From: Bacteroidota bacterium | GTDB taxonomy: Bacteria > Bacteroidota > Bacteroidia > Flavobacteriales_D > Sanyastnellaceae | Direction: 5' to 3' | NCBI GenBank assembly: GCA_027619225.1 | Contig: JAQCFW010000006.1 | Coordinates: 1 to 64,000, forward strand | Length of the DNA stretch: 64,000 bases | Shown: positions 1 to 64,000 of the stretch, piece after piece | Numbering within the stretch: the first letter of the stretch is position 1 | Layout: each line of letters begins with the position of its first letter | Translations under genes and position numbers: made by a program | Notes under the pieces: model-generated | What the model saw: the letters and a program-made list of their open reading frames with translations, nothing else | The model's database searches: none | What the model was told of the DNA's origin: nothing

Positions 1-100
1 CACCAACAGCATAAGAGTCGAAGTTTTCTTCGAAAAGAGGAGTTTGGCCAAAGGCAGTTCCTAGAATCAGAATAGCAAAAGGGAGTAAAAATTGTTTCAT
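1..100 (-). CDS. Secreted protein, N-terminal fragment
   Basis: The first 33 residues of a minus-strand gene are present; the rest lies beyond the left edge of the window. The start ATG is at 100-98. The protein begins with MKQFLLPFAILILGTAFGQT, a clear Sec signal peptide with a probable cleavage site near AFGQ. It continues with FEENFDSYAVG, the kind of opening often seen in large T9SS-exported proteins that carry jelly-roll domains in this phylum. The function cannot be told from this fragment. A TAAATTTG box on the same strand at 143-136 could be its promoter -7 element. Confidence 0.7.
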   Translation of the reverse strand, partial: MKQFLLPFAILILGTAFGQTPLFEENFDSYAVG

Positions 101-135
101 ATTGAAATTTATTTATAAGATTGACATTTAAGTTA

Positions 136-143
136 CAAATTTA
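136..143 (-). promoter_or_regulatory. Candidate -7 box for the partial gene at the left edge
   Basis: Read on the minus strand this is TAAATTTG, an exact match to the Bacteroidota -7 consensus TAnnTTTG, about 36 nt before the start codon at 100. I see no TTG -33 element at the usual 17-23 nt spacing, so this is a motif match only. Confidence 0.35.
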
Positions 144-168
144 AGAAAAATCCCATTACTTTCGAAAT

Positions 169-999
169 ATGATTTTAAGTGGAAATATTAGGAAGATGAT
201 TGCATCGCCTTCAAGCGAAATTGGCGGAATAGTGGGTTATCAGTTTCAGATGTATGATGTGCTTGAACAATTGCCTTCAGTCGATATGAATGACTGGGTA
301 GGGAGGAAGTTGAGTTGGCGTTTTGAGGGTGTGGTAAATTGCGTGGTTTCAGGGGAGAATATGAAGCAGGCATACAGAATGGGGATGAGCCAAAAGGCAT
401 TTTTCGAATCTCCCATTTCATGTCCCTCTATCATAAATCCGGAGCTCTCTACCATACACACAGGGGTAGCATTAAGAGATAGAGAGTTTGAGGAACGGTA
501 TCACAACGTGCCTCATATCGTGTATTTAAGTCGGACGAATAAACTTAAAGTTGGCGTGACTGGCTTTGGAAGAGAACAGTTTAGGTGGAATGACCAAGGT
601 GCTGTAGAGGGCATCATTTTATGCGTCACTCCTTATAGGCAGCTCGCAGGTGAAATAGAGGTCGCTTTAAAAGAGCACATGAATGACAAGACACATTGGC
701 TCGGCATGCTTAAGGATGTCTCACGAAACCCTGACGAACTTCTAGACCTTAAAGATGAGTGTTTTGATATTTTAGGCATGAATTACGAACCTTTCTTTTC
801 AGACGAAGATACAGTTTATGCGATTCACTATCCTGTTGAGCATTATCCTGCAAAAGTCATGAGCATAAAGCTGGAAAAAGAACCTGAGGGCTCTGGAGTC
901 CTCTCAGGAATTAAAGGTCAGTACTTAATTTTCAAGGATGGACGGGTAATGAATGTCAGAGCTCACGAAGGGTGTCGGGTAGAGCTTGAGGTGGGGTAG
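169..999 (+). CDS. DUF2797 family protein
   Basis: This 276-residue protein carries the hallmarks of DUF2797: HIVYLSRTNKLKVGVTG at about residues 116-132, a WNDQGA block near 140-145, and TPYRQLAGEIEVALKEHM near 154-171. The molecular function of the family is not known to me. As I remember the family, its middle region usually carries several paired cysteines that look metal-binding. Here that stretch (about residues 76-115) keeps a single cysteine, Cys85, so a metal site may have been lost. A TACTTTCG box ends 4 nt before the ATG, which suggests a very short or absent leader. The gene converges with the YqgE gene, 11 nt away. Confidence 0.8.
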   Translation: MILSGNIRKMIASPSSEIGGIVGYQFQMYDVLEQLPSVDMNDWVGRKLSWRFEGVVNCVVSGENMKQAYRMGMSQKAFFESPISCPSIINPELSTIHTGVALRDREFEERYHNVPHIVYLSRTNKLKVGVTGFGREQFRWNDQGAVEGIILCVTPYRQLAGEIEVALKEHMNDKTHWLGMLKDVSRNPDELLDLKDECFDILGMNYEPFFSDEDTVYAIHYPVEHYPAKVMSIKLEKEPEGSGVLSGIKGQYLIFKDGRVMNVRAHEGCRVELEVG

Positions 1000-1010
1000 A
1001 GGTTATCGTC

Positions 1011-1580
1011 CTAGTTTAAACTTGGATCTAAGGGCGCTTCAGCAATGTGAGAGAATCCTGGGCCCATTCCATTGATGAGTTTCTTCCAAAACTCGTCGTT
1101 CTCAAGATCAGTTGACATTATTTCATCTGCTCCCGCTCGGGTCACAAACCATGACCGGCTTTTAATTTCATCCGCCAATTGATCTTCAGACCAGCCAGAA
1201 TATCCTAAGAAAAATCTAAAAGATGTGTAGCCACCTTCAATCATAGATTTAAGTTGAGAGAAATCTCCTCCTAAGAAAATCCCATCAACAATTTCGTGAG
1301 AGTTTTCAATTTCACCGCAAGAGTGAATAAAGTAAAGGTTTGAACTATTTACTGGCCCACCAACACTAAATCGTGGGTTGGTGTTCTTAATGTCAAGTTG
1401 AATATCATCAATATTGACAGTCACGAAATTGTTTAAAACAAGTCCGAATGCACCATCTTCATTATACTCACAAAGCAGAACAGCCTTCCTCCCGAAATAT
1501 GGATCGTTTAATAGAGGTTCACTCAAAAGGATGTCTCCAATTTTAGGTAGGTTTGTTTTCTTAGGACTATAACGAATCAT
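1011..1580 (-). CDS. YqgE/AlgH family protein
   Basis: A YqgE/AlgH family protein of 189 residues. It shows the characteristic GDILLSEPLLNDPYFGRKAV block near the N-terminus, then GAFGLVLNN and FSVGGPV segments, and FFLGYSGWSEDQLADEI toward the C-terminus. The family is widespread and probably cytoplasmic; its biochemical role is unresolved despite the AlgH name. I chose the ATG at 1580 (MIRYSPKKTN) over a longer reading from 1625, because the longer start adds a cysteine-rich, unrelated stretch and would overlap the divergent esterase gene. The two genes then start 29 nt apart and share a small divergent promoter region. Confidence 0.85.
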   Translation of the reverse strand: MIRYSPKKTNLPKIGDILLSEPLLNDPYFGRKAVLLCEYNEDGAFGLVLNNFVTVNIDDIQLDIKNTNPRFSVGGPVNSSNLYFIHSCGEIENSHEIVDGIFLGGDFSQLKSMIEGGYTSFRFFLGYSGWSEDQLADEIKSRSWFVTRAGADEIMSTDLENDEFWKKLINGMGPGFSHIAEAPLDPSLN

Positions 1581-1609
1581 TGCGATAAAGTTCCGACATT
1601 TGCAATCAA

Positions 1610-2533
1610 ATGGAAAAAAATCCACTCACAAATATCCAAGAATTTATTGCACGTAGATTTGATGCCGCTGTGATATCAGGTAATGCTGTTGCTGTAAGAC
1701 TTAGAAGGGAAGTGGTAGGAGCAACTCCACAACAGATTCGGGTGGCAATTGAAGGGTTAGCACGACTCAATCCCGGCAATTTCGCTGGAAACCTGAATTA
1801 CACCATGATAGCAGGTGTGAAATGTGGAGTGGTGGATTTTCAAGGAATGAGAGACGAGAAGAAAAGAGTTGTTTGGTCTCATGGAGGAGGGTTTTCTTTC
1901 GGCTCAGCAAGAGTGTATAAAGCGACAGCCACATACCTTGCCAAAGCATTGAAGTGTGAGGTGATCATTCCTGAGTACAGGCTGGCACCCGAGCATAAAT
2001 TTCCTGATGGAATCGATGATCTTTTTACTGTCTATTCTGAAATCGTACAGCAATCCGGCACAACCTTTCTAATTGGTGATTCTGCGGGAGGTAACCTGGC
2101 TGCTTGTTTAGTAGCGAGATGTATCGCCACAAACACTCAAATCCCTGCAAAATTAGCGCTCCTATCTCCTTGGATGGATCTGTCTAAAACATCTGACAGC
2201 AATCTGCTTAACTCCAGTGAATTCAGCCCATTCGATAAACTTGATGCTGTTGCTTTCGCACGTGATTATATAGGTGACTTAAGCGATAAAGATCCACTTG
2301 TATCTCCACTTTACGGCTCTTTTGTAGGTTTTCCTACTTCCCATGTTCAGGCTTCAAAAGTTGAATTCCTTTACACAGATTCCGTATCCACAGTTAACGC
2401 TCTTAAGTCTGCTGGCGTAGAAGTTGACACCCACTGGGAGCCCAAAGCCCTTCATGCTTGGCAATTGGTTCCTGATTTGCTTCCCGATGCCAAACGCTCG
2501 ATGAATGCAGTCGCCAATTTTTTCAAGGCTTAA
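1610..2533 (+). CDS. Alpha/beta hydrolase (HSL-type esterase)
   Basis: A 307-residue alpha/beta hydrolase of the hormone-sensitive-lipase group. The oxyanion-hole motif HGGGFSFGS is at residues 91-99 and the nucleophile elbow GDSAGG places the catalytic serine at Ser158. His282 in LHAWQL is the likely catalytic histidine and Asp257 a plausible acid. YRLAPEHKFP (about 123-132) is also typical of the group. Such enzymes hydrolyse short-chain esters; the natural substrate cannot be told from sequence. There is no signal peptide, so it is probably cytoplasmic. It is divergent from YqgE and convergent with the aminotransferase gene. Confidence 0.85.
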   Translation: MEKNPLTNIQEFIARRFDAAVISGNAVAVRLRREVVGATPQQIRVAIEGLARLNPGNFAGNLNYTMIAGVKCGVVDFQGMRDEKKRVVWSHGGGFSFGSARVYKATATYLAKALKCEVIIPEYRLAPEHKFPDGIDDLFTVYSEIVQQSGTTFLIGDSAGGNLAACLVARCIATNTQIPAKLALLSPWMDLSKTSDSNLLNSSEFSPFDKLDAVAFARDYIGDLSDKDPLVSPLYGSFVGFPTSHVQASKVEFLYTDSVSTVNALKSAGVEVDTHWEPKALHAWQLVPDLLPDAKRSMNAVANFFKA

Positions 2534-2540
2534 GAAACAA

Positions 2541-3722
2541 TTATACTTCTAATGCAGAAATAATCAGAGCGATACCCACTTCAGCTTCTTCGTCCGTCAT
2601 GGTTAGTGGTGGTTGCAACCTAAATGCGTTTGGTATGCTTAGAAACCAAAACAGAAGTACTCCAACCTCTAACCCCCTCATAATTGCCTTTGTCACGAAT
2701 TCTTCACTCTCCATTTCAACCGCGAAAAAGTAGCCTTTACGTCTAACCTGCTTCACCAATGGGTGGGCTGTTAACTGGGCTTCCCAAGCAGCGCCCCTTC
2801 TCTCTATAGCAGTCCAATCTATGTTTTTTAAGAGATTTAATGCTGCCCCAGAACCCGCTGTAGCTACAGGATGACCACCGAACGTGGTGATATGACCTAA
2901 GATGGGCGAGTGGGATAGGAGTGATATATTCTCTCTCGAGGATACAAAGGCACCTATAGGCATGCCGCCGCCGAGCGCTTTCCCTACACAGAGTATGTCA
3001 GGTGTGATATTGTACTCGGTGAAAGCGAAAGGTGCCCCACATCTCCCCATGCCGCATTGAATTTCGTCGAGGATGAGCATAGTACCAGTAGTTGTGCATT
3101 TTTCTCGGAGCGCAGAAATCCACGCTTGTGTCGGGATTACAACGCCTGCATCCCCTTGAATGGTTTCGACAATAACGCAGGCCACTGTGGCATCAATCGA
3201 ATTTAGTGAGTTTTGACAGTTAAACTCTATCAACGAAACTTCTGGGAGTAGAGGCAAAAAAGATGCTTTGCGTTCTGCGTTTGAAGATACTGAAAGAGCT
3301 CCATGCGTGTTCCCGTGATAACCACCTGTGCACCCGATCATCCTTGATCTGCCAGTAACTCGCTTTGCGAGCTTGAGCGCCCCTTCGACAGCTTCTGCTC
3401 CTGAGTTGACAAAGTAAACCGTGTCGAGATTTTCAGGGAGAAAAGATGTTAGAAGTGAGGCGGCCATTAAAGTAGAGTCGTGACGAAATTCGCCATAGAC
3501 CATGGTGTGGAGGTTGAGATCAATTTGGGCGTGAAGCGCCTTCAAAATATCCTCATTGCCATGACCAAAGTTGCTTACCCCAATTCCTGAAATCGCATCG
3601 AACAAGTTCTTGCCTCCATGGCGCTTAAGCCAAACCCCATCAGCACTCTCAATCTTTATATCCATCGGATACGGAGTTGTAGCGGCTAAGCCTAAATCTA
3701 AAAACGGCCCAAACTTCTTCAT
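2541..3722 (-). CDS. Class-III PLP-dependent aminotransferase
   Basis: A fold-type I aminotransferase of class III, 393 residues. The PLP lysine is Lys248 in VGKALGGGMP, preceded by the cofactor-binding aspartate Asp219 in ILDEIQCGMGRCG. VNSGAEAVEGALKLA (about 105-119) and the YHGNTHG block are typical. The group includes acetylornithine, ornithine, GABA and other omega-aminotransferases; I cannot assign the substrate. I chose the ATG at 3722 because it overlaps the stop of the upstream GH92 gene as ATGA, which implies translational coupling. No arginine or lysine pathway gene is next to it: it is the last gene of a PaaZ/S41/GH92 run. Confidence 0.85.
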   Translation of the reverse strand: MKKFGPFLDLGLAATTPYPMDIKIESADGVWLKRHGGKNLFDAISGIGVSNFGHGNEDILKALHAQIDLNLHTMVYGEFRHDSTLMAASLLTSFLPENLDTVYFVNSGAEAVEGALKLAKRVTGRSRMIGCTGGYHGNTHGALSVSSNAERKASFLPLLPEVSLIEFNCQNSLNSIDATVACVIVETIQGDAGVVIPTQAWISALREKCTTTGTMLILDEIQCGMGRCGAPFAFTEYNITPDILCVGKALGGGMPIGAFVSSRENISLLSHSPILGHITTFGGHPVATAGSGAALNLLKNIDWTAIERRGAAWEAQLTAHPLVKQVRRKGYFFAVEMESEEFVTKAIMRGLEVGVLLFWFLSIPNAFRLQPPLTMTDEEAEVGIALIISALEV

Positions 3723-6718
3723 TTCACAAAGCGAATGTTCCATTCGTCCACAAAGGTCCATCTGTCAAACCCCGCACCCAAATGCCACTCTGGGATGATT
3801 CCGCGCGGGTTTGTGATGACTCGTACATATCGAGCGGAAATTATTCCTTCAGATTTTATCTCCGTTGTAAATCTAAACACTTGCTTTTCATAATCATCCT
3901 CAGCAACGTCGTGCTCAACATGATTGAATAGTGAGAAGTTAACGCCATCTTGAGATACAAAGAAATCCACACTCTCAGGAAGCCAAATCCATGGTCTAAT
4001 GTCCTGAACACACCCAAGTGACATTCCTTCAATGTCAAAAGATTCACCAAGGTCGATGGTTGCCTGCATCGTTTTTGCGTAAAACCCTTGCCAATCGCCG
4101 GTTCTGTATTCGTCACCGCCATACAGTCCGTCCACGAGAGTGTTGGGGCCAGATGCTGCATATTGGTGTGAGTAAGGCGTAGCGTACTCGACGGTCCAGT
4201 CGTGATCTATTTTCACAATCTCGTGCTTGACTATTTTCGAGCTCAACCCATCCGCCACAGCGTATGCGTAGAGTTCCACATTTTTATTTACCCATATTTT
4301 CTTCATGTACTTAGACCAAACACCTTCTTTTCCTGCACGCCAAAATATCTCTGCCTCAGAATCCAAATGCATCAACCTCACCACCGTTTTATTCCCCTGA
4401 AAAGTTCGAGGTGCTTCGAAGGCCGGGACGGGTGTGAATCCCGTATCATCAATATATTGAGTGGGGAGATCTTCGTCGAGCATTCCGAATCCATTTTTAC
4501 TTATGTTGGTCATTTCAAAGGCGAGCACCCCCCCTTTAATAATTTCGTCATATGAGCGCCATGATCGCATCTCACCATTTGCACTTTCGATATAATCTCC
4601 GTCCCCTCGCACTGTGATCATCAGAGGTCTATTCAATTCCCTTGATGGGCTTTGTGCTGGCGATACAACAACGGTTTCGAACTGCGGAGCACCAATTACA
4701 AGCTGTGAACTATTTCCGCTCGCCCCAGGTGCCACAGGATAAAGCCCCAAGCTAGAAAGTACATACCAAGCTGACATTTGTCCGCAATCTTCATTTCCGC
4801 AAATCCCATCTGGCTCGGATGTGTATAGCGTATTTATAATCTCATCAACAAGTTCAAGTGTGCGCCATTGATTTCCCGTGTAAGCCTGTAGGTAAGCAAC
4901 GTGGTGGCTGGGTTCATTTCCGTGTGCGTATTGGCCTATAAGACCTGTGATATCAGGTTGATCTCTTCCCGAAGTAGCTGATGGAGCGCTGAACTGATTT
5001 TCGATTAAGGTAGAAAAAGGAGCGGTGCTTGTCGATAACGACTTCAATCCTGAAATATCATGAGGAGCAAAGAAGGTGTATTGCCAACCATTTGCTTCCG
5101 TATAATTAAAATTCACTTCTGTAGGGTCGAAATCGGGGGTCCAAGCTCCAGCACGCTTGGGCTGAATAAAGTTGGATTCAGGATGAAGAATATTGCGCCA
5201 CGAAAGCGCCCTCAAACGAAAGCGCTCCGAAATAGAATCCGCCTCAGCAGTGCCTAAGCTCGACGCAAATTGAGCGATACATGCATCGTCATAACAGTAC
5301 TCAAGGGTTTTCGAAGTGCCTTCACTTTCTCGCTCGCTTGGGATATACCCCAGCTCAGCGTAAACATCCAACCCCAAGTGTGCTGAGTCCGCAGCTTGAA
5401 CCATGGCCTCTAAGGCAAGTTCTTCGTCGAATCCACTAATTCCCCAAGCTTTCGCATCTGAAATGACGGGTACACTGTGGTACCCTATCATGCACCCAGT
5501 ATAGTTTGCCGCCAATTCCCAAACAGGCAACTGGCCACCTTCTTCATACATTCTGAGCATGGTCCTCACGAAATCCCGAGTTCTGCCGGGCTCTATCCAC
5601 GAAAGTAGTGGGTGTAATGATCGGAATGTATCCCAAAGCGAGAATACGGTGTAATGTAGCCCATCATCCTCACCAAGTTGATGAACCTGCAAGTCCGTCC
5701 CGCGATATCTCCCATCTACATCGGATGCTACATTAGGTACTGTACAGGCATGATAAAGGGAAGTGTAAAATACCACTTGTTTGTCCATATCCGGGTCATT
5801 CACGATGATTCTACTTAGCTGCTTGTCCCATCTCGCTTGGTTTATGATTTTGTATTTTTCGAAATCTGAGTGTGGTGCTTCTGACTCAAGATTTTTAACA
5901 GCTCCCTCAATGTCGCAAAAACTTAAAGCGACCCTGACCGTTAAGTCCGTAACCACACCGAAATCCACAGCGAACACTGGAACGAATTCCATTTCTTGGT
6001 CTGTCATGTTTCCTGCGTCGTCAAACCCTGTAGCCTTGACTTCAGAAAGTTGGTCTCTCCAATCGAATTTCTTGTCGAATCTCATGGCAAAATAAACATG
6101 CTGCTCCTCTGCCCAATTCTCACTCAATCTATGCCCCACAATGGTGCTGTCATCCAGAGGGTAGATGCTGTAGTGTATCAGCTTGTCTCGATGTTGTAAA
6201 TCAACAATCAAAGTCAGCGTATCCGAACTATTTAAGCTGTATTTATGAACACCTACTCGTTCCGTTGTGGTGAGTTGAGCTCTTAGGTTTTGGTCTTCTA
6301 AAACGACACTGTAGTATCCAGCATGCGCCTGCTCCGTTTCTTTGTTGAACCGGCTTTTGTATCTATCCCTCCACGCTTCCTGTCCACCAGCAAATTGTGT
6401 GCAAGGCATCAGCAAAACATCACCGTAATCACTTACTCCCGTTCCCTGTAAATGTGTGTGACTGAATCCGTAAATAACAGAATCGCTGTTGTGATATCCA
6501 CCACATCCATCCCAACCATCAAGCCGTGTATCCGGACTTAGTTGCACCATTCCAAAAGGCGAAGTAGCACCAGGATATGTATGCCCATGACCTCCTGTTC
6601 CTATCATCGGATCCACTTTTAAATGTAGCGGCGACTTCTGTGTAATCGCTTCCGGTTCCTGCCCGGAAGCCAATTGAGATGTCAAGATACTTGCTAAAAT
6701 AAATAAAAATCTAATCAT
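3719..6718 (-). CDS. GH92 family alpha-mannosidase, secreted
   Basis: A glycoside hydrolase of family 92, the calcium-dependent exo-alpha-mannosidases, about 999 residues. The start at 6718 gives MIRFLFILASILTSQLASGQ, a clean signal peptide, so the enzyme is exported to the periplasm or surface. Family blocks include VDPMIGTGGHGHTYPGA and PFGMVQLSPDT at the N-terminus, GFSHTHLQGTG, GNEPSHHVAYL near residue 600 and GNEDCGQMSAWYVLSSLGLYP near 640. A C-terminal region from about residue 840 (SVDFFVSQDGVNFSLFNH, SARYVRV) resembles an F5/8-type carbohydrate-binding domain. The start lies 1 nt after the stop of the S41 peptidase gene, and its own stop overlaps the aminotransferase start. It probably trims mannose from glycans outside the cytoplasm. 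Confidence 0.93.
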   Translation of the reverse strand: MIRFLFILASILTSQLASGQEPEAITQKSPLHLKVDPMIGTGGHGHTYPGATSPFGMVQLSPDTRLDGWDGCGGYHNSDSVIYGFSHTHLQGTGVSDYGDVLLMPCTQFAGGQEAWRDRYKSRFNKETEQAHAGYYSVVLEDQNLRAQLTTTERVGVHKYSLNSSDTLTLIVDLQHRDKLIHYSIYPLDDSTIVGHRLSENWAEEQHVYFAMRFDKKFDWRDQLSEVKATGFDDAGNMTDQEMEFVPVFAVDFGVVTDLTVRVALSFCDIEGAVKNLESEAPHSDFEKYKIINQARWDKQLSRIIVNDPDMDKQVVFYTSLYHACTVPNVASDVDGRYRGTDLQVHQLGEDDGLHYTVFSLWDTFRSLHPLLSWIEPGRTRDFVRTMLRMYEEGGQLPVWELAANYTGCMIGYHSVPVISDAKAWGISGFDEELALEAMVQAADSAHLGLDVYAELGYIPSERESEGTSKTLEYCYDDACIAQFASSLGTAEADSISERFRLRALSWRNILHPESNFIQPKRAGAWTPDFDPTEVNFNYTEANGWQYTFFAPHDISGLKSLSTSTAPFSTLIENQFSAPSATSGRDQPDITGLIGQYAHGNEPSHHVAYLQAYTGNQWRTLELVDEIINTLYTSEPDGICGNEDCGQMSAWYVLSSLGLYPVAPGASGNSSQLVIGAPQFETVVVSPAQSPSRELNRPLMITVRGDGDYIESANGEMRSWRSYDEIIKGGVLAFEMTNISKNGFGMLDEDLPTQYIDDTGFTPVPAFEAPRTFQGNKTVVRLMHLDSEAEIFWRAGKEGVWSKYMKKIWVNKNVELYAYAVADGLSSKIVKHEIVKIDHDWTVEYATPYSHQYAASGPNTLVDGLYGGDEYRTGDWQGFYAKTMQATIDLGESFDIEGMSLGCVQDIRPWIWLPESVDFFVSQDGVNFSLFNHVEHDVAEDDYEKQVFRFTTEIKSEGIISARYVRVITNPRGIIPEWHLGAGFDRWTFVDEWNIRFVK

Positions 6719-6719
6719 A

Positions 6720-8540
6720 TTAGTTGGGTTTACAGACATCGCAGTCCATTCGGTTGTGTATCCCGAAGTGCAGGACGGCTGGACGGCTTGGTGAAATTAA
6801 TTGTTCAAATCTCACCCTCAATTCCTGTGGCAAGGCTAGTGTGGTCAGAACGTTCCGTGATGTTTTACACTGCTTAAAATTCTCTCCTGCGGTTTTCGCT
6901 TCTTGAACGCAACCATCTCCTTCCACCACTTTAGTCCAAACCTCTTCGCGCACACCACCACCCCACAATCGATCTCTCGAAAACACGGTCTCCAACTCTT
7001 CCCAAAGTAGCTTGGACTCTCTTTCGCTAAGCTGCTTTAAATCTCCCACTTCTGTATTGTTAACCCAATCCTGAACAGCCTCAATAAATGGATCTCTATT
7101 TTCTACAAAATCCATTTCACTCCACTGAACCCATCTTGATGGCTTTATGGGGCGAGATCTAAAGGCATATTCCTCATCCATTACAAACCTGCACGTGGAA
7201 ATCATCACTTTAAGTCCAGACTCTGGAAGATCTCTTTCTATGGCATCGGAAAATGTGCCAGTGTTTGGCCCATTACATGACTCCCCTAAAACCATCCCTC
7301 TATCAAGTCTATTAAACTCACTTACAAAAGAGACGCTTGCAGATGAAGAAAGCCCATCTATAAGAACCACGACAGGTCCATCAAAGACATTGCCCATGTC
7401 TAACTTCATCCCTGCAGGCCTTACAGTATCTACTTCTCCAATCTCCAGTTCTGCCATTCTTTTAATTTCAACCAACCCATTTTCTTCATTCCCCCATCTA
7501 TCAACTATCCACCTCACCATCCCACGATATCTATCCCGATTTAACTCAGCTGATTCTTTACTCTGCCTCATAATATACGCCACCGGAATTTTTATTTCTT
7601 CCTCTGTCAAATAGTAAAAGACTTCTGCCATTCTATAAGCAGCCCCTCCTAGGTTGCCTCTAAGGTCTACCACCAAACCTTTTATTCCCCACTCATCTCG
7701 GTGTTTCTCTATCTGCTTAAACCCACGATTCAATTCCCTAAAATATCTCCACCCCGAGCCAGACATAAACGAACTGATTTCGAGCCGCGCCACTCCATCA
7801 TCAAACTCCCAGTTCAATCCCGTATCAAGTCTATCTCTTCTATTCTCTTTCCACTTAGATATTTTAAGTTTCTTCCCAAAAGGATAATCTAGCCCATTAA
7901 TCGTCGTTACTCTTATCGAATCTTTCACCATAGCACTCGCCATTGGCAATATCATATGCTCGGCGAAACGCACACGACTTAGCCACGCCTCACCCTCTTG
8001 AGGTGAAATCGTCTTAGCATGGTCAAAAATATCAACGATAGGCAGGCCATTAATCGTTTTAATCTTAGTTCCAGGTGCTATCAATCCTTGTTCATCAAGC
8101 TTTACATATACATCACCGTCTATGCTAGTGAGCGTGAGCGTATTTACCCCCAAGTCCCCCATTTCCTCTTTAGCCCAAACCCCAAGCGAGATCATTGTGT
8201 GGCTATCCTTCAGCACCCCTAACATTGACCCTACAGCAAGCGTCATCGCCAATTCAGTTCCTTCTTCAGCAACATCTTGCTTCGTCTTTTCACAAGTTGC
8301 ATCCCATATTTCCTCACTTACTCTGGCAAAGGGGAGGGGGTGCAGTGTTTCAACCCAAACTTTTAAAGTGTCTAAATCTCTCAGATATCCTTGTGTTGTG
8401 CTTGAGGTGTCTTTTATTTCCAAACAATTAGTTGATTCCGAAAAACATTCAAACTTTCGTGTATTGGTCATCGTTTCTACATCAGGCATAGCATCATCCC
8501 CTCCAAGTATTAGAAACACGGATAAAAACAAATACATCAT
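6720..8540 (-). CDS. S41 family peptidase, exported
   Basis: A 606-residue serine protease of the S41 (C-terminal processing peptidase / tricorn-like) family. The short hydrophobic start MMYLFLSVFLILGG looks like a signal peptide. An imperfect PDZ-like stretch (about 120-170) precedes the catalytic part with GLVVDLRGNLGGAAYRMAEV and GPVVVLIDGLSSSASVSF. The serine of that last block, near residue 398, is the expected nucleophile, followed by GESCNGPNTGTFSDA. The start could be either of two tandem ATG codons; a GTG just upstream is less likely. It lies 12 nt downstream of the PaaZ-like gene and 1 nt before GH92, so it is probably co-transcribed with both. The substrate is unknown. Confidence 0.82.
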   Translation of the reverse strand: MMYLFLSVFLILGGDDAMPDVETMTNTRKFECFSESTNCLEIKDTSSTTQGYLRDLDTLKVWVETLHPLPFARVSEEIWDATCEKTKQDVAEEGTELAMTLAVGSMLGVLKDSHTMISLGVWAKEEMGDLGVNTLTLTSIDGDVYVKLDEQGLIAPGTKIKTINGLPIVDIFDHAKTISPQEGEAWLSRVRFAEHMILPMASAMVKDSIRVTTINGLDYPFGKKLKISKWKENRRDRLDTGLNWEFDDGVARLEISSFMSGSGWRYFRELNRGFKQIEKHRDEWGIKGLVVDLRGNLGGAAYRMAEVFYYLTEEEIKIPVAYIMRQSKESAELNRDRYRGMVRWIVDRWGNEENGLVEIKRMAELEIGEVDTVRPAGMKLDMGNVFDGPVVVLIDGLSSSASVSFVSEFNRLDRGMVLGESCNGPNTGTFSDAIERDLPESGLKVMISTCRFVMDEEYAFRSRPIKPSRWVQWSEMDFVENRDPFIEAVQDWVNNTEVGDLKQLSERESKLLWEELETVFSRDRLWGGGVREEVWTKVVEGDGCVQEAKTAGENFKQCKTSRNVLTTLALPQELRVRFEQLISPSRPAVLHFGIHNRMDCDVCKPN

Positions 8541-8552
8541 CACACCTAAAGC

Positions 8553-10613
8553 TTAATCCGCAGATTGATCGAGCATCTTAACCATCGTTAGGATGGTGGC
8601 GATAGCGACGGTTTCTCCAGTTTCGTCATAAACATCGACGAGGTACTTGACGATACCCTTCGAGACATCAGAAGGCTCGCGACGTTCTTGTGCAATTTTT
8701 TCTTTCACCGTGAGGCGAACTCCAATGGTGGCACCTGGATAAACAGGCTTCGTGAAACGACACTCCTCGATTCCGTAATTGAGAAGGACTGGCCCTTTCT
8801 GTGGATCAACAAAGAGGCCGGCTGCTTTACTTAGGATAAAGTATCCGTGGGCTACACGATGTTCGAATAAAGTCCCCTCTAGCGATGTGGCATCAACATG
8901 GGCGTAGAAGTTGTCGCCTGAGACGTTGGCGAAATTTGAGATGTCCGCCTCTGTCACGGTATGCTTCGCCGTAGTCACGGTATCACCTATTCGCAGTTCT
9001 TCGAAGTGCTTTCTAAATACGTGTGGTTGGGACTCGGGTTGAGCTGCTCCGGGTTGAAATTGTTCGGTGATCGCAGTTAGCATGGAGGGATGACCTTGTA
9101 TGGCCGTTCTCTGCATATAGTGTCGAACTCCTCTGAGACCTCCCATCTCCTCACCACCACCAGCTCGACCTGGTCCGCCATGAACAAGGAGTGGGAGCGG
9201 AGATCCATGTCCAGTACTTTCTTTTGCGCACTCACGATCAAGAACGAGAATACGTCCATGCATGCTTGCGGCATTTCTAACGAACTCAGTAGCGACTGAT
9301 TGGTCATGGGTGGTTATGCTGCAGCACAGCGATCCTTTTCCTTTTTTAGAAAGGGCGACAGCCTCCTCTACCTTATTATAGGACATCACAGAGCTCACTG
9401 GACCGAAGGCTTCGATTTCGTGTACGTTTACCGCAGTAGAGGAGTCTTTTACACGTAATAGTATGGGACTCATAAAGGTTCCTACTTCTGAGCTTGCTCC
9501 TACGAGAGATAAGTCTGAACTCGAAGTTGAACCGAAAACGATGTCAGATTCAGAACTTAATTTCGAGACCTGAGCAATGACGTCATCTCTCTGCGAACAA
9601 CCTACAAGCGAGCCCATTCTAACACCTTCAACTGATGGATCGCCGATTACTGTCTTCGAAAGTTGTGCAATGAGAGATTCCTGGAAGGCGTCGATGTGGG
9701 GTTCTGGCACGAGTATGCGGCGAATGGCGGTACATTTTTGGCCTGCTTTCACAGTCATTTCCTTGCGAATCTCCTTTACAAATAGATCAAACTCAGGAGT
9801 GCCAGGCCCCGCGTCCGGACCTAAAATCGCAGCATTCAATGAATCCGCTTCTAAATTAAAAGGCACCGAGTTCTCAATAATTTGTGGATGTACCTTTAAA
9901 GCACGCCCGGTAGTAGCCGACCCGGTGAACGTCACCACATCACGCTCGTCAACGAAATCCAGAATATTACGGGCAGAACCACAGACGAGTTGAAGCGCAC
10001 CTTTAGGTAGTATGCCACTCGCATGAATCTCTCTAACCATAACTTCCGTCAGGTATGACGTAACTGTTGCAGGCTTTACAATAGCAGGCACTCCAGCTAA
10101 GAGATTCACTGCAATTTTCTCAAGCATACCCCAAATCGGGAAATTGTATGCATTAATATGTATCGCAACACCTTCTTTAGGTACAAGTATGTGATGCCCT
10201 CCGAAAGTTCCTTCTTTAGAAAGCGGAACGAAATCGCCATCAATAGCGAAAGATGTGTCAGGGAGCTTGCGTCTAAGCGAAGCATTTGCAAACAAATTCC
10301 CTATTCCACCCTCAATATCAATCCAGCTATCAACCTTGGTTGCACCGGTTGCAGAACTTACTTTATAGAAGGAGTCCTTTTTAGAATGAAGGTGAAGAGC
10401 CAACGCTTTAATCATTCGTCCTCTTTCCTGGAAAGTCATTTTACGCAACGCGTGCCCACCAGTTTCCCTTGCAAACTCATACATTTTAGCGATATCTAGC
10501 CCCTGGGTAGATGCTGTAGAAATAACCTCTCCTGTAATTGCGTTATATAAGGTACTCCCTTCACCATCCCCCTCAACCCATCTGTCTGCCACTAAATTCC
10601 CTAACTTGTTCAT
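8553..10613 (-). CDS. paaZ: PaaZ-like aldehyde dehydrogenase/enoyl-CoA hydratase fusion
   Basis: A 686-residue fusion of the same length and domain order as PaaZ of the phenylacetate pathway, where it opens the oxepin-CoA ring and oxidises the resulting aldehyde. Residues 1 to about 520 form an aldehyde dehydrogenase: VAIHINAYNFPIWGMLEKIA, FTGSATTGRALK, and the catalytic cysteine near residue 293 in AGQKCTAIRRILVPE. From about residue 530 a MaoC-type hydratase follows (DISNFANVSGDNFYAHVD, HRVAHGYFILSKAAGLF). Nothing else of the phenylacetate pathway (paaABCDE, paaG, paaK) is in this window. It is the first gene of a tight run with S41, GH92 and an aminotransferase. A related aldehyde/acyl-CoA role outside phenylacetate breakdown remains possible. 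Confidence 0.88.
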   Translation of the reverse strand: MNKLGNLVADRWVEGDGEGSTLYNAITGEVISTASTQGLDIAKMYEFARETGGHALRKMTFQERGRMIKALALHLHSKKDSFYKVSSATGATKVDSWIDIEGGIGNLFANASLRRKLPDTSFAIDGDFVPLSKEGTFGGHHILVPKEGVAIHINAYNFPIWGMLEKIAVNLLAGVPAIVKPATVTSYLTEVMVREIHASGILPKGALQLVCGSARNILDFVDERDVVTFTGSATTGRALKVHPQIIENSVPFNLEADSLNAAILGPDAGPGTPEFDLFVKEIRKEMTVKAGQKCTAIRRILVPEPHIDAFQESLIAQLSKTVIGDPSVEGVRMGSLVGCSQRDDVIAQVSKLSSESDIVFGSTSSSDLSLVGASSEVGTFMSPILLRVKDSSTAVNVHEIEAFGPVSSVMSYNKVEEAVALSKKGKGSLCCSITTHDQSVATEFVRNAASMHGRILVLDRECAKESTGHGSPLPLLVHGGPGRAGGGEEMGGLRGVRHYMQRTAIQGHPSMLTAITEQFQPGAAQPESQPHVFRKHFEELRIGDTVTTAKHTVTEADISNFANVSGDNFYAHVDATSLEGTLFEHRVAHGYFILSKAAGLFVDPQKGPVLLNYGIEECRFTKPVYPGATIGVRLTVKEKIAQERREPSDVSKGIVKYLVDVYDETGETVAIATILTMVKMLDQSAD

Positions 10614-10953
10614 GTTATTTGCTTTTCTGGATGCAAGTTAGGTAAGAGAAGATGATAGTTGAGATTCATATATAGGTTTACTTATCTTATTTCATCGAGT
10701 ATTTTAACTTTTTTTATTGTTCCTAAATCTCTACGCAACCTTTTGCGTTATGTAACGTCTTACCTATGAATAACAATACAATAATATGTGTTCATCGATT
10801 ATATTTATAGGTTCATCGAACAATAATTTACAAACTCCTTGAAAAAGGATTATGTTTTTAGACAAGAATGTCCTATCTTTATGCGCAAGTCTGATGAAGG
10901 CTTTTAATAAAATTGAAAAAAATAAATAATTTAGTAATAATAAACCCATTCAA
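10614..10953. other. 340-nt AT-rich intergenic region between divergent genes
   Basis: No convincing gene. It separates the minus-strand paaZ run from the plus-strand T9SS gene at 10954, so it must hold two divergent promoters. TATCTTTA at 10874-10881 is a good candidate -7 box for the 10954 gene (consensus TAnnTTTG) with a leader of about 70 nt; its -33 element is poor. The A-rich stretch just before the ATG is typical of strongly translated genes in this phylum. A 61-codon hydrophobic open frame on the minus strand (10764-10949) has no supporting features. Confidence 0.5.
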
Positions 10954-11913
10954 ATGAAGAATCTTTTTGCAATGACAGCAGCCCTTTTAATGGGCTTTGG
11001 AGCTAGCGCTAACAACGTACAGTTGGTAGTTGAAGCTGTAGACAACGGTGGAGTTGTACCTGGAAACACATATCGTGTTTACGCAGTACTTCCTTCAGCA
11101 CAACACTCACTTCACGCAATTTTCGCTGCTGATGAGCACGTGTTAAACGTAGCAACAACTGGATCTTTCTTCCAGCACCAGTACGGATCTTCTTCTTCAC
11201 TAGACGTGAACGAAGCGATTGTAGGTATTGATCAAGGTCTAGCTTTTGATAGCTGGGTAACTGTAGGAGCTGATAACAGCGAGAACAATAACCTATGGAC
11301 TATTGGAATTGATTATACTAACTTCTTAGCTGGTAACGAACTTACTGTTACTGACGGAGCTTGGTTTGTTGTTCCTACTGATGTTCAAGCTGCTGCTGAA
11401 GTTGGTAACAAGGTGCTTCTTATGCAACTTACTACTGACGGAGTAGCTACTGGAGTTCTTAACCTACAAGGCCGTGATGGCGAAGGTGGAACTTGGAGAG
11501 CTCACGACTTGACATTCTCTACTACAGATGCTCAGGTTTTCGGATGTACTAACGTTGAAGCTGCTAATTACTCTTCTGACGCTACTTACAACGACGGTTC
11601 TTGTGAAGGAGCTGCTACTGATGGTCTTACAGGTATCGCTAATGATTCTAATTTCAACGTGTTCCCTAACCCAGTATTCGAGTCTTCATTCTCTATGCAG
11701 TTTGACACTGAGTTGGTATTAGGTGACCAGAACATCATCATTGAAGCTACTGATCTTACAGGTAAGATTGTTCTTACTTCTGAGTACAGCCAGCAAGATG
11801 TTGTAGGTGGTAACCGTCTTGTTATCAAGCACGCTTTAGCTGCTGGTACTTACACGTTGACTGCTATGCATAAGGACTTCTCTCAAGCAACTAACTTCGT
11901 TGTTACTCGCTAA
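10954..11913 (+). CDS. Secreted T9SS-sorted protein, probably highly expressed
   Basis: A 319-residue exported protein. The N-terminus MKNLFAMTAALLMGFGASAN is a signal peptide. Residues 20-190 form an all-beta region of a type I do not recognise (rich in TYRVYAVLPS, SWVTVGADNSENNNLWTIG). Then comes a calcium-binding-like motif GCTNVEAANYSSDATYNDGSC, common in marine Bacteroidota surface proteins, and a type A T9SS sorting domain (NFNVFPNPVFESSFSMQF to the end, closing TNFVVTR). Codon use is strikingly restricted compared with the neighbours: mostly GCT, GTT/GTA, ACT, AAC, GAC and CTT. This points to very high expression. A strong terminator follows. Location is probably the cell surface or medium; function unknown. 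Confidence 0.85.
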   Translation: MKNLFAMTAALLMGFGASANNVQLVVEAVDNGGVVPGNTYRVYAVLPSAQHSLHAIFAADEHVLNVATTGSFFQHQYGSSSSLDVNEAIVGIDQGLAFDSWVTVGADNSENNNLWTIGIDYTNFLAGNELTVTDGAWFVVPTDVQAAAEVGNKVLLMQLTTDGVATGVLNLQGRDGEGGTWRAHDLTFSTTDAQVFGCTNVEAANYSSDATYNDGSCEGAATDGLTGIANDSNFNVFPNPVFESSFSMQFDTELVLGDQNIIIEATDLTGKIVLTSEYSQQDVVGGNRLVIKHALAAGTYTLTAMHKDFSQATNFVVTR

Positions 11914-11940
11914 GAGTAGAACAAAGTAGTTCAGAGATTT

Positions 11941-11970
11941 TCTCGAGCATGTCTCGGGAAATACTCGAGA
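11941..11970. repeat. Inverted repeat in the 3-prime untranslated region
   Basis: TCTCGAG (11941-11947) and CTCGAGA (11964-11970) form perfect 7-bp arms around a 16-nt loop, 28 nt after the stop codon of the codon-biased T9SS gene and just ahead of its terminator. There is no T-tract, so it is not itself a terminator; an mRNA-stabilising stem is one possibility. Confidence 0.5.
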
Positions 11971-11995
11971 TAATAAATAAAGAAACATACAATTT

Positions 11996-12027
11996 AAAGA
12001 GGGAACTTTCGAGTTCCCTCTTTTTTT
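11996..12027 (+). terminator. Rho-independent terminator of the 10954-11913 gene
   Basis: AAAGAGGGAAC and GTTCCCTCTTT form an 11-bp stem around the loop TTTCGA, followed by a run of T. This is a strong intrinsic terminator for the codon-biased T9SS gene. The next gene must use its own promoter. Confidence 0.9.
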
Positions 12028-12033
12028 ATGCGC

Positions 12034-12041
12034 TATTTTTG
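12034..12041 (+). promoter_or_regulatory. Candidate -7 box for the PhoD-like gene
   Basis: TATTTTTG matches TAnnTTTG exactly, 39 nt before the ATG at 12081 and just after the preceding terminator. No TTG is present at the -33 position, which would overlap the terminator stem. Confidence 0.5.
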
Positions 12042-12080
12042 AAGTTATAATACCACAAAGGATTAATCAACGATTTAATT

Positions 12081-13472
12081 ATGAATAACCGACTTGTTAC
12101 TCAATTGGCTTACACAACAGCTTTTGTTTTCACACTCTTAAGTTTATCGGGATGTGTTTTAAATTATTCGACAATTTCATCTTTGTCAGATGGAACTTCA
12201 TCTTGTTGCGAAGAATCGACTCCAGAATTAGTTAGCGGACCTATGATAGGTCATGTTAGTATGAGGTCAGCTCAGGTTTGGGCTCAAGTAGATAATGCGG
12301 CTGATTTAAGTGTGTCATACTGGAAAGAAGGGGGTGAAGAATCTGCTAGATATTCTGATTCGAAGTGGGCGGATTCAAAAACAGCGTTTAGTGCGCAGTT
12401 TGAATTAAGCGGGTTAGATCCAGGGAGTCACTACAGTGCTGTGCTGGTTGCAAACGGTGCAACAATTGGAGATACAATTAACATAGACACTCAGGTGCTT
12501 TGGGATTATAGAATGGACCCTCCTGAATTTAAGGCTGTAATTGGAAGCTGTGTGTTTATTAATGATTCTATCTATGATAGACCTGGGCACGGCTATGGGG
12601 GCGAATATGAGGTTTTCGAGTCTATTGTATCTGCTGAGCCGGACATGATGTTGTGGTTAGGTGACAACGTTTATCTGAGGGAGGTGGATTTTCAAAGCTA
12701 TTCAGGGTACCTGTATCGTTACACTCACACTCGTGCTTTGCCGGAAATGCAAGAGCTTTTGAAGGCATGTCCCAACTATGCGATTTGGGATGACCACGAT
12801 TACGGCCCCAACGATGGTGATGCAAGTTGGATACATAGAGACTGGGCACAGGAAGCGTTTAAAACATTTTGGGCGAATCCAAGTTATGGAGCGCCTTCAG
12901 GAGCAAACAATATTGCGACTGCATTTAGGTTTAGCGATGTGGAGTTCTTTTTGTTAGACAATAGATCCCAAAGGATACATCACAACAACAAGACTCAGGA
13001 TATACATGTTCTCGGAGAGGAGCAAATAGACTGGTTGATTGCAGCATTAAATAAAAGCAAAGCTCCATTTAAGATGGTTGCTGTGGGAGGTCAGTTTTTA
13101 AATACTGTAGAGCTTCATGAAAATATGGCCAACTTTCCAGAAAGACAAGAGATTATAGATAGGATAGAGGAGGAGCATATTCACGGTGTGATTTTCTTGA
13201 CAGGTGATAGACATTGTACGGACATGAGTCGAATAGAGTTGGAGGGAGGTGCCGTAATTTACGATTTGACGGTGTCGCCTCTTACAAGTAGCGCTTACGA
13301 TAATACAGATGAGCCTAACGAGTTAAGGGTTGAAGGAACTACCGTTCCTTTTAGAAACTTTGCGGAACTTAACTTCTCAGGTCCACGAAAGAATAGATCT
13401 CTTGAGATTATTGTGAAGGATGCAAATGGTGTTGAGGTTTGGACTGAAACTTTAATAGCTAAAGAACTCTAA
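12081..13472 (+). CDS. PhoD-like alkaline phosphatase lipoprotein
   Basis: A 463-residue metallophosphoesterase of the PhoD family. The N-terminus ends in a lipobox (LLSLSGC, Cys at about residue 26), so the protein is a lipoprotein. An Ig-like domain (about 50-140: GPMIGHVSMRSAQVWAQVD) typical of PhoD precedes the catalytic domain. That domain shows KAVIGSCVF near 155, LGDNVYLREVD near 193, WDDHDYGPNDGD near 236 and TGDRHCTDMSR near 372, which carry the expected metal ligands. PhoD enzymes hydrolyse phosphate mono- and diesters outside the cytoplasm, so phosphorus scavenging is the likely role. It lies between a terminator and the pdxH promoter box, so it is probably transcribed alone. Confidence 0.87.
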   Translation: MNNRLVTQLAYTTAFVFTLLSLSGCVLNYSTISSLSDGTSSCCEESTPELVSGPMIGHVSMRSAQVWAQVDNAADLSVSYWKEGGEESARYSDSKWADSKTAFSAQFELSGLDPGSHYSAVLVANGATIGDTINIDTQVLWDYRMDPPEFKAVIGSCVFINDSIYDRPGHGYGGEYEVFESIVSAEPDMMLWLGDNVYLREVDFQSYSGYLYRYTHTRALPEMQELLKACPNYAIWDDHDYGPNDGDASWIHRDWAQEAFKTFWANPSYGAPSGANNIATAFRFSDVEFFLLDNRSQRIHHNNKTQDIHVLGEEQIDWLIAALNKSKAPFKMVAVGGQFLNTVELHENMANFPERQEIIDRIEEEHIHGVIFLTGDRHCTDMSRIELEGGAVIYDLTVSPLTSSAYDNTDEPNELRVEGTTVPFRNFAELNFSGPRKNRSLEIIVKDANGVEVWTETLIAKEL

Positions 13473-13512
13473 GCATTTTGATTTGTGTCATCACATTTGA
13501 TATTTGGCTTAA

Positions 13513-13520
13513 TATTTTTG
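13513..13520 (+). promoter_or_regulatory. -7 box abutting the pdxH start
   Basis: TATTTTTG matches TAnnTTTG and ends 4 nt before the pdxH ATG at 13525. Since transcription in this phylum usually begins about 4-7 nt after the box, the transcript may start at or next to the start codon. No TTG lies at the expected -33 position. Confidence 0.5.
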
Positions 13521-13524
13521 TTAG

Positions 13525-14169
13525 ATGAAAAATATACACTCGGTTAGAACGGATTATGTGAAGGGGGAAATGCGTATGCAGGATTTGGCGGATTCTCCTG
13601 CTCAACAGCTTTCTACCTGGATAAGTGAGGCTTTAAAGACAAACGTACCCGATGCAAATGCATTTTGTTTATCGACGGTGACAGCTGATGGGTTTCCTAA
13701 AGGAAGGACGGTGTTAGTGAAAGCGATAGAAGATGAGTGGTTGGTTTTTTACACCAACAAAAACAGCAGCAAGAGTAAGGATTTGAGAGGCCATGCTAAA
13801 GCGGGTGCAACGTTTTTTTGGGCTGAGATGGAGAGGCAGGTGTGCTTAACGGGTGTGGTGACAGAAGTTTCTGAGGAAGAAAATAATTTGTACTTTGACA
13901 CAAGGCCCCGAGAAAGCCAATTAAGCGCTTGGGTATCTGCTCAGAGCGAGCCCATAGATTCAAGAGATCAGCTGACCAAATCTTATGCTGAGGTAAAAGC
14001 TAGATTTGATGGAGTAGATAAAGTTGAAAGGCCTCCTCATTGGGGAGGGTATCGGATCGCTTTCGAGAGAGTGGAATTTTGGCAGGGGAGGGCTTCGCGT
14101 TTACACGACAGAGTGGTTTACACCAAATCGGCAAGTGGTGCTTGGGAAAAAGGAATGCTTCAGCCCTGA
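13525..14169 (+). CDS. pdxH: Pyridoxamine 5'-phosphate oxidase
   Basis: PdxH uses FMN and oxygen to oxidise pyridoxamine or pyridoxine 5'-phosphate to pyridoxal phosphate, the last step of vitamin B6 synthesis and salvage. At 214 residues it has the usual length. The N-terminus (RTDYVKGEMRMQDLADSP) matches the family opening, which supports this start. FMN- and substrate-binding stretches are visible: GRTVLVKAIEDEWLVFYTN, SAWVSAQSEPI and HWGGYRIAFERVEFWQGRASRLHDR near the C-terminus. The cytoplasmic product would supply PLP to enzymes such as the aminotransferases in this window. It is probably a single-gene unit. Confidence 0.95.
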   Translation: MKNIHSVRTDYVKGEMRMQDLADSPAQQLSTWISEALKTNVPDANAFCLSTVTADGFPKGRTVLVKAIEDEWLVFYTNKNSSKSKDLRGHAKAGATFFWAEMERQVCLTGVVTEVSEEENNLYFDTRPRESQLSAWVSAQSEPIDSRDQLTKSYAEVKARFDGVDKVERPPHWGGYRIAFERVEFWQGRASRLHDRVVYTKSASGAWEKGMLQP

Positions 14170-14203
14170 CGTTTAAGGTTGTCTTAGGCTGTCTAGAACC
14201 TCT

Positions 14204-15403
14204 CTAGTCCACTCTGATCACAAGTCCTTTTAGATAAGCTCCCTCAGGATGGAATGCACTAACTGGGTGATCAGCGGGCTGTGTTAAGCGGTGAAGGATT
14301 CTCACGGTTCTGTTTGCCTGGATAGAAGCAGCGATGATGGTATTTGTAAACAGCTTCTCATCGACAGCTTGGCTACAAGAGAAAGTAAATAACAAAGACC
14401 CGGGTTTCATAGATTCGATAGCGCGAAGGTTGATTCGCTTGTATCCTTGAACGGCTGCGTGTCTCGCAGATGCTCGCTTTGCAAAAGCTGGAGGATCGAG
14501 AATGATAATATCGTATTCGCTAAGGTCAGTCTTTAAATACGCTACAGCTTCTTCTTGTAAGCTCTTGTGCTTATCCATATTTAGAGCGTTTAAAGCAACG
14601 TTTTCTTCACAAACTTCAAGAGCTCTCTCTGAGCTGTCAAGGCTGTGCACCTCTTTTGCTCCAGCTTTCATCGCGTAGATAGAAAAACCTCCTGTATAGC
14701 TAAAAACATTGAGGACCTTCTTGTCCTTTGAGTAATGGCTGAGAAGTTTGCGGTTCTCTCTTTGGTCTATGAAAAAACCAGTTTTCTGTCCTTTTTCCCA
14801 ATCTATATTGAACTTATGGCCATGCTCAGTAGCGAAGTGTTCCACAGGCATTTTACCCCAAACCACACCATCCTCACTCACCGTCCCGCCATGCTTGGCA
14901 AGGGCTTTAGAACTTTTATCATAAACTGCAACGAGCTTGTCTCCAAGCGCTTCAGAGAAAGCCGAGCAAAGCAGTTTGATGACGTTGTGCATGCCAGGAG
15001 TGTGGCACTGGATAACCAATACACCCGCGTAAAAATCTGCGATAAGTCCAGGCAATCCATCTCCCTCAGCATGAATGAGCCTACAGGTATCGTTCGTATC
15101 ACTTTCGATAAGACCCAGCATTTCTCTAACACTGATAGCCTCCTTTATCTTGTCAATCCACCACAGATCGTCAGGCCTGTCTTCTGCGAACGTGAGCATG
15201 CGGATGGCGATAGAAGTTCCAGGTGAGAAATGGCCCCAACCGAGCAGAGCCCCCTTGTTCGCAATCACTTTCACCCAATCACCCGCCCCAGGCTTTCCTT
15301 CTATTTTTTTAATTGCTCCACTGAAAACCCAAGGGTGACGACGTAGAATGCTTTCTTGTCTCTTAGGCTTTATCGTAACGGTAGGGTAGCTGGGATTATT
15401 CAT
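14204..15403 (-). CDS. rlmI: RlmI-like 23S rRNA (cytosine-C5) methyltransferase
   Basis: A 399-residue SAM-dependent methyltransferase of the RlmI/YccW type, which methylates cytosine 1962 of 23S rRNA in E. coli. The N-terminal 80 residues form a PUA RNA-binding domain ([14 protein letters not shown]). The Rossmann domain follows with [10 protein letters not shown] near 211, [20 protein letters not shown] near 228 and [13 protein letters not shown] near 301. [10 protein letters not shown] near 343 carries the probable catalytic cysteine. It overlaps the end of recQ by 8 nt, so the two are co-transcribed. The exact target base in this organism is inferred from the family. Confidence 0.88.
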
Positions 15404-17291
15404 TCGGCGAAATTACGTAAACGACAGTGCCTTTAGTTCTGATTTCCCCTCCGTCTAATAGTTTTCTTAAAATGTGAGATACCGCACTTTTGTGGCCTGC
15501 TTTGAATTTGCGGATAAGGTTGAAGGCATCGACCCCCTCAGGGTGAGCTATCCTCAGAATGCTTAAGAGTTTTTCCTCAGTCTTTCTGGGATTTAAGGTG
15601 CAGTTGTCACACACTCCACATTGACTCACAGGGTCGTCGCTGAAGTATAAATCGAGAACTTCTGAACGGCAACCTTCAGTTGAAATAAATCCTTGTATGG
15701 CGCTCCATTTATTATTGGCGGAATCTCTCCTGTCGGCATAAACCGAGGAGGGTAGGGTGATTTTTCCGGCTTTCATTCTTGCTGAAGGCCAAACAGCCTC
15801 ATACTCTGCTGCCTGAGGCATCCACTCAACTCGACCTTGAGCGTCTAAGGTTCTCAACGCAGAATCGATGACGTGCTCCGCTAATCCTAGCTCACTTCCG
15901 AGTTTTTTTGCCGAAGTCGAAATAGGTTCCATATCTAGCCCTATTCTCATTAAGTAAGATGCGAGTACGTCGGTTGGATGTGTCGTCTCATTCACAATGC
16001 TATTTCTACCTCCCAGCCACTTTACTTTCCCTAAAGAACTTCTGTGATTTTTAATTAACTCTATGTGGCCGGCACTATTTAAAAAAGACAGCGAAGCCAA
16101 AACCTCTGAAGTCGTGCATCTAGAATTTTTTGCAGACTCTTTAATATCAATGTTGGTGGGGTCGATGGGGGTGTCGCCTATTGCTACTTTGCCTTGATTG
16201 GCAATGGTTTGGTAAATATTCTGAATCGTTTTAAGTGATGGAAACATTTCCTTGATTTGGGCTTCACTCTTCTTTAAATCCCGTGCGCCTTGGAATAAGA
16301 TGCATCGAGAGGGGTTGCCATCGCGACCAGCTCGTCCTGCTTCCTGGACATAGCTCTCGATATTTGCGGGAGCGCCTACATGTAAAACCCACCTTACGTC
16401 TGCTTTGTCGATGCCCATTCCAAATGCGGATGTGCAGGCCATAATGGGCACCTTGCCGGAAATCCAATCTCGTTGGCGTTTTTGTTTGACGTTTTTTTCT
16501 AGGCCGGCATGGAATGAGGTGGCGCACAGTCCCACAGATGACAGTCTTGTCGCCCATCGATCGGCATTGTTTCGAGTCTTGACATAAACAAGTCCAGACC
16601 CTTTGAGTTTGCGCGCTAGAAGTAAGACTTCTTCTTCGGTATCACCCCAAGTGCTGACTTCAAATTCAAGGTTTGGCCTTCTCATCGAGGTGGTGTGGAT
16701 GCACCCGGCGTCGATCTTGAGTTGGGTTGCGATATCAGCGAGCACTTCATTTGTGGCAGTGGCTGTGTATGCACCCAGTACAGCTGTCGGATAGTAGGAT
16801 TTTAGAACGCTTACATTTCTGAACTCAGGTCTGAAATCGTGTCCCCATTGTGAAATACAATGTGCCTCGTCAATGGCTATGGTTCTTACATCAAGTAGGG
16901 GAGCCTGAGCTATGAAAAGCGGATCGTTAAGTCTTTCGGGAGAAAGGTATAGGAAGTCTAAAGCACCGACATTGGCATTGTTTAGAATTCTATCTATGTT
17001 ATTTCTGTCACCTGTTAGTGATGCTGCACGTGCGCCTAAAAGTTTAAGCTGGTTGGTTTGGTCTTCCATCAGGGCGATGAGAGGGGAAATCACGATGCAT
17101 AGCCCACCACGCACGAGGGATGGAAGCTGGAAGCATAAGGATTTTCCACCGCCAGTAGGTAAAAGAGCGATGACGTCTGTGCCTGAAGTGAGGGCAGATA
17201 CAGGGCCAACTTGAAACTTTCTCAGCGCGTCAAAACCCCAAATCTTCTTGAGAGTGGAATTGATTGTGGAATTTGAATCTGTCTGAGGCAT
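15396..17291 (-). CDS. recQ: ATP-dependent DNA helicase RecQ
   Basis: A 631-residue superfamily-2 helicase of the RecQ family, which unwinds DNA 3' to 5' in recombination and fork repair. Walker A is [15 protein letters not shown] near residue 44, the DEAH box is in [19 protein letters not shown] near 138, and motif VI is [10 protein letters not shown] near 315. The zinc-binding RQC region appears as [13 protein letters not shown] followed by CGVCDNC. I see no clear HRDC domain; the last 60 residues look like a small winged helix, matching the shorter RecQ paralogues of this phylum. It overlaps rlmI by 8 nt and is divergent from tpiA, 26 nt away. Confidence 0.93.
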
Positions 17292-17305
17292 ATTTGCACA
17301 AATAT
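17290..17305. repeat. Palindromic element between recQ and tpiA
   Basis: ATATTTG, a CA spacer and CAAATAT form perfect 7-bp arms covering 16 nt. It lies within the 26-nt recQ-tpiA intergenic gap and touches the first base of the recQ start codon. Each arm reads as a near-match to the -7 consensus (CATATTTG on the plus strand, GATATTTG on the minus strand), so it could serve divergent promoters. Confidence 0.5.
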
Positions 17306-17317
17306 CAGATATCTAAG

Positions 17318-18076
17318 ATGAGAAATATCGTAGCAGGAAACTGGAAAAGCAACAAATCTATAAATGAGGCCCGTGAGTGGATAGCTGTAATGGGTGTGGC
17401 GATGGGTTCTATGCCAAAAGACGTGAGGGTAATGATAGCTCCTCCAGCGCCTTATTTGTCTGAGCTCTCCGGGAGTGAACTTAATGGAATACTCATTGCG
17501 GCACAACAAGTTAGTGCGTTTTCTGATGGTGCTTATACTGGTGAGTTTACTGCTAATATGCTCGTTTCTTGTGGAGTGGACTATGCTTTGGTGGGCCACT
17601 CGGAAAGAAGAGCTGACTTCGGGGAGTCAGATGAAATAGTTGCCAAAAAAGTGCGTAGATGCATTGATGCTGGTCTAGGTGTGGTGCTTTGCTGTGGTGA
17701 AAACCTTGCTTCGAGAGATGAGGGAAGTCAGGAGTCGGTAATTAAAGCTCAGCTTGTCTCTGCCTTTGATGGTGTTAGCTCAGAGGAAATGGCAGGCGTA
17801 GTGGTTGCATATGAACCTATTTGGGCTATTGGAACAGGGAGGACTGCATCTGCTGCTCAGGCAGCGGAAATGCATCGTTTTATTAGACATTACCTCGCCG
17901 ATAGGTTTGATGCTGATACCGCATTGAAAACTTCAATTTTATATGGCGGAAGTTGTAAGCCATCGAATGCAGATGAGATTTTTACAAGTCCCGATGTAGA
18001 TGGAGGATTGATTGGTGGCGCTTCGTTAGACACGTCTGATTTTCAGTTAATTATAAAAGCTGATTCAAGTCTTTAA
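17318..18076 (+). CDS. tpiA: Triosephosphate isomerase
   Basis: TpiA interconverts dihydroxyacetone phosphate and glyceraldehyde 3-phosphate in glycolysis. The start at 17318 gives MRNIVAGNWKSNKS, with the substrate lysine Lys10, and a standard length of 252 residues; an upstream in-frame start would add 18 atypical residues and run into recQ. The electrophilic histidine is in VGHSERR near residue 92 and the catalytic glutamate in AYEPIWAIGTG near 165. The phosphate-binding end reads YGGSCKPSNA and GGLIGGASL. It is followed 19 nt later by prmA, a common neighbour in this phylum as I recall, so the two probably form an operon. Confidence 0.97.
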   Translation: MRNIVAGNWKSNKSINEAREWIAVMGVAMGSMPKDVRVMIAPPAPYLSELSGSELNGILIAAQQVSAFSDGAYTGEFTANMLVSCGVDYALVGHSERRADFGESDEIVAKKVRRCIDAGLGVVLCCGENLASRDEGSQESVIKAQLVSAFDGVSSEEMAGVVVAYEPIWAIGTGRTASAAQAAEMHRFIRHYLADRFDADTALKTSILYGGSCKPSNADEIFTSPDVDGGLIGGASLDTSDFQLIIKADSSL

Positions 18077-18095
18077 TTAATCAGTTCTAAGTTCA

Positions 18096-18974
18096 ATGAG
18101 TAGAGAATTTATACGTGCTGACTATCTTAAACTCGACATTAAGTTTACGCCTTTGCTGCCGGCACGTGAGGTCGCTATTGCCTGGCTTTCAGAGTTGGAT
18201 TTTGAAGTTTTTGAACCTACAGACGAAGGTTTGACAGCGTATATTCCCGAGCAATTTGTAGGTAAGCCTGAGCTTTTAGATGTTAAAATGAGATTGATGG
18301 GATTGGCTGAGGTTGTTTGGTCTGAAAGTATCGTGAAGACAAGGAACTGGAATGCTGAATGGGAAGCGAATTACGAGCCTGTTTATGTCGGAGAAAGAGC
18401 CATAGTAAGAGCGCCTTTCCACAGTTTGCCGGAAAAGGCAGAGAAGGATTTTTTAGATGTTGTTATCGTGCCTCATATGTCTTTCGGTACAGGGCACCAC
18501 GATACAACACTTTTAATGATGCACACTTTGCTAGATTTAGAAGTCAAAGGGATGACGGTATTAGACATGGGTTGCGGAACCGGGGTGTTAGCAATCGCAG
18601 CTTTGAAGCTTGGAGCAGCCTCAGTACTCGCGATCGATATTGAAGAGGGAGCCTACATAAACACGATAGAAAACGCTGAATTGAATGGTTTTTCTGTAGA
18701 TGATCGTCTTGTTGTGGTTTGTGGCGACGCTTCAAATTTGTCTGGGACGCGTATAAATGATGTTATTCTTGCGAACATAAATAGGAATATTTTAGTTCAG
18801 GATATGTCATGTTATGACAATGTCTTGAGTCCTGGAGGCCAAATCGCTTTGTCTGGATTCTTTGTTGGAGATGTGCCTGTTTTACAAAGGGTGATCGATG
18901 GGCTTGGGTGGCGTGTTGAGGAGGTTAAGGATAGTGAAGGGTGGGCGTGTATTATTTGTGTGAAACCCGAGTAG
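18096..18974 (+). CDS. prmA: Ribosomal protein L11 methyltransferase
   Basis: PrmA adds methyl groups to ribosomal protein L11 using SAM. At 292 residues it has the normal length. The short N-terminal substrate-recognition domain is followed by MSFGTGHHDTTLLMM near 128-142, a signature of the family, and the SAM-binding loop VLDMGCGTGVLAIAALKLGA near 153. DVILANINRNIL near 227 matches the catalytic NPPF/NIxxN-type region. It lies 19 nt after tpiA and 45 nt before the large secreted-protein gene. Confidence 0.94.
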   Translation: MSREFIRADYLKLDIKFTPLLPAREVAIAWLSELDFEVFEPTDEGLTAYIPEQFVGKPELLDVKMRLMGLAEVVWSESIVKTRNWNAEWEANYEPVYVGERAIVRAPFHSLPEKAEKDFLDVVIVPHMSFGTGHHDTTLLMMHTLLDLEVKGMTVLDMGCGTGVLAIAALKLGAASVLAIDIEEGAYINTIENAELNGFSVDDRLVVVCGDASNLSGTRINDVILANINRNILVQDMSCYDNVLSPGGQIALSGFFVGDVPVLQRVIDGLGWRVEEVKDSEGWACIICVKPE

Positions 18975-19019
18975 CAGTTATAGCAGATACTCATCAATGA
19001 CTTCCTACATTGTAGGTTG

Positions 19020-22000
19020 ATGCGAGGAACAAATTCATTATACACGTTAAGGTCTGTAATAGCAATTGCAGCGATGTGTATTATTTGGTCAATCTCTTTT
19101 GAAGCGTTCGCTCAGTCAGACCAGTCACCAAGGGATGATTTGCCATCTGCTCAATCCTTTGTGAAGGAACTTCAAGATGATTTTGCTAAAGGCGAGGCTG
19201 AAAACTCAGCGTGGCTCCGTAAGGTTTTCACACCTCAGCTTTTAAGCCCCTCTACGCCTAAGTCGATTCAGGACACAATCATTTCAACGACTTTACAGCT
19301 GCAGTCGATTCATCTCAAGAATTCTTCTGGAATTGTTGGATATTTGAGGGGCGTTTCTGAGCAGCTTGATACAGGAATGGATTCTGTTCTTTGGGGCGAT
19401 TGGCACGCCCAAATAGCCGCAATGTCTGAAAATAAGAGGTGGAGAAAAGAAATCAACAATTACCTTGAGATTTCACCTAAGCTTTTTAAAAATGGATCAA
19501 TAGCAGATGAGGGTTTGTCTGGCTGGCATTTCGATGGGGGTGAAATGGAGTTTGGAATAGACTCATTGCCGTATGTGAAATTTACCGATGGATCACTCGT
19601 TTGTACTTTAAATGGTGACACATCGAGAATAAGGCAAACGAACGGCGTGTTTTTACCCACTTTGTCTAAATGGAAGGGTGAGGGAGGATTTGTGAATTGG
19701 GAAGGGACAGTATTTGTAGATAGCCTTCAGTTCGTCGAACTAAACGATTACGAGGTGAAGCTTTCGGGGAGTTACTTTTCAGCATACCCAGTAACGTTTC
19801 ACACAAGTCTTTTCGATGAGGCGATAGAAGGCAAGCTCGATTTTAAAGTCAAAGCCTCGAGATCGATTCAGGAGCAGACTTACCCTAGGTTTGAGTCAAA
19901 GGCAGAGAAGCTAGTGATTGTAAATATTTTCCCCAACATGGATTTTGTGGGAGGCATTGTTGTCAAAGGCTCTAAGCTAAGTGGCACGTCCATCGGGGAC
20001 ACCCCGGGATATTTAAAAATCTACAACAATGATACACTCTTTGTTCGCTGCTTTGTAGATGAGATGTTGTTTATGCGTGAGGGGTTGTCAGCTACAAAGT
20101 CAACAATATCTATTTACTTGGACAAGGACAGTATTTACCATCCAAACATCGCCGTGAGATACGATGATATAGGCAAGAGACTTCGCGTTGTTAGAGATGA
20201 AGAAGGCGTAGGACTGCAGGCATTTTCCGACTCCTACCACAAAATTGATTTTCATGTAGAGGCGTTGACATGGGAAATTGGTGGTAGAACAGTAGATTTA
20301 GGCGCTATAGTCCCTTCGAGTCGTGCCTTGGGGGTCTTCAGATCTCATGCAAATTTCGACAAGCGAACTTTTGACAATATGACGGGCCAAGCTTTAATTA
20401 ACCCACTTGTGGAGCTGGGGCGCTTTGTACATAGCAACCCATCTTCTGGTTTCTACGCTTCTGAGTATGCCTCTTTCCTAAAACTGAGCGTGGTTCAATC
20501 TAGATTAATACTCATGAACTTGGCCCTTGAAGGTTACGTTACTTACGATGAGACGGATTACTGGTGTGAATGGTTACCTAAAGCGGAAAAGCACCTACAA
20601 TGCAATAGATTTCTTATAGATTATGACGTTCTTGCTTTTCGTTCAGAAGTCTTAAACGGAGTGAACGCTCAGCTTGGTTTGGTAGACAAAACACTTGAAA
20701 TTCAAGGTCTTTCAAGCTTTAAACTCAGCGAAGCCCAAAACGTAGTGGTGTCTCCTAAAAACGGATATATCAAAATGTCTGGAAATCGAGATTTTACATT
20801 TGGCGGACGCGTACAGGCAGGTAATTTCGAGTTTAATGGAAAGAACTTTAAGTTTAACTATGACGATTTTACAATTGCATTAAACGCTGTTGATCAGATG
20901 CATATTCGAGCAGAAGTTGAGGGGGAGAAAGGAGTCGATGGAAACCCAAAGACCAGGTTAGTAAGAAACTCTATAGATGGAATTTCTGGCACCATAGAGT
21001 TGGATCATCCCTCAAATCGATCCGGTTGGAAGTCAGAGTTCTACACTCACTATCCAGTTCTTAACAGTGTGAAGCCCTCGTATGTTTACTACGACTCACA
21101 GAACATACATCAAGGTGCTTACCACAAAAATAGATTCAGGTACGCTTTAGATCCTTTCGCTATAGATAGCTTGGACAACTTTATGAAGGCAAATATGAGT
21201 TTTACTGGAGAGCTTTTAGCAGATGGGATTATTCCCAATCTCGAAGTCGATCTAAAACTAATGGATGACTTCTCTTTAGGAATAGAGGCCAGTAGTCCTC
21301 CAGAAGGATTTCCCCTTTTCTTAGGTGTGGGTACTATATACGCTGATTTAAAGCTCAATATGAACGGTCTTCAAGGAACTGGAGAAATAGAATTCCTGAC
21401 TTCTAATTTTCGAGGTGAGGACATGGTTTTGGTTCCAGACTCAGCCTTCGGAAATACGAGTGAGTATATTAACAATGCTTCTTACGAACATGTGCCTGAG
21501 GTCTTCGCAACTACGACAGAGTTTACCCTCAATAGAAATATACAATCGGGTGATCCAGTACTCGATGTAAGGTCTGATTTAAGCAGGTTAAAGTGTTTTA
21601 ACGACAATGTGTTGCTTGGAGGTGCACTTCACTTGAGTAGGTCTGGTATGACGGCGAATGGTGAGTTTGAATTTGAAGATGCCTTCCTAACATCCAAGTT
21701 GTTTAACATGGAAGAACGAGCTATCCTTGCTGATACCGCACATTTCGAAATTACGGGTAACGATTTAAATGCACTCGCTTTTGAAACGGAAAATGTGAAT
21801 GCAAATGTGAATTTCGACAGACGTGCTGGTGAATTCATTTCTCACGAAGGGGTTACTGAAATTGCTTTGCCGGCTGTGAGGTACATCTGTGAAATGGATA
21901 GGTTTACATGGTTTATGGATGATGACCAAATCGAATTGGAAAACTCTTTCACTGATAACGAAGAACTCTTGTTCTCAGACTTAGCCGACCGAAAGTATTC

Positions 22001-23522
22001 AAATTTCTTTTCCGTCCATCCAGGTCAGGACTCCCTTCACTTTTCATGTACAAAAGCATTGTACATGGTAGAAGAAGCCGTGGTAATGTGTAGAGATGTA
22101 AGAGCTATGGCAGTTGCTGATGCTGAGATTTGGCCTGATAGCGGAAACGTAACAATAAGGAGAGATGCTGCGATGGACATCTTACTTAATGCGCAAATTT
22201 ATGCGAACGATGTCTCGCGTTACCACAGGTTTTTTGATGCGAAAGTCTTTGTGCGTGGGCGCTTAGATTACCAAGCTTCAGGCTCATATATTTATAAAGA
22301 TGCTGTGGGAATTGATTGGCCTATCTTTTTCAAAAACATCGCAGTTGATGATTCATATACTACTTTTTCTCAGGGCGATATTGAGATTGATCAAGAGTTT
22401 TATTTAAGTCCTTATTTTGAGTTCACTGGGGAAGTAATGCTTCAGGCCAATAGAAAAAATTTAGAATTTGAGGGAGGTACGAGACTTGCTTTCGAATGTG
22501 ATAAATTTAGGCGTGAGTGGATCCGATTTAATGGTGTGATAGACCCTGTAAATGTAGCAATCCCTATTGATTCAGTAGTTAAAGAAATGATGATGTCACA
22601 TTTAGGGGTGGGGGTATTGCTCACGGATGATTCGCCTTTCGAAGCGTATGCTGGGTTCTTTACGAAGAAGCCTGACAGAGGCGATATAGAGATTTTTAAA
22701 CCTGAGGGAAATCTGAGATTTGACAAGGCCAATTCAAGGTATGTTGTTGCTTCTGATGATAAATTCCGCAACCCAAAGCTGCCAGGGACATTAACAGAAC
22801 TCCCTTTTGATGGTTGTGGAGTATTTTCCTCGGGGTCGACTACTCTGCCTCTAGATTTAAGTATTATTGACCACACATTTGTGGGTGATGTTTGGGAAAG
22901 TGAGTCTGGCAAGATCGAGATGCGAGGATCTCTTGCTTTAAATATGTATATGTCGAAAGATTTAGAATCCCATTTGGCTGAGCAACTCACAAATGCTTCC
23001 GTTGCGACACCCCTTGATTTCAGTTCTACCAATTATGAATATGCTTTAAGAGAGATTGCAGGGATGGAAGTGGCTGACAATGCTCTTAGAGAATTATCGA
23101 GAGAAGGAACGTATAAAAAGGTACCTAAAGAAGTGAGGTTTACGATGATGCTCACAGGTCTTGAGCTTGCGTATGATCCATATGAAGATGCGTTTATTTC
23201 TACTGCAGAAATAGGAATCGCAACAATAGGAGATGACGCTGTCTTCAGAACGATGCCTGGAAGGGTAGAGTTAGTTCGGGGAAGAAATCGCGATGAGTTA
23301 AAAGTCTATTTTCATATCAGTGAGGGACATTGGTATTATTTCGAATATGATACTTTTTTAAACTTCGAGACCAATGACATGTACTTTATGGAAGTCTGGA
23401 ATAAACTCAAGCCCAAGGAGAAGGTGTTAACACATCCAGTTACTGAAAAGTCCATAAAAATGCAAGTATCTAGGAGTGGTCTTCGTGATGAATTTGTAGA
23501 TAGATTTCGTGATTTTGAATAA
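19020..23522 (+). CDS. Large (1,500-residue) secreted protein of unknown function
   Basis: I do not recognise a named family here. The protein begins with a signal peptide (VIAIAAMCIIWSISFEAFAQ), so it is exported. No transmembrane helices, T9SS sorting domain, catalytic motif or lipobox is visible. From about residue 180 it appears to be almost wholly short beta strands with alternating polar and hydrophobic residues, as in long beta-taco or beta-solenoid proteins of the AsmA/TamB/LptD kind (for example IKMSGNRDFTFGGRVQ, GNFEFNGKNFKFNYDDF, GALHLSRSGMTANGEFEFED). Two similar feature blocks near 570-620 and 860-920 may be repeats. The start is the ATG at 19020, next to an in-frame TTG. It follows prmA and precedes fadH by 17 nt. 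A role in lipid or polysaccharide transport is only a guess. Confidence 0.85.
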   Translation: MRGTNSLYTLRSVIAIAAMCIIWSISFEAFAQSDQSPRDDLPSAQSFVKELQDDFAKGEAENSAWLRKVFTPQLLSPSTPKSIQDTIISTTLQLQSIHLKNSSGIVGYLRGVSEQLDTGMDSVLWGDWHAQIAAMSENKRWRKEINNYLEISPKLFKNGSIADEGLSGWHFDGGEMEFGIDSLPYVKFTDGSLVCTLNGDTSRIRQTNGVFLPTLSKWKGEGGFVNWEGTVFVDSLQFVELNDYEVKLSGSYFSAYPVTFHTSLFDEAIEGKLDFKVKASRSIQEQTYPRFESKAEKLVIVNIFPNMDFVGGIVVKGSKLSGTSIGDTPGYLKIYNNDTLFVRCFVDEMLFMREGLSATKSTISIYLDKDSIYHPNIAVRYDDIGKRLRVVRDEEGVGLQAFSDSYHKIDFHVEALTWEIGGRTVDLGAIVPSSRALGVFRSHANFDKRTFDNMTGQALINPLVELGRFVHSNPSSGFYASEYASFLKLSVVQSRLILMNLALEGYVTYDETDYWCEWLPKAEKHLQCNRFLIDYDVLAFRSEVLNGVNAQLGLVDKTLEIQGLSSFKLSEAQNVVVSPKNGYIKMSGNRDFTFGGRVQAGNFEFNGKNFKFNYDDFTIALNAVDQMHIRAEVEGEKGVDGNPKTRLVRNSIDGISGTIELDHPSNRSGWKSEFYTHYPVLNSVKPSYVYYDSQNIHQGAYHKNRFRYALDPFAIDSLDNFMKANMSFTGELLADGIIPNLEVDLKLMDDFSLGIEASSPPEGFPLFLGVGTIYADLKLNMNGLQGTGEIEFLTSNFRGEDMVLVPDSAFGNTSEYINNASYEHVPEVFATTTEFTLNRNIQSGDPVLDVRSDLSRLKCFNDNVLLGGALHLSRSGMTANGEFEFEDAFLTSKLFNMEERAILADTAHFEITGNDLNALAFETENVNANVNFDRRAGEFISHEGVTEIALPAVRYICEMDRFTWFMDDDQIELENSFTDNEELLFSDLADRKYSNFFSVHPGQDSLHFSCTKALYMVEEAVVMCRDVRAMAVADAEIWPDSGNVTIRRDAAMDILLNAQIYANDVSRYHRFFDAKVFVRGRLDYQASGSYIYKDAVGIDWPIFFKNIAVDDSYTTFSQGDIEIDQEFYLSPYFEFTGEVMLQANRKNLEFEGGTRLAFECDKFRREWIRFNGVIDPVNVAIPIDSVVKEMMMSHLGVGVLLTDDSPFEAYAGFFTKKPDRGDIEIFKPEGNLRFDKANSRYVVASDDKFRNPKLPGTLTELPFDGCGVFSSGSTTLPLDLSIIDHTFVGDVWESESGKIEMRGSLALNMYMSKDLESHLAEQLTNASVATPLDFSSTNYEYALREIAGMEVADNALRELSREGTYKKVPKEVRFTMMLTGLELAYDPYEDAFISTAEIGIATIGDDAVFRTMPGRVELVRGRNRDELKVYFHISEGHWYYFEYDTFLNFETNDMYFMEVWNKLKPKEKVLTHPVTEKSIKMQVSRSGLRDEFVDRFRDFE

Positions 23523-23539
23523 AAATCTTAAAAAAACAG

Positions 23540-25597
23540 ATGCCAAAAATAAATAAATTTCCCCTACTTTTTTCCCCCATTAAACTTGGCTCACTGACGC
23601 TATCAAATAGAGTCATCATGGGGTCAATGCATACTGGTCTAGAAGAAGAAAAGGGAGGATTTAAACACCTTGCTAGATTCTATGCAGATCGTGTTAAGGG
23701 AGGGGTGGCGCTTATCGTAACGGGGGGTATTTCACCTAACAGAGCTGGGGTGACTATTTTCGGTGGGGCGAGACTATCAAACATCTTTCATGTCGCCAAG
23801 CACAGGGTGATAACTAATGCTGTAAAATCTGAGGGAGGAAATATTGTTATGCAAATTCTCCATGCAGGGAGATATGCCTATACACCATTTAATGTGGCAC
23901 CTTCAGCGATCAAAGCTCCCATAAATAGATTTAAGCCCAGAGCCCTTTCTTCAAGAGGAGTAGAAAGGACGATAAAAGATTTCGTAAAGACAGCGGTCTT
24001 AGCTAAAAGAGCTGGATATAGTGGGGTGGAAGTAATGGGGTCGGAGGGGTATTTAATTAATGAATTTATTGCATCGGAGACGAACCACAGAACAGATAAA
24101 TGGGGAGGGAGTTTCGAAAACCGAATCCAATTTCCCAAAGATATAGTTAGGCGCATACGAGAAGCTGTGGGACCAGATTTTTTGATTATGTACAGGTTAA
24201 GCATGTTGGACTTGGTAGTTGGAGGTAGCTCTTGGGAAGAGGTTGAGCACCTTGCGAAGGATATTGAGATTGCAGGGGCGGATGTAATTAATACAGGAAT
24301 TGGTTGGCATGAGGCGAGGATTCCTACCATTGCGACGATGGTTCCTCGAGGTGGTTTTGCCTTTGTAACGAAACGACTCATGGGAAAGGTGGGGATCCCC
24401 CTCATTACCACCAATCGCTTTAACGACCCTGTAGATTGTGAGAAGGCACTTAAAGATGGATGTTCAGATATGATTTCTATGGCTCGGCCTTTCCTTGCAG
24501 ACCCCAATTTGATGAAAAAGGCTCAAGAAGGTGAGTCTGAGAAAATTAATACTTGCATAGGGTGTAACCAAGCATGCTTAGATCATGTATTTAAACGCAA
24601 AGCTGCTTCTTGCCTTGTTAATCCACGTGCGTGTGAAGAAAACAAGTGGTTTGATGCTTCAATACAGGCCAGTTCCAACGGAAAGAAAGTGGCCGTAGTG
24701 GGTGGTGGCCCAGCTGGAATGAGCTGTGCTTCGGAACTTGCCAGCTTGGGATTTGAGGTAACACTTTTTGAGCAATCCCATGAATTGGGAGGTCAATTTA
24801 ATGTTGCCAAACTTATCCCAGGTAAAAACGAATTTCAAGCTACGATAAGACATTTTTCAAGTAGGCTTTTAGATTTAGGCGTTGATGTGCGCTTAAATAC
24901 AAAAGCTGATGCTGAACAGTTAAAAGCTGAGGGGTATTCAGATGTAGTACTTGCTTCTGGAGTTCTGCCAAGATCTTGGAAAATACCTGGTTCTGATAGG
25001 CCAGAGGTAGTCAACTATTTAGATGTTTTACGTGGGAAGGTTTCTGTTGGGGAGAGGGTAGCTATTGTGGGCGCCGGAGGAATAGGATTCGATGTGGCTG
25101 ATTTCCTCACCCACGACTCAGACTCTGAGGGGTTCCATAAGTCTTGGGGTATAGATAAGAATTTATCCGAGCGGGGAGGTCTGATTTCGTCTGCACGAAC
25201 GAAGTCTAAGAGGTCTGTTCATCTTTTACAGCGTAGTCCGGGAAAACCAGGCGCAAAACTCGGAAAAACTACCGGTTGGATTCACAGGATGACCTTGCGG
25301 GAGCGTGGCGTAAACATGTGGGGTGGCATAACGTATTCGAGGTTAGATAATGAAGGCCTACACCTCACTCACCTAGAAAAAGGTGATGTTACTCTCAAAG
25401 TGGATACTGTCGTAGTTTGTACTGGCCAAACTCCATTTGCACCCCTTCTAGAAGAATTAAAATCCTCGGGACTCAACATCTCTCTCATAGGAGGCGCAGC
25501 CAACTGTAGAGGGTTGGATGCTCAAAGGGCAATTCGAGAAGGTCTCAAGCTCGCAACAGAGCTTGCAAAGGAGCTCGCAGCTAATGTCTCAGCTTAG
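23540..25597 (+). CDS. fadH: 2,4-dienoyl-CoA reductase-like flavoprotein
   Basis: A 685-residue enzyme with the FadH layout; FadH reduces 2,4-dienoyl-CoA during breakdown of unsaturated fatty acids. Residues 1 to about 330 form an Old Yellow Enzyme FMN barrel (SPIKLGSLTLSNRVIMGSMH, LHAGRYAYT, GYLINEFIASETNHRTDKWG). CIGCNQACLDHVF and the following cysteines near 334-355 bind a 4Fe-4S cluster. The rest holds FAD and NAD(P)H sites (VAVVGGGPAGMSCASELA, VAIVGAGGIGFDVADFL), and GGQFNVAKLIPGKNEF is typical of FadH. Related trimethylamine dehydrogenase-like enzymes share this layout, so the substrate is inferred. The end overlaps the convergent plsC by 17 nt. Confidence 0.88.
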   Translation: MPKINKFPLLFSPIKLGSLTLSNRVIMGSMHTGLEEEKGGFKHLARFYADRVKGGVALIVTGGISPNRAGVTIFGGARLSNIFHVAKHRVITNAVKSEGGNIVMQILHAGRYAYTPFNVAPSAIKAPINRFKPRALSSRGVERTIKDFVKTAVLAKRAGYSGVEVMGSEGYLINEFIASETNHRTDKWGGSFENRIQFPKDIVRRIREAVGPDFLIMYRLSMLDLVVGGSSWEEVEHLAKDIEIAGADVINTGIGWHEARIPTIATMVPRGGFAFVTKRLMGKVGIPLITTNRFNDPVDCEKALKDGCSDMISMARPFLADPNLMKKAQEGESEKINTCIGCNQACLDHVFKRKAASCLVNPRACEENKWFDASIQASSNGKKVAVVGGGPAGMSCASELASLGFEVTLFEQSHELGGQFNVAKLIPGKNEFQATIRHFSSRLLDLGVDVRLNTKADAEQLKAEGYSDVVLASGVLPRSWKIPGSDRPEVVNYLDVLRGKVSVGERVAIVGAGGIGFDVADFLTHDSDSEGFHKSWGIDKNLSERGGLISSARTKSKRSVHLLQRSPGKPGAKLGKTTGWIHRMTLRERGVNMWGGITYSRLDNEGLHLTHLEKGDVTLKVDTVVVCTGQTPFAPLLEELKSSGLNISLIGGAANCRGLDAQRAIREGLKLATELAKELAANVSA

Positions 25598-26312
25598 CTT
25601 GAAGATCTTTAACAGCCTCGAAGCTCTTGTCCCTTAATTCCTCTACATTAGAGGAGTAAATGGGTTTTCCGAATCTTACTACAACAGGTTTTGAAGGCTT
25701 TCTTATGATAAAAGTATGCGGAGGCAAGATCTCTCCCATGCCCTCATGATAAACAGGTACTACTGGAGCTCCAGCATTAGAAGCAAGATGAAAACCGCCC
25801 TTTTTAAATGGTTGAATTTCATTCGTTTTGAATCGACTTCCTTCAGGGTACACGAGTACGCTACGACCATTTCTCAATGTTTTCTCCAACTTTTTAATGG
25901 CCTGCTTTGCCATTTTAATATTCCCTCTTTCTACGAAAACGGTTCCCACTCTTTCATTCGCGCCACCCAGAAGAGGAACTTTTTTTATTCCAGCTTTTGC
26001 AATAAAAACGATGGGAGTAGGTGTAGATGCAAAGGCTAAGTTTATATCTAAGTAGCTAGAGTGATTGGAAACCAAAACCGCTCCACGGCCCGATTTAAAT
26101 AACGCCTCAGTTTCAGGATGTAACTGAACATCTAGCTCAGCTCCGACGATCCACTTCATCAGAAACTCACTCCAATATTTCTTCGCAAATTTCCTTAAAA
26201 CCAACTCAGAACTGTTCGGGAAAATAATGAGAGTTATCAAAGCTGTACCACACCAAAAGGCTGAATACCATACAGTCAATACAGTCCTGAAAAACCCGAT
26301 CACTAACCTCAT
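25581..26312 (-). CDS. plsC: 1-acyl-glycerol-3-phosphate acyltransferase
   Basis: PlsC transfers an acyl chain to lysophosphatidic acid, giving phosphatidic acid for membrane lipids. The 243-residue protein has one N-terminal hydrophobic segment (VIGFFRTVLTVWYSAFWCGT) that anchors it to the inner membrane. The acyltransferase motifs are NHSSYLDIN near residue 81 (the NHx4D box), FVERGN near 129, and YPEGSRF near 154. It starts on the last base of the rluE stop codon (TGATG), so translation is coupled to the upstream pseudouridine synthase. Other members of the PlsC superfamily, such as lyso-ornithine-lipid acylases, cannot be excluded. Confidence 0.9.
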   Translation of the reverse strand: MRLVIGFFRTVLTVWYSAFWCGTALITLIIFPNSSELVLRKFAKKYWSEFLMKWIVGAELDVQLHPETEALFKSGRGAVLVSNHSSYLDINLAFASTPTPIVFIAKAGIKKVPLLGGANERVGTVFVERGNIKMAKQAIKKLEKTLRNGRSVLVYPEGSRFKTNEIQPFKKGGFHLASNAGAPVVPVYHEGMGEILPPHTFIIRKPSKPVVVRFGKPIYSSNVEELRDKSFEAVKDLQAKLRH

Positions 26313-26893
26313 CAGATGAGCTTACTAATTTCCGCTTCGGAGATCTCACGTACTTCTCCAGCTTTTAATCCATCTAACTTAAATGGCCCGATGGCCTCTC
26401 TTATAAGTCTTAAAGTAGGTAGGCCAGAAGCTGCGGTCATCTTCCTAACCTGTCTGTTCTTCCCTTCTGTGAGCGTAATAGAAATCCAAGAGTCTGGAAT
26501 GTTTTTGCGTACACGAATAGGAGGGAGGCGAGCTACGTAATCTGGCTGAGGGTCTAAGATCGCCACTTTGCATGGGCGAGTCTTAAATTCTTTGCCTTTT
26601 ACTTTCAGTAACATCGGATTCTGTAATTTTCTGAGATCAGATAAGTCAGGAGTGCCTTCTACCTGCGCATGGTATGTACGAGGGTGTCCGTTCTCTGGAG
26701 ACAGGAGTTCAGAATTCAATCTCTTGTCATTCGTAAGCAGCAACAGCCCCTCAGAATCAGTGTCTAATCTTCCCACAGAATATACATCGCTCTCAAATGT
26801 AAAGTCTACATCAGCGATAGAAGGATGTCCTCCTTCACGTGTAAACTGGCTTAACATGCCAAATGGCTTATGCAGCAGGTAATACTTTTTCAT
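26312..26893 (-). CDS. RluE-like rRNA pseudouridine synthase
   Basis: A 193-residue pseudouridine synthase of the RsuA family in its short form without an S4 domain, most like RluE, which modifies U2457 of 23S rRNA in E. coli. The catalytic aspartate is in SVGRLDTDSEGLLLLTND near residue 43. Other family blocks are LLHKPFGMLSQF at the start, and GKNRQVRKMTAASGLPTLRLIR near the C-terminus. It is the middle gene of a minus-strand run: 20 nt after the PD40 lipoprotein gene and overlapping plsC by one base. The precise target is inferred, so I give no symbol. Confidence 0.88.
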   Translation of the reverse strand: MKKYYLLHKPFGMLSQFTREGGHPSIADVDFTFESDVYSVGRLDTDSEGLLLLTNDKRLNSELLSPENGHPRTYHAQVEGTPDLSDLRKLQNPMLLKVKGKEFKTRPCKVAILDPQPDYVARLPPIRVRKNIPDSWISITLTEGKNRQVRKMTAASGLPTLRLIREAIGPFKLDGLKAGEVREISEAEISKLI

Positions 26894-26913
26894 GGTTCAA
26901 AAGTAGTCAATGT

Positions 26914-28053
26914 CTACTCTACCCAATTGGCTACAAAAACGTTTGTAGACCTCGTCCGGCCATTGTTTCTGTTTGAAGAGAAAGCAAGTCGCTTTCCATC
27001 TGGAGAAAACATCGGGAAGCTGTCGAAGGCGTTGTCGAAAGTCACTTGCGTAAGTCCCGTTCCGTCTAGGTTAATCATAAATATATTGAAAGGGAACCCT
27101 CCAGTATGGTGGTTGCTTGAAAATAGGATTTTATCTCCATCAGGATGGAAATAAGGCGCCCAATTGGCTCCTCCCAGTTGAGTCACCTGACGAATCTCCG
27201 TCCCGTCTACTCGCCCTATAAACAGCTCCATATCTGAAGGTTCTACTAAATCTTTAGCGAGTAAATCCTTGTATTTCTTTACATCTTCCTCCGTCTTCGG
27301 GCGAGAAGACCTCCAAACCAACCACTCCCCATCAGGTGAGAAAAACGCCCCACCATCATAGCCCAATTCGTCTGTCACTTGGAAAACATTGCTTCCGTCA
27401 AGGTCACATGTGAAGAGCTCTAAATCTCCCGTTCTAGTCGAAGTAAACACCATCTTATCTCCCTGTGGCGACAGTGTGGCTTCAGCGTCGTACCCAGGAC
27501 GGTCCGTGAGTTGGTTCACTACGTTGCCTTCTAAATCTGTTTCGAAAATCTCAAAGTCCGCGTATATAGGCCAAACATACCTGCCTTCAACACCTCTTTC
27601 CGGTACCGGAGGACATTCTTCGCTCCCGAGATGGGTGGACGCAAAGACCACAGTTGTATCTCCTGGCATATAGTATGCGCAAGTCGTTCTTCCCAGTCCG
27701 TTACTCACCCTTCTCGGTGGCGTTTCCGAAGGAGTTCCATCTGCATCCACATCCATCACAAAGATTTGGTCACATTGAATTCCTCCCTTCGGGTTAGAAG
27801 TTTGGAAGACAAGAGAATTAGAATCGAAAGACCAATACGCTTCAGCGTTATCCCCTCCGAAAGTAAACTGATGCATATTTGAAAGATGCACTTCCTTCTC
27901 GTACGTCACGCTGTCCTCGGAAAGTTTATTTCCCTCACGTTCTCCTCCACCTGAATGTGGGTTAGAGTGAGGGTTAGAAGCAGATTCAGAGCACCCAATT
28001 GTAAGCGCAGAACTCGCGACAATTACAAAAACACAAGCGATGTTTAATTTCAT
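26914..28053 (-). CDS. TolB-like PD40 beta-propeller lipoprotein
   Basis: A 379-residue lipoprotein with a lipobox ending at Cys21 (SALTIGC) followed by a flexible Ser/Asn/His/Gly-rich linker. The body is a WD40-like PD40 beta-propeller as in TolB, with repeats such as ATLSPQGDKMVFTSTRTG, AFFSPDGEWLVWRSSRP, PYFHPDGDKILFSSNHHTGG and PMFSPDGKRLAFSSNRNNG, and DLDGSNVFQVT-type linkers. Such proteins act as scaffolds in the periplasm or on the outer membrane; some belong to peptidase systems, but no peptidase domain is present here. No tol-pal gene is nearby. The gene heads a minus-strand run with the pseudouridine synthase and plsC genes. Confidence 0.85.
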   Translation of the reverse strand: MKLNIACVFVIVASSALTIGCSESASNPHSNPHSGGGEREGNKLSEDSVTYEKEVHLSNMHQFTFGGDNAEAYWSFDSNSLVFQTSNPKGGIQCDQIFVMDVDADGTPSETPPRRVSNGLGRTTCAYYMPGDTTVVFASTHLGSEECPPVPERGVEGRYVWPIYADFEIFETDLEGNVVNQLTDRPGYDAEATLSPQGDKMVFTSTRTGDLELFTCDLDGSNVFQVTDELGYDGGAFFSPDGEWLVWRSSRPKTEEDVKKYKDLLAKDLVEPSDMELFIGRVDGTEIRQVTQLGGANWAPYFHPDGDKILFSSNHHTGGFPFNIFMINLDGTGLTQVTFDNAFDSFPMFSPDGKRLAFSSNRNNGRTRSTNVFVANWVE

Positions 28054-28088
28054 GGGCGCAAATTTACTGATTCTTCATTCAGAATTGT

Positions 28089-28096
28089 TAAATTTG
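28089..28096 (+). promoter_or_regulatory. -7 box of rnpB
   Basis: TAAATTTG matches TAnnTTTG exactly and ends 5 nt before the predicted 5' end of the RNase P RNA helix P1 (ACGGT, 28101-28105), the expected distance for a transcription start. A TTG -33 element is not evident. Confidence 0.6.
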
Positions 28097-28098
28097 TG

Positions 28099-28450
28099 TC
28101 ACGGTTGCCTTTATCGCCTCACGCAAGTGGGGAGGAAAGTCCGGACAGCTCAGAGTACCGCACTCCTCGAAAGGGAGGACTATCAAACGTGATGGGACAG
28201 AAAGTGCTAAAGAGATTTAAACCGCCGATGGCCTTCCCGCGCAAGTAGGAAGGAACAGGTAAGGCTGAAAAGGTGGAGTAAGAGCCCACCAGCAATGGAG
28301 TGATCCATTGGCTTAGGTAAACCTTGCGGGCTGCAAGACCATGTAAACTAGTGCTTGAGGGCTACTCGCTCGATGCTAGAGGGTGGGTCGCATTAGATCA
28401 ATGATGAAGCAGCTCTTCGGAGCTGAACAGAATCCGGCTTACACCGTAAT
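28099..28450 (+). ncRNA. rnpB: RNase P RNA (class A)
   Basis: This is the catalytic RNA of RNase P, which trims the 5' ends of tRNA precursors. The universally conserved core is visible: GAGGAAAGTCCGGAC near 28130-28144, ACAGAAA near 28198, an AGAGCCCACC block near 28281, GGTAAACC near 28316, and ACAGAATCCGGCTTAC near 28428-28443. ACGGT at 28101-28105 pairs with ACCGT at 28443-28447 to close helix P1. The ends are accurate to within about five bases. A -7 box precedes it and a strong terminator follows. It is divergent from the TolB-like lipoprotein gene. Confidence 0.95.
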
Positions 28451-28453
28451 CAC

Positions 28454-28491
28454 GAGGGGAATTCCACACCGGAGTTCCCCTCTCCATTTTT
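28454..28491 (+). terminator. Rho-independent terminator of rnpB
   Basis: GAGGGGAAT/TCC pairs with GGA/GTTCCCCTC around CACACC, a GC-rich hairpin of about 12 bp followed by ATTTTT. It directly follows the last paired bases of rnpB. Confidence 0.88.
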
Positions 28492-28532
28492 GAAGCATAA
28501 ATATATTTAATGTTAATATTAACTAATTGTGT

Positions 28533-28562
28533 TTGTATTTAAAAACTGACATCATAAATTTG
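28533..28562 (+). promoter_or_regulatory. Full Bacteroidota-type promoter of the 28603 gene
   Basis: TTG (28533-28535), 19 nt, then TAAATTTG (28555-28562). Both the -33 and -7 elements match the phylum consensus with spacing in the usual 17-23 nt range. The start codon is 40 nt downstream, after an A-rich leader. Confidence 0.75.
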
Positions 28563-28602
28563 CAAAAAAAAAGTAATTTAACGTAGCGAATTATAGGTGA
28601 AT

Positions 28603-29148
28603 ATGAAAGAAATAGTGTTTACAACTGAAGAGCTTAAGGAGGCTCGCGTTTATTATTCTGAAGAGAAAATTCGTCTAGAAGCGAAGTTGGATCATGTGAT
28701 GGGGATGCTAGTGAAATTAGGTGGATCAGTGAGGGTTTCCTCGGTGAAGAAGTCCAAGGTGACTGCGAAAGGAGTGAAGCCGAAGAAGAGAGGACCCAAG
28801 AGTATTTGGGGTGAGTTTATTATAAAGAGGCTTAGGGCAAGAAATACTCCGATGTCATACGTAAATCTTATTGATGATGCGATGGCAATTCACAAGCTTT
28901 CTAGTGAAAAGGTGATTGCAGCGAGGGCGAGTATTTTAAATAGCGCCTTTCGCCTGAGAACGGTTCACGGAAAGATTGAGACGGTGGGCAGAGCAGGAAG
29001 GAAGGAGAAATTGATCGTTTTAACGAAGTGGTTGCAAGAAGATGGGGCGCTAAAGCCAGACTATGCACAAGCCTTTAAGAAAATTCAAGGGGGGAAAGCT
29101 GTGAGGGTAGATATGTCGGTAGTTCCGGTTTCGCCATATGAGGATTAG
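28603..29148 (+). CDS. Small basic protein, putative nucleic-acid binder
   Basis: No named family recognised. The 181-residue protein has an N-terminal helical, coiled-coil-like segment (TEELKEARVYYSEEKIRLEA, about 7-40), then a lysine-rich linker containing KPKKRGPKSIWGEF near 65-78, which resembles an AT-hook-like DNA-binding patch. The C-terminal half looks like a winged-helix fold (SYVNLIDDAMAIHKLSSEKV, SAFRLRTVHGKIETVGRAGR). Together these suggest a DNA- or RNA-associated protein, but this is inference. The ATG at 28603 is preferred over an in-frame GTG two codons upstream. It has its own promoter and a bidirectional-looking terminator, so it is a single-gene unit. Confidence 0.75.
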   Translation: MKEIVFTTEELKEARVYYSEEKIRLEAKLDHVMGMLVKLGGSVRVSSVKKSKVTAKGVKPKKRGPKSIWGEFIIKRLRARNTPMSYVNLIDDAMAIHKLSSEKVIAARASILNSAFRLRTVHGKIETVGRAGRKEKLIVLTKWLQEDGALKPDYAQAFKKIQGGKAVRVDMSVVPVSPYED

Positions 29149-29193
29149 TCGGTAGAAGGAAGAAGAAATATAGTGCTAATTATAAAGCAAAAT

Positions 29194-29227
29194 AAAAAGG
29201 GGCAGCCACAATCGGCTGCCCCTTTTT
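29194..29227. terminator. Bidirectional terminator between convergent genes
   Basis: AAAAAGGGGCAGCC and GGCTGCCCCTTTTT form a perfect 14-bp stem with loop ACAATC. The A-run and T-run on the two sides let it work in both directions, ending the 28603 gene and the convergent pruA. Confidence 0.93.
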
Positions 29228-29248
29228 CGTTGTAAAAACTAGATTTAA

Positions 29249-30877
29249 TTAAGAATGGAATGGGTATCTGTAATCCTCAACTGGGACAAGAGTTTCCTTT
29301 ACAGTTCGTGCGCTAACCCAACGGAGTAGGTTTAAGGCAGAACCGGCTTTGTCGTTGGTTCCCGATCCACGAGCTCCACCAAATGGCTGTTGGCCTACGA
29401 CAGCACCAGTGGGCTTGTCGTTGAGGTAGAAATTTCCTGCTGCGTTCTCTAAAGCGTCTTTTGCTTGGGCGAGAGCGTAGCGGTCTTGAGCGAAAACGCA
29501 ACCTGTGAGGGCGTACTCGCTTGTAGAATCGACAAGTTCGAGGGTTTCGGTGAACTCTGAGGCTGGGAAAACATAAATCGTAAGAACAGGACCGAAGATC
29601 TCTTCGACCATGGTGCGGAACTTAGGGTTAGAGGTGAGGATTACTGTGGGCTCGACGAAGTATCCGACCAAATCGTCACATCCTCCACCGGCGATAATTT
29701 CACAGTCGTCTTGAGATTTTGCGTATTCGATATAAGATTTAATATTCTCGAAAGAACGACGGTCAATCACAGCATTGATGAAGTTTCCGAAATCAGCAGG
29801 AGATCCCATCTTTAATGTGCCGAGGTCGGCGAGGAGTTGATCTTTTACGGCTGGCCAAATATCATCTGAGATATATGCGCGAGAAGCGGCGGAACATTTT
29901 TGGCCTTGATACTCGAAAGAGCCACGGAGAAGGCCTGTAGCAACAGCCTTCGTGTTCGCGCTACTGTGAGCCACAACGAAGTCTTTACCGCCCGTCTCTC
30001 CAACAATTCTAGGATACGACTTGTAAGTTGCGAGATTGTCTCCTATCGTTTTCCAAAGGTTGCGGAAGACTGCAGTAGATCCAGTGAAGTGGAGACCCGA
30101 GAAGTCAGGATGTTTAAAAATAACATCTCCTGCCACTTTACCGTCAACAGCAACTAGATTGATCACTCCGTCAGGAAGACCAGCCTCACGGAATATTTCC
30201 ATGAGAACTTGTGCGCTGTACATTTGAGTACCCGCAGCTTTCCACACCACAACATTTCCCATTAACGCCATGCAGGCAGGTAAATTTGCAGCTATAGCAG
30301 TAAAATTGAAAGGTGTTAAAGCGAACGTGAATCCCTCTAAAGCCCTGTACTCAGTTCTATTCCAAACACCTTCAGAGCTCTCAGGCTGAACAGCCTGGAT
30401 TTCCTGAGCGAAGTAAGCATTAAATCTTAGGAAGTCAATAAGCTCACATGAAGCATCAATCTCTGCTTGATAGCAATTCTTTCCTTGAGAAAGCATTGTT
30501 GCTGCATTAAGTTTGGCTCTGTACTTACCTGCAATGAGGTCAGCTGCTTTTAAAAATATTGTTGCTCTATCAACAAAAGAAAACGCAGCCCATTTCTTGC
30601 GTGCTGAAAGCGCTGCAGTGATAGCCGCTTCAACGTGAGAAGCATCCCCATAGTTAGAGTGGCCAAGGACTTTTCCGTGCTCATGTGGAGGGGTCATAGC
30701 TCGTTTGTCAGAAGTGCGAACCAAATCACCACCGATATACATAGGTACATCTATGGGGTCTTGATTGTACATTTTATTGTACATATTTTGAAGTTCTTCA
30801 CGCTCTGGAGAGCCTGGAGCGTATGATAGAACCGGTTCGTTTACCGGAAAAGGGACTTGAAATGTTCCGTGTGCCAT
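29249..30877 (-). CDS. pruA: 1-pyrroline-5-carboxylate dehydrogenase
   Basis: PruA oxidises glutamate gamma-semialdehyde (from pyrroline-5-carboxylate) to glutamate with NAD, the second step of proline breakdown. The 542-residue length fits the stand-alone enzyme rather than the PutA fusion. Key blocks are FALTPFNFTAIAANLPACMA, the general-base glutamate in VGETGGKDFV near residue 290, the catalytic cysteine in YQGQKCSAASRAYI near 324, and EEIFGPVLTIYVFP. The start at 30877 (MAHGTFQVPFPVNEP) matches the family; a longer start at 30901 adds eight atypical residues. Proline dehydrogenase (putA/prodh) is not in the window. A TAATTTTG box sits 22 nt upstream on the same strand. Confidence 0.94.
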   Translation of the reverse strand: MAHGTFQVPFPVNEPVLSYAPGSPEREELQNMYNKMYNQDPIDVPMYIGGDLVRTSDKRAMTPPHEHGKVLGHSNYGDASHVEAAITAALSARKKWAAFSFVDRATIFLKAADLIAGKYRAKLNAATMLSQGKNCYQAEIDASCELIDFLRFNAYFAQEIQAVQPESSEGVWNRTEYRALEGFTFALTPFNFTAIAANLPACMALMGNVVVWKAAGTQMYSAQVLMEIFREAGLPDGVINLVAVDGKVAGDVIFKHPDFSGLHFTGSTAVFRNLWKTIGDNLATYKSYPRIVGETGGKDFVVAHSSANTKAVATGLLRGSFEYQGQKCSAASRAYISDDIWPAVKDQLLADLGTLKMGSPADFGNFINAVIDRRSFENIKSYIEYAKSQDDCEIIAGGGCDDLVGYFVEPTVILTSNPKFRTMVEEIFGPVLTIYVFPASEFTETLELVDSTSEYALTGCVFAQDRYALAQAKDALENAAGNFYLNDKPTGAVVGQQPFGGARGSGTNDKAGSALNLLRWVSARTVKETLVPVEDYRYPFHS

Positions 30878-30898
30878 ATTGTTAATTAATAATTGGTG

Positions 30899-30906
30899 CA
30901 AAATTA
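30899..30906 (-). promoter_or_regulatory. Candidate -7 box for pruA
   Basis: On the minus strand this reads TAATTTTG, an exact TAnnTTTG match, 21 nt before the pruA ATG. The -33 region reads TGG rather than TTG. Confidence 0.45.
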
Positions 30907-30954
30907 CTTATTAGCATCTAAGCAGAGCCATGCTTTACTACTTTTAGGAATAAT

Positions 30955-32382
30955 ATGAACCTCTTTATTAAATACCCTATTATTTTATTTATTGCGCAGA
31001 GCTTCATTTCCTATTCCTCTGTAGCCCAAACCTCAAATCCCACTTCCATCTCCGCCGCCGCTTTCTACCTTAAAGGCAACATGATGGAGGCGAATATGCA
31101 GTACGGAGCATTGCTTAGTGTAGAGCCTGAAAATATTGATTACCAATATTATTACGCCGTAACCTGCACGGCCGATTCTGCCCTTAGAATGGAAGGAATA
31201 GATCGATTGAAAGCTTTAGAGGGGTTAGGTTCATTCGGCGGAGAACGCTTGTTTTTCTTAGCGCTTGCCTATCACCATTTGTCTGAATATACACGTGCGA
31301 TAAAGGTCTTTAAGAGGGCGGAGCAAAGTGCGGTGAGGAAGTCTGTTTGGCTTTCCGAAGTAAAATTAAGGTTAGCCCAATGCGAAGCCGCTTTGGCAAA
31401 TCAAACATCATTGACTTCCTTCACTCGCCATTCCTCAGTGACGGTGTCATTCGAAGATTTCTTCAGATCCATCCCCACAAATGACTCCCCTTACAGGATG
31501 ATACTTCTTCCCACCGAGCTTAGGACGAAGTATGATAAAAAGTTGGGGTGGGTAAGCCCGGTTGCCTTCGATGCAGAAGCCGACTTGATGTATTTCAGTT
31601 CTTACGGGAAGAAAGGCGAAACAGGCTTAGATATCTACTCTGCTAAGATTTTAAGTGACGGCTCCCTCGATGTGCCGGTTCGACTCCCTGAATCGGTAAA
31701 TTCCCTTTCTGATGAAATAAACCCGTTTTTTCACGCCGCGAGCTCCACCTTAATATTTGCCTCGAATAGGCAGTCCTCTTTAGGTGGCTACGATATGTTT
31801 TCTTCAGAATTGAGTTCATCTTCAGGCTCTTACCTTGATTGCTCGGCTTTTCAGTCGGGGATAAACTCTCCATTGAATGAATTCGCTTACTACCCTTTGA
31901 GTGAACTAGGTAGAGGTTGGTTAGTAAGCGATAAATCAGGGTACTTTTCGGAAACAGTTCTTTCTGAGATAGAGCTAGAGATTGATGTTCAAATAGAAAC
32001 TAAGGTTGAAGCTGAAGATGAGGTTGAGGTTGAGGTTGAGGTTGAGGTCGTTGTTGAGGTCGAGGCCCTTGTCGAGAATGTTGCAGAAGTAGCAGAGCCT
32101 ATCGACATAATCATCCCAGTGGAACCTGAGAAACAACAGTCACAGCAACACCTTAATTTAGAGTTGTCCAGCAGTTTGTCTATACAAATAGGTGTGTTTA
32201 GCAATGAACCGGATGTAAGTCTGCTTCCATTTGGATTTAATCTTTTCACATTAATTTTGCCTGATGGCTTATATAAAGTTTTTGCAGGTCCCTATCAGAA
32301 TGAAGATGAGAGGGCAGAGGTTAAGCAAAAGCTTATCGAAGCTGGTTTTACAGATGTTTTCAATGTTGTTGCCAAACCCTAA
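30955..32382 (+). CDS. Envelope protein with TPR, PD40 and SPOR domains
   Basis: A 475-residue exported protein; the start MNLFIKYPIILFIAQSFISY to SVAQ is a signal peptide. Residues 30-150 form TPR-like helical repeats (MMEANMQYGALLSVEPENID, AYHHLSEYTRAIKVFKRAEQ). Residues about 195-330 resemble PD40 propeller blades (VAFDAEADLMYFSSYGKKGE, TLIFASNRQSSLGGYDMFSS). A Glu/Val dipeptide run follows (about 346-375), then a C-terminal SPOR-like domain (IQIGVFSN to LYKVFAGPYQNEDERAEVKQ). SPOR domains bind denuded peptidoglycan. The layout resembles PorE-type T9SS-associated proteins but ends in SPOR rather than an OmpA domain. It is followed 11 nt later by a T9SS-sorted gene, probably co-transcribed. 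Function unproven. Confidence 0.8.
   Translation: MNLFIKYPIILFIAQSFISYSSVAQTSNPTSISAAAFYLKGNMMEANMQYGALLSVEPENIDYQYYYAVTCTADSALRMEGIDRLKALEGLGSFGGERLFFLALAYHHLSEYTRAIKVFKRAEQSAVRKSVWLSEVKLRLAQCEAALANQTSLTSFTRHSSVTVSFEDFFRSIPTNDSPYRMILLPTELRTKYDKKLGWVSPVAFDAEADLMYFSSYGKKGETGLDIYSAKILSDGSLDVPVRLPESVNSLSDEINPFFHAASSTLIFASNRQSSLGGYDMFSSELSSSSGSYLDCSAFQSGINSPLNEFAYYPLSELGRGWLVSDKSGYFSETVLSEIELEIDVQIETKVEAEDEVEVEVEVEVVVEVEALVENVAEVAEPIDIIIPVEPEKQQSQQHLNLELSSSLSIQIGVFSNEPDVSLLPFGFNLFTLILPDGLYKVFAGPYQNEDERAEVKQKLIEAGFTDVFNVVAKP
32020..32049 (+). repeat. Hexanucleotide tandem repeat (GAGGTT)n inside a gene
   Basis: Five in-frame copies of GAGGTT (the last ends in C), encoding Glu-Val repeats, with degenerate copies on both sides. 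Six-base units change length without breaking the frame, so copy number may vary between strains. Confidence 0.85.
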
Positions 32383-32393
32383 GAGGGATAAAC

Positions 32394-34064
32394 ATGCAAA
32401 TTAAATATATATTTTATAACGTTATACTACTGTTATTAAGTACACTAGTATCTGAGTCCTCAACTTTTGCTCAAACTAAAATTAACGAAGTGCTTGCGTC
32501 CAATCAACTTGCGTTTTTTGATGACTTTTTCGAATATGATGATTGGCTAGAAATATATCATGAAGGTCCGATTTTAAATCTGGCGGGGTATTATTTGAGC
32601 GACAGAGCTGATAACCTCACGAAATGGCAATTCCCATTTGATGATGCAGGCAATACTACGGTTTTGCCAGGAGGGTATATGATCGTTTGGCTTGACAATG
32701 ATTCAGAACAAGGGTCTAATCACGCAACTTTTAAGCTTTCGCCTGATGGGGAAGGGGTTTATCTGACCCAACCTGATGGAATCACGATAGTAGATTCATT
32801 GACGTTTCCCCAACAGCAGACCGATATTAGTTATGGCCGCGAGTGTGATGGTTGTGAGGAATGGATTTATTTTAACGTCCCCACGCCAGATTACACCAAC
32901 GCAGTAACACAGCTTACAACCCCACTTTTGTATATTAATGAGGTGCTGATTTCGAACACCAACAATCTTCTAGATGAGAATTTTGAGGCAGATTCTTGGG
33001 TTGAGATTTACAATCCGAATTCTTTCCAGGTAAATTTAGGTGGGTATACATTTTCAACGTTAGATGGTGGCTCATACACAGTGGTAGATAATCTCCCATG
33101 GGAGACAACAGTAGAAGGGGGTGAGTTTTTGCTTTTTTGGTTAGATGGAGATATGGAGCAAGGAGGGCATCATTTAGGTTTAGTGCCAAACATTTCTTCA
33201 GGAACCCTAACAGTAACAGGTCCTGACGATATTGTTGCTGATGTGTATAATTATGAAGTAGCTCTAGCAAACAACAGTTGGGGAAGAATTTCTGACGGCT
33301 CCCCAGCAAGTTCATGGTTCAGCACCCCCACGCCGCGGGTGTCAAATACATTGTTAATTATTCCTCCCGCCCCTTTATTTATCAATGAGTTGATGTCATC
33401 TAATCTTTTAGATACGACTGATGAATCGGGGATGCATGAGGATTGGTTTGAGATCGTAAACACGTCTGAATACGACGTCGATTTGGCTGGCTATTATGTT
33501 ACTGACAGGTTAAATGACCCAATGAAGTATCAATTCCCATTTGGGATTCCTGATTCCACAGTGATTGAGCCTGGTGGTTACGTTCTAATATTTGCAGATG
33601 AAGATGATTCTGAAGGTTGGAATCACACAAATTTTAAATTCAACAGTTCAGGAGAGTCTTTAGTACTGAGATCTGTGGATGGGTTTTCTATTGCAGATTC
33701 CGTTCATTTCCCTTTACTAAACCTTGACAATAGCTGGGGAAGGGACATTGATCAAACAGGTGAATGGAGGGTTTTCATAGCTGGGGAGACAACTCCGGAA
33801 TATTGTAATGTATGTACTTCGTCCATTTCAGAACTTCTTCTATTCCATGTAAGTGACTTCGTTTGTTATCCAAACCCAATTTCAAAAAATGCCTCAATTG
33901 CGATTTCTCACCCGGCAGTGCTACACGATTTGAAAGGGAGAGTAGTACAAAGGTTTTTAGTTGCGGGTAAGCATGTAATCACAGTTCATCCCGGGCTATA
34001 CTTGTTACAAGAAAATCCCGGGGACTTGTCCCAGTATAATGTCATTAAAGTAATTGTAGAGTAA
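32394..34064 (+). CDS. T9SS-sorted protein with three lamin-tail domains
   Basis: A 556-residue surface or secreted protein. A signal peptide (YIFYNVILLLLSTLVSE to TFAQ) is followed by three similar lamin-tail (LTD) domains at roughly residues 28-165, 180-315 and 325-475. Each opens with a KINEVLASN / LYINEVLISN / LFINELMSSN strand and contains a D/ESWVEIYNP or DWFEIVN motif and a SWGR block. The C-terminus (VCYPNPISKNASIAISHP to the end) is a type A T9SS sorting domain. LTD domains in bacterial secreted proteins are often found with extracellular nucleases or phosphatases, but no catalytic domain is present here; adhesion is one possibility. It follows the TPR/SPOR gene by 11 nt. Confidence 0.87.
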   Translation: MQIKYIFYNVILLLLSTLVSESSTFAQTKINEVLASNQLAFFDDFFEYDDWLEIYHEGPILNLAGYYLSDRADNLTKWQFPFDDAGNTTVLPGGYMIVWLDNDSEQGSNHATFKLSPDGEGVYLTQPDGITIVDSLTFPQQQTDISYGRECDGCEEWIYFNVPTPDYTNAVTQLTTPLLYINEVLISNTNNLLDENFEADSWVEIYNPNSFQVNLGGYTFSTLDGGSYTVVDNLPWETTVEGGEFLLFWLDGDMEQGGHHLGLVPNISSGTLTVTGPDDIVADVYNYEVALANNSWGRISDGSPASSWFSTPTPRVSNTLLIIPPAPLFINELMSSNLLDTTDESGMHEDWFEIVNTSEYDVDLAGYYVTDRLNDPMKYQFPFGIPDSTVIEPGGYVLIFADEDDSEGWNHTNFKFNSSGESLVLRSVDGFSIADSVHFPLLNLDNSWGRDIDQTGEWRVFIAGETTPEYCNVCTSSISELLLFHVSDFVCYPNPISKNASIAISHPAVLHDLKGRVVQRFLVAGKHVITVHPGLYLLQENPGDLSQYNVIKVIVE

Positions 34065-34080
34065 TAAGTTTATTGTTTTA

Positions 34081-34111
34081 TTGCTACTCGATTATGAACT
34101 CACTATATTTG
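34081..34111 (+). promoter_or_regulatory. Promoter of rpsA
   Basis: TTG (34081-34083), 20 nt, then TATATTTG (34104-34111). This is a full match to the Bacteroidota promoter consensus and predicts a transcript starting near 34117, with a leader of about 90 nt before the rpsA ATG. Confidence 0.78.
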
Positions 34112-34131
34112 CGCCCTCAAATCGGGTAAAT

Positions 34132-34175
34132 GTGAGGATTTATCCGTTGATTTATTTCTGTATCGCCATCCTCAC
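34132..34175 (+). other. Inverted repeat in the rpsA leader
   Basis: GTGAGGAT (34132-34139) and ATCCTCAC (34168-34175) are perfect 8-bp complementary arms with a 28-nt loop, lying wholly within the predicted rpsA leader, 29 nt before the ATG. S1 represses its own translation through leader structure in E. coli, so an analogous role is possible here; no T-tract follows, so it is not a terminator. Confidence 0.5.
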
Positions 34176-34204
34176 TTAGGTGATTCATACAAATAAGGGA
34201 CGCA

Positions 34205-36550
34205 ATGAACGAAGCAACCCAAGAGCCTGAAGACGCAATAACCAATGCCGTCGAAAAGGACACTCCAAAAATGGAGATCCCAGCAGCTGAAGAAGCTACA
34301 CCAGAGCCAGTTGAAGAAGCAGTTGAAGAAACTGCTGCACCAGTAGCTGAAGAAGCTGCACCAGAGCCAGTTGAAGAAGCAGTTGAAGAAGTAGTTGTAG
34401 AAACTGCTGCACCAGTCGCTGAAGAAGCTGCACCAGAGCCAGTTGAAGAAGTAGTTGTAGAAACTGCTGCACCAGTAGCTGAAGAAGCTGCACCAGAACC
34501 AGTAAAAGATGAGCCAAGGCCTACTGAGCCTCGCGAAATTGCTGTTCCTGAAGGTGACTTCGATTGGGAAGTCTTTGAAGCAGATAAAGATGATTTCACT
34601 GCTGACGAGCGCATGAAGTTAGAGGACCTTTATGAGGCCAACTTAACTCTCATTGAGGACAAACAGGTAGTAACAGGTACTGTTACTCAAGTAGGTAAAA
34701 AAGAAATTGTTGTAAATATCGGGTACAAGTCTGAAGGTGTAATTACAGCTTCAGAGTTCCGTTACAACCCAGATTTAAAGCCAGGAGATCAAGTTGCTGT
34801 TTTCGTTGAGAAGACAGAAGATCTAAATGGTCAGCTTGTTGTTAGTCACCGTACAGCTCGTGTTTACGAGGCTTGGGGTAAGATTAACGAAGCAAAAGAA
34901 GAAGATCTTATCATTCAAGGTACTGTTAAGTGCAGAACTAAAGGTGGATTGATTGTAGATGTGTTTGGCCTTGAAGCATTCTTACCTGGTTCTCAGGTTG
35001 ATGTGAAGCCTATACGTGACTTTGATGAGTACGTAGGTAAGCAGATGGAATTCAAGGTTGTGAAAATCAACCAAGAGTTTAAGAACGTTGTTGTATCTCA
35101 CAAAGCACTTATTGAGGCTGAGCTTGAAGAGCAGAAACGAATTATCATCAAAGGTCTTGAGAAAGGTCAAGTACTAGAAGGTACTGTTAAGAACGTTACA
35201 TCTTACGGTGTATTCGTTGACCTTGGTGGTGTAGACGGACTTGTGCATATTACTGATATGAGCTGGGGCCGTGTAGGTCATCCAGAAGAGTTGGTTGAAC
35301 TGGATTCTAAGATTAACGTTGTAATTCTTGACTTTGACGACGATAAGCGTCGTATCGCTCTTGGAATGAAGCAGCTTACCCCTCATCCTTGGGATTCATT
35401 AACTGAAGAGCTAACAGAAGGTTCTAAAGTACAAGGTAAAGTTGTTGTAGTGGCTGACTACGGTGCATTCATTGAGATTGCTCCTGGTATTGAAGGATTG
35501 CTTCACGTTAGCGAAATGTCTTGGTCTCAGCACTTACGTTCAGCTCAAGATTTCTTGAAAGTTGGAGAAGAAGTAGAGTGTGTTCTTTTGAGCATCGATC
35601 GTGAAGAGCGCAAGATGTCTCTTGGACTCAAGCAGATGTCAACCGACCCTTGGACTGAAATCGACAAGCGTTACCCGCTTAACTCAAATCAGAAAGGTAA
35701 GGTTCGTAACTTCACTAACTTCGGCTTATTTGTTGAGTTAGAGGAAGGTATTGATGGGCTGGTTCACATTTCTGATCTAAGTTGGTCTAAAAAGATTAAG
35801 CATCCTTCTGAATTCTGTAACGTAGGAGACGAAATCGAAGTTGTAGTCATGGAACTCGATATGGAGAACCGTCGCATGAGCCTCGGTCACAAGCAAATTG
35901 AGGAAAACCCATGGGAGGTGTTCGAAACTGTTTTTGCAGTTAGTTCAAACCACCAGGCTACAGTTGTTAAGATTGAAGGAAGTAATGCTATCGTAGCTCT
36001 ACCTTACGGACTTGAAGGAACTTGTCACTTGAAGCACCTTAACAAGGCTGATGGAGGAGCTCTAAAAGTTGATGAGGCTGCTGATTTCGTAGTTCTTGAG
36101 TTCAACAGAAATGCCAAGCGCATTACTGTAAGTCACTTACGTACACACGAGGATGGTCCAGCTAAAAAAGAGCGTAAGCCTCGCTCAAGTGGCGGCGGCG
36201 GCGGATCTTCTACTTCAAACACAATGATGGATTCTGTCAACAAGAATACTGAAAAGAGTACTCTTGGAGATTTAGGTGTTCTTTCTCAATTAAAAGCTTC
36301 TATGGATTCTGCGAAGTTAGATCCTGTTCAAGAAGAGGCTCTTGCTAAGAAAGCTGCTCCTAAAAAGGCTGCTGCCAAGAAAGCGGACAAGAAGGAGGAA
36401 GTTCCAGAAGCAGAAGACGTAGCTACAGAAGAAGAAAAGCCTGCTGCTAAGAAAGCTGCTGCTAAGAAGCCTGCTGCTAAGAAAGCTGCTGCTAAGAAAG
36501 CTGCTGCTAAGAAGCCTGCTGCTAAGAAAGCTGCTGCTAAGAAGGATTAA
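34205..36550 (+). CDS. rpsA: 30S ribosomal protein S1 with charged terminal extensions
   Basis: S1 binds mRNA on the 30S subunit. Six S1 (OB-fold) domains can be seen between about residues 155 and 650, for example VTGTVTQVGKKEIVVNIG, LEGTVKNVTSYGVFVDLGG, VQGKVVVVADYGAFIEIAPG and KGKVRNFTNFGLFVELEEG; the sixth (HQATVVKIEGSNAIVALPYG) is more diverged. Two additions are unusual. The N-terminal 105 residues are an acidic Glu/Ala/Pro/Val repeat, and the last 70 are Lys/Ala/Pro-rich like a histone H1 tail, with seven [PA]AAKK units. At 781 residues it is well above the 550-600 of a standard six-domain S1. It has its own promoter, a leader hairpin and a strong terminator. Confidence 0.95.
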   Translation: MNEATQEPEDAITNAVEKDTPKMEIPAAEEATPEPVEEAVEETAAPVAEEAAPEPVEEAVEEVVVETAAPVAEEAAPEPVEEVVVETAAPVAEEAAPEPVKDEPRPTEPREIAVPEGDFDWEVFEADKDDFTADERMKLEDLYEANLTLIEDKQVVTGTVTQVGKKEIVVNIGYKSEGVITASEFRYNPDLKPGDQVAVFVEKTEDLNGQLVVSHRTARVYEAWGKINEAKEEDLIIQGTVKCRTKGGLIVDVFGLEAFLPGSQVDVKPIRDFDEYVGKQMEFKVVKINQEFKNVVVSHKALIEAELEEQKRIIIKGLEKGQVLEGTVKNVTSYGVFVDLGGVDGLVHITDMSWGRVGHPEELVELDSKINVVILDFDDDKRRIALGMKQLTPHPWDSLTEELTEGSKVQGKVVVVADYGAFIEIAPGIEGLLHVSEMSWSQHLRSAQDFLKVGEEVECVLLSIDREERKMSLGLKQMSTDPWTEIDKRYPLNSNQKGKVRNFTNFGLFVELEEGIDGLVHISDLSWSKKIKHPSEFCNVGDEIEVVVMELDMENRRMSLGHKQIEENPWEVFETVFAVSSNHQATVVKIEGSNAIVALPYGLEGTCHLKHLNKADGGALKVDEAADFVVLEFNRNAKRITVSHLRTHEDGPAKKERKPRSSGGGGGSSTSNTMMDSVNKNTEKSTLGDLGVLSQLKASMDSAKLDPVQEEALAKKAAPKKAAAKKADKKEEVPEAEDVATEEEKPAAKKAAAKKPAAKKAAAKKAAAKKPAAKKAAAKKD
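34328..34505 (+). repeat. Direct repeats in the acidic head of rpsA
   Basis: Near-identical units beginning GAAACTGCTGCACCAGT start at 34328, 34400 and 34460, giving periods of 72 and 60 bp that differ by a 12-bp insertion. They encode ETAAPVAEEAAPEPVEE-type repeats. The period and near-identity suggest recent duplication and possible length variation between strains. Confidence 0.85.
36440..36544 (+). repeat. 15-bp tandem repeat in the lysine-rich tail of rpsA
   Basis: Seven in-frame 15-bp units of the form SCTGCTGCTAAGAAR encode [PA]AAKK repeats just before the stop codon. This histone H1-like low-complexity tail is likely disordered and positively charged. Confidence 0.88.
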
Positions 36551-36573
36551 ATTTAGTTTTAAAAATAAAAAAG

Positions 36574-36599
36574 AAAGGGAGGCTTCGGCCTCCCTTTTT
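36574..36599 (+). terminator. Rho-independent terminator of rpsA
   Basis: AAAGGGAGGC and GCCTCCCTTT form a perfect 10-bp stem capped by a TTCG tetraloop and followed by TT. It ends the rpsA transcript 24 nt after the stop codon. Confidence 0.93.
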
Positions 36600-36607
36600 C
36601 TTGTTCG

Positions 36608-36615
36608 TATCTTTG
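36608..36615 (+). promoter_or_regulatory. -7 box abutting the pyrR start
   Basis: TATCTTTG matches TAnnTTTG and ends 5 nt before the pyrR ATG at 36621. The predicted transcription start is at or next to the start codon. The -33 position falls in the rpsA terminator hairpin and has TTC rather than TTG. Confidence 0.5.
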
Positions 36616-36620
36616 TACCA

Positions 36621-37166
36621 ATGGATTCTAAAGTCCTAATTAACGAAGAGCAATTTGAGCTCATCCTAGATAGACTCGCGCATCAACTGCTTGAGCACCA
36701 CGACTTTTCTAATACTGACCTCATTGGACTACAGCCAAGAGGGATTAGAGTAGCCCGCAGACTACAAGTAAAACTTTCAGAACTTCTTGAGGGTAAGGAG
36801 ATAAGATGTGGTGAATTAGATGCCACTTTTCACAGAGATGATTTGATGATGAGAGATAAGCCCATCACGCCACAAGCGAATAAGATGGACTTTTTAGTCA
36901 ACAATAGAAATGTAATTTTAGTTGATGATGTTTTCTTTACAGGCAGAACTATTCGGGCTGGTTTGGATGCGCTTTTAGCATACGGAAGACCAAAGAAAGT
37001 AGAACTAGCTGTATTAATCGACCGAAGATTCAGTAGAGAGCTGCCTATAGAGCCTACTTATATCGGTAAGCAAATTGACAGTATAGGTGAGCAGCATGTG
37101 ATCGTTGAATGGAAAGAAGATGGTGGGAGTGATCGCGTTTTACTTTTTAATTCTAAACCAGAATGA
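36621..37166 (+). CDS. pyrR: PyrR-type uracil phosphoribosyltransferase/regulator
   Basis: PyrR is a phosphoribosyltransferase-fold protein that in Firmicutes binds pyr mRNA to control transcription and also has uracil phosphoribosyltransferase activity. The 181-residue protein has the PRPP-binding motif VILVDDVFFTGRTIRAGLDA near residues 97-116, plus LIGLQPRGIRVARRL near 33 and LAVLIDRRFSRELPI near 128. The gene overlaps pyrB by ATGA and is therefore co-translated with it. Only 21 nt separate the rpsA terminator from the start codon, so there is no room for a PyrR-responsive attenuator in front of this operon. The regulatory role here is thus uncertain. Confidence 0.93.
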   Translation: MDSKVLINEEQFELILDRLAHQLLEHHDFSNTDLIGLQPRGIRVARRLQVKLSELLEGKEIRCGELDATFHRDDLMMRDKPITPQANKMDFLVNNRNVILVDDVFFTGRTIRAGLDALLAYGRPKKVELAVLIDRRFSRELPIEPTYIGKQIDSIGEQHVIVEWKEDGGSDRVLLFNSKPE

Positions 37167-38098
37167 GCGAATTGTCGATTAAGCACCTTTTAGGAATTCG
37201 CGACATGACCCGTGATGATCTTGAACTGATTTTTAAAACAACTTCGGAATTCAAGGAGGTTTTAAACAGACCCATTAAAAAAGTTCCGTCCCTCAGGGAT
37301 TTGACAGTCGCTAACCTGTTCTTTGAAAATTCAACTCGTACTAGGTTGTCTTTTGAATTGGCCCAAAAGCGTTTGTCCGCTGACATTGTAAACTTTTCGG
37401 CATCTTCGTCATCTGTGAAAAAAGGAGAAACCCTTGTTGATACAGTTAACAATATTCTTGCAATGAAAGTAGATATGGTTGTGATGCGTCATCCTCACCC
37501 GGGAGCACCACATTTCCTATCTAAAAAAGTGAAAACTACGATTATTAATGCTGGTGATGGAACTCATGAGCATCCAACACAAGCTATTCTTGATACTTTC
37601 AGCTTAAGAGAGAAATTAGGCGACGATTTAGAGGGGAAAAGAATTGCGATAGTTGGTGATATACGTCACTCTAGGGTCGCTATATCTAATATCTTAGCTC
37701 TACAATTGCTTGGTGCGACTGTGAGAGTTTGTGGCCCAGCGACATTGATCCCTAAGCATATGTCAGATTTAGGTGTTGAGGTCAGTCACGACCTGGATGA
37801 AACGCTGATTTGGGCCGATGCTGTGAATATGTTGCGTATTCAGCTTGAAAGGCAAGGTGGTCCAAATTCTATTGCGTTTTTCCCTTCTATACGGGAGTAC
37901 ACAATTGGGTTTGGTTTAACGCAACAAAGACTTGATAAATTGGATAAGCAACTTGCGATTCTTCATCCTGGCCCAATTAATAGAGGCGTAGAAATTTCTA
38001 GTGAAATAGCTGATGGTGAACATTCAGTCATCTTAGACCAAGTTGAAAATGGTGTAGCTTCTAGGATGGCTGTAATGTATTTGTTAGCTCGTCAGTAA
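37163..38098 (+). CDS. pyrB: Aspartate carbamoyltransferase catalytic subunit
   Basis: PyrB joins carbamoyl phosphate and aspartate in the first committed step of pyrimidine synthesis. The 311-residue protein has the carbamoyl-phosphate signature FFENSTRTRLSFELAQKRL near 53-71, the KKGETLVDT block near 86, HPTQAILDTFSL near 136 and HPGPINRGVEIS near 270. It is of catalytic-chain length; no regulatory subunit gene pyrI is adjacent. It overlaps pyrR by 4 nt (ATGA), and they form a two-gene pyrimidine unit. Confidence 0.96.
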   Translation: MSELSIKHLLGIRDMTRDDLELIFKTTSEFKEVLNRPIKKVPSLRDLTVANLFFENSTRTRLSFELAQKRLSADIVNFSASSSSVKKGETLVDTVNNILAMKVDMVVMRHPHPGAPHFLSKKVKTTIINAGDGTHEHPTQAILDTFSLREKLGDDLEGKRIAIVGDIRHSRVAISNILALQLLGATVRVCGPATLIPKHMSDLGVEVSHDLDETLIWADAVNMLRIQLERQGGPNSIAFFPSIREYTIGFGLTQQRLDKLDKQLAILHPGPINRGVEISSEIADGEHSVILDQVENGVASRMAVMYLLARQ

Positions 38099-38137
38099 CT
38101 TTCTCTTGTTTTCGTGTGCTGAGTATTTACAAGTTGC

Positions 38138-38145
38138 TATATTTG
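38138..38145 (+). promoter_or_regulatory. Candidate -7 box for the STAS gene
   Basis: TATATTTG, an exact TAnnTTTG match, 21 nt before the ATG at 38167. A TTG lies 29 nt upstream, longer than the usual spacing, so the -33 element is doubtful. Confidence 0.5.
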
Positions 38146-38166
38146 GCGTCAACAGATTTCTCTGCT

Positions 38167-38535
38167 ATGAATTTTTCAATCACACAACGCGATAAAGTCG
38201 CTATCCTTAAATCTCAAGTTGAGAAGTTAGATGCTTTGCAGGCACCATCTTTGAAAGCTCAATTGATTTTGTTAGGCAAGTCTGGATCCAAGAATATTAT
38301 CCTTGATTTGTCTGAATCAAGATATTGTGACTCAAGTGGTTTGAGCGCAATACTTGTTGGGAAACGTCTGTGCACTGATTTAAATGGATCCTTTGTTATT
38401 TGTGGACTTCAGCCAAGTGTAACAAAACTCATTTCTATTGCTCAACTTGATAAAGTCCTCAACATAGTGCCTACCGTGGATGAAGCGGTTGATATGGTTT
38501 ACATGGAGGAGCAGGAGAGAGAATTGGGTGCATAG
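38167..38535 (+). CDS. STAS domain protein (anti-sigma factor antagonist type)
   Basis: A 122-residue single STAS domain like SpoIIAA. The start at 38167 gives MNFSITQRDKVAILKSQVEK; a longer GTG-initiated reading adds an atypical leader that would cover the promoter box. The phosphoacceptor region is SRYCDSSGLSAILVGKR near 52-68, with serines in the expected place. In other bacteria such proteins release sigma factors by binding anti-sigma kinases; no kinase or sigma factor gene is nearby. As I recall, a STAS gene next to rnz is a conserved arrangement in this phylum; here a T9SS gene separates them. Confidence 0.85.
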   Translation: MNFSITQRDKVAILKSQVEKLDALQAPSLKAQLILLGKSGSKNIILDLSESRYCDSSGLSAILVGKRLCTDLNGSFVICGLQPSVTKLISIAQLDKVLNIVPTVDEAVDMVYMEEQERELGA

Positions 38536-38569
38536 GGCCTTCTTACATAAACATATAAAAAATTAAAAA

Positions 38570-39820
38570 ATGAATAAATTTTACTCAGTAATTTTCGCCT
38601 TAATATTTACAAGTACAGTGTTTGGGCAATGTGAAGTTGACTTTGATTTCGGAGATGTAGGATTCGGTATTTCACCTGACCCTACCCTTGGAGAGGCTTT
38701 AGAATCAGGTGTTGTAAATCAGGAATATATTGATGTGATTCATGTCCTTATACCTGCTTTCGCATCAGATATAGAACCCGATTACCCTCCAACACTTCCT
38801 GTAGATTCTATTTCTCTTGAGAGTGTTGTTTTTACTGATACCGTTACTCTTATTGAGTATTCGCCAGAAGAACTTGGTCTAGCGGTTATATGTAATAACC
38901 TAGGTGATTCAAATTATCCCTGTTCATTTCTTGGAGCAACTCAGTATTGTGTATCACTTGAGGGTGTCCCTAATACACCTGCTGTTTATAAAATTGATTT
39001 AAATGTAATTGGTTGGTTAACCATTTTCGAATCATTTTCTACACCAGCTGTTTTTAGCGGCTTTATTTTAAATATCCAATGTGATTTAGTTGAGAACATT
39101 GATGTAACTGCTGTAGATAGTGAGGCCGGAACTCTTGGAAGTGTTGACGTAACAGTAAACGAGAGTGTGACGGATGCTACATTTTCTTGGACTGATGCCG
39201 ATGGAAATGTCGTGGGATCAGAGGTAGACCTTACCGATGTGGGCACAGGAAACTACATGCTAACCATAGTGTCGGGTGAGTGTACAAGCTACTTTGAAAA
39301 CAATATAGTGATCGATTCTGCAGTTGATTGTACTCTTGCTGCTGAATATGTTGCTACTGGTGAGGTGGATGGCAACGGTGCTGGATCTATTGATGTTACT
39401 ATTACTGGAGCCAATGGAGCGACAACATTTATTTGGACAGACTATAACGGTGTGACCGTCGGTACAGATGAGGATTTGTCGGGTTTATTCACAGGATCTT
39501 ACTCTCTGTTAGTGACCGATGAAGATGGCTGTACTTTAGAATTGAATGGTGTTTTTGTGACTTCGAATATGAATGACTTTAACGCTGAATCTGGTTGGAC
39601 TTTACAACCTAACCCTGCCAATGACTCTTTTACTATTCAAGGGGAATTATTTGTAGATACCAAGATTACCGTTCTTGACGTGAGTGGTCGTGTTGTTTTA
39701 AGCGAGATGCTCATCCCAAATTATAATTTTGATGTTGGCTTGTGGAATGAAGGCGTATATTTTATTCAGCTTTCTGGAAAATACAGAACTCCGACTCGCA
39801 GATTGGTTGTTCAGCACTAG
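38570..39820 (+). CDS. T9SS-sorted protein with SprB-like repeats
   Basis: A 416-residue exported protein: signal peptide (MNKFYSVIFALIFTSTVFGQ), then a beta-rich region with several cysteines (CEVDFDFGDVGFG; CNNLGDSNYPCSFLG). Two SprB-like repeats lie near 185-245 and 255-325 (SVDVTVNESVTDATFSWTDA; SIDVTITGANGATTFIWTDY; GSYSLLVTDEDGC). The C-terminal part (WTLQPNPANDSFTIQGE to RRLVVQH) is a type A T9SS sorting domain. SprB-type repeats occur in gliding adhesins, though this protein is much shorter. It follows the STAS gene by 34 nt and precedes rnz by 12 nt, so it may be co-transcribed with both. Function unknown. Confidence 0.85.
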   Translation: MNKFYSVIFALIFTSTVFGQCEVDFDFGDVGFGISPDPTLGEALESGVVNQEYIDVIHVLIPAFASDIEPDYPPTLPVDSISLESVVFTDTVTLIEYSPEELGLAVICNNLGDSNYPCSFLGATQYCVSLEGVPNTPAVYKIDLNVIGWLTIFESFSTPAVFSGFILNIQCDLVENIDVTAVDSEAGTLGSVDVTVNESVTDATFSWTDADGNVVGSEVDLTDVGTGNYMLTIVSGECTSYFENNIVIDSAVDCTLAAEYVATGEVDGNGAGSIDVTITGANGATTFIWTDYNGVTVGTDEDLSGLFTGSYSLLVTDEDGCTLELNGVFVTSNMNDFNAESGWTLQPNPANDSFTIQGELFVDTKITVLDVSGRVVLSEMLIPNYNFDVGLWNEGVYFIQLSGKYRTPTRRLVVQH

Positions 39821-39832
39821 TCAACTGAAATA

Positions 39833-40759
39833 GTGCGGAAATTCGAACTTACCGTTTTGGGGTGTGGTGCTGCGGCACCCACCCCTTATTTTTTGACTAC
39901 ATCTCAGTTGGTCAATATTCACGATCATTTGATTTTAATAGATGCAGGTGAAGGGGTTCAGCTTACTCTGAGGAAACAAAGGTTAAAATTTCAAAGGATA
40001 CGTACGGTATTAATTAGTCACATGCATGCCGATCACGTTATGGGGCTGCCAGGACTTATCGCTAGCATGAATCTCTTAGGGCGTAAACTAGAATTGGACG
40101 TGTATGGCCCTCAGGAGCTAGAGAGTTTTGTGAAAGGTGTTTGGCATAAAACGGAAACGCATATAGATTTCAAAGTAAATTTCATCGCTGTTGATACGAA
40201 AAATCCGACTGAGTTATTTAGAACCAACAGTTACAAAGTTGGATCTTTTCCTACAAAACATCGCATTTCAACATGTGGGTTTAGAGTGGAAGAATTGTCT
40301 TTAGTTTGGAATATCAAGCCATATAGCAAGCAGAAGCATGCGATCAGTCTTCAGGAAATTGTACTGCTGAAGAAAGGGGAGACGGTCGTGAGAGAAAGTG
40401 GGGAGGTTTTAGAGCCAAGTAAGTGTTGTAAGCCTCCAGAAAAAGCTAGGTCTTATGTTTTTGCGGCAGACACAGCATTCACACCTAAAGTGGTTGAAGC
40501 AGCAATGGGTGCAACTTTGCTTTATCACGAGGCAACTTTTATGGAAGTGGAAAAGGAGATTGCAAGGAAAACAATGCACTCAACTGCTTCAGATGCTGGT
40601 AGAGTGGCCTTAGAAGCGGGAGTTAGTGGCTTAATAATAGGACATTTTTCCAACAGATACAGAGATTTAAGTGGATTGCACATGGAAGCAGTTAAGGTGT
40701 TTGAAAAAACTGTATTAGCAGTTGAAGGAAAAACGATTTTAATAGGAGTAATACGTTAA
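39833..40759 (+). CDS. rnz: Ribonuclease Z
   Basis: RNase Z cleaves the 3' trailer from tRNA precursors; this matters here because the tRNA-Ser in this window does not encode CCA. The 308-residue metallo-beta-lactamase protein has the metal-binding motif SHMHADHVMGLPGL near residue 62, the N-terminal LTVLGCGAAAPTP block, FAADTAF near 212 and LIIGHFSNRYRDL near 265. The start is a GTG (MRKFELTVLGCG), with no in-frame ATG upstream; this start matches the family N-terminus. Confidence 0.93.
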   Translation: MRKFELTVLGCGAAAPTPYFLTTSQLVNIHDHLILIDAGEGVQLTLRKQRLKFQRIRTVLISHMHADHVMGLPGLIASMNLLGRKLELDVYGPQELESFVKGVWHKTETHIDFKVNFIAVDTKNPTELFRTNSYKVGSFPTKHRISTCGFRVEELSLVWNIKPYSKQKHAISLQEIVLLKKGETVVRESGEVLEPSKCCKPPEKARSYVFAADTAFTPKVVEAAMGATLLYHEATFMEVEKEIARKTMHSTASDAGRVALEAGVSGLIIGHFSNRYRDLSGLHMEAVKVFEKTVLAVEGKTILIGVIR

Positions 40760-40764
40760 CTTTG
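40757..40764 (+). promoter_or_regulatory. Candidate -7 box for the response regulator gene
   Basis: TAACTTTG matches TAnnTTTG and overlaps the rnz stop codon, 27 nt before the ATG at 40792. No TTG lies at the right distance upstream. Confidence 0.45.
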
Positions 40765-40791
40765 CTATCTAGAATGATTCCAAATAGATAG

Positions 40792-41475
40792 ATGAATACA
40801 TCTCAGACTTCAATAATAATTGCCGATAGTAGTACGATTAGTCGTTTGGGCTTAAATGCCATTATTAATCAAATGGATGGTTTTATCGTTGTGGGAGAAG
40901 CTGATAATTCTAAAAGTGTTTTAGATTTAATCATTGTCAAATCACCTGATTTAGTTATTATTGATTTTTTAAGTGATGATTTTGATATTGAAACGGTCAT
41001 GAATATCAAAAGGAAGTTTCCTAAACTATTCCTTTTAGGCATTACACCCCTTCAAAATGGAAATACTCTTATTAATGCTCTAAGGGCTGGAATTGATAGC
41101 TATATAAAAAAGTCTTGTGATATTCCTGAAGTTGTAGATGCTATTAAGTCTACTTCTAAAGGAAAAAGTTTTTATTGTGGTAAAATTCTCGAAAAAATAA
41201 GAAAAGAATCGATTGATATTTCTGAGATGAATAATATTGATTTGCCCTGCGATGCAGTTGCTTTGAGTAGGAGGGAAAAAGAAATTCTAACTTTGATTTC
41301 CGAAGGACTCACAAACAGCAAAATAGCAGAAATGCTTTTTCTTAGTTCTCACACAATTACCACGCATAGAAAAAACATTATGTCTAAGTTGGGAGTTAAA
41401 AACACTGCTGGAATTGTAATGTATGCCGTTAAATCAGGGATTGTAAGTCCCAATAAATTTCTTTTTGCATCTTGA
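40792..41475 (+). CDS. NarL/LuxR-type response regulator
   Basis: A 227-residue two-component regulator. The receiver domain (1-125) keeps the expected residues: the acidic site near IIADSST, a phosphoacceptor aspartate near residue 57 (LVIIDFL) and the lysine in SYIKKSCD. The C-terminal LuxR-type HTH (about 160-222) reads LSRREKEILTLISEGLTNSK, then MLFLSSHTITTHRKNIMSKL, with the typical recognition helix. No sensor kinase gene is adjacent, so the input is unknown. Codon use is more AT-rich than in the neighbours. An AT-rich hairpin (AATGAT/ATCATT, 41513-41526) followed by T may be a weak terminator. Confidence 0.9.
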   Translation: MNTSQTSIIIADSSTISRLGLNAIINQMDGFIVVGEADNSKSVLDLIIVKSPDLVIIDFLSDDFDIETVMNIKRKFPKLFLLGITPLQNGNTLINALRAGIDSYIKKSCDIPEVVDAIKSTSKGKSFYCGKILEKIRKESIDISEMNNIDLPCDAVALSRREKEILTLISEGLTNSKIAEMLFLSSHTITTHRKNIMSKLGVKNTAGIVMYAVKSGIVSPNKFLFAS

Positions 41476-41599
41476 TTAACAGCTAGTTAAGTTCTATTTA
41501 TATGCTTACAGTAATGATTTATCATTTTTTACGTAAGTAGTTTAATTTATGATTTGTTTTGGCCTATTAAAATTCAGACCTTTACACACCACTAAATAG

Positions 41600-42676
41600 A
41601 TGATAACCATGTTGACAAAAGACTCTGCATTCGAGATAAACCCATCACAAAACTCATCTATTGACAAAGTTGATTTTGATAATATTGCTTTTGGACAGGT
41701 GTTCTCAGATCACTTGTTTGTTATGGATTATGTTGATGGTGAGTGGAAAAGGGGGTGTATAGAGCCGTTTGGCCCTTTGAGTTTAAGTCCATCAACAATG
41801 GCTCTCCATTACGGACAGGCAGTTTTTGAGGGGATGAAGGCCTACCGCCAACCTGATGGAAGTGTCAGTATGTTCCGACCAGGAGCGAATATTGCAAGAT
41901 TCAATCAAAGTGCCAAAAGGATTTGCATGCCTGAAGTGCCCGAGGATATTTTTATGCAGGCCTTGGTTGAACTCATCAGTTTAGATGAAGCGTGGGTGCC
42001 TTATAACTCTCAATCGTCACTTTATATAAGACCAGTTCTTTTTGCAACTGACTCTCACGTAGGTGTGAGACCCAGTTTTAGCTATAAATTTATAATCTTT
42101 ACTTGTCCGGTTGGTCAATACTATAGCAAGGACGTTCGAGTTAAGGTTGAAACACATTTCACGAGAGCTGCTAAAGGTGGAACTGGAGCTGCGAAAGCCG
42201 CGGGAAACTATGCAGCTGCGTTACTCCCCACAAAGCTTGCTATGAATGAGGGATATGATCAACTATTGTGGACTGATGCAGAGTCTCACAAGTATATTGA
42301 AGAGTGTGGTACGATGAATGCCGCGTTCGTTATAGACGGAAAGATGCTTGTTCCTTCTACAAGTGAAACAGTACTTTCGGGTATTACGAGAGATAGCGCA
42401 ATTACCTTGGCGAAGGATTTAGGTATTGATATTGAATCCAGAATGATTTCGGTTGCAGAACTTGAAGAAGCTGCACAAAAAGGACTTTTACAAGAGGCTT
42501 TTGGACTAGGTACTGCGGCTACGGTGTCCGTCATTTGTACTATAGGGTTTGCTAGTGGTGATTACGATTTGCCTGACATTTCAACTTGGAGTATTGCTCC
42601 TCAAATTCAATCAGCTCTCGACTCTGTTAGACTTGGGACAGGAGAGGATAAACATGGCTGGAATATCCCAGTATAA
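41600..42676 (+). CDS. ilvE: Branched-chain amino acid aminotransferase
   Basis: IlvE catalyses the last step in valine, leucine and isoleucine synthesis and the first in their breakdown. The 358-residue fold-type IV PLP enzyme belongs to the BCAT2 group: ALHYGQAVFEGMKAYRQPDG near 73, SLYIRPVLFATD near 140, the PLP lysine in GTGAAKAAGNYAA near 200, and EECGTMNAAFVIDG near 235. The start may be the ATG at 41600 or another 9 nt later. The 124-nt region upstream has a weak TTG-N20-GACCTTTA promoter-like pair (41554-41584). Its stop overlaps the msrA ATG by one base. Confidence 0.94.
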   Translation: MITMLTKDSAFEINPSQNSSIDKVDFDNIAFGQVFSDHLFVMDYVDGEWKRGCIEPFGPLSLSPSTMALHYGQAVFEGMKAYRQPDGSVSMFRPGANIARFNQSAKRICMPEVPEDIFMQALVELISLDEAWVPYNSQSSLYIRPVLFATDSHVGVRPSFSYKFIIFTCPVGQYYSKDVRVKVETHFTRAAKGGTGAAKAAGNYAAALLPTKLAMNEGYDQLLWTDAESHKYIEECGTMNAAFVIDGKMLVPSTSETVLSGITRDSAITLAKDLGIDIESRMISVAELEEAAQKGLLQEAFGLGTAATVSVICTIGFASGDYDLPDISTWSIAPQIQSALDSVRLGTGEDKHGWNIPV

Positions 42677-43212
42677 TGGGTGAATTGATTTTAGGTGGGG
42701 GCTGTTTTTGGTGTACCGAAGCCGTTTTTTCTGAAGTGAAAGGCGTTATATCTGTCCAGCCAGGCTATTCAGGTGGAAACACCTTAAACCCTACTTATAC
42801 TGATATATGTACCGGAACAACCGGTCATGCGGAGGTCATTAAAATCACCTACGATCAAGATGTTATTGACATCGTTGATTTGTTTGCCGTTTTTTTCTCG
42901 ACACATGACCCTACTACATTAAATAGGCAAGGAGGAGATGTGGGGACTCAGTATAGATCTGTCATCTTTTACAATTCTTCCTCAACAAAGCAACTGTCTG
43001 AGATTGCTATTAATGCTGCAAAAAACAGTGGAGAGTTTACATCCCCTATTGTGACGAGTTTAGAGAAATTCAGTGTGTTTTACCCCGCTGAAAATTACCA
43101 TGAGGATTATTATGCGAAGAACAGCAATGCCTCTTATTGTTCATTTGTCATTACGCCTAAGCTTGAGAAATTTAAGTCTAATTTCTCGTCCCTTTTGAAA
43201 GAGGCGAATTAA
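42676..43212 (+). CDS. msrA: Peptide methionine (S)-S-oxide reductase
   Basis: MsrA repairs oxidised methionine residues in proteins. The 178-residue protein opens with the signature LGGGCFWCTEAVFSEVKGV, where Cys10 is the catalytic cysteine, followed by GYSGG near 33 and GHAEVIKITYDQ near 51. STHDPTTLNRQGGDVGTQYR near 73-92 is also typical. There is no signal peptide, so it acts in the cytoplasm. It shares one base with the ilvE stop codon (TAATG), so it is translationally coupled. MsrB is not adjacent. Confidence 0.95.
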   Translation: MGELILGGGCFWCTEAVFSEVKGVISVQPGYSGGNTLNPTYTDICTGTTGHAEVIKITYDQDVIDIVDLFAVFFSTHDPTTLNRQGGDVGTQYRSVIFYNSSSTKQLSEIAINAAKNSGEFTSPIVTSLEKFSVFYPAENYHEDYYAKNSNASYCSFVITPKLEKFKSNFSSLLKEAN

Positions 43213-43219
43213 TCTCCTT

Positions 43220-43756
43220 CTATTCTTCGAGTCTTGAGATTTCATCATCACACATGTTGATGATTTGCGTTCTGACCATAGGGGCGATTTGTGTCTCAGC
43301 TTTCGCCATTTTTTTAAGGAAACGAAACATGGCTGCCTTTTTTATTTCGTATGCTACATAAACAGCATATTTCCCATCATCTTGAATATATTTTTTTGAA
43401 CCAGTCTGTCTTAAATCAACGATTGTAGTATTTGTGATTTCTCGTGTAAGACTCTTAAATACTTCTACAGCTTCAGTAACATGCTCACCTTGTACATCTT
43501 GCATATAGTTATCTGCTACGACCTGAATTGATGTGGACACCTGTTGTGCTAAGGCTTTGTGAGCCTCCATATCAGCTTTAGATTTTGACACATTCTCATT
43601 GTGACTGACCCCTTTGCCTGTGGCCTTAAAGTATCTTGCATTTGACATGTAAGATTTCCCTGAAAAAGGTTCATTTACTGTGGAGCCTAAATTAGAAGAA
43701 CAACTGGTAGAAAAAACGACTAGAATGGCTAAGATGGAAATGGAAAATAATTTCAT
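43220..43756 (-). CDS. LPP20-like lipoprotein
   Basis: A 178-residue lipoprotein with a clear lipobox at the end of the signal peptide (LVVFSTSC, Cys19). The mature part resembles the LPP20 family: SKADMEAHKALAQQVSTSIQ near 58-78, EVFKSLTREITNTTIVDLRQ near 103-122, and KYAVYVAYEIKK near 135. LPP20-type lipoproteins are outer-membrane or periplasmic proteins of unknown molecular role. The gene converges with msrA (7 nt apart) and is divergent from the DUF6913-like gene. Confidence 0.8.
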   Translation of the reverse strand: MKLFSISILAILVVFSTSCSSNLGSTVNEPFSGKSYMSNARYFKATGKGVSHNENVSKSKADMEAHKALAQQVSTSIQVVADNYMQDVQGEHVTEAVEVFKSLTREITNTTIVDLRQTGSKKYIQDDGKYAVYVAYEIKKAAMFRFLKKMAKAETQIAPMVRTQIINMCDDEISRLEE

Positions 43757-43834
43757 GTTTAAAAGATGTTTATTATTATTGAAAAAAGGAGCATCAACCG
43801 TGCCACAGTATATTTAGGTGCCTACCTTTGGATC

Positions 43835-44407
43835 GTGAATTTTAAAGACCTCATAAAACTACGCATTACGAAATGGTTTCTCGCAAGAGAAAAGAATTCG
43901 TTGAGAAATCGCCAAAGTTGCAATCTTAGAAATGCACAACATGTAGGGTTAATTTACTTGGAGCGTGATTTTGAATTTCGCCAGACAATCGTTGATTTAT
44001 CTAAGCATTTAAAGGAAGAGTTGGATGTGAAGAGTGTCTCCGTTTTGTCTTATGTGGATACAGAAGCTAAGGATACCCCCAGGTGGTTAGTGAAAAAACT
44101 TTCTAGTGGATATTTTTGTAAATCAGACTTAAACTGGTTTTCTAAACCTACAACTGAGGTTGTGAATTTTACGGATATTGAATTTGACATTCTTATCGAC
44201 TTAGAATTAGATCCTATTCTTCCTTTAAAATTCGTTCTTAAATCGTCGAAAGCAAAAATGAAGGTTGGACCTAAACAAGTTGATTGTGCTAATGATTATG
44301 ATATCACTATTGGAAGGTCTAAGGATTTAGAGACAGATGAAATGAAAGTTTGGCAAGAACAAACTGAAAGGACCTTTGAATTTATTACACAAGATAACAT
44401 TCGATAA
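43835..44407 (+). CDS. Conserved protein, DUF6913-like
   Basis: A protein of about 190 residues that resembles DUF6913 of Flavobacteriales, a family of unknown function that I recall being found next to dapA, as here (dapA starts 1 nt after its stop). No enzymatic motif is visible. I chose the GTG at 43835 (VNFKDLIKLRITKWF) because a TACCTTTG -7 box ends 4 nt before it, and because the alternative ATG at 43766 would leave only 9 nt to the divergent lipoprotein gene. The N-terminal segment is basic and helical; the rest is mixed alpha/beta (FDILIDLELDPILPLKFVLK). If the ATG is correct the protein has 213 residues. Confidence 0.7.
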   Translation: MNFKDLIKLRITKWFLAREKNSLRNRQSCNLRNAQHVGLIYLERDFEFRQTIVDLSKHLKEELDVKSVSVLSYVDTEAKDTPRWLVKKLSSGYFCKSDLNWFSKPTTEVVNFTDIEFDILIDLELDPILPLKFVLKSSKAKMKVGPKQVDCANDYDITIGRSKDLETDEMKVWQEQTERTFEFITQDNIR

Positions 44408-44408
44408 T

Positions 44409-45296
44409 ATGAATAATTTAAGTGGTTTAGGTGTTGCAATGGTTACCCCATTTACGGAAAGTGGTAAAGTCGATTTTCCTGCATTACAAAGATTAATCGA
44501 GCATTTGCTTTTAGGTGCTTGTGATTTTTTTGTTGTACTTGGTACGACAGCTGAAACTCCGACTTTAACACATGAGGAGCAAAGAAGTGTTTTGGATTTC
44601 GTTATTGAAATCAATGCAAAAAGAAAAGCGATCGTGGTAGGTCTTGCCGGCAATGATACAGCAGCGCTTTGTGCACGAATTGAGAACTTCGATCTTACTG
44701 GCGTTGATGCTATCTTAAGTGCTTGTCCTCATTATAACAAGCCTACTCAGGATGGCCTCAGAGCTCACTTTACCGCAGTTGCTGAAGCTTCTCACAAGCC
44801 TGTTATGCTCTACAATGTGCCTTCTCGTACTGGCTGTAATCTTGCAGCAGAAACAACTCTTGAGCTCGCAAATCACCCGAATATATTTGCCATTAAGGAA
44901 GCCAGTGGTGATTTAGCCCAAATAGATTTTATTCTAAAAAATCGTCCTCCCAACTTTTTAGTTTTCTCAGGAGACGACGCTCTAACCTTAGCAATGATCG
45001 CTTCTGGTTCTGATGGAGTAATCTCAGTAATTGGCAATGCACTCCCAACTATTTTTGGGGAAATGGTTCACCAAGCTTTGTTTGGCCAAATAATTGAAGC
45101 AAGACAAGCTCATCTAGATTTATCAACTTCAATTGATGCAATATTTGCTGAAGGAAACCCCTCTGGAATTAAAGCCATGTTAGAGCATCTTGGAATTTGC
45201 TCATCTCATGTTAGATTGCCTCTCGTTCCTGCCACCCAAGAGTTAAAAGACAGGATTTACTCTTGTCTTGCTGATTTAGACAAAGAGCCTAACTAA
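44409..45296 (+). CDS. dapA: 4-hydroxy-tetrahydrodipicolinate synthase
   Basis: DapA condenses pyruvate with aspartate semialdehyde, the first step specific to lysine and diaminopimelate synthesis. The protein of 295 residues starts MNNLSGLGVAMVTPF at 44409, 1 nt after the preceding stop. The Schiff-base lysine is in FAIKEASGDL near 163, with the catalytic tyrosine in LYNVPSRTGCNL near 134 and the GTTAETPTL block near 44. It is convergent with the transketolase C-terminal gene, with stop codons one base apart. Confidence 0.95.
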   Translation: MNNLSGLGVAMVTPFTESGKVDFPALQRLIEHLLLGACDFFVVLGTTAETPTLTHEEQRSVLDFVIEINAKRKAIVVGLAGNDTAALCARIENFDLTGVDAILSACPHYNKPTQDGLRAHFTAVAEASHKPVMLYNVPSRTGCNLAAETTLELANHPNIFAIKEASGDLAQIDFILKNRPPNFLVFSGDDALTLAMIASGSDGVISVIGNALPTIFGEMVHQALFGQIIEARQAHLDLSTSIDAIFAEGNPSGIKAMLEHLGICSSHVRLPLVPATQELKDRIYSCLADLDKEPN

Positions 45297-45297
45297 G

Positions 45298-46257
45298 CTA
45301 CAACTCTAAGGCTTTTGCTACAATAGCATCAGCATTAAGGCCATACTTGTCCATTAATTGTGTAGGTGTTCCGCTTTCGCCGAAGCTGTCATCAACAGCG
45401 ACCATGCGCATAGGAGTGGGGTTATTTTCTGCGAGAACTTGAGACACGGAGCATCCAAGACCGCCTAAGCGTTGGTGCTCTTCGGCAGTGACAACTTTCC
45501 CTGTGCGAGCAGCACTTTCAAGAATAGCATCAGCATCAAGAGGCTTGATGGTGTGCATGTTAATCACATCAGCGTGAATGCCTTTTTCTTTCAAAATTTG
45601 TGCTGCTTTAATTGCTTCCCAAACCATATATCCAGTTGCAATAATAGTTACATCGTCGCCACTCATTAATTTTTGAGCTTTCCCGATTTCAAATGGTGCA
45701 TCAGTTTTGTAGAAAACAGGAAGTTTGGGACGTCCAAACCTGAGATAAACAGGCCCCTCATAATCGGCAATCGCCAGAGTCGCTTGGCGAGTTTGCTCAT
45801 AATCGGCCGGGCAAATAACGGTCATGTTAGGCAGCATCTTCATCATACCTATATCCTCTAATATTTGATGAGTAGCTCCATCTTCGCCGAGTGTTAGTCC
45901 AGCATGAGATGCGCATATTTTCACGTTCTTTTCGCTGTAGGCAACAGATTGACGGATTTGGTCATACACACGACCTGTAGAGAAATTAGCAAAAGTCCCG
46001 GTGAAAGGAATTTTCCCTCCAATAGTCATTCCCGCTGCCATACCTATCATGTTCGCCTCAGCAATTCCAACCTGGAAAAATCGATTGGGGTGAGCATCTC
46101 TGAAAGCGTCCATTTTCAAAGACCCAGTTAAATCTGCGCATAAAGCAACAACATCTGGGTGTGTGGTTCCCAATTCGAGAAGAGCTGCACCAAACCCGCT
46201 GCGAGTATCCTTAGATTCAGTAGGATTTAATAAAATATAATTAGCAGAATCAGTCAT
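45298..46257 (-). CDS. Transketolase, C-terminal subunit
   Basis: The 319-residue C-terminal half of a split transketolase, comprising the pyrimidine-binding and transketolase-C domains. Blocks include [20 protein letters not shown] near 43, [16 protein letters not shown] near 63, with the cofactor glutamate, and [30 protein letters not shown] and [19 protein letters not shown] lie further on. It works with the N-terminal subunit encoded at 47709-48551, in the non-oxidative pentose phosphate pathway. The two halves are usually adjacent; here a vWA gene lies between them, and its stop overlaps this start by 8 nt. The enzyme is cytoplasmic. Confidence 0.93.
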
Positions 46258-47704
46258 GAAGATTCAAATTAAGGGTTGACCCCGAGGTTATTGTAAACGT
46301 AGATTGAATAGAATATTTAGATGATCTCGCCCTGCGCGCTCTAAATATGATAGTATATGTGCCCGGCTGTAATGTATAACTGCCAGACGGATTCCCTGAG
46401 GGGAGTTGGATAACGTGTTCAAGCGTATTCGCATCGACAATACTCCCAAACCCTGAAGCATTGGATTGTAGCATGAAACTCCCAGGTGCTGCAATGGTGA
46501 TGTTCGTCGGTACATCTTCTTCAACAATAACATCATAAACATAGGTGAGGGGAGAGGTGTGGAAAACAAGGTCGTATGTTCCTGTTAGTACGGTCACGCT
46601 TTCACCGATGGCGATTGAGTACAAAGATTTGCACGCTCCACTTTCATATACATCAACACCTAAATTGTTATAGGCATTGCGTTTCGAGCTTGGAAATTGC
46701 GGGCTTATAACACCCTGCTCCATATCTGGCACACTAATTATATTGTGTCTGCCAGGCGAAAGTTGGATTGAATCCATGCCTCTGTTAGGAAGAGTATGTA
46801 ACTTCAAACTATATGTGGGTATGGGGTCTAGATAGAAAGTATCTGTAAGGTTGTTAAAACTTAAAGTATGAACTACTTGTGGGTGGTGAGCGCCGGATCT
46901 GAGGTCTGTAAAGCTCATAGGAACATCCGTAACCGTAGGGTTCCCCTCCTCGTCAAGAAGCCTTACTTCAACCGTAGTATTGTGCAATGCCTGTTCTAAA
47001 ACCAAACCCAACACCGTTTCAAAAACTTCAGGATTCGTAGCATCATAGAAGTTCCCCACACAACGGAGTGATTCTTTGTGTTTGTCATCTATTCCTATTC
47101 CTATAATAAAAGGTTTTACGACGATGCCTTTTGATTGCAGCATTCTGCTTACCGCGCATGGATCTTCATCACAGGCCTCTATGCCGTCGGTAATAAGGAT
47201 GATTATGTTCCTGCCGGGTTCAGAAGAGAAATCCCCAGCAGACTTCTCTAAAGATCTAGCGATAGGTGTGGTTCCCTGAGCTTTAAGCCTGCCGAGCTCT
47301 TGCTTAATGATTAGGTTAGTGCCTTTATTAATAGGTACAATAAGCTCAGTATCATCACAGTCTTGTTGGCCTTCAATGTGCTTTGTGCCATGCCCATAAG
47401 CTCTTAATCCCAACTCTAAATCCGTTGTTCCGTATAGAGATGCTAAAGATTTAGAAAGCAACCTTGTGGCGAGGGCCATTTTCCTTTCTCCGCTCCAAAA
47501 AGCATTCATGCTATTTGAGGCGTCAAACACGAAAAGTATTCTTGTGGGACCATCATCGCTTGCTTCGTTGCCAATTGAGGATTCGACAGTAAGCGTTGCT
47601 GCATTTGTTTGTGCTGAAAAAGGAGCCGCTAAGCAGACTGAGAATATCGCAAATGCAAATAAACTCAGGGCAGAAAAACAATTATATGTAGGCTTAGGAA
47701 ACAC
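46250..47704 (-). CDS. Exported vWA-domain protein inside the transketolase operon
   Basis: A 484-residue protein with a signal peptide ([19 protein letters not shown] to SAQ) and a von Willebrand A domain at about 54-240. The MIDAS metal site is intact: FVFDASNSM (Asp61), a threonine in QGTTPIARS near 145 and the aspartate in [14 protein letters not shown] near 171. Beta-rich Ig- or Cna-like domains follow to the C-terminus ([30 protein letters not shown]). It begins with GTG 4 nt after the transketolase-N stop and ends 8 nt inside the transketolase-C start. Co-transcription with a cytoplasmic sugar enzyme is surprising for an exported protein. vWA domains bind protein ligands through a metal; the partner is unknown. 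Confidence 0.88.
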
Positions 47705-47708
47705 TTGT

Positions 47709-48551
47709 TTAGTAATCTCCTAACGTCTCTTCGAGTTGAGAAAGTGCGTCAGCGAGTTGCTCATCATTGGGAGCGATACCGTGCCACTTGTGTGTTCCTT
47801 CCATAAAGTCGACTCCTTTACCCATTTCTGTTTTCATGAGTACAATATTTGGTACACCACTTCCCGAATGAGATTTCGCTTCTGCGATGACTCTTCCAAT
47901 GTCTTCTAAATCGTGTCCATCGCATTTTAAGAATCTCCAGCCAAATGCAGCCCACTTAGCTCCGAGATCCATTAATGAAAGTACATCTTCTGTAGAGCCG
48001 TCAATTTGTTGACCGTTGCAATCGACGAAGCTGATGATATTATCTACTTTGTTGTGAGCTGCATACATTGCAGCTTCCCAAATCTGGCCTTCTTGTAATT
48101 CTCCGTCTCCGTGAAGCGTGTAAACCCAGGTTTTTTCTCCAGCGAGTTTCTTCGTGGTTGCAGCACCTATCCCCACGCTTAATCCTTGTCCCAAAGATCC
48201 TGATGCGACTCTGATTCCGGGAAGCCTCTCTTCAATTGCTGGGTGACCTTGAAGACGAGAATTTATTTTCCGGAATGTTGCAAGCTCTTTTGTTTCGAAA
48301 AAACCTCTACGAGAGAGGACGCTATACCAAACAGGGGAGATGTGACCATTTGACAAAAAGAACAAATCCTCACCCTTGCCATCCATTGTGAAATTTTCAG
48401 CGTCGAGATTCATCTCTTCGAAGTATAGTTTTACAAGGAGCTCCACACATCCTAGTGAACCACCTGGATGGCCTGAAGAAACAGCGTGTACCATGCGAAG
48501 GATATCGCGTCTAACTTGGGAACAAATTTCGGGAGTGGTTTGTGTGCTCAT
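47709..48551 (-). CDS. Transketolase, N-terminal (thiamine diphosphate) subunit
   Basis: The 280-residue N-terminal half of a split transketolase, carrying the diphosphate-binding domain. Visible blocks are SSGHPGGSLGCVELLVKLYF near 25, LSNGHISPVWYSVLSRRG near 70, ASGSLGQGLSVGIG near 118, and the thiamine diphosphate/magnesium motif GDGELQEGQIWEAA ending in VDCNGQQ (about 150-185). It is the first gene of a three-gene minus-strand run with the vWA gene and the C-terminal subunit. Transketolase moves two-carbon units between sugar phosphates. A TACTTTCG box on the minus strand about 30 nt upstream may serve as its promoter. Confidence 0.93.
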   Translation of the reverse strand: MSTQTTPEICSQVRRDILRMVHAVSSGHPGGSLGCVELLVKLYFEEMNLDAENFTMDGKGEDLFFLSNGHISPVWYSVLSRRGFFETKELATFRKINSRLQGHPAIEERLPGIRVASGSLGQGLSVGIGAATTKKLAGEKTWVYTLHGDGELQEGQIWEAAMYAAHNKVDNIISFVDCNGQQIDGSTEDVLSLMDLGAKWAAFGWRFLKCDGHDLEDIGRVIAEAKSHSGSGVPNIVLMKTEMGKGVDFMEGTHKWHGIAPNDEQLADALSQLEETLGDY

Positions 48552-48657
48552 GATTATATTTGACGTGCTTTTACTTGCTCTGCGAAAGTACCTACTCTAA
48601 TATTTGCATTCTTAAATTGTGGATAAAGTTTTGTAAGTCGTTGAAAGGTTAATTTTC

Positions 48658-48665
48658 TACATTTG
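48658..48665 (+). promoter_or_regulatory. Candidate -7 box for ychF
   Basis: TACATTTG, an exact TAnnTTTG match, 23 nt before the ychF ATG at 48689. A TTG at 48631-48633 gives 24 nt of spacing, one more than the usual maximum. Confidence 0.5.
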
Positions 48666-48688
48666 CATTCCTTATAAAGATTACAATC

Positions 48689-49786
48689 ATGGCTCTTCAA
48701 TGTGGTATCGTAGGACTTCCTAATGTAGGAAAGTCAACACTTTTTAATTGTCTTTCCAATGCAAAGGCACAAAGTGCAAATTTCCCGTTCTGTACTATAG
48801 AGCCTAACTTGGGTATTATTACTGTTCCTGATCCTAGATTAAATAAACTCGCAGAGTTGGTTCAGCCACAAAACGTCTTACCCACGACCGTTGAAATTGT
48901 TGATATAGCGGGGCTTGTTAAAGGTGCAAGCAAAGGGGAGGGGCTCGGTAATAAGTTTTTAGGCAACATTAGAACAACTGACGCAATACTTCACGTTCTA
49001 AGATGTTTCGATGACGACAACATCATTCACGTTGATGGTTCTGTAGATCCCATTAGAGATAAAGAAGTTATCGATATGGAGCTTCAGCTAAAAGATCTAG
49101 AAAGTGTAGTAGCTAAGCGTGACAAAATTAGCAAAGCAGCTCGAACAGGTGATAAAGTAGCCATCAAGGAACTCGAATTCTTTGACCGTCTGAAGGCATT
49201 GCTTCTAAGAGGTGAAAATGCGCGCAAACTCGAGCTTGATGACGCTGAAGTGATTATGATGAAGGAGCTTCAGCTTTTAACCTCTAAGCCTGTTTTATAT
49301 GTGTGCAACGTCGATGAATCAAGTGTGGTTTCTGGCAATAAATATGTAGATGAGGTAAGGAAAATGGCTGATTCTGAGGGTGCCCGTGTTCTTGTTATAG
49401 GAGCTTCAATAGAATCAGACATTGCAGAATTCGATGACTTAGAAGAAAGGTCAATGTTTCTCGATGACCTTGGTTTAGAAGAAGCCGGAGTAGCAAAACT
49501 CATCCGAACTGCATACGAGCTCCTAGACCTTCACACTTATTTTACTGCTGGTGTGAAGGAAGTCAGAGCTTGGACCGTCCGCAAAGGTTCTAAAGCTCCC
49601 CAAGCGGCGGGCGTCATTCACACAGATTTCGAAAAAGGTTTCATCCGAGCTGAGGTTATGGGTTACAACGATTTCGTAAACTACGGATCTGAGAATGCAG
49701 TAAAAGAAGCTGGAAAATTATCCGTTGAGGGTAAAGAATACATCGTTAAAGATGGTGACATCATGCACTTCCGTTTCAATGTATAA
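48689..49786 (+). CDS. ychF: OBG-type ATPase YchF
   Basis: YchF is a universally conserved ribosome-associated P-loop protein that prefers ATP over GTP. At 365 residues it has the standard length. The P-loop is GLPNVGKSTLFN near residue 8, followed by PNLGIITVPDPRL, the DIAGLVKGASKGEGLGN switch block near 69, and a coiled-coil insertion. The NVDE nucleotide-specificity motif near 210 replaces the NKxD of GTPases, and a TGS domain lies at the C-terminus (VRAWTVRKGSKAPQAAGVIH). It overlaps the next gene by 8 nt, so the two are coupled. Confidence 0.95.
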   Translation: MALQCGIVGLPNVGKSTLFNCLSNAKAQSANFPFCTIEPNLGIITVPDPRLNKLAELVQPQNVLPTTVEIVDIAGLVKGASKGEGLGNKFLGNIRTTDAILHVLRCFDDDNIIHVDGSVDPIRDKEVIDMELQLKDLESVVAKRDKISKAARTGDKVAIKELEFFDRLKALLLRGENARKLELDDAEVIMMKELQLLTSKPVLYVCNVDESSVVSGNKYVDEVRKMADSEGARVLVIGASIESDIAEFDDLEERSMFLDDLGLEEAGVAKLIRTAYELLDLHTYFTAGVKEVRAWTVRKGSKAPQAAGVIHTDFEKGFIRAEVMGYNDFVNYGSENAVKEAGKLSVEGKEYIVKDGDIMHFRFNV

Positions 49787-50207
49787 GCTGTTTTTATATA
49801 TCTGGCTTAGCTTAGGGTCGTTAAGTCTTTTAGGCCAAATCCAAGTGCCTGGAATGCCGCCCTCTGTTGCAGCTACAATGCTGAATCAACAGCAAGCATG
49901 GAATCATGGAGACCTCGAGGGATTTATGATAGGCTATATGCAATCAGACAGCCTTTTATTTGTGGGTGGAAGTGGCGTTACCACTGGCTATAATGCAACT
50001 CTGAGTAGATATAAAAAGGGATATCCGGATAGAGAGTCTATGGGGCATCTGACTTTCACTAACAGGAGTTGGACTCCACTTTGTGACAACTCTGCTCTTG
50101 TTATTGGGGCTTGGAGGCTGAATGAAGAAGTGGGAGGGATGTACTCTCTTGTTTGGCGTAAAATCGATGAACACTGGGTGATCGTAGCCGATCACTCTAG
50201 CGATTAA
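49779..50207 (+). CDS. Exported NTF2-like (SnoaL/DUF4440-type) protein
   Basis: A small exported protein of 142 residues. The ATG at 49779 lies inside the end of ychF (AATGTATAA) and gives MYKLFLYIWLSLGSLSLLGQ, a signal peptide; longer readings lack one. The mature part has an NTF2/SnoaL cone-fold pattern: AATMLNQQQAWNHGDLEGFM near 30-50, LLFVGGSGVTTGYNATLSRY near 57, and the closing strands YSLVWRKIDEHWVIVADHSS. DUF4440-type proteins are often ligand-binding or of unknown function. It sits between ychF and a rhomboid gene 3 nt downstream. Confidence 0.8.
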   Translation: MYKLFLYIWLSLGSLSLLGQIQVPGMPPSVAATMLNQQQAWNHGDLEGFMIGYMQSDSLLFVGGSGVTTGYNATLSRYKKGYPDRESMGHLTFTNRSWTPLCDNSALVIGAWRLNEEVGGMYSLVWRKIDEHWVIVADHSSD

Positions 50208-50210
50208 CCT

Positions 50211-50795
50211 ATGTTATTATTAATCTTAGCCGTAACAGTAGGGGTTTCATTGTTCGCGATTAAGAAACCCCGAATATTAGACAAGCTGATGCTTGTCCCC
50301 TATAACGTAAATCACTTTAGGGAATATTATCGGATTGTAACTCATGGATTTATTCATGCCGATGGCACTCATCTGTTTTTTAACATGTTCGTTCTTTGGG
50401 AATTCGGGAAGACTGTCGAGGCAGAAATGGGGGCATCATTTCCGATTTTGTATTTCGGAGCCCTTTTAACGGCAACAATCCCTGCACTAACTAAGCATAA
50501 GGACAATGTTAATTACAGATCATTGGGTGCTTCAGGGGCAGTGAGCGCTGTTTTAATGGCTTTTATTGTTGCTCACCCAACACATACTCTTTTACTCTTT
50601 TTTATTATCCCCATACCAGCTATTTTCGCTGGAATTCTATTCTTTTTGTACGAGAGGCATATGCAGAAGAATGGGGGTACAGGTATAGCTCATGATGCAC
50701 ACATTTATGGTGCTTTGTTTGGGCTTTTATTTAGTGTGGTAAAAGACCCGAGCTCGATTGATAGAATGTTTTCTGCAATTATTCAACTATTCTGA
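50211..50795 (+). CDS. Rhomboid family intramembrane serine protease
   Basis: A 194-residue multi-pass membrane protein of the rhomboid family. The family blocks are HLFFNMFVLWEFGKTVE near 55-71, the active-site SLGASGAVSAVL (GxSG serine near residue 108), and a histidine in HDAHIYGALFGLLF near 168, giving the Ser-His dyad. About six hydrophobic segments are visible. Rhomboids cut membrane proteins within the bilayer; the substrate is unknown. It lies 3 nt after the NTF2-like gene and overlaps the convergent divIC gene by 17 nt. Confidence 0.9.
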   Translation: MLLLILAVTVGVSLFAIKKPRILDKLMLVPYNVNHFREYYRIVTHGFIHADGTHLFFNMFVLWEFGKTVEAEMGASFPILYFGALLTATIPALTKHKDNVNYRSLGASGAVSAVLMAFIVAHPTHTLLLFFIIPIPAIFAGILFFLYERHMQKNGGTGIAHDAHIYGALFGLLFSVVKDPSSIDRMFSAIIQLF

Positions 50796-51105
50796 ATACA
50801 TCTTCTTCTGGGCGCTTCATAAAATAGCGTTCACGTGCAACCCTTTCTAAGACGGCTGGGTTCTTTTCGATTTCCTCAAGTTGTAATCGCAACTCGTTGT
50901 TTTTCAAATTAGTTACTTCAACTTCCCCTCTCATTTCTTGGAGTTTTGATTGCTCCTTAGCGATGAAAAATAAATCGACATCACTTATAAACATAACCCA
51001 AAATAGACCAATCAATGCTGTCGCTGAATATCTGTTTTTAAGAATACCAAGGCCAACATTAGATAGTTTTCGTAAAATAGGAGAGTTAATAAAGATTTTT
51101 TTCAT
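50779..51105 (-). CDS. FtsB/DivIC-type cell division protein
   Basis: A 108-residue bitopic membrane protein of the FtsB/DivIC (septum formation initiator) family. It has a short cytoplasmic N-terminus, one transmembrane helix at about 27-48 (ATALIGLFWVMFISDVDLFF), a coiled coil at about 50-85, and the typical end ERVARERYFMKRPEEDVFRI. Such proteins join FtsL and FtsQ in the divisome. The gene is 14 nt downstream of clpC and is probably co-transcribed with it. Confidence 0.9.
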   Translation of the reverse strand: MKKIFINSPILRKLSNVGLGILKNRYSATALIGLFWVMFISDVDLFFIAKEQSKLQEMRGEVEVTNLKNNELRLQLEEIEKNPAVLERVARERYFMKRPEEDVFRIVE

Positions 51106-51119
51106 CTTCTACAGTTTGC

Positions 51120-53849
51120 TCAGACATTATCTTGATCATCTTTTTTAGACGTTGATTTCTCTTTGGGAGATTTCTCTTTGGGAGATTTTTTAGGATTCTT
51201 CTTCTTCTTTTTTGCTTTCGGCTTCACCTTCACTTCTTCTTTTACATCAAGAGCTTCTGCAGCACCTTCAGGAATTACAAGTACTCCACCCTTTACAACT
51301 TTAATTGTAAGATTATCATCACCCTTCGTATAATCAGCCGTTAGCAAGTCTCCTTCCTGAACAGCAGAGTTAATGATTTCTTCAGCAAATGGATCCTCAA
51401 GATGCTTTTGAATAGCCCTCTTCAGTGGACGTGCTCCATATTTCTCATCATATCCTTTGTTTACGATGTAGTCCTTAGCTTCATCAGAAACGTTAAAACC
51501 ATAGCCTAAATCTTTAATTCGCTTGCTAAGTTCATCTAACTCAATGTCAATGATCTTGTGAATATGCTCACGCTTTAGAGACTGAAATAAGACAACATCA
51601 TCAATTCTGTTCAGGAATTCAGGAGCGAAAGCACTCTTCAAAGCTTTTTGAATAATTCCTGCTCGATTTTGCTCCTCATTCTTCTCACGAGCAGAGGTGT
51701 TAAATCCCACACCAGTACCAAACTCAGCCAATTGTCTCGCACCTATATTAGAAGTCATTATCATGACAGTATTTCTAAAGTCAATCTTTCTACCTAGGCT
51801 ATCTGTCAACACTCCATAATCAAGAGCTTGTAGCAGTAGGTTAAACACATCTGGATGTGCTTTCTCAATTTCATCTAACAGCACGATAGAGTAGGGACGG
51901 CGGCGCACCTTTTCCGTAAGTTGTCCACCTTCTTCATACCCAACATACCCAGGAGGCGCTCCGATTAATCTTGTCACAGCAAACTTCTCCATATATTCAC
52001 TCATGTCAATTCTGATCAGAGCTTCCTCACTGTCGAACATAAATTGAGCTAATATTTTTGCCAACTGTGTTTTTCCAACTCCTGTAGGTCCCAAGAAAAT
52101 AAATGAACCAATCGGCTTGTTGGGGTCTTTAAGTCCAGCCCTGTTGCGCTTAATAGACTTTACAACCTTTTTAATCGCTTCTGTCTGACCGATTACCTTA
52201 CCCTCAATGTCCTTGTCCATCCTAGCAAGTTTGCCGCTTTCTTTCTCGGCAATACGCTTGACAGGTATGCCTGTCATCATAGCGACGACATCTCCAACAT
52301 GAGCTTCGGTTACAGTTACTCTAAGATTCTTGCTATCGTCATCCCATTTAAGTTTCGCTGCAGCAAGACGCTCAATTAAATTTCGCTCGGAATCTCTAAG
52401 TCTAGCAGCCTCTTCATATCGTTGGCTCCTCACGACTTTAATCTTCTCCTCCTTAATCCTATCAATATCCTCTTCAATTTGAATAATTTCTTCGGGTACA
52501 TGAATGTTATTTAAATGCACACGACTACCCACTTCGTCTAGAGCGTCAATTGCCTTGTCTGGCAAATGTCTATCCGTAATATAACGCGCGGTAAGCTTCA
52601 CACAAGCGTCAATAGCTTTGTCAGTGTAGCTGACACTGTGATGCTCTTCATACTTGTCTTTAATGTTGTGAAGTATTTCTATTGTTTCTTCAATATTAGT
52701 AGCTTCAACTATAACCTTTTGAAAACGTCTCTCTAAAGCACCATCCTTCTCAATGTGCTGACGGAATTCATCAAGTGTAGTTGCACCAATGCATTGAATC
52801 TCTCCTCTTGCAAGAGCAGGTTTAAACATGTTAGATGCATCAAGAGAACCGCTTGCACCACCTGCACCCACAATAGTATGTATCTCATCGATAAACAAGA
52901 TTACATCGGGAGATTTGTTCAGCTCATTCATTACAGCCTTCAAGCGCTCCTCAAATTGCCCCCTGTACTTCGTTCCAGCTACGAGAGAGGCTATATCTAA
53001 TGTGACAATTCTCTTTCCGTAAAGAACTCGGCTCACCTTTTTTTCAACAATCCTCAAGGCCAAACCTTCTGCGATTGCACTCTTACCTACACCAGGCTCA
53101 CCTATAAGTATAGGATTGTTCTTCTTTCTTCTCGATAATATTTGAGAAACGCGTTCGATCTCTTTTGCTCTTCCCACTATAGGATCAAGCTTTCCGTCTT
53201 CAGCCATCTCCGTAAGATCCCTACCGAAATTATCTAGAACGGGAGTTGTGCTCTTTGACTCCCCCTTTCTTTTAGAACCACCGCTCTGACTGCCGCCACT
53301 AGTGCTCATGCCTCCACCGCTTGCGCCACCAGTATGACTTGCTGTAGGTTCGTCTTCCATTGCAGATGTCGGAGTTTCAAAGCTGGGAAGGTCACTTGAT
53401 GGAGTCGTGTTGTCTGAAAGAATTGTTTCAAACTCTTCTTTTGCAACATCGTAGTCAATATTAAAAGCATGCAGAGACTTTGTAGCTACGTTGTCGTTAT
53501 CTTTTAAGATGCTAAGCAAAAGGTGCTCTGTTCCGATAACAGGGCTCTTGAAAATTTTAGCTTCTAAATAAGTTATTTTTAAGATCTTCTCAGCTTGCTT
53601 AACTAGGGGAAGGTTTCCCTTCCCAATCTGTTTGCCGCCAGCAGGCCTAATGGAGTTTTCAACCAACTCTCTTAGTTTAGATATTTCACAGTTTAATCCC
53701 TCCAGGATCTGGATGGCCGTTCCTTCTCCTTCTTTTATGATGCCCAATAGCAGATGTTCTACCCCTATATAGTTGTGCTCTAGGCGTAGAGCTTCCTCAC
53801 GACTGAAGGTGATTACTTCTCTAACTCGGGGTGAAAATTTAGCGTCCAT
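51120..53849 (-). CDS. clpC: ClpC-type AAA+ chaperone/unfoldase
   Basis: A 909-residue Clp ATPase that unfolds proteins for the ClpP protease. The N-domain (1-145: REVITFSREEALRLEHNYIG) has two Clp repeats. A Gly/Ser-rich linker leads to the first AAA+ module (Walker A GEPGVGKS near 252). The UVR/M domain is visible in RSQRYEEAARLRDSERNLIE near 475-494, which marks ClpC rather than ClpA. The second module has GPTGVGKT near 588 and PPGYVGYEEGGQLTE near 630. The last 60 residues form a lysine-rich low-complexity tail with two SPKEK repeats. No clpP or mcsB is nearby. It is divergent from gyrA across a 298-nt region. Confidence 0.94.
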   Translation of the reverse strand: MDAKFSPRVREVITFSREEALRLEHNYIGVEHLLLGIIKEGEGTAIQILEGLNCEISKLRELVENSIRPAGGKQIGKGNLPLVKQAEKILKITYLEAKIFKSPVIGTEHLLLSILKDNDNVATKSLHAFNIDYDVAKEEFETILSDNTTPSSDLPSFETPTSAMEDEPTASHTGGASGGGMSTSGGSQSGGSKRKGESKSTTPVLDNFGRDLTEMAEDGKLDPIVGRAKEIERVSQILSRRKKNNPILIGEPGVGKSAIAEGLALRIVEKKVSRVLYGKRIVTLDIASLVAGTKYRGQFEERLKAVMNELNKSPDVILFIDEIHTIVGAGGASGSLDASNMFKPALARGEIQCIGATTLDEFRQHIEKDGALERRFQKVIVEATNIEETIEILHNIKDKYEEHHSVSYTDKAIDACVKLTARYITDRHLPDKAIDALDEVGSRVHLNNIHVPEEIIQIEEDIDRIKEEKIKVVRSQRYEEAARLRDSERNLIERLAAAKLKWDDDSKNLRVTVTEAHVGDVVAMMTGIPVKRIAEKESGKLARMDKDIEGKVIGQTEAIKKVVKSIKRNRAGLKDPNKPIGSFIFLGPTGVGKTQLAKILAQFMFDSEEALIRIDMSEYMEKFAVTRLIGAPPGYVGYEEGGQLTEKVRRRPYSIVLLDEIEKAHPDVFNLLLQALDYGVLTDSLGRKIDFRNTVMIMTSNIGARQLAEFGTGVGFNTSAREKNEEQNRAGIIQKALKSAFAPEFLNRIDDVVLFQSLKREHIHKIIDIELDELSKRIKDLGYGFNVSDEAKDYIVNKGYDEKYGARPLKRAIQKHLEDPFAEEIINSAVQEGDLLTADYTKGDDNLTIKVVKGGVLVIPEGAAEALDVKEEVKVKPKAKKKKKNPKKSPKEKSPKEKSTSKKDDQDNV

Positions 53850-54009
53850 ATTTTGTAAAGTCTTAAGTTCTAATTAAAAGTAAATCCTATATTAAGTATA
53901 ACGCTTTTTATATTTAAAGTGTTGCTTAAGGACTTACTTCAAATCTACATATCTCCTCCGAATAGATGAAATAAAGTTATCATCGTTATTCACAACTAAA
54001 AACCATCTA

Positions 54010-54067
54010 TTGTGAAGAATTGAAGGTTTTATTTTTGCTGTTACTTACAATGCTTTTCGTATTTTTG
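54010..54067 (+). promoter_or_regulatory. Two tandem promoters before gyrA
   Basis: In the 298-nt AT-rich clpC-gyrA region, two full consensus pairs can be read: TTG at 54010 with TATTTTTG at 54030 (17-nt spacer), and TTG at 54035 with TATTTTTG at 54060 (22-nt spacer). The start codon is 81 nt after the second box. The rest of the region shows no gene and no clear clpC promoter. Confidence 0.65.
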
Positions 54068-54147
54068 AGTTCCCTGTGTAATTGCTGTTTATACGCCTTT
54101 TTAGCGAATCATTCAGCTCTCAGTTTTAATGAAGATTAGATGATACT

Positions 54148-56709
54148 ATGGCAGAAGGAGAAAAGATAATCCAGATTAATATTACGGATGAAATGAAGTC
54201 AGCCTACATCGATTATTCGATGTCGGTAATTGTTTCAAGGGCGTTGCCCGATGTAAGAGATGGTTTCAAGCCAGTTCACCGAAGGGTCCTATATGGAATG
54301 CTTGACCTTGGTGTTTTGTCGAACAGAGCGCATAAGAAATCTGCTCGTATCGTAGGAGAGGTTCTAGGTAAATACCATCCTCATGGAGATTCGTCTGTTT
54401 ACGATACGATGGTTCGTATGTCCCAAAGCTGGTCATTGCGTTACCCGATGGTTGACGGACAAGGAAACTTCGGTAGTATAGATGGCGACAACCCCGCTGC
54501 TATGCGTTACACTGAAGCCCGGCTTACGAAAGTGGCTGAGTATATGCTCGGAGATCTAGATAAGAATACGGTTGATTTTTCACCCAACTTCGATGAGAGT
54601 CTAACTGAGCCCACAGTACTTCCAGCAAAATTGCCTAACCTTCTAATAAATGGAGCCTCAGGTATTGCTGTCGGAATGGCAACAAATATGCCACCACATA
54701 ACTTGACTGAAGTTCTAGATGGAGTGAATCATTATATAGACAATGAGAATTGTACTGTTGACGATCTCATGGAATTCGTGAAAGCCCCAGACTTTCCAAC
54801 GGGTGGAGTAATTAATGGTGTTTTAGGAGTTCATGAGGCATTCCGAACTGGACGAGGAAAGGTAGTTGTAAGGGGTAAGGCACGCTTTGAAGAAACAAAG
54901 TCAGGTCGCGAGGTTATCATTGTTGAGGAAATTCCATATCAAGTGAATAAAGCTGATATGATTCGAAAGACAGCTACACTTGTTAACGAAAACAGAATTG
55001 AAGGAATTAGTGAAATTCGCGACGAATCCGACCGCAATGGAATGCGAATAGTTTACGAATTGAAGCGTGACGCTATTCCCAATGTTGTATTAAACACACT
55101 GTATAAGTATACCGCCTTACAAAGTTCATTTTCAGTCAATAACATTGCTCTTGTAAAAGGGCGACCAATATTGCTAAACCTGCGAGACATGATTCAACAC
55201 TTCGTTGAACATCGTCACGAAGTTGTCGTTCGCAGAACCCAATATGAACTCTCAAAAGCTGAGGAGAGAGCACATATATTACAGGGATTAATTATAGCTT
55301 TAGACAACATTGATGCTGTAATCAAATTAATCCGAGCTAGCTCTTCTCCTGAGGAAGCTCGCAAAGGTTTAATGGAATCGTTCAAGTTGAGTGAAATTCA
55401 AGCTCGTGCAATCTTAGATATGCGCCTGCAAAAACTAACTGGACTTGAGCGTGACAAGTTAAGAGCTGAGTATGATGAGCTAACAGCTTTAATATCAGAT
55501 TTAAAAGATATTCTCGATAAGAAAGAACGTAGAATGTCAATCATCAAGGAGGAACTCCAAGATGTACGAGATAGATTTGGTGATGAGCGTAGGTCAGTTA
55601 TAGAATTCAGTGGAGCAGAGGTAAGTATTGAGGATATGATACCTGATGAGCAGGTTGTTATTACAATTTCTCACGCTGGTTACATAAAGCGTACTCGCCT
55701 AGCAGAATACCGATCACAGTCTAGAGGTGGAGTAGGGGCTAGAGGCTCATCAACACGTGAAGAAGATTTTCTTGAAAACATATTTACGGCCACAAATCAC
55801 AATTGGCTTTTAATCTTCACTAAACTTGGAAAGTGTTTCTGGATGAGAATCTTTGAGGTACCTGAAGGGTCTAAACAATCGAAAGGAAGAGCTATTCAGA
55901 ATCTAATTAGCATTGGTTTAGATGATAAGGTTCTTGCATACATTCCTGTAAAGGATATTAAAGACCCAGAATATGCAAATGCCAATTATGTTGTTCTTTC
56001 AACTAAATTAGGACTCATTAAGAAGACTAGTCTTGAAGCATATAGTCGTCCACGTACAAATGGAATTAATGCTGTAACTATCCGTGAAGGAGATGAACTT
56101 CTGCAAGCTCGATTAACAGATGGTGATAGCGAGGTTATTATAGGTCTCAAGTCAGGAAAAGCGATTCGCTTTAACGAATCTAAAACTCGTGCTGTGGGAA
56201 GAACAGCAATGGGAGTGAAGGGGATCACTTTAGGTAGCCCTGATGATGAAGTTATAGGAATGGTTTGTGTAAACGACACAGAAAGTTCAATCTTAGTTGT
56301 GTCTTCAAACGGATATGGAAAAAGGTCGGCAGTTGATGACTACAGAATCACAAACAGAGGTGGTAAAGGGGTGAAAACACTACAGATCACTGAAAAAACA
56401 GGTGAGTTGATATCTATTCTCAATGTGACTGATGAGCACGATTTAATGATCGTCAATAAGTCAGGTATTACCATACGTATGGCTGTTGAAGATCTTCGTG
56501 TAATGGGACGTGCTACCCAGGGAGTACGTCTAATTAGTCTCAGAGGGAAAGATGAAATTGCTTCTGTTTGCAGAGTCCCTAAAGCGGATGATGAAGAGGT
56601 AGATGTTGAGGGAGCAGAAGCTGAAGGAGAGCAAGCAGGCGAACAAGCTGAAGGAGAACAAGCTGAAGGCGAGCAACCTGAAGAAACGGATCCACCTAAA
56701 GAGAGCTAG
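54148..56709 (+). CDS. gyrA: DNA gyrase subunit A
   Basis: GyrA is the DNA-cutting subunit of gyrase. The 853-residue protein has the quinolone-region block [19 protein letters not shown] near 77-95 and the catalytic tyrosine in [10 protein letters not shown] near 121. The C-terminal beta-pinwheel starts near 505. The GyrA-box position reads QSRGGVG rather than the classical Q(R/K)RGG(R/K)G, losing two basic residues. The last 40 residues are acidic, with GEQAEGEQ-type repeats. The quinolone-region serine is present (GDSSVYD), as in susceptible enzymes. It is divergent from clpC and followed by a TPR gene 151 nt later. Confidence 0.96.
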
Positions 56710-56819
56710 AGCATATAATACGAGATTAAATTAGTTTAAGAACGGCATGAAGTTTGAAATATCTTTATCCTACAAGCTGAAAATGTGAACTATGAAGCGT
56801 ACTTTGAGTTTAGGCTTAC

Positions 56820-56827
56820 TATTTTTG
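56820..56827 (+). promoter_or_regulatory. Candidate -7 box for the TPR gene
   Basis: TATTTTTG, an exact TAnnTTTG match, 33 nt before the ATG at 56861, in a 151-nt intergenic stretch after gyrA that shows no terminator. The nearest upstream TTG is only 13 nt away. Confidence 0.45.
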
Positions 56828-56860
56828 TATAATAATTTGAAAACAAGTAAAAGACTATAA

Positions 56861-58009
56861 ATGAAACAATTTCTTTTAATAGCAGGTTGTCTGTTCTCAT
56901 TGGTTGCATTAGGGCAGAAGGAAGTAGTGTCTGCCTACAATGCAAATAAGGAAGGTGATTACCGTGAAGCAGCAACGTATATTGAACAAGCGATCTTAAT
57001 TGACAAGGCAGCAGTAAAAGAGAAGGTTTGGCGGTATAGAGGTGAAATATATTTAAATATTTCAAGTGATTCAACTATTTCCATAGAATACCCTCAAGCG
57101 CTTCGTACTGCAATGGAGAGCTATTTGAAGGCCAAAGATCTCGATGTTCAATCTCGTTATAAAGATGAGATAAGGTTTGGTTTAGCGCAAGTTCAAACAA
57201 AGGCAAACAACATAGGAATAAAAAATTATGTAGCGGAAGCTTTTGATCAAGCTGGATCTTCGTTTGACCTTGCTGCTGAAGTAGCACGTAATTTCGACAT
57301 AATAGATACCATGGCTGTTTATAACGCTGCACTCTGCTATGAGAAAGCTGATTTAACAGATTTAGCTATTGAACGCTACTTAGACTGTGCTGCGATCAAT
57401 TACCAGGTGCCAAATGTATTCCTATTTGTTAGCACACTTTATCGCAATACTGGTAAAGATGAAGCCGCACTTAAGATTTTACAGGATGCACGTGTTGATT
57501 ACCCAAGAGAACAGAGTTTAATTATCGAGGAGCTTAATATTTACCTTACAAATAAAGATTTTGAACGTGCTAAGACAAATCTTGTGCTGGCAGCTGAACA
57601 AGATCCTACAAATGAAATCCTTTGGTTTAGCTTAGGAAGTGTTCTAGATAACATAGGGATGACTGAGGATGCTATTGTTGCATACAAAAAAGCCATAGAG
57701 GTAAAATCTGATTATTTCGACGCGAACTACAATCTTGGAGCTTTATATTTTAATCAAGCTGTAAAAGAATATAAAGAGGCAGACGAATTGTGGAAGCCAC
57801 GTATGTCTAGATCGGAAGCGTCTGCACAGAAGAAGCTAGAGGATGATTCTAAAGAAATGTTCTCTACAGCTAAGCCGTTCCTTGAATCTGCATTCGCTGC
57901 AGATAACAAAGATGTTGAGACGATAAGATCTCTCAGGGACATATATGCTCGTACAGGTGAGGACGATAAGTTGATAGAAATGCAGAATCTTCTTAAGTCT
58001 TTCCAGTAA
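56861..58009 (+). CDS. Exported TPR-repeat protein
   Basis: A 382-residue protein with a signal peptide (MKQFLLIAGCLFSLVALGQ) and at least five tetratricopeptide repeats. Typical units are NANKEGDYREAATYIEQAIL near 27-46, YNAALCYEKADLTDLAIERY near 149, and SLGSVLDNIGMTEDAIVAYK near 252-271. Such proteins act as protein-protein scaffolds, here in the periplasm. A TPR gene next to gyrA is, as I recall, common in Flavobacteriales, but its role is not established. A coiled-coil-like insert lies between two repeats (KKLEDDSKEMFSTAK, near 320-334). Confidence 0.85.
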   Translation: MKQFLLIAGCLFSLVALGQKEVVSAYNANKEGDYREAATYIEQAILIDKAAVKEKVWRYRGEIYLNISSDSTISIEYPQALRTAMESYLKAKDLDVQSRYKDEIRFGLAQVQTKANNIGIKNYVAEAFDQAGSSFDLAAEVARNFDIIDTMAVYNAALCYEKADLTDLAIERYLDCAAINYQVPNVFLFVSTLYRNTGKDEAALKILQDARVDYPREQSLIIEELNIYLTNKDFERAKTNLVLAAEQDPTNEILWFSLGSVLDNIGMTEDAIVAYKKAIEVKSDYFDANYNLGALYFNQAVKEYKEADELWKPRMSRSEASAQKKLEDDSKEMFSTAKPFLESAFAADNKDVETIRSLRDIYARTGEDDKLIEMQNLLKSFQ

Positions 58010-58173
58010 TATTATTTAGAGTAGGGGCTATTAATTTGTGAATCAACACAATACTATGTACTACCAAATAAGTTAACAGGTTAGTTTACATAATATCTAT
58101 TATCATTCGAAAGGGGCAGATTAAATTAAAAGAGATTTAGGCTGTATTTAGACTGTATTTGAATTCTAGTATG

Positions 58174-58181
58174 TATTTTTG
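58174..58181 (+). promoter_or_regulatory. Candidate -7 box for tRNA-Ser
   Basis: TATTTTTG, an exact TAnnTTTG match, 14 nt before the mature 5' end of tRNA-Ser. Direct repeats of CTGTATTT lie just upstream (58142-58160), but no TTG is at the usual spacing. Confidence 0.5.
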
Positions 58182-58195
58182 CACCGTTGTTTTAA

Positions 58196-58280
58196 GGAGG
58201 TGTGGCAGAGTGGTCGAATGCACTGGTCTTGAAAACCAGCGTACCGCAAGGTACCGGGGGTTCGAATCCCTCCGCCTCCG
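58196..58280 (+). tRNA. tRNA-Ser (anticodon UGA)
   Basis: An 85-nt class II tRNA. The acceptor stem pairs GGAGGTG (58196-58202) with CGCCTCC (58273-58279), with discriminator base G at 58280. The anticodon stem CTGGT/ACCAG surrounds the loop CTTGAAA with anticodon TGA at 58230-58232, reading UCN codons. A long variable arm (GTACCGCAAGGTAC) identifies the serine type, and the T loop is TTCGAAT. CCA is not encoded (CAA follows), so it must be added after RNase Z processing. Confidence 0.97.
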
Positions 58281-58297
58281 CAAAAAAAGAACAAAGA

Positions 58298-58325
58298 GCC
58301 CATTGCTAAAACGATGGGTTTTTTT
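58298..58325 (+). terminator. Rho-independent terminator after tRNA-Ser
   Basis: CCCATTG pairs with CGATGGG (one T-G wobble) around CTAAAA, followed by seven T. It ends the tRNA transcript 18 nt after the mature 3' end. Confidence 0.85.
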
Positions 58326-58407
58326 GTACGCAAAACTGAAATTAGAAAAGGAATCATTCAATAGCTTAAATGGTAGCGCAGTGAATTCTAAAACCTACCT
58401 TTACGAT

Positions 58408-59859
58408 ATGAGGAATTTGATTTTATTTTGCATGTCTGGACTTTTATGTCATGGTGTATTAGCCCAAACATCTCTCTCGACGAACATCCTCAAGTATAAA
58501 CTCGCAGATGGGTCTAGTTATATAGATGTATGCATAGAGATCGCTTCAGCTAGTATGGAAATAGAGCTTATTGACTCTGTTTGGAAAACACACATAGAAA
58601 TAGTAATTTCAGTTGAAAATTTAAATGAATTGGTTGCATTTAGGAAGGTTCATCTCGAAGGTCCACTCACCAGTGATTCATTGATAGCTCATACTGGCTC
58701 ACACTTTCATCTTGAGAGGATTAAATTAGATCATGGCAATTACTCCATTACAACCCAAATAGATGGTGTAAGTATTGTCGATGAAATGAGCATTAGTCTA
58801 GGTGATAGACCCGAGATATCTGACATTATGCTTATTGAAGCTTACTCAAAAGTAACACCAGGTGAAGTCAGTGATATTTCTCGATCTGGAATGAATCTTG
58901 TCCCTCTTGTAGACACTAGGATCTCACCAATGGCTGATCAGGCAAGGTTCTATGTTGAGTTGTACAATATTGATAAGGTCGTCGGTGAGGACTCTTTATT
59001 TCTAATGTCGTTTGGATTTACTGGAGGAGATGGTAGAATGTCTTTAAACCATACGAGATACCTGAGACTTAAAGCAGCAGCCGTGATTCCTGTTTTTGAA
59101 ACACTGCCAGTTGATCTAGCTGTACCTCCTCTCGAAGGCGGATTTTTGACTATTGAACTAAGAACTAAGAATGGTGATGAAATAACCCGTCTTAACTATC
59201 CTGTATCGCGCTGGAGACCTGACACCTCTCTCCCACTCTCAGATGTTCCTCTCCTTAATTTCGCATCCAATTGGACGGATATCAAAAAACTTTATAGACA
59301 TCTCGAGGATCACTTGCCACTTGGCACATCATCACAACAGAATACGATATTAAGAGTGCTTAAGGAAACCAATGACATTGATATGATGAAAGGCTTTTTA
59401 GAGCAGTTTTGGGTTAATAAGAACCCGAATAATCCTCAAAAAGCATGGGAAAATTACGCTCATGAGGTGATGGTAGTCGACAGCATATTTGGAGGTTGTA
59501 GAAGTGGCCATGGCGCAGATACTGACCAAGGTTATGTTTACCTCAAATATGGCAGGCCTAACACGATTGTATCACGTCTTTACGGCACAGACTACTACCC
59601 TTATGAAATATGGCATTATCACCATACTGTAGGATTTTCAAATCGACGCTTCTTATTTTTCGCACCGCACGTTGTAAGTGAATGTCTTGAGATTCTACAT
59701 TCAGATATGCCTGGAGAAATAAGAAATGAAGACTGGATTGAGGTGTTGAAATCACGTGAAAATAGATTGCAAGTTACAGAATCTCAATTAAATAGGCTTA
59801 ACCCGCGTGATACTCATTCTCGTGAAGAGCCGGAAGAATTGTTTTATAGTCCCAGATGA
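58408..59859 (+). CDS. Exported GWxTD-domain protein
   Basis: An exported protein of 483 residues. The ATG at 58408 gives a signal peptide (MRNLILFCMSGLLCHGVLAQ); a longer open frame runs back across tRNA-Ser and its terminator and is not credible. The N-terminal half is beta-rich. The C-terminal part fits the GWxTD family: FLEQFWVNKNPNNPQKAWEN near 328, then GADTDQGYVYLKYGRPNTIV near 371, and YEIWHYHHTVGFSNRRFLFF. The defining GWxTD motif reads GADTD here, so the tryptophan is lost. The family's role is unknown, but it is common in Bacteroidota envelopes. It overlaps the GT2 gene by ATGA. Confidence 0.83.
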   Translation: MRNLILFCMSGLLCHGVLAQTSLSTNILKYKLADGSSYIDVCIEIASASMEIELIDSVWKTHIEIVISVENLNELVAFRKVHLEGPLTSDSLIAHTGSHFHLERIKLDHGNYSITTQIDGVSIVDEMSISLGDRPEISDIMLIEAYSKVTPGEVSDISRSGMNLVPLVDTRISPMADQARFYVELYNIDKVVGEDSLFLMSFGFTGGDGRMSLNHTRYLRLKAAAVIPVFETLPVDLAVPPLEGGFLTIELRTKNGDEITRLNYPVSRWRPDTSLPLSDVPLLNFASNWTDIKKLYRHLEDHLPLGTSSQQNTILRVLKETNDIDMMKGFLEQFWVNKNPNNPQKAWENYAHEVMVVDSIFGGCRSGHGADTDQGYVYLKYGRPNTIVSRLYGTDYYPYEIWHYHHTVGFSNRRFLFFAPHVVSECLEILHSDMPGEIRNEDWIEVLKSRENRLQVTESQLNRLNPRDTHSREEPEELFYSPR

Positions 59860-60887
59860 CAACTTCAGTTGCAATATTAAATTGGAATGGGGTTGATCAT
59901 CTCAAGACCTACCTCCCTTCAGTTATTGAATCTGCTCAGTCGGACTCATATAATGTGTTCGTTATTGATAATGGATCCACGGACAATTCTGTCACCTGGA
60001 TCAATGAACATTTCAAGGAAGTTGAAGTGATAGAGTTAGATAAAAATTATGGATTTGCGGGAGGTTACAACAGGGGCTTATCCCAAATCATTTCAGATAG
60101 ATTCGTCCTACTGAATTCAGATGTAAGAGTGAGCAAAGGTTGGGTGTCTTCAGTTATCAAATCTATGACCGACCATGATTGGAAGGCCTCTGCCCCTCTT
60201 ATATTAGACGATAAGAATCCTGATTTATTTGAATATGCTGGCGCCGCCGGGGGGTTTATAGATAAAGATGGTTTTATGTTTTGCGCCGGAAGGATATTTG
60301 ATTCCTTTGAAAAAGCTGACAGTAAGTATAGAACAGACAGAGAAGTGTTTTGGGCTTCGGGAGCAGCACTTTTTATCGACGCTAAGGTTTGGCAAGAAGT
60401 TGGAGGTTTAGACGATGATTTGTTTGCTCACATGGAGGAAATTGATCTTTGCTGGCGTCTCAAAAATCGAGGATACAAAGTTGGTGTATGTGGAAGTGCA
60501 TCGGTAAGACATTTAGGTGGTGGAACACTCACGTCATCTAACCCATTTAAAGTTTATTTAAATTTCAGAAACAATCTGATCATTCTTTCAAAGAATAAAA
60601 AGGGTTTTATGCCTGTGTTTATTTTCAGACGTTTGATTCTTGACGGTGTGGCCGCGATAAGATTTTTACTTCGAGGTGAAATTTTATTTTTCTTGGCTGT
60701 TGCAAAAGCTCATTTTATGTTTTTCTCAATGCTGCCTTCATGTTTAAAGAAGCGTGAGTTTGAAAAAAACAACCGCAATACAGAAAAAGACAACCTCGTT
60801 GGTACCTATTCAAAAAGTATTTTAATTCAATATTTCTTTAAGGGAATAACTAAAATGAGTGATCTACCTCGCTCTGATTTTAGCTGA
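59856..60887 (+). CDS. GT2 family glycosyltransferase
   Basis: A 343-residue GT-A fold glycosyltransferase of the rhamnosyl-/WcaE-type GT2 group. It starts TTSVAILNWNGVDHLKTYLP, with the nucleotide-sugar motif VIDNGSTDNSV near 35, NYGFAGGYNRGL near 64, the DxD-like LLNSDVRVSKGW near 85, and FAHMEEIDLCWRLKNRGYKV near 190-209, which carries the ED acid/base region. A hydrophobic C-terminal stretch may tether it to the membrane. Such enzymes add sugars to surface polysaccharides. It overlaps the GWxTD gene by 4 nt, so the two are coupled. Sugar specificity is unknown. Confidence 0.9.
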   Translation: MTTSVAILNWNGVDHLKTYLPSVIESAQSDSYNVFVIDNGSTDNSVTWINEHFKEVEVIELDKNYGFAGGYNRGLSQIISDRFVLLNSDVRVSKGWVSSVIKSMTDHDWKASAPLILDDKNPDLFEYAGAAGGFIDKDGFMFCAGRIFDSFEKADSKYRTDREVFWASGAALFIDAKVWQEVGGLDDDLFAHMEEIDLCWRLKNRGYKVGVCGSASVRHLGGGTLTSSNPFKVYLNFRNNLIILSKNKKGFMPVFIFRRLILDGVAAIRFLLRGEILFFLAVAKAHFMFFSMLPSCLKKREFEKNNRNTEKDNLVGTYSKSILIQYFFKGITKMSDLPRSDFS

Positions 60888-60899
60888 ATTTGACATTTA

Positions 60900-60926
60900 T
60901 GTACAGCCGTGAATTACTACTGTACA
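60900..60926. repeat. Inverted repeat between the GT2 and comEC genes
   Basis: TGTACAG (60900-60906) and CTGTACA (60920-60926) form perfect 7-bp arms with a 13-nt loop, in the 94-nt gap before comEC. No T-tract follows, so it is not a typical terminator; a protein-binding site is possible. Confidence 0.4.
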
Positions 60927-60981
60927 AACACAAAATCATGCGATAATTAGGTCCTGAAGTTGCTTTCATTAGCTCTTCATT

Positions 60982-62415
60982 ATGAGAACTCATGCTCCAC
61001 TTTTGCCATATGTTGTAGGTTTTTGGCTAGGTACATCTTTGGGATTAGGTAAGTTGGTAGCATGGGATTTTATTTTAATTATTTGGATAATCTCTGGATG
61101 TTGGATAGGATTTAGATGGTCCTTGAAATTTACTTTATACCGTTTCATTTTTTTTGTTGCGTGTACTGCTCTAGGTTTTCTTAGAGCAAGTTCACACGTG
61201 GCTAATGTGCCTTATAAAAGTGGTGATTTGATTGTTTTAACTTTAAAAAGCTGTAAGCCTCAACCAGTTCATTATGGTAGGAATATCTACGGTTATGCAA
61301 GTACAAGAGAAGTAGGTAAAGTGGGGATTATTTGGCCCAATCAAATAAAGTTTCCTTCTACCGAAAGCATTGCATTAGGGATCTGGAAGCCCTTTGAAGA
61401 TAAAAAACTCGGATTCTTCGATGTGAAAGCATATTATGAAAGCTTGGGGTGCAATGGAGTATTTAGGCCTGTTAAATCGTTGTGTCTAGATAGGTCAATT
61501 CCAATATCTTCAACTTATAGATTGACTATGAAAAACAACCTTGAGGAAGCTGGTGTTGAGAAGCATGCTTTGGGTTTTATGTTAGGTTTATCTACTGGTG
61601 ATAAAAGTCTTTTAAGTAGAAAGGCAAAAGACTTGTTTGCCAGAGCTGGTCTATCTCATCTTCTTGCGGTAAGTGGCTATCATGTAGGGCTCGTGGGATT
61701 TATTCCATTGTTATTTCTAAGAAGTCGAAGACGGGAAATTAAATATTTATCAGGTTTTGGATTGGTGGGGATTTGGACATTTATAATTGCATGTGGAAGC
61801 CCTTGGTCTGCAATAAGATCAGGAATTATGCTGACCGTTGCCATTGCTGGGAAATGGTCAAGTCAGTCTGTTCTACCTTGGCAAGCTCTCTGTGTAGCTG
61901 CTTGGATTGTGGCTTGGATAGATCCATATGCGCCACAACAGTTAGGCACTCAATTAAGTTTTGCTGCTACAGCAGGGATTTTATCAGTTGTTTCTAAACC
62001 CAAATGGTTGATGTTAAGAATCCCCATTGCTGCACAAATCGCTACATTAGCTTGGCTGGCATCGGTTTTTCAAAAGGTTCCAATTTTCTTTTTACCCTTA
62101 AATGTAATTGCGAGTGTTCTTGTGACTTTTATCGGAGCGACAATTGGCCTTGGTAGTTTTGCTATGACAATTGATCCCGTGATGGGAAATGCAATATTGA
62201 GTTTCGGTGGGCTTATAACAAGGAAATCCATTCAGGCGCTTCAATGGATTGATAAATCAATTCCTTTAGAGATGAATATTGATTCAGTGGGTCACTTTAT
62301 TGCCGCATCGCTATCCGGTGTGGCGTGGTTGCTCAAGGATACGATCCCATTTATGCTATCACGACTGATAACAGCTACAGCAATACTGTATTTTGTTATT
62401 AATCTTCTTAGTTAA
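60982..62415 (+). CDS. ComEC/Rec2-type membrane protein, short form
   Basis: A 477-residue multi-pass membrane protein of the ComEC/Rec2 family, the channel that brings single-stranded DNA into the cell in natural transformation. The N-terminal OB-like extracellular part (about 85-170) is followed by the Competence domain, with GLSTGDKSLLSRKAKDLFAR near 204-223, the signature GLSHLLAVSGYHVGLVGF near 225-242, and SAIRSGIMLTVAIAG near 275. No C-terminal metallo-beta-lactamase domain is present, so any nuclease activity must come from elsewhere. Competence genes comEA and dprA are not in the window. It overlaps the convergent small gene by 8 nt. Confidence 0.85.
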   Translation: MRTHAPLLPYVVGFWLGTSLGLGKLVAWDFILIIWIISGCWIGFRWSLKFTLYRFIFFVACTALGFLRASSHVANVPYKSGDLIVLTLKSCKPQPVHYGRNIYGYASTREVGKVGIIWPNQIKFPSTESIALGIWKPFEDKKLGFFDVKAYYESLGCNGVFRPVKSLCLDRSIPISSTYRLTMKNNLEEAGVEKHALGFMLGLSTGDKSLLSRKAKDLFARAGLSHLLAVSGYHVGLVGFIPLLFLRSRRREIKYLSGFGLVGIWTFIIACGSPWSAIRSGIMLTVAIAGKWSSQSVLPWQALCVAAWIVAWIDPYAPQQLGTQLSFAATAGILSVVSKPKWLMLRIPIAAQIATLAWLASVFQKVPIFFLPLNVIASVLVTFIGATIGLGSFAMTIDPVMGNAILSFGGLITRKSIQALQWIDKSIPLEMNIDSVGHFIAASLSGVAWLLKDTIPFMLSRLITATAILYFVINLLS

Positions 62416-62662
62416 GCTTAAGTAAGTTAGTCAGCACTTGGTCGACATAACCTTCCCACTCGGGGATATGAGCAAGAGGCAATATAGCATTCACTCTATT
62501 GTTTCTGCGGGAGTATATGGCCTCAACGAAAAATCCATCTAATTCGTAGATGCATAAAATGTATCTATCCTCTACTACTCGAGACGCATAACAAATCCCT
62601 TTGTCCCACATATAGCTGGTTTTCTCATTAAGAGGAAGGCGGTTGAATAGATTGAGTTCCAT
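62408..62662 (-). CDS. Small conserved hypothetical protein (84 aa)
   Basis: An 84-residue protein resembling small conserved proteins of Flavobacteriales that I cannot tie to a named family. The N-terminus (NLFNRLPLNEKTSYMWDKGI) and the aromatic beta-strand pattern (DRYILCIYELDGFFVEAIYS) suggest a small alpha/beta fold. There is no signal peptide or transmembrane segment. Codon use looks like its neighbours. The gene overlaps the end of comEC by 8 nt (convergent) and is divergent from the HMG-CoA lyase gene. Function unknown. Confidence 0.7.
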   Translation of the reverse strand: MELNLFNRLPLNEKTSYMWDKGICYASRVVEDRYILCIYELDGFFVEAIYSRRNNRVNAILPLAHIPEWEGYVDQVLTNLLKLN

Positions 62663-62745
62663 AGTTGAATCTTTTGTTAGATACTCACTTTACGCAACTA
62701 CTTAGAATAAGGTTTCATTTTTAATGAATAAAAACATCTTCTTTC

Positions 62746-62753
62746 TACCTTCG
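62746..62753 (+). promoter_or_regulatory. -7-like box abutting the HMG-CoA lyase start
   Basis: TACCTTCG differs from TAnnTTTG at one base and ends 4 nt before the ATG at 62758, the same arrangement as at pdxH and DUF2797. Confidence 0.4.
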
Positions 62754-62757
62754 TTTC

Positions 62758-63627
62758 ATGGATAGAATTCATTTGGTTGAATGCCCAAGGGATGCATTAC
62801 AAGGTTGGCCTCACAAAATCTCTACAGAAGATAAGATCACATATTATCGTGCTCTATTAGATGTGGGCTTCGATACATTAGATTTAGGATCATTTGTCTC
62901 TCCTAGAGCTGTTCCTTCAATGGCGAATACAGACAAGGTGCTTTCTGTTTTAGAAGATGAATCCGTTTTACCTAAGCCAGGAACTAGAGCGCTTGTTATA
63001 GTAGCTAATGAGCGTGGGGCACAACAAGCAAGCGTATTTAAAACGGTGAACGACTTAGGTTTCCCATTGTCATTGTCAGAGTCCTTTCAGCAGAGGAATA
63101 CTGGCGCAAGTATTGATGAAGCGTTTGAAAGGCTTGAGAAAATACAATCCATTTGTCAAAACAATGACAAAAGGCTTGTCGTCTATCTAAGTATGGGATT
63201 TGGCAATCCATATGGTGACCCTTGGCATGAAGATATGTTGGCCAAATTTTCCACAAAACTTCATAGAGATCTCGGCGTGGGAGTTGTCGCTTTAAGTGAT
63301 ACCGTGGGTACGGCAAGTGAAGAAATAGTTGAAAAAGCTTTTAAGGGAGTTATCTCTGAATTGCCAGATGTGGAATTCGGTGCTCACTTGCATCTTCATG
63401 CGACTGAAGGTTTAAAAAAAATCGAGGCTGCACTTAAAGGGGGTTGTCGTCGATTTGATGGAGCTATTCGAGGAATAGGTGGATGTCCTATGGCTCAAGA
63501 TGACCTAGTTGGTAACGCTCCAACTGAACAAATGATTGAGTTGTTTACTTCGAAAGGTCTGTGGAGTGTGAAAGATGAGAGAGCTTGGAGTCAATCACAA
63601 AGTCTTGCGGCTTCTATTTTCGAGTAG
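62758..63627 (+). CDS. Hydroxymethylglutaryl-CoA lyase
   Basis: An HMGL-type TIM-barrel enzyme of 289 residues; HMG-CoA lyase splits HMG-CoA into acetyl-CoA and acetoacetate, the final step of leucine breakdown. The catalytic arginine-aspartate pair is in ECPRDALQGW near 8-17, GSFVSPRAVPSMANTDKVL lies near 42-60, the metal histidines are in FGAHLHLHATEGL near 207-219, and the catalytic cysteine in GIGGCPMAQDDLVGNAPTE near 239-257. The PRDALQ and GNAPTE blocks differ slightly from the textbook PRDGLQ and GNVATE. Related Claisen-type lyases are possible. It appears monocistronic. The mvaB name would fit, but I am not certain. Confidence 0.87.
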   Translation: MDRIHLVECPRDALQGWPHKISTEDKITYYRALLDVGFDTLDLGSFVSPRAVPSMANTDKVLSVLEDESVLPKPGTRALVIVANERGAQQASVFKTVNDLGFPLSLSESFQQRNTGASIDEAFERLEKIQSICQNNDKRLVVYLSMGFGNPYGDPWHEDMLAKFSTKLHRDLGVGVVALSDTVGTASEEIVEKAFKGVISELPDVEFGAHLHLHATEGLKKIEAALKGGCRRFDGAIRGIGGCPMAQDDLVGNAPTEQMIELFTSKGLWSVKDERAWSQSQSLAASIFE

Positions 63628-63634
63628 AGAATCA

Positions 63635-63653
63635 ATTTAAGCAGTGCTTAAAT
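63635..63653. repeat. 19-nt near-perfect palindrome after the HMG-CoA lyase gene
   Basis: ATTTAAGCA, one G, then TGCTTAAAT: 9-bp perfect arms, 8 nt after the stop codon, between convergent genes. No T-tract follows, and the AT-rich stem makes it a weak terminator. The symmetry is that of a dimeric protein-binding site. Confidence 0.6.
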
Positions 63654-63786
63654 ACATCAATGGAATATAAACTTTTAGATAGTGCGATAGTTTCTATTTG
63701 AAACTCTGAAATAAAAATGCTGTAATTTCTCATAATCATCTATACGAGTGCAAGAAATAAAAGGTTGCATTATTTTTAATCTCGTA

Positions 63787-64000
63787 TTAACCAAGAGTGA
63801 CATAAGCGATTGTGAGTCCCAATAAAGTTGCTATAAGTTTATTGTAATTAAAGGCATGCCCCTCCCCGCTTTCAAATATGACTGTTGTTGATACGTGTAA
63901 AAGAATTCCAATTACTAAGCCGTGAGTAGCAGACATAAAAGTGCTTACTCCACCAGGGAGAGCAACGCCAGAGTGAATTATTGTATCATAGATGTACATG
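63787..64000 (-). CDS. ZIP family metal transporter, C-terminal fragment
   Basis: Only the last 70 or so residues are in the window; the gene runs off the right edge. It shows two hydrophobic helices, SATHGLVIGILLHVSTTVIF and KLIATLLGLTIAYVTL, separated by ESGEGHAFNYN. The GILLHVSTTVIFE pattern with a helix histidine resembles the C-terminal transmembrane region of ZIP divalent-metal transporters. It lies 159 nt from the convergent HMG-CoA lyase gene. The assignment rests on a short stretch. Confidence 0.55.
   Translation of the reverse strand, partial: MYIYDTIIHSGVALPGGVSTFMSATHGLVIGILLHVSTTVIFESGEGHAFNYNKLIATLLGLTIAYVTLG

Follow-up and report, generated by a model that had tools for sequence, protein, structure and literature searches.

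A 1500-residue exported protein of Bacteroidia, predicted to fold in part like Lpt proteins, is a candidate envelope lipid carrier

Introduction

What does a 1500-residue exported protein that belongs to no curated family do in the envelope of Bacteroidia? The gene in question, here called X, lies at 19020..23522 (+ strand) of the window, the 64,000-nucleotide stretch of Bacteroidota DNA analyzed in this study. To our knowledge, the passage of non-LPS lipids across the Bacteroidota periplasm is an open question, and X, which is retained in its class, has a conserved gene neighborhood and is predicted to adopt an Lpt-type fold, is a specific candidate that can be put to the test, as a possible and so far unstudied carrier of envelope lipids. 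The original prediction had singled it out as a good candidate for an unstudied envelope component; its export signal, its lack of a family and its conservation in the class bear this out, whereas the predicted LptD-type fold covers the protein only partially.

Results

Gene X is under purifying selection and conserved in its class

X is present as a single copy in its own genome. Its start codon is the ATG at 19020, preceded in frame by a TTG at 19017, and the gene is located, as originally described, directly 3' of tpiA (17264..18076, +; named from its sequence) and prmA (18096..18974, +; PF06325, E 3.6e-45). Comparison with the relative L002 yielded a dN of 0.096 and a dS of 1.48 over 1494 codons, and X evolves under purifying selection. 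Because of these values, and because open relatives were found in 309 of the 396 genomes of the class, X is not a chance ORF. A scan for promoters and terminators gave no more sites than shuffled sequences.

The profile of X matched 190/199 genomes of its order, and the phylogenetic profile suggested by the original prediction shows conservation across the class, at the 309 genomes given above. The phylum sample of 296 genomes contained 11 true matches, not 12, since Pfam identified the only hit beyond the class (G312) as a PriA helicase, aligned only at profile positions 474-518, which presumably correspond to the PriA winged helix. Families f14-f17 and f22 had no X carrier among the genomes listed. 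The idea that non-carriers have a diverged X at the corresponding position was rejected: of 25 genomes searched for PrmA, 22 matched, and a profile search of the prmA stretches in the 19 with a full prmA found none. In plasmids and phages, tblastn gave no match at E<=1e-3 that would indicate mobile spread. X is missing from families that account for a large share of the phylum sample, which may be the reason that it has been overlooked.

X has an export signal and no recognized family

The N-terminus of X contains one hydrophobic segment, with the hydropathy maximum in the 19-residue windows starting at residues 12-13, followed by a conserved AQ; Q32 of the AFAQ motif is conserved in 41 of 43 aligned members. 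The segment resembles a cleaved signal, in agreement with the signal peptide proposed originally (residues 1-32, 19020..19115, +; predicted cleavage near AFA-Q). The accompanying remark that no anchor or sorting domain is to be seen was also supported, as far as a clear anchor beyond the signal peptide is concerned: past residue 40, the top 19-residue window averages 1.53, just below the customary threshold of 1.6 for a membrane segment, so that no clear second segment was seen, no lipobox was apparent by eye in the N-termini, and no sorting domain was found. Nothing evident in X, neither a membrane anchor nor an outer membrane (OM) barrel, would fix a bridge at either end. X would be located in the periplasm.

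The original assignment to no recognized family agrees with the searches of Pfam and NCBIfam, in which X (P0001) had 0 matches at E<=10, including OstA/LptC domains, the TamB C-terminal domain (PF04357) and RHS repeats. When 42 members were scanned in pieces (residues 33-1000 and 560-1500), only isolated weak matches of single members appeared (best E 0.0014-0.0041), none of them to OstA/LptC domains. PADLOC gave no match, PHROGs one meaningless match (E 0.3), and the PDB, searched by sequence, matches at chance level only. With hhalign, no profile kinship was detected to 17 OstA_2 proteins (E 0.12) or to 6 TamB relatives, of which 4 were partial sequences (E 0.12); the best value for segments of X, 0.019 with TamB, fell inside the shuffle range. 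No profile search placed X confidently in a characterized family. Among the open-licence papers listed in literature searches, no title or abstract opening described this protein, which does not prove that no description exists.

The predicted structure combines Lpt-like sheets with helical modules

X was modeled by AlphaFold2 (AF2) as an N-terminal and a C-terminal piece, with pLDDT values of 88.8 and 90.2, respectively; the final 30 residues of the first model have a pLDDT of 53-70. The merged models contain 101 strands over 669 residues, as expected from the originally noted beta-richness. The original prediction did not include two further parts, and X is not beta throughout in the models: residues 44-158 form a six-helix N-terminal domain (19149..19493, +) and residues 446-533 a winged-helix domain of the MarR/RIO2 type (20355..20618, +), to which the PriA match of the profile also corresponds. 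In VIA-align, the latter superposed on RIO2 with a Z of 9.6 and on MarR-type proteins with a Z of 9.0-9.3 (68-84 residues, 1.9-3.2 A). Weak matches of the X profile in the PDB at positions 449-520 (E 0.08-1.9) include winged-helix proteins, an early hint of this domain.

A self-comparison with hhalign revealed an internal duplication, of which the first copy spans residues 290-593 (19887..20798, +), interrupted by the winged helix, and the second residues 836-1053 (21525..22178, +). The E-value was 5.8e-8; in 40 block shuffles it never fell below 0.002, and a reversed unit gave 0.13. Residues 1091-1500 lie outside the duplication (E 0.02 and 0.05). The C-terminal residues 1290-1500 (22887..23519, +) have a mixed alpha/beta secondary structure in the AF2 model; no match to this region was seen in searches that covered it as part of longer queries.

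The first model superposed on LptA (2r1a) with a Z of 11.9 (120 residues, 3.0 A) and on LptC with a Z of 10.8 (130 residues, 2.7 A), and the second on the LptD N-domain with a Z of 10.7 (154 residues, 3.9 A) and on LptC with a Z of 9.6; LptH reached only 7.9 with the second model. The top LptA superposition falls where the first model was truncated; with the second model, which is uncut at this point, LptD and LptC come up instead. Foldseek matches of the N-terminal model at E<=0.001 were all LptD chains (8/8; probability 0.20-0.84, whole-length TM 0.08-0.15). For the C-terminal model, six of eight were named LptD or LptDE, the others being 4q35 ("membrane protein"), which we take to be LptDE, and a teneurin-like chain. 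Superposition of X on LptD over the whole length was meaningless (268 residues, 9.9 A; 243 residues, 28.8 A); whole-length alignments were poor, and Lpt proteins could be superposed on only about 200 of the 1468 residues of mature X. The LptD alignments with acceptable rmsd fall in the LptD N-domain. In the models, the Lpt (OstA) beta-jellyroll is tied only to residues about 823-1028 (21486..22103, +) and, by the profile duplication, to about 290-593.

The structure prediction and structure search proposed originally gave a fold link to LptD-type proteins, which they tie to parts of X rather than showing one continuous bridge over the whole length, and the beta-rich models did not speak against a beta-taco or solenoid. 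Of the suggested likeness to AsmA/TamB/LptD bridges, the LptD part is supported by Foldseek and superposition, and no link to TamB emerged; TamB, other beta-taco and eukaryotic bridge proteins were not among the Foldseek and VIA-align matches listed, which excludes nothing. Lipovitellin and ApoB were also among the Foldseek matches and are left out of the argument.

By E-value (1.2e-5), the teneurin-like chain ranked first for the C-terminal model, as would be expected if X were secreted as a beta-rich shell or surface protein, such as an RHS/teneurin-like cocoon or an adhesin. This is very improbable, given the TM of 0.06, rmsd of 47 A and probability of 0.21 of that match, the absence of RHS or other Pfam matches and of a sorting domain, the single copy and the class-wide retention.

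The strands of X are amphipathic, with a mean face difference of 2.14 over 54 strands, compared to a mean of 1.34 and a maximum of 1.84 in shuffles. This fits a hydrophobic groove, but any sandwich would give it too.

The neighborhood of X includes a PD40/SPOR giant in some lineages

The commonest order around X is prmA-X-plsY. Among 83 loci, prmA is immediately 5' of X on the same strand in 56, tpiA homologues lie within 5 genes in 52, and plsY is immediately 3' in 28. The adjacency to plsY may be only positional, since 2 of 19 non-carriers have plsY directly after prmA. In the window, the gene 17 nt downstream of X encodes an NADH:flavin oxidoreductase (23540..25597, +; PF00724, E 8.2e-79; immediately 3' of X in 13/83 loci), probably in one operon with X, and is followed by a convergent PlsC-type acyltransferase gene (25581..26312, -; PF01553, E 1.1e-28).

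A giant PD40/SPOR protein is encoded downstream of X in 27/83 loci. At E<=1e-60, a cut-off picked after the values were seen, and with kinship ignored, it was found in 183/309 X carriers and in 1/87 non-carriers. This skewed co-occurrence would be explained if X were an envelope scaffold or assembly factor acting with the giant at peptidoglycan, for instance by tethering the OM to the cell wall or by helping to assemble OM proteins; the winged helix and the Lpt-like sheets would then be protein-protein modules, and no lipid would be carried. An exported winged helix would likewise suggest binding of protein rather than DNA, and chaperoning of OM proteins has been proposed for the TamB tube (PMC12045153). 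In contrast, 126/309 carriers, including the genome of the window (best 7.6e-45), fall below the cut-off for the giant. In addition, the Lpt fold handles LPS in the solved relatives. We consider the scaffold somewhat unlikely.

X coexists with LPS transport components and TamB

The fold matches to LptA, LptC and the LptD N-domain could also mean that X is part of the LPS route, as an additional bridge piece, particular to this lineage, that serves LPS or a different surface glycolipid. The route already has its usual parts, however, because LptD_2 was found in 39/40 and an OstA_2 protein in 40/40 of the relatives tested, including the genome of the window, and whole families of the class do without X. 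We regard such a role as distinctly unlikely.

PF04357 had no match anywhere in the genome of the window, which raised the idea that X substitutes for TamB. This was ruled out: TamB is present in 56/60 relatives and in 40/40 genera, and X is therefore no replacement for it. The missing domain is probably an assembly gap. The TamB gene directly adjoins X, in convergent orientation, in 3 genomes of 2 genera, which may reflect one old event.

Discussion

We favor, with roughly even confidence, the reading that X is an additional Lpt-type envelope lipid carrier, periplasmic or OM-associated. The export signal, family, conservation, duplication and gene order are read from sequence and the folds from predicted models; the location, lipid cargo, direction and partners are what we infer. 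X would be soluble and largely an Lpt-type beta-jellyroll sheet made of two related units, with the winged helix inside the first, a helical cap ahead of both and a mixed alpha/beta domain behind. A hydrophobic groove would shield the acyl chains of a lipid, and X would pass this lipid, or something lipid-like, through some or all of the periplasm, in parallel to TamB and to the canonical LPS pathway of LptD and the OstA-like protein. Both the winged helix and the helical cap may serve as docking surfaces for membrane partners or, in some lineages, for the downstream PD40/SPOR giant.

A bolder version, which we think rather unlikely, is that X is a second, dedicated Lpt-type bridge of Bacteroidia, apart from LptD/OstA-like proteins and TamB, and transports (phospho)lipid in bulk from one membrane to the other; the SPOR giant, where present, would hold X in the cell wall, and the exported winged helix would be a docking or gating module.

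Compared with known systems, residues 446-533 adopt in the model the same fold as the winged helices of MarR, RIO2 and PriA, whereas that of X interrupts the beta structure of an exported protein, for which contact with DNA outside the cytoplasm is implausible. Like LptA, LptC and the LptD N-domain, X is exported, rich in amphipathic strands and, at residues about 823-1028, predicted to share their fold; unlike them, it contains a duplication as well as a helical cap and a winged helix, and has no sequence-profile match, and it is about eight times as large as LptA. LptD possesses a C-terminal 26-strand OM barrel, of which the alignments give no evidence in X. Similar to TamB/AsmA-like proteins, X is near 1500 residues long, beta-rich and exported, whereas it differs from TamB in the lack of PF04357 and in having a cleavable-looking signal rather than an obvious anchor.

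The open reading frame and its export signal

The reading frame of gene X was confirmed at window positions 19020–23522 of the forward strand, starting with ATG at 19020 and encoding a protein of 1500 residues, P0001. It begins with a signal peptide that ends in AFAQ, and Q32 is conserved in 41 of the 43 aligned family members. No lipobox was seen, and past the signal peptide the best hydropathy window has a mean of 1.53, slightly under the usual membrane threshold. Pfam and NCBIfam gave zero matches to P0001 at E ≤ 10. The protein is exported and outside any recognised family, as the original prediction had it. Family scans of 42 members, each as pieces 33–1000 and 560–1500, gave just scattered weak rows.

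Compared with the relative at locus L002 (84% identity), dN is 0.096 and dS is 1.48 over 1494 codons, this dS being close to saturation. An inverted repeat (CCTACA-T-TGTAGG, six-base arms, one-base spacer) occupies 19004–19016 and ends three bases 5′ of the start codon.

Predicted structure

AF2 modelled the protein as two overlapping pieces, each from a 42-row alignment: model 1 (residues 33–1000; pLDDT 88.8, pTM 0.69) and model 2 (residues 560–1500; pLDDT 90.2, pTM 0.62). The models predict six helices (residues 44–158), strands from residue 160 to about 1290, a winged helix at residues 446–533, and a mixed alpha/beta C-terminus after about 1290; the whole protein counts 101 strands.

In Foldseek searches at E ≤ 0.001, all 8 matches of model 1 were LptD chains; for model 2, 6 of 8 were named LptD or LptDE, one was titled “membrane protein” (4q35, presumably LptDE), and one was teneurin-like. 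Whole-length TM was low throughout for both models. With VIA-align, residues 812–968 of model 1 matched LptA (Z 11.9, 3.0 Å, 120 residues), LptC (10.8), LptH (10.5), and LptD (9.0), and residues 264–469 of model 2 matched the LptD N-domain (Z 10.7, 3.9 Å, 154 residues), LptC (9.6), and LptH, the last reaching just 7.9. The matching stretch, about 823–1028 of P0001, is truncated by the end of model 1, whose final 30 residues have a pLDDT of 53–70; model 2 contains it uncut. The LptD resemblance originally noticed is supported by both searches. The winged helix matched RIO2 (Z 9.6) and MarR-type proteins (9.0–9.3). These predicted Lpt and winged-helix matches exceed the best Z of 7 to 8 usual for models without a clear match.

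Profile self-comparison aligned residues 290–593 with 836–1053 (E 4.3e-6 in the whole profile; 5.8e-8 for the cut units). As controls, 40 of 40 block shuffles gave a best E of 0.002, the reversed second unit 0.13, and the reversed whole profile 0.028. The winged helix falls in the alignment gap and therefore reads as an insertion into the first copy. By way of this duplication, the Lpt fold probably extends to the first unit as well. Residues 1091–1500 are not part of the duplication (E 0.02, 0.05).

Distribution

X is present once in the window's genome. Single-sequence search found it in 52/60 relatives (36/41 among better genomes), and profile search in 190/199 genomes and 53/55 genera of the order, 309/396 genomes and 153/196 genera of the class (completeness at least 95%), and 12/296 genomes of the phylum sample, the three samples being drawn in different ways. 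The phylum count becomes 11 because one match (G312) was rejected as a PriA helicase, its match being confined to 45 winged-helix positions. Families f14–f17 and f22 had no carrier among the listed genomes; f18, f19, and f90 were mixed. The named carriers (6 loci) were Flavobacteriales and Bacteroidetes MAGs and, at 30% identity, a single MAG that carries the label Bacteroidales (L007). Plasmid and phage records searched gave no match. In a few relatives (G375, G042, G690, G629, and others), one stop is marked within the stretch matching X, which may be an assembly error, a frame artefact, or recoding.

Gene neighbourhood and a candidate partner

In the window, X follows tpiA and, after a 45 nt gap, prmA; an NADH:flavin oxidoreductase gene begins 17 nt downstream, followed by a convergent PF01553 acyltransferase gene, the latter two overlapping by 17 bases (25581–25597). 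Across 83 loci (L080 excluded as a duplicate of the same contig), with neighbours grouped by single-linkage BLAST clusters and prmA and plsY named via Pfam on one member apiece, prmA was the immediate upstream neighbour, in the same orientation as X, in 56; the next gene downstream was plsY in 28 and the flavin oxidoreductase in 13. X was in none of 19 prmA loci of non-carriers; in two of these, both from family f15, plsY directly followed prmA, so X looks like a gene cleanly gained or lost between them.

In 27/83 loci, mutually homologous giant ORFs of 983–2415 residues as fetched, many cut by the stretch end, followed X at a distance of one to three genes and in the same orientation (L089:6060-12698, L090:9551-15946, L194:1647-6389, and 24 further loci). 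PD40 was found in 6/6 scanned giants (one under the curated cut-off), SPOR in 2/6, and TPR in 3/6, mostly below cut-off; a consensus of nine, read by eye, contains three SPOR-like repeats. The giant is exported-looking, with slight Pfam coverage. At E ≤ 1e-60, a cut-off set post hoc (next-best non-carrier value 8.9e-59), its profile matched 183/309 carriers versus 1/87 non-carriers in the class, phylogeny ignored. That non-carrier, G765 (family f91), could reflect an assembly gap or a real loss.

Proposed function and relation to known envelope systems

The strand faces of P0001 have a mean hydrophobicity difference of 2.14; shuffles reached at most 1.84. We give roughly even odds to X being a lipid transfer protein, as an Lpt-type carrier or bridge. 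The hydrophobic inner sheet faces would hold acyl chains, the helical cap and winged helix would be docking sites for partners, and the giant, where present, may anchor the assembly in the cell wall. The folds are predictions, cargo, direction, and partners are inferred, and a common fold is no proof of function; the leading rival to a lipid carrier is a scaffold or assembly factor that handles no lipid. Beyond the original prediction, the analysis adds the class-wide spread of X, the placing of the predicted Lpt fold in a duplicated unit, the inserted winged helix, the recurring prmA-X-plsY order, and a candidate giant partner.

LptD_2 was found in 39/40 relatives and OstA_2 in 40/40, counting the window's genome, and TamB (PF04357) in 56/60 relatives and 40/40 of their genera; X is thus an addition to these systems, not a substitute for them. 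TamB had no match in the whole assembly of the window's genome (97% complete), probably an assembly gap. A convergent TamB gene directly adjoins X in G016, G031, and G035 (two such among the 83 loci), possibly through a single old rearrangement. In a study of F. johnsoniae, tamB and tamL deletion mutants proved unobtainable, and its authors count seven AsmA-like proteins (PMC12045153). The X profile showed no kinship with 17 OstA_2 proteins (E 0.12) or 6 TamB sequences, of which 4 were partial (E 0.12; best segment 0.019). X may work like an Lpt protein; on sequence grounds it is not classed as an Lpt family member.
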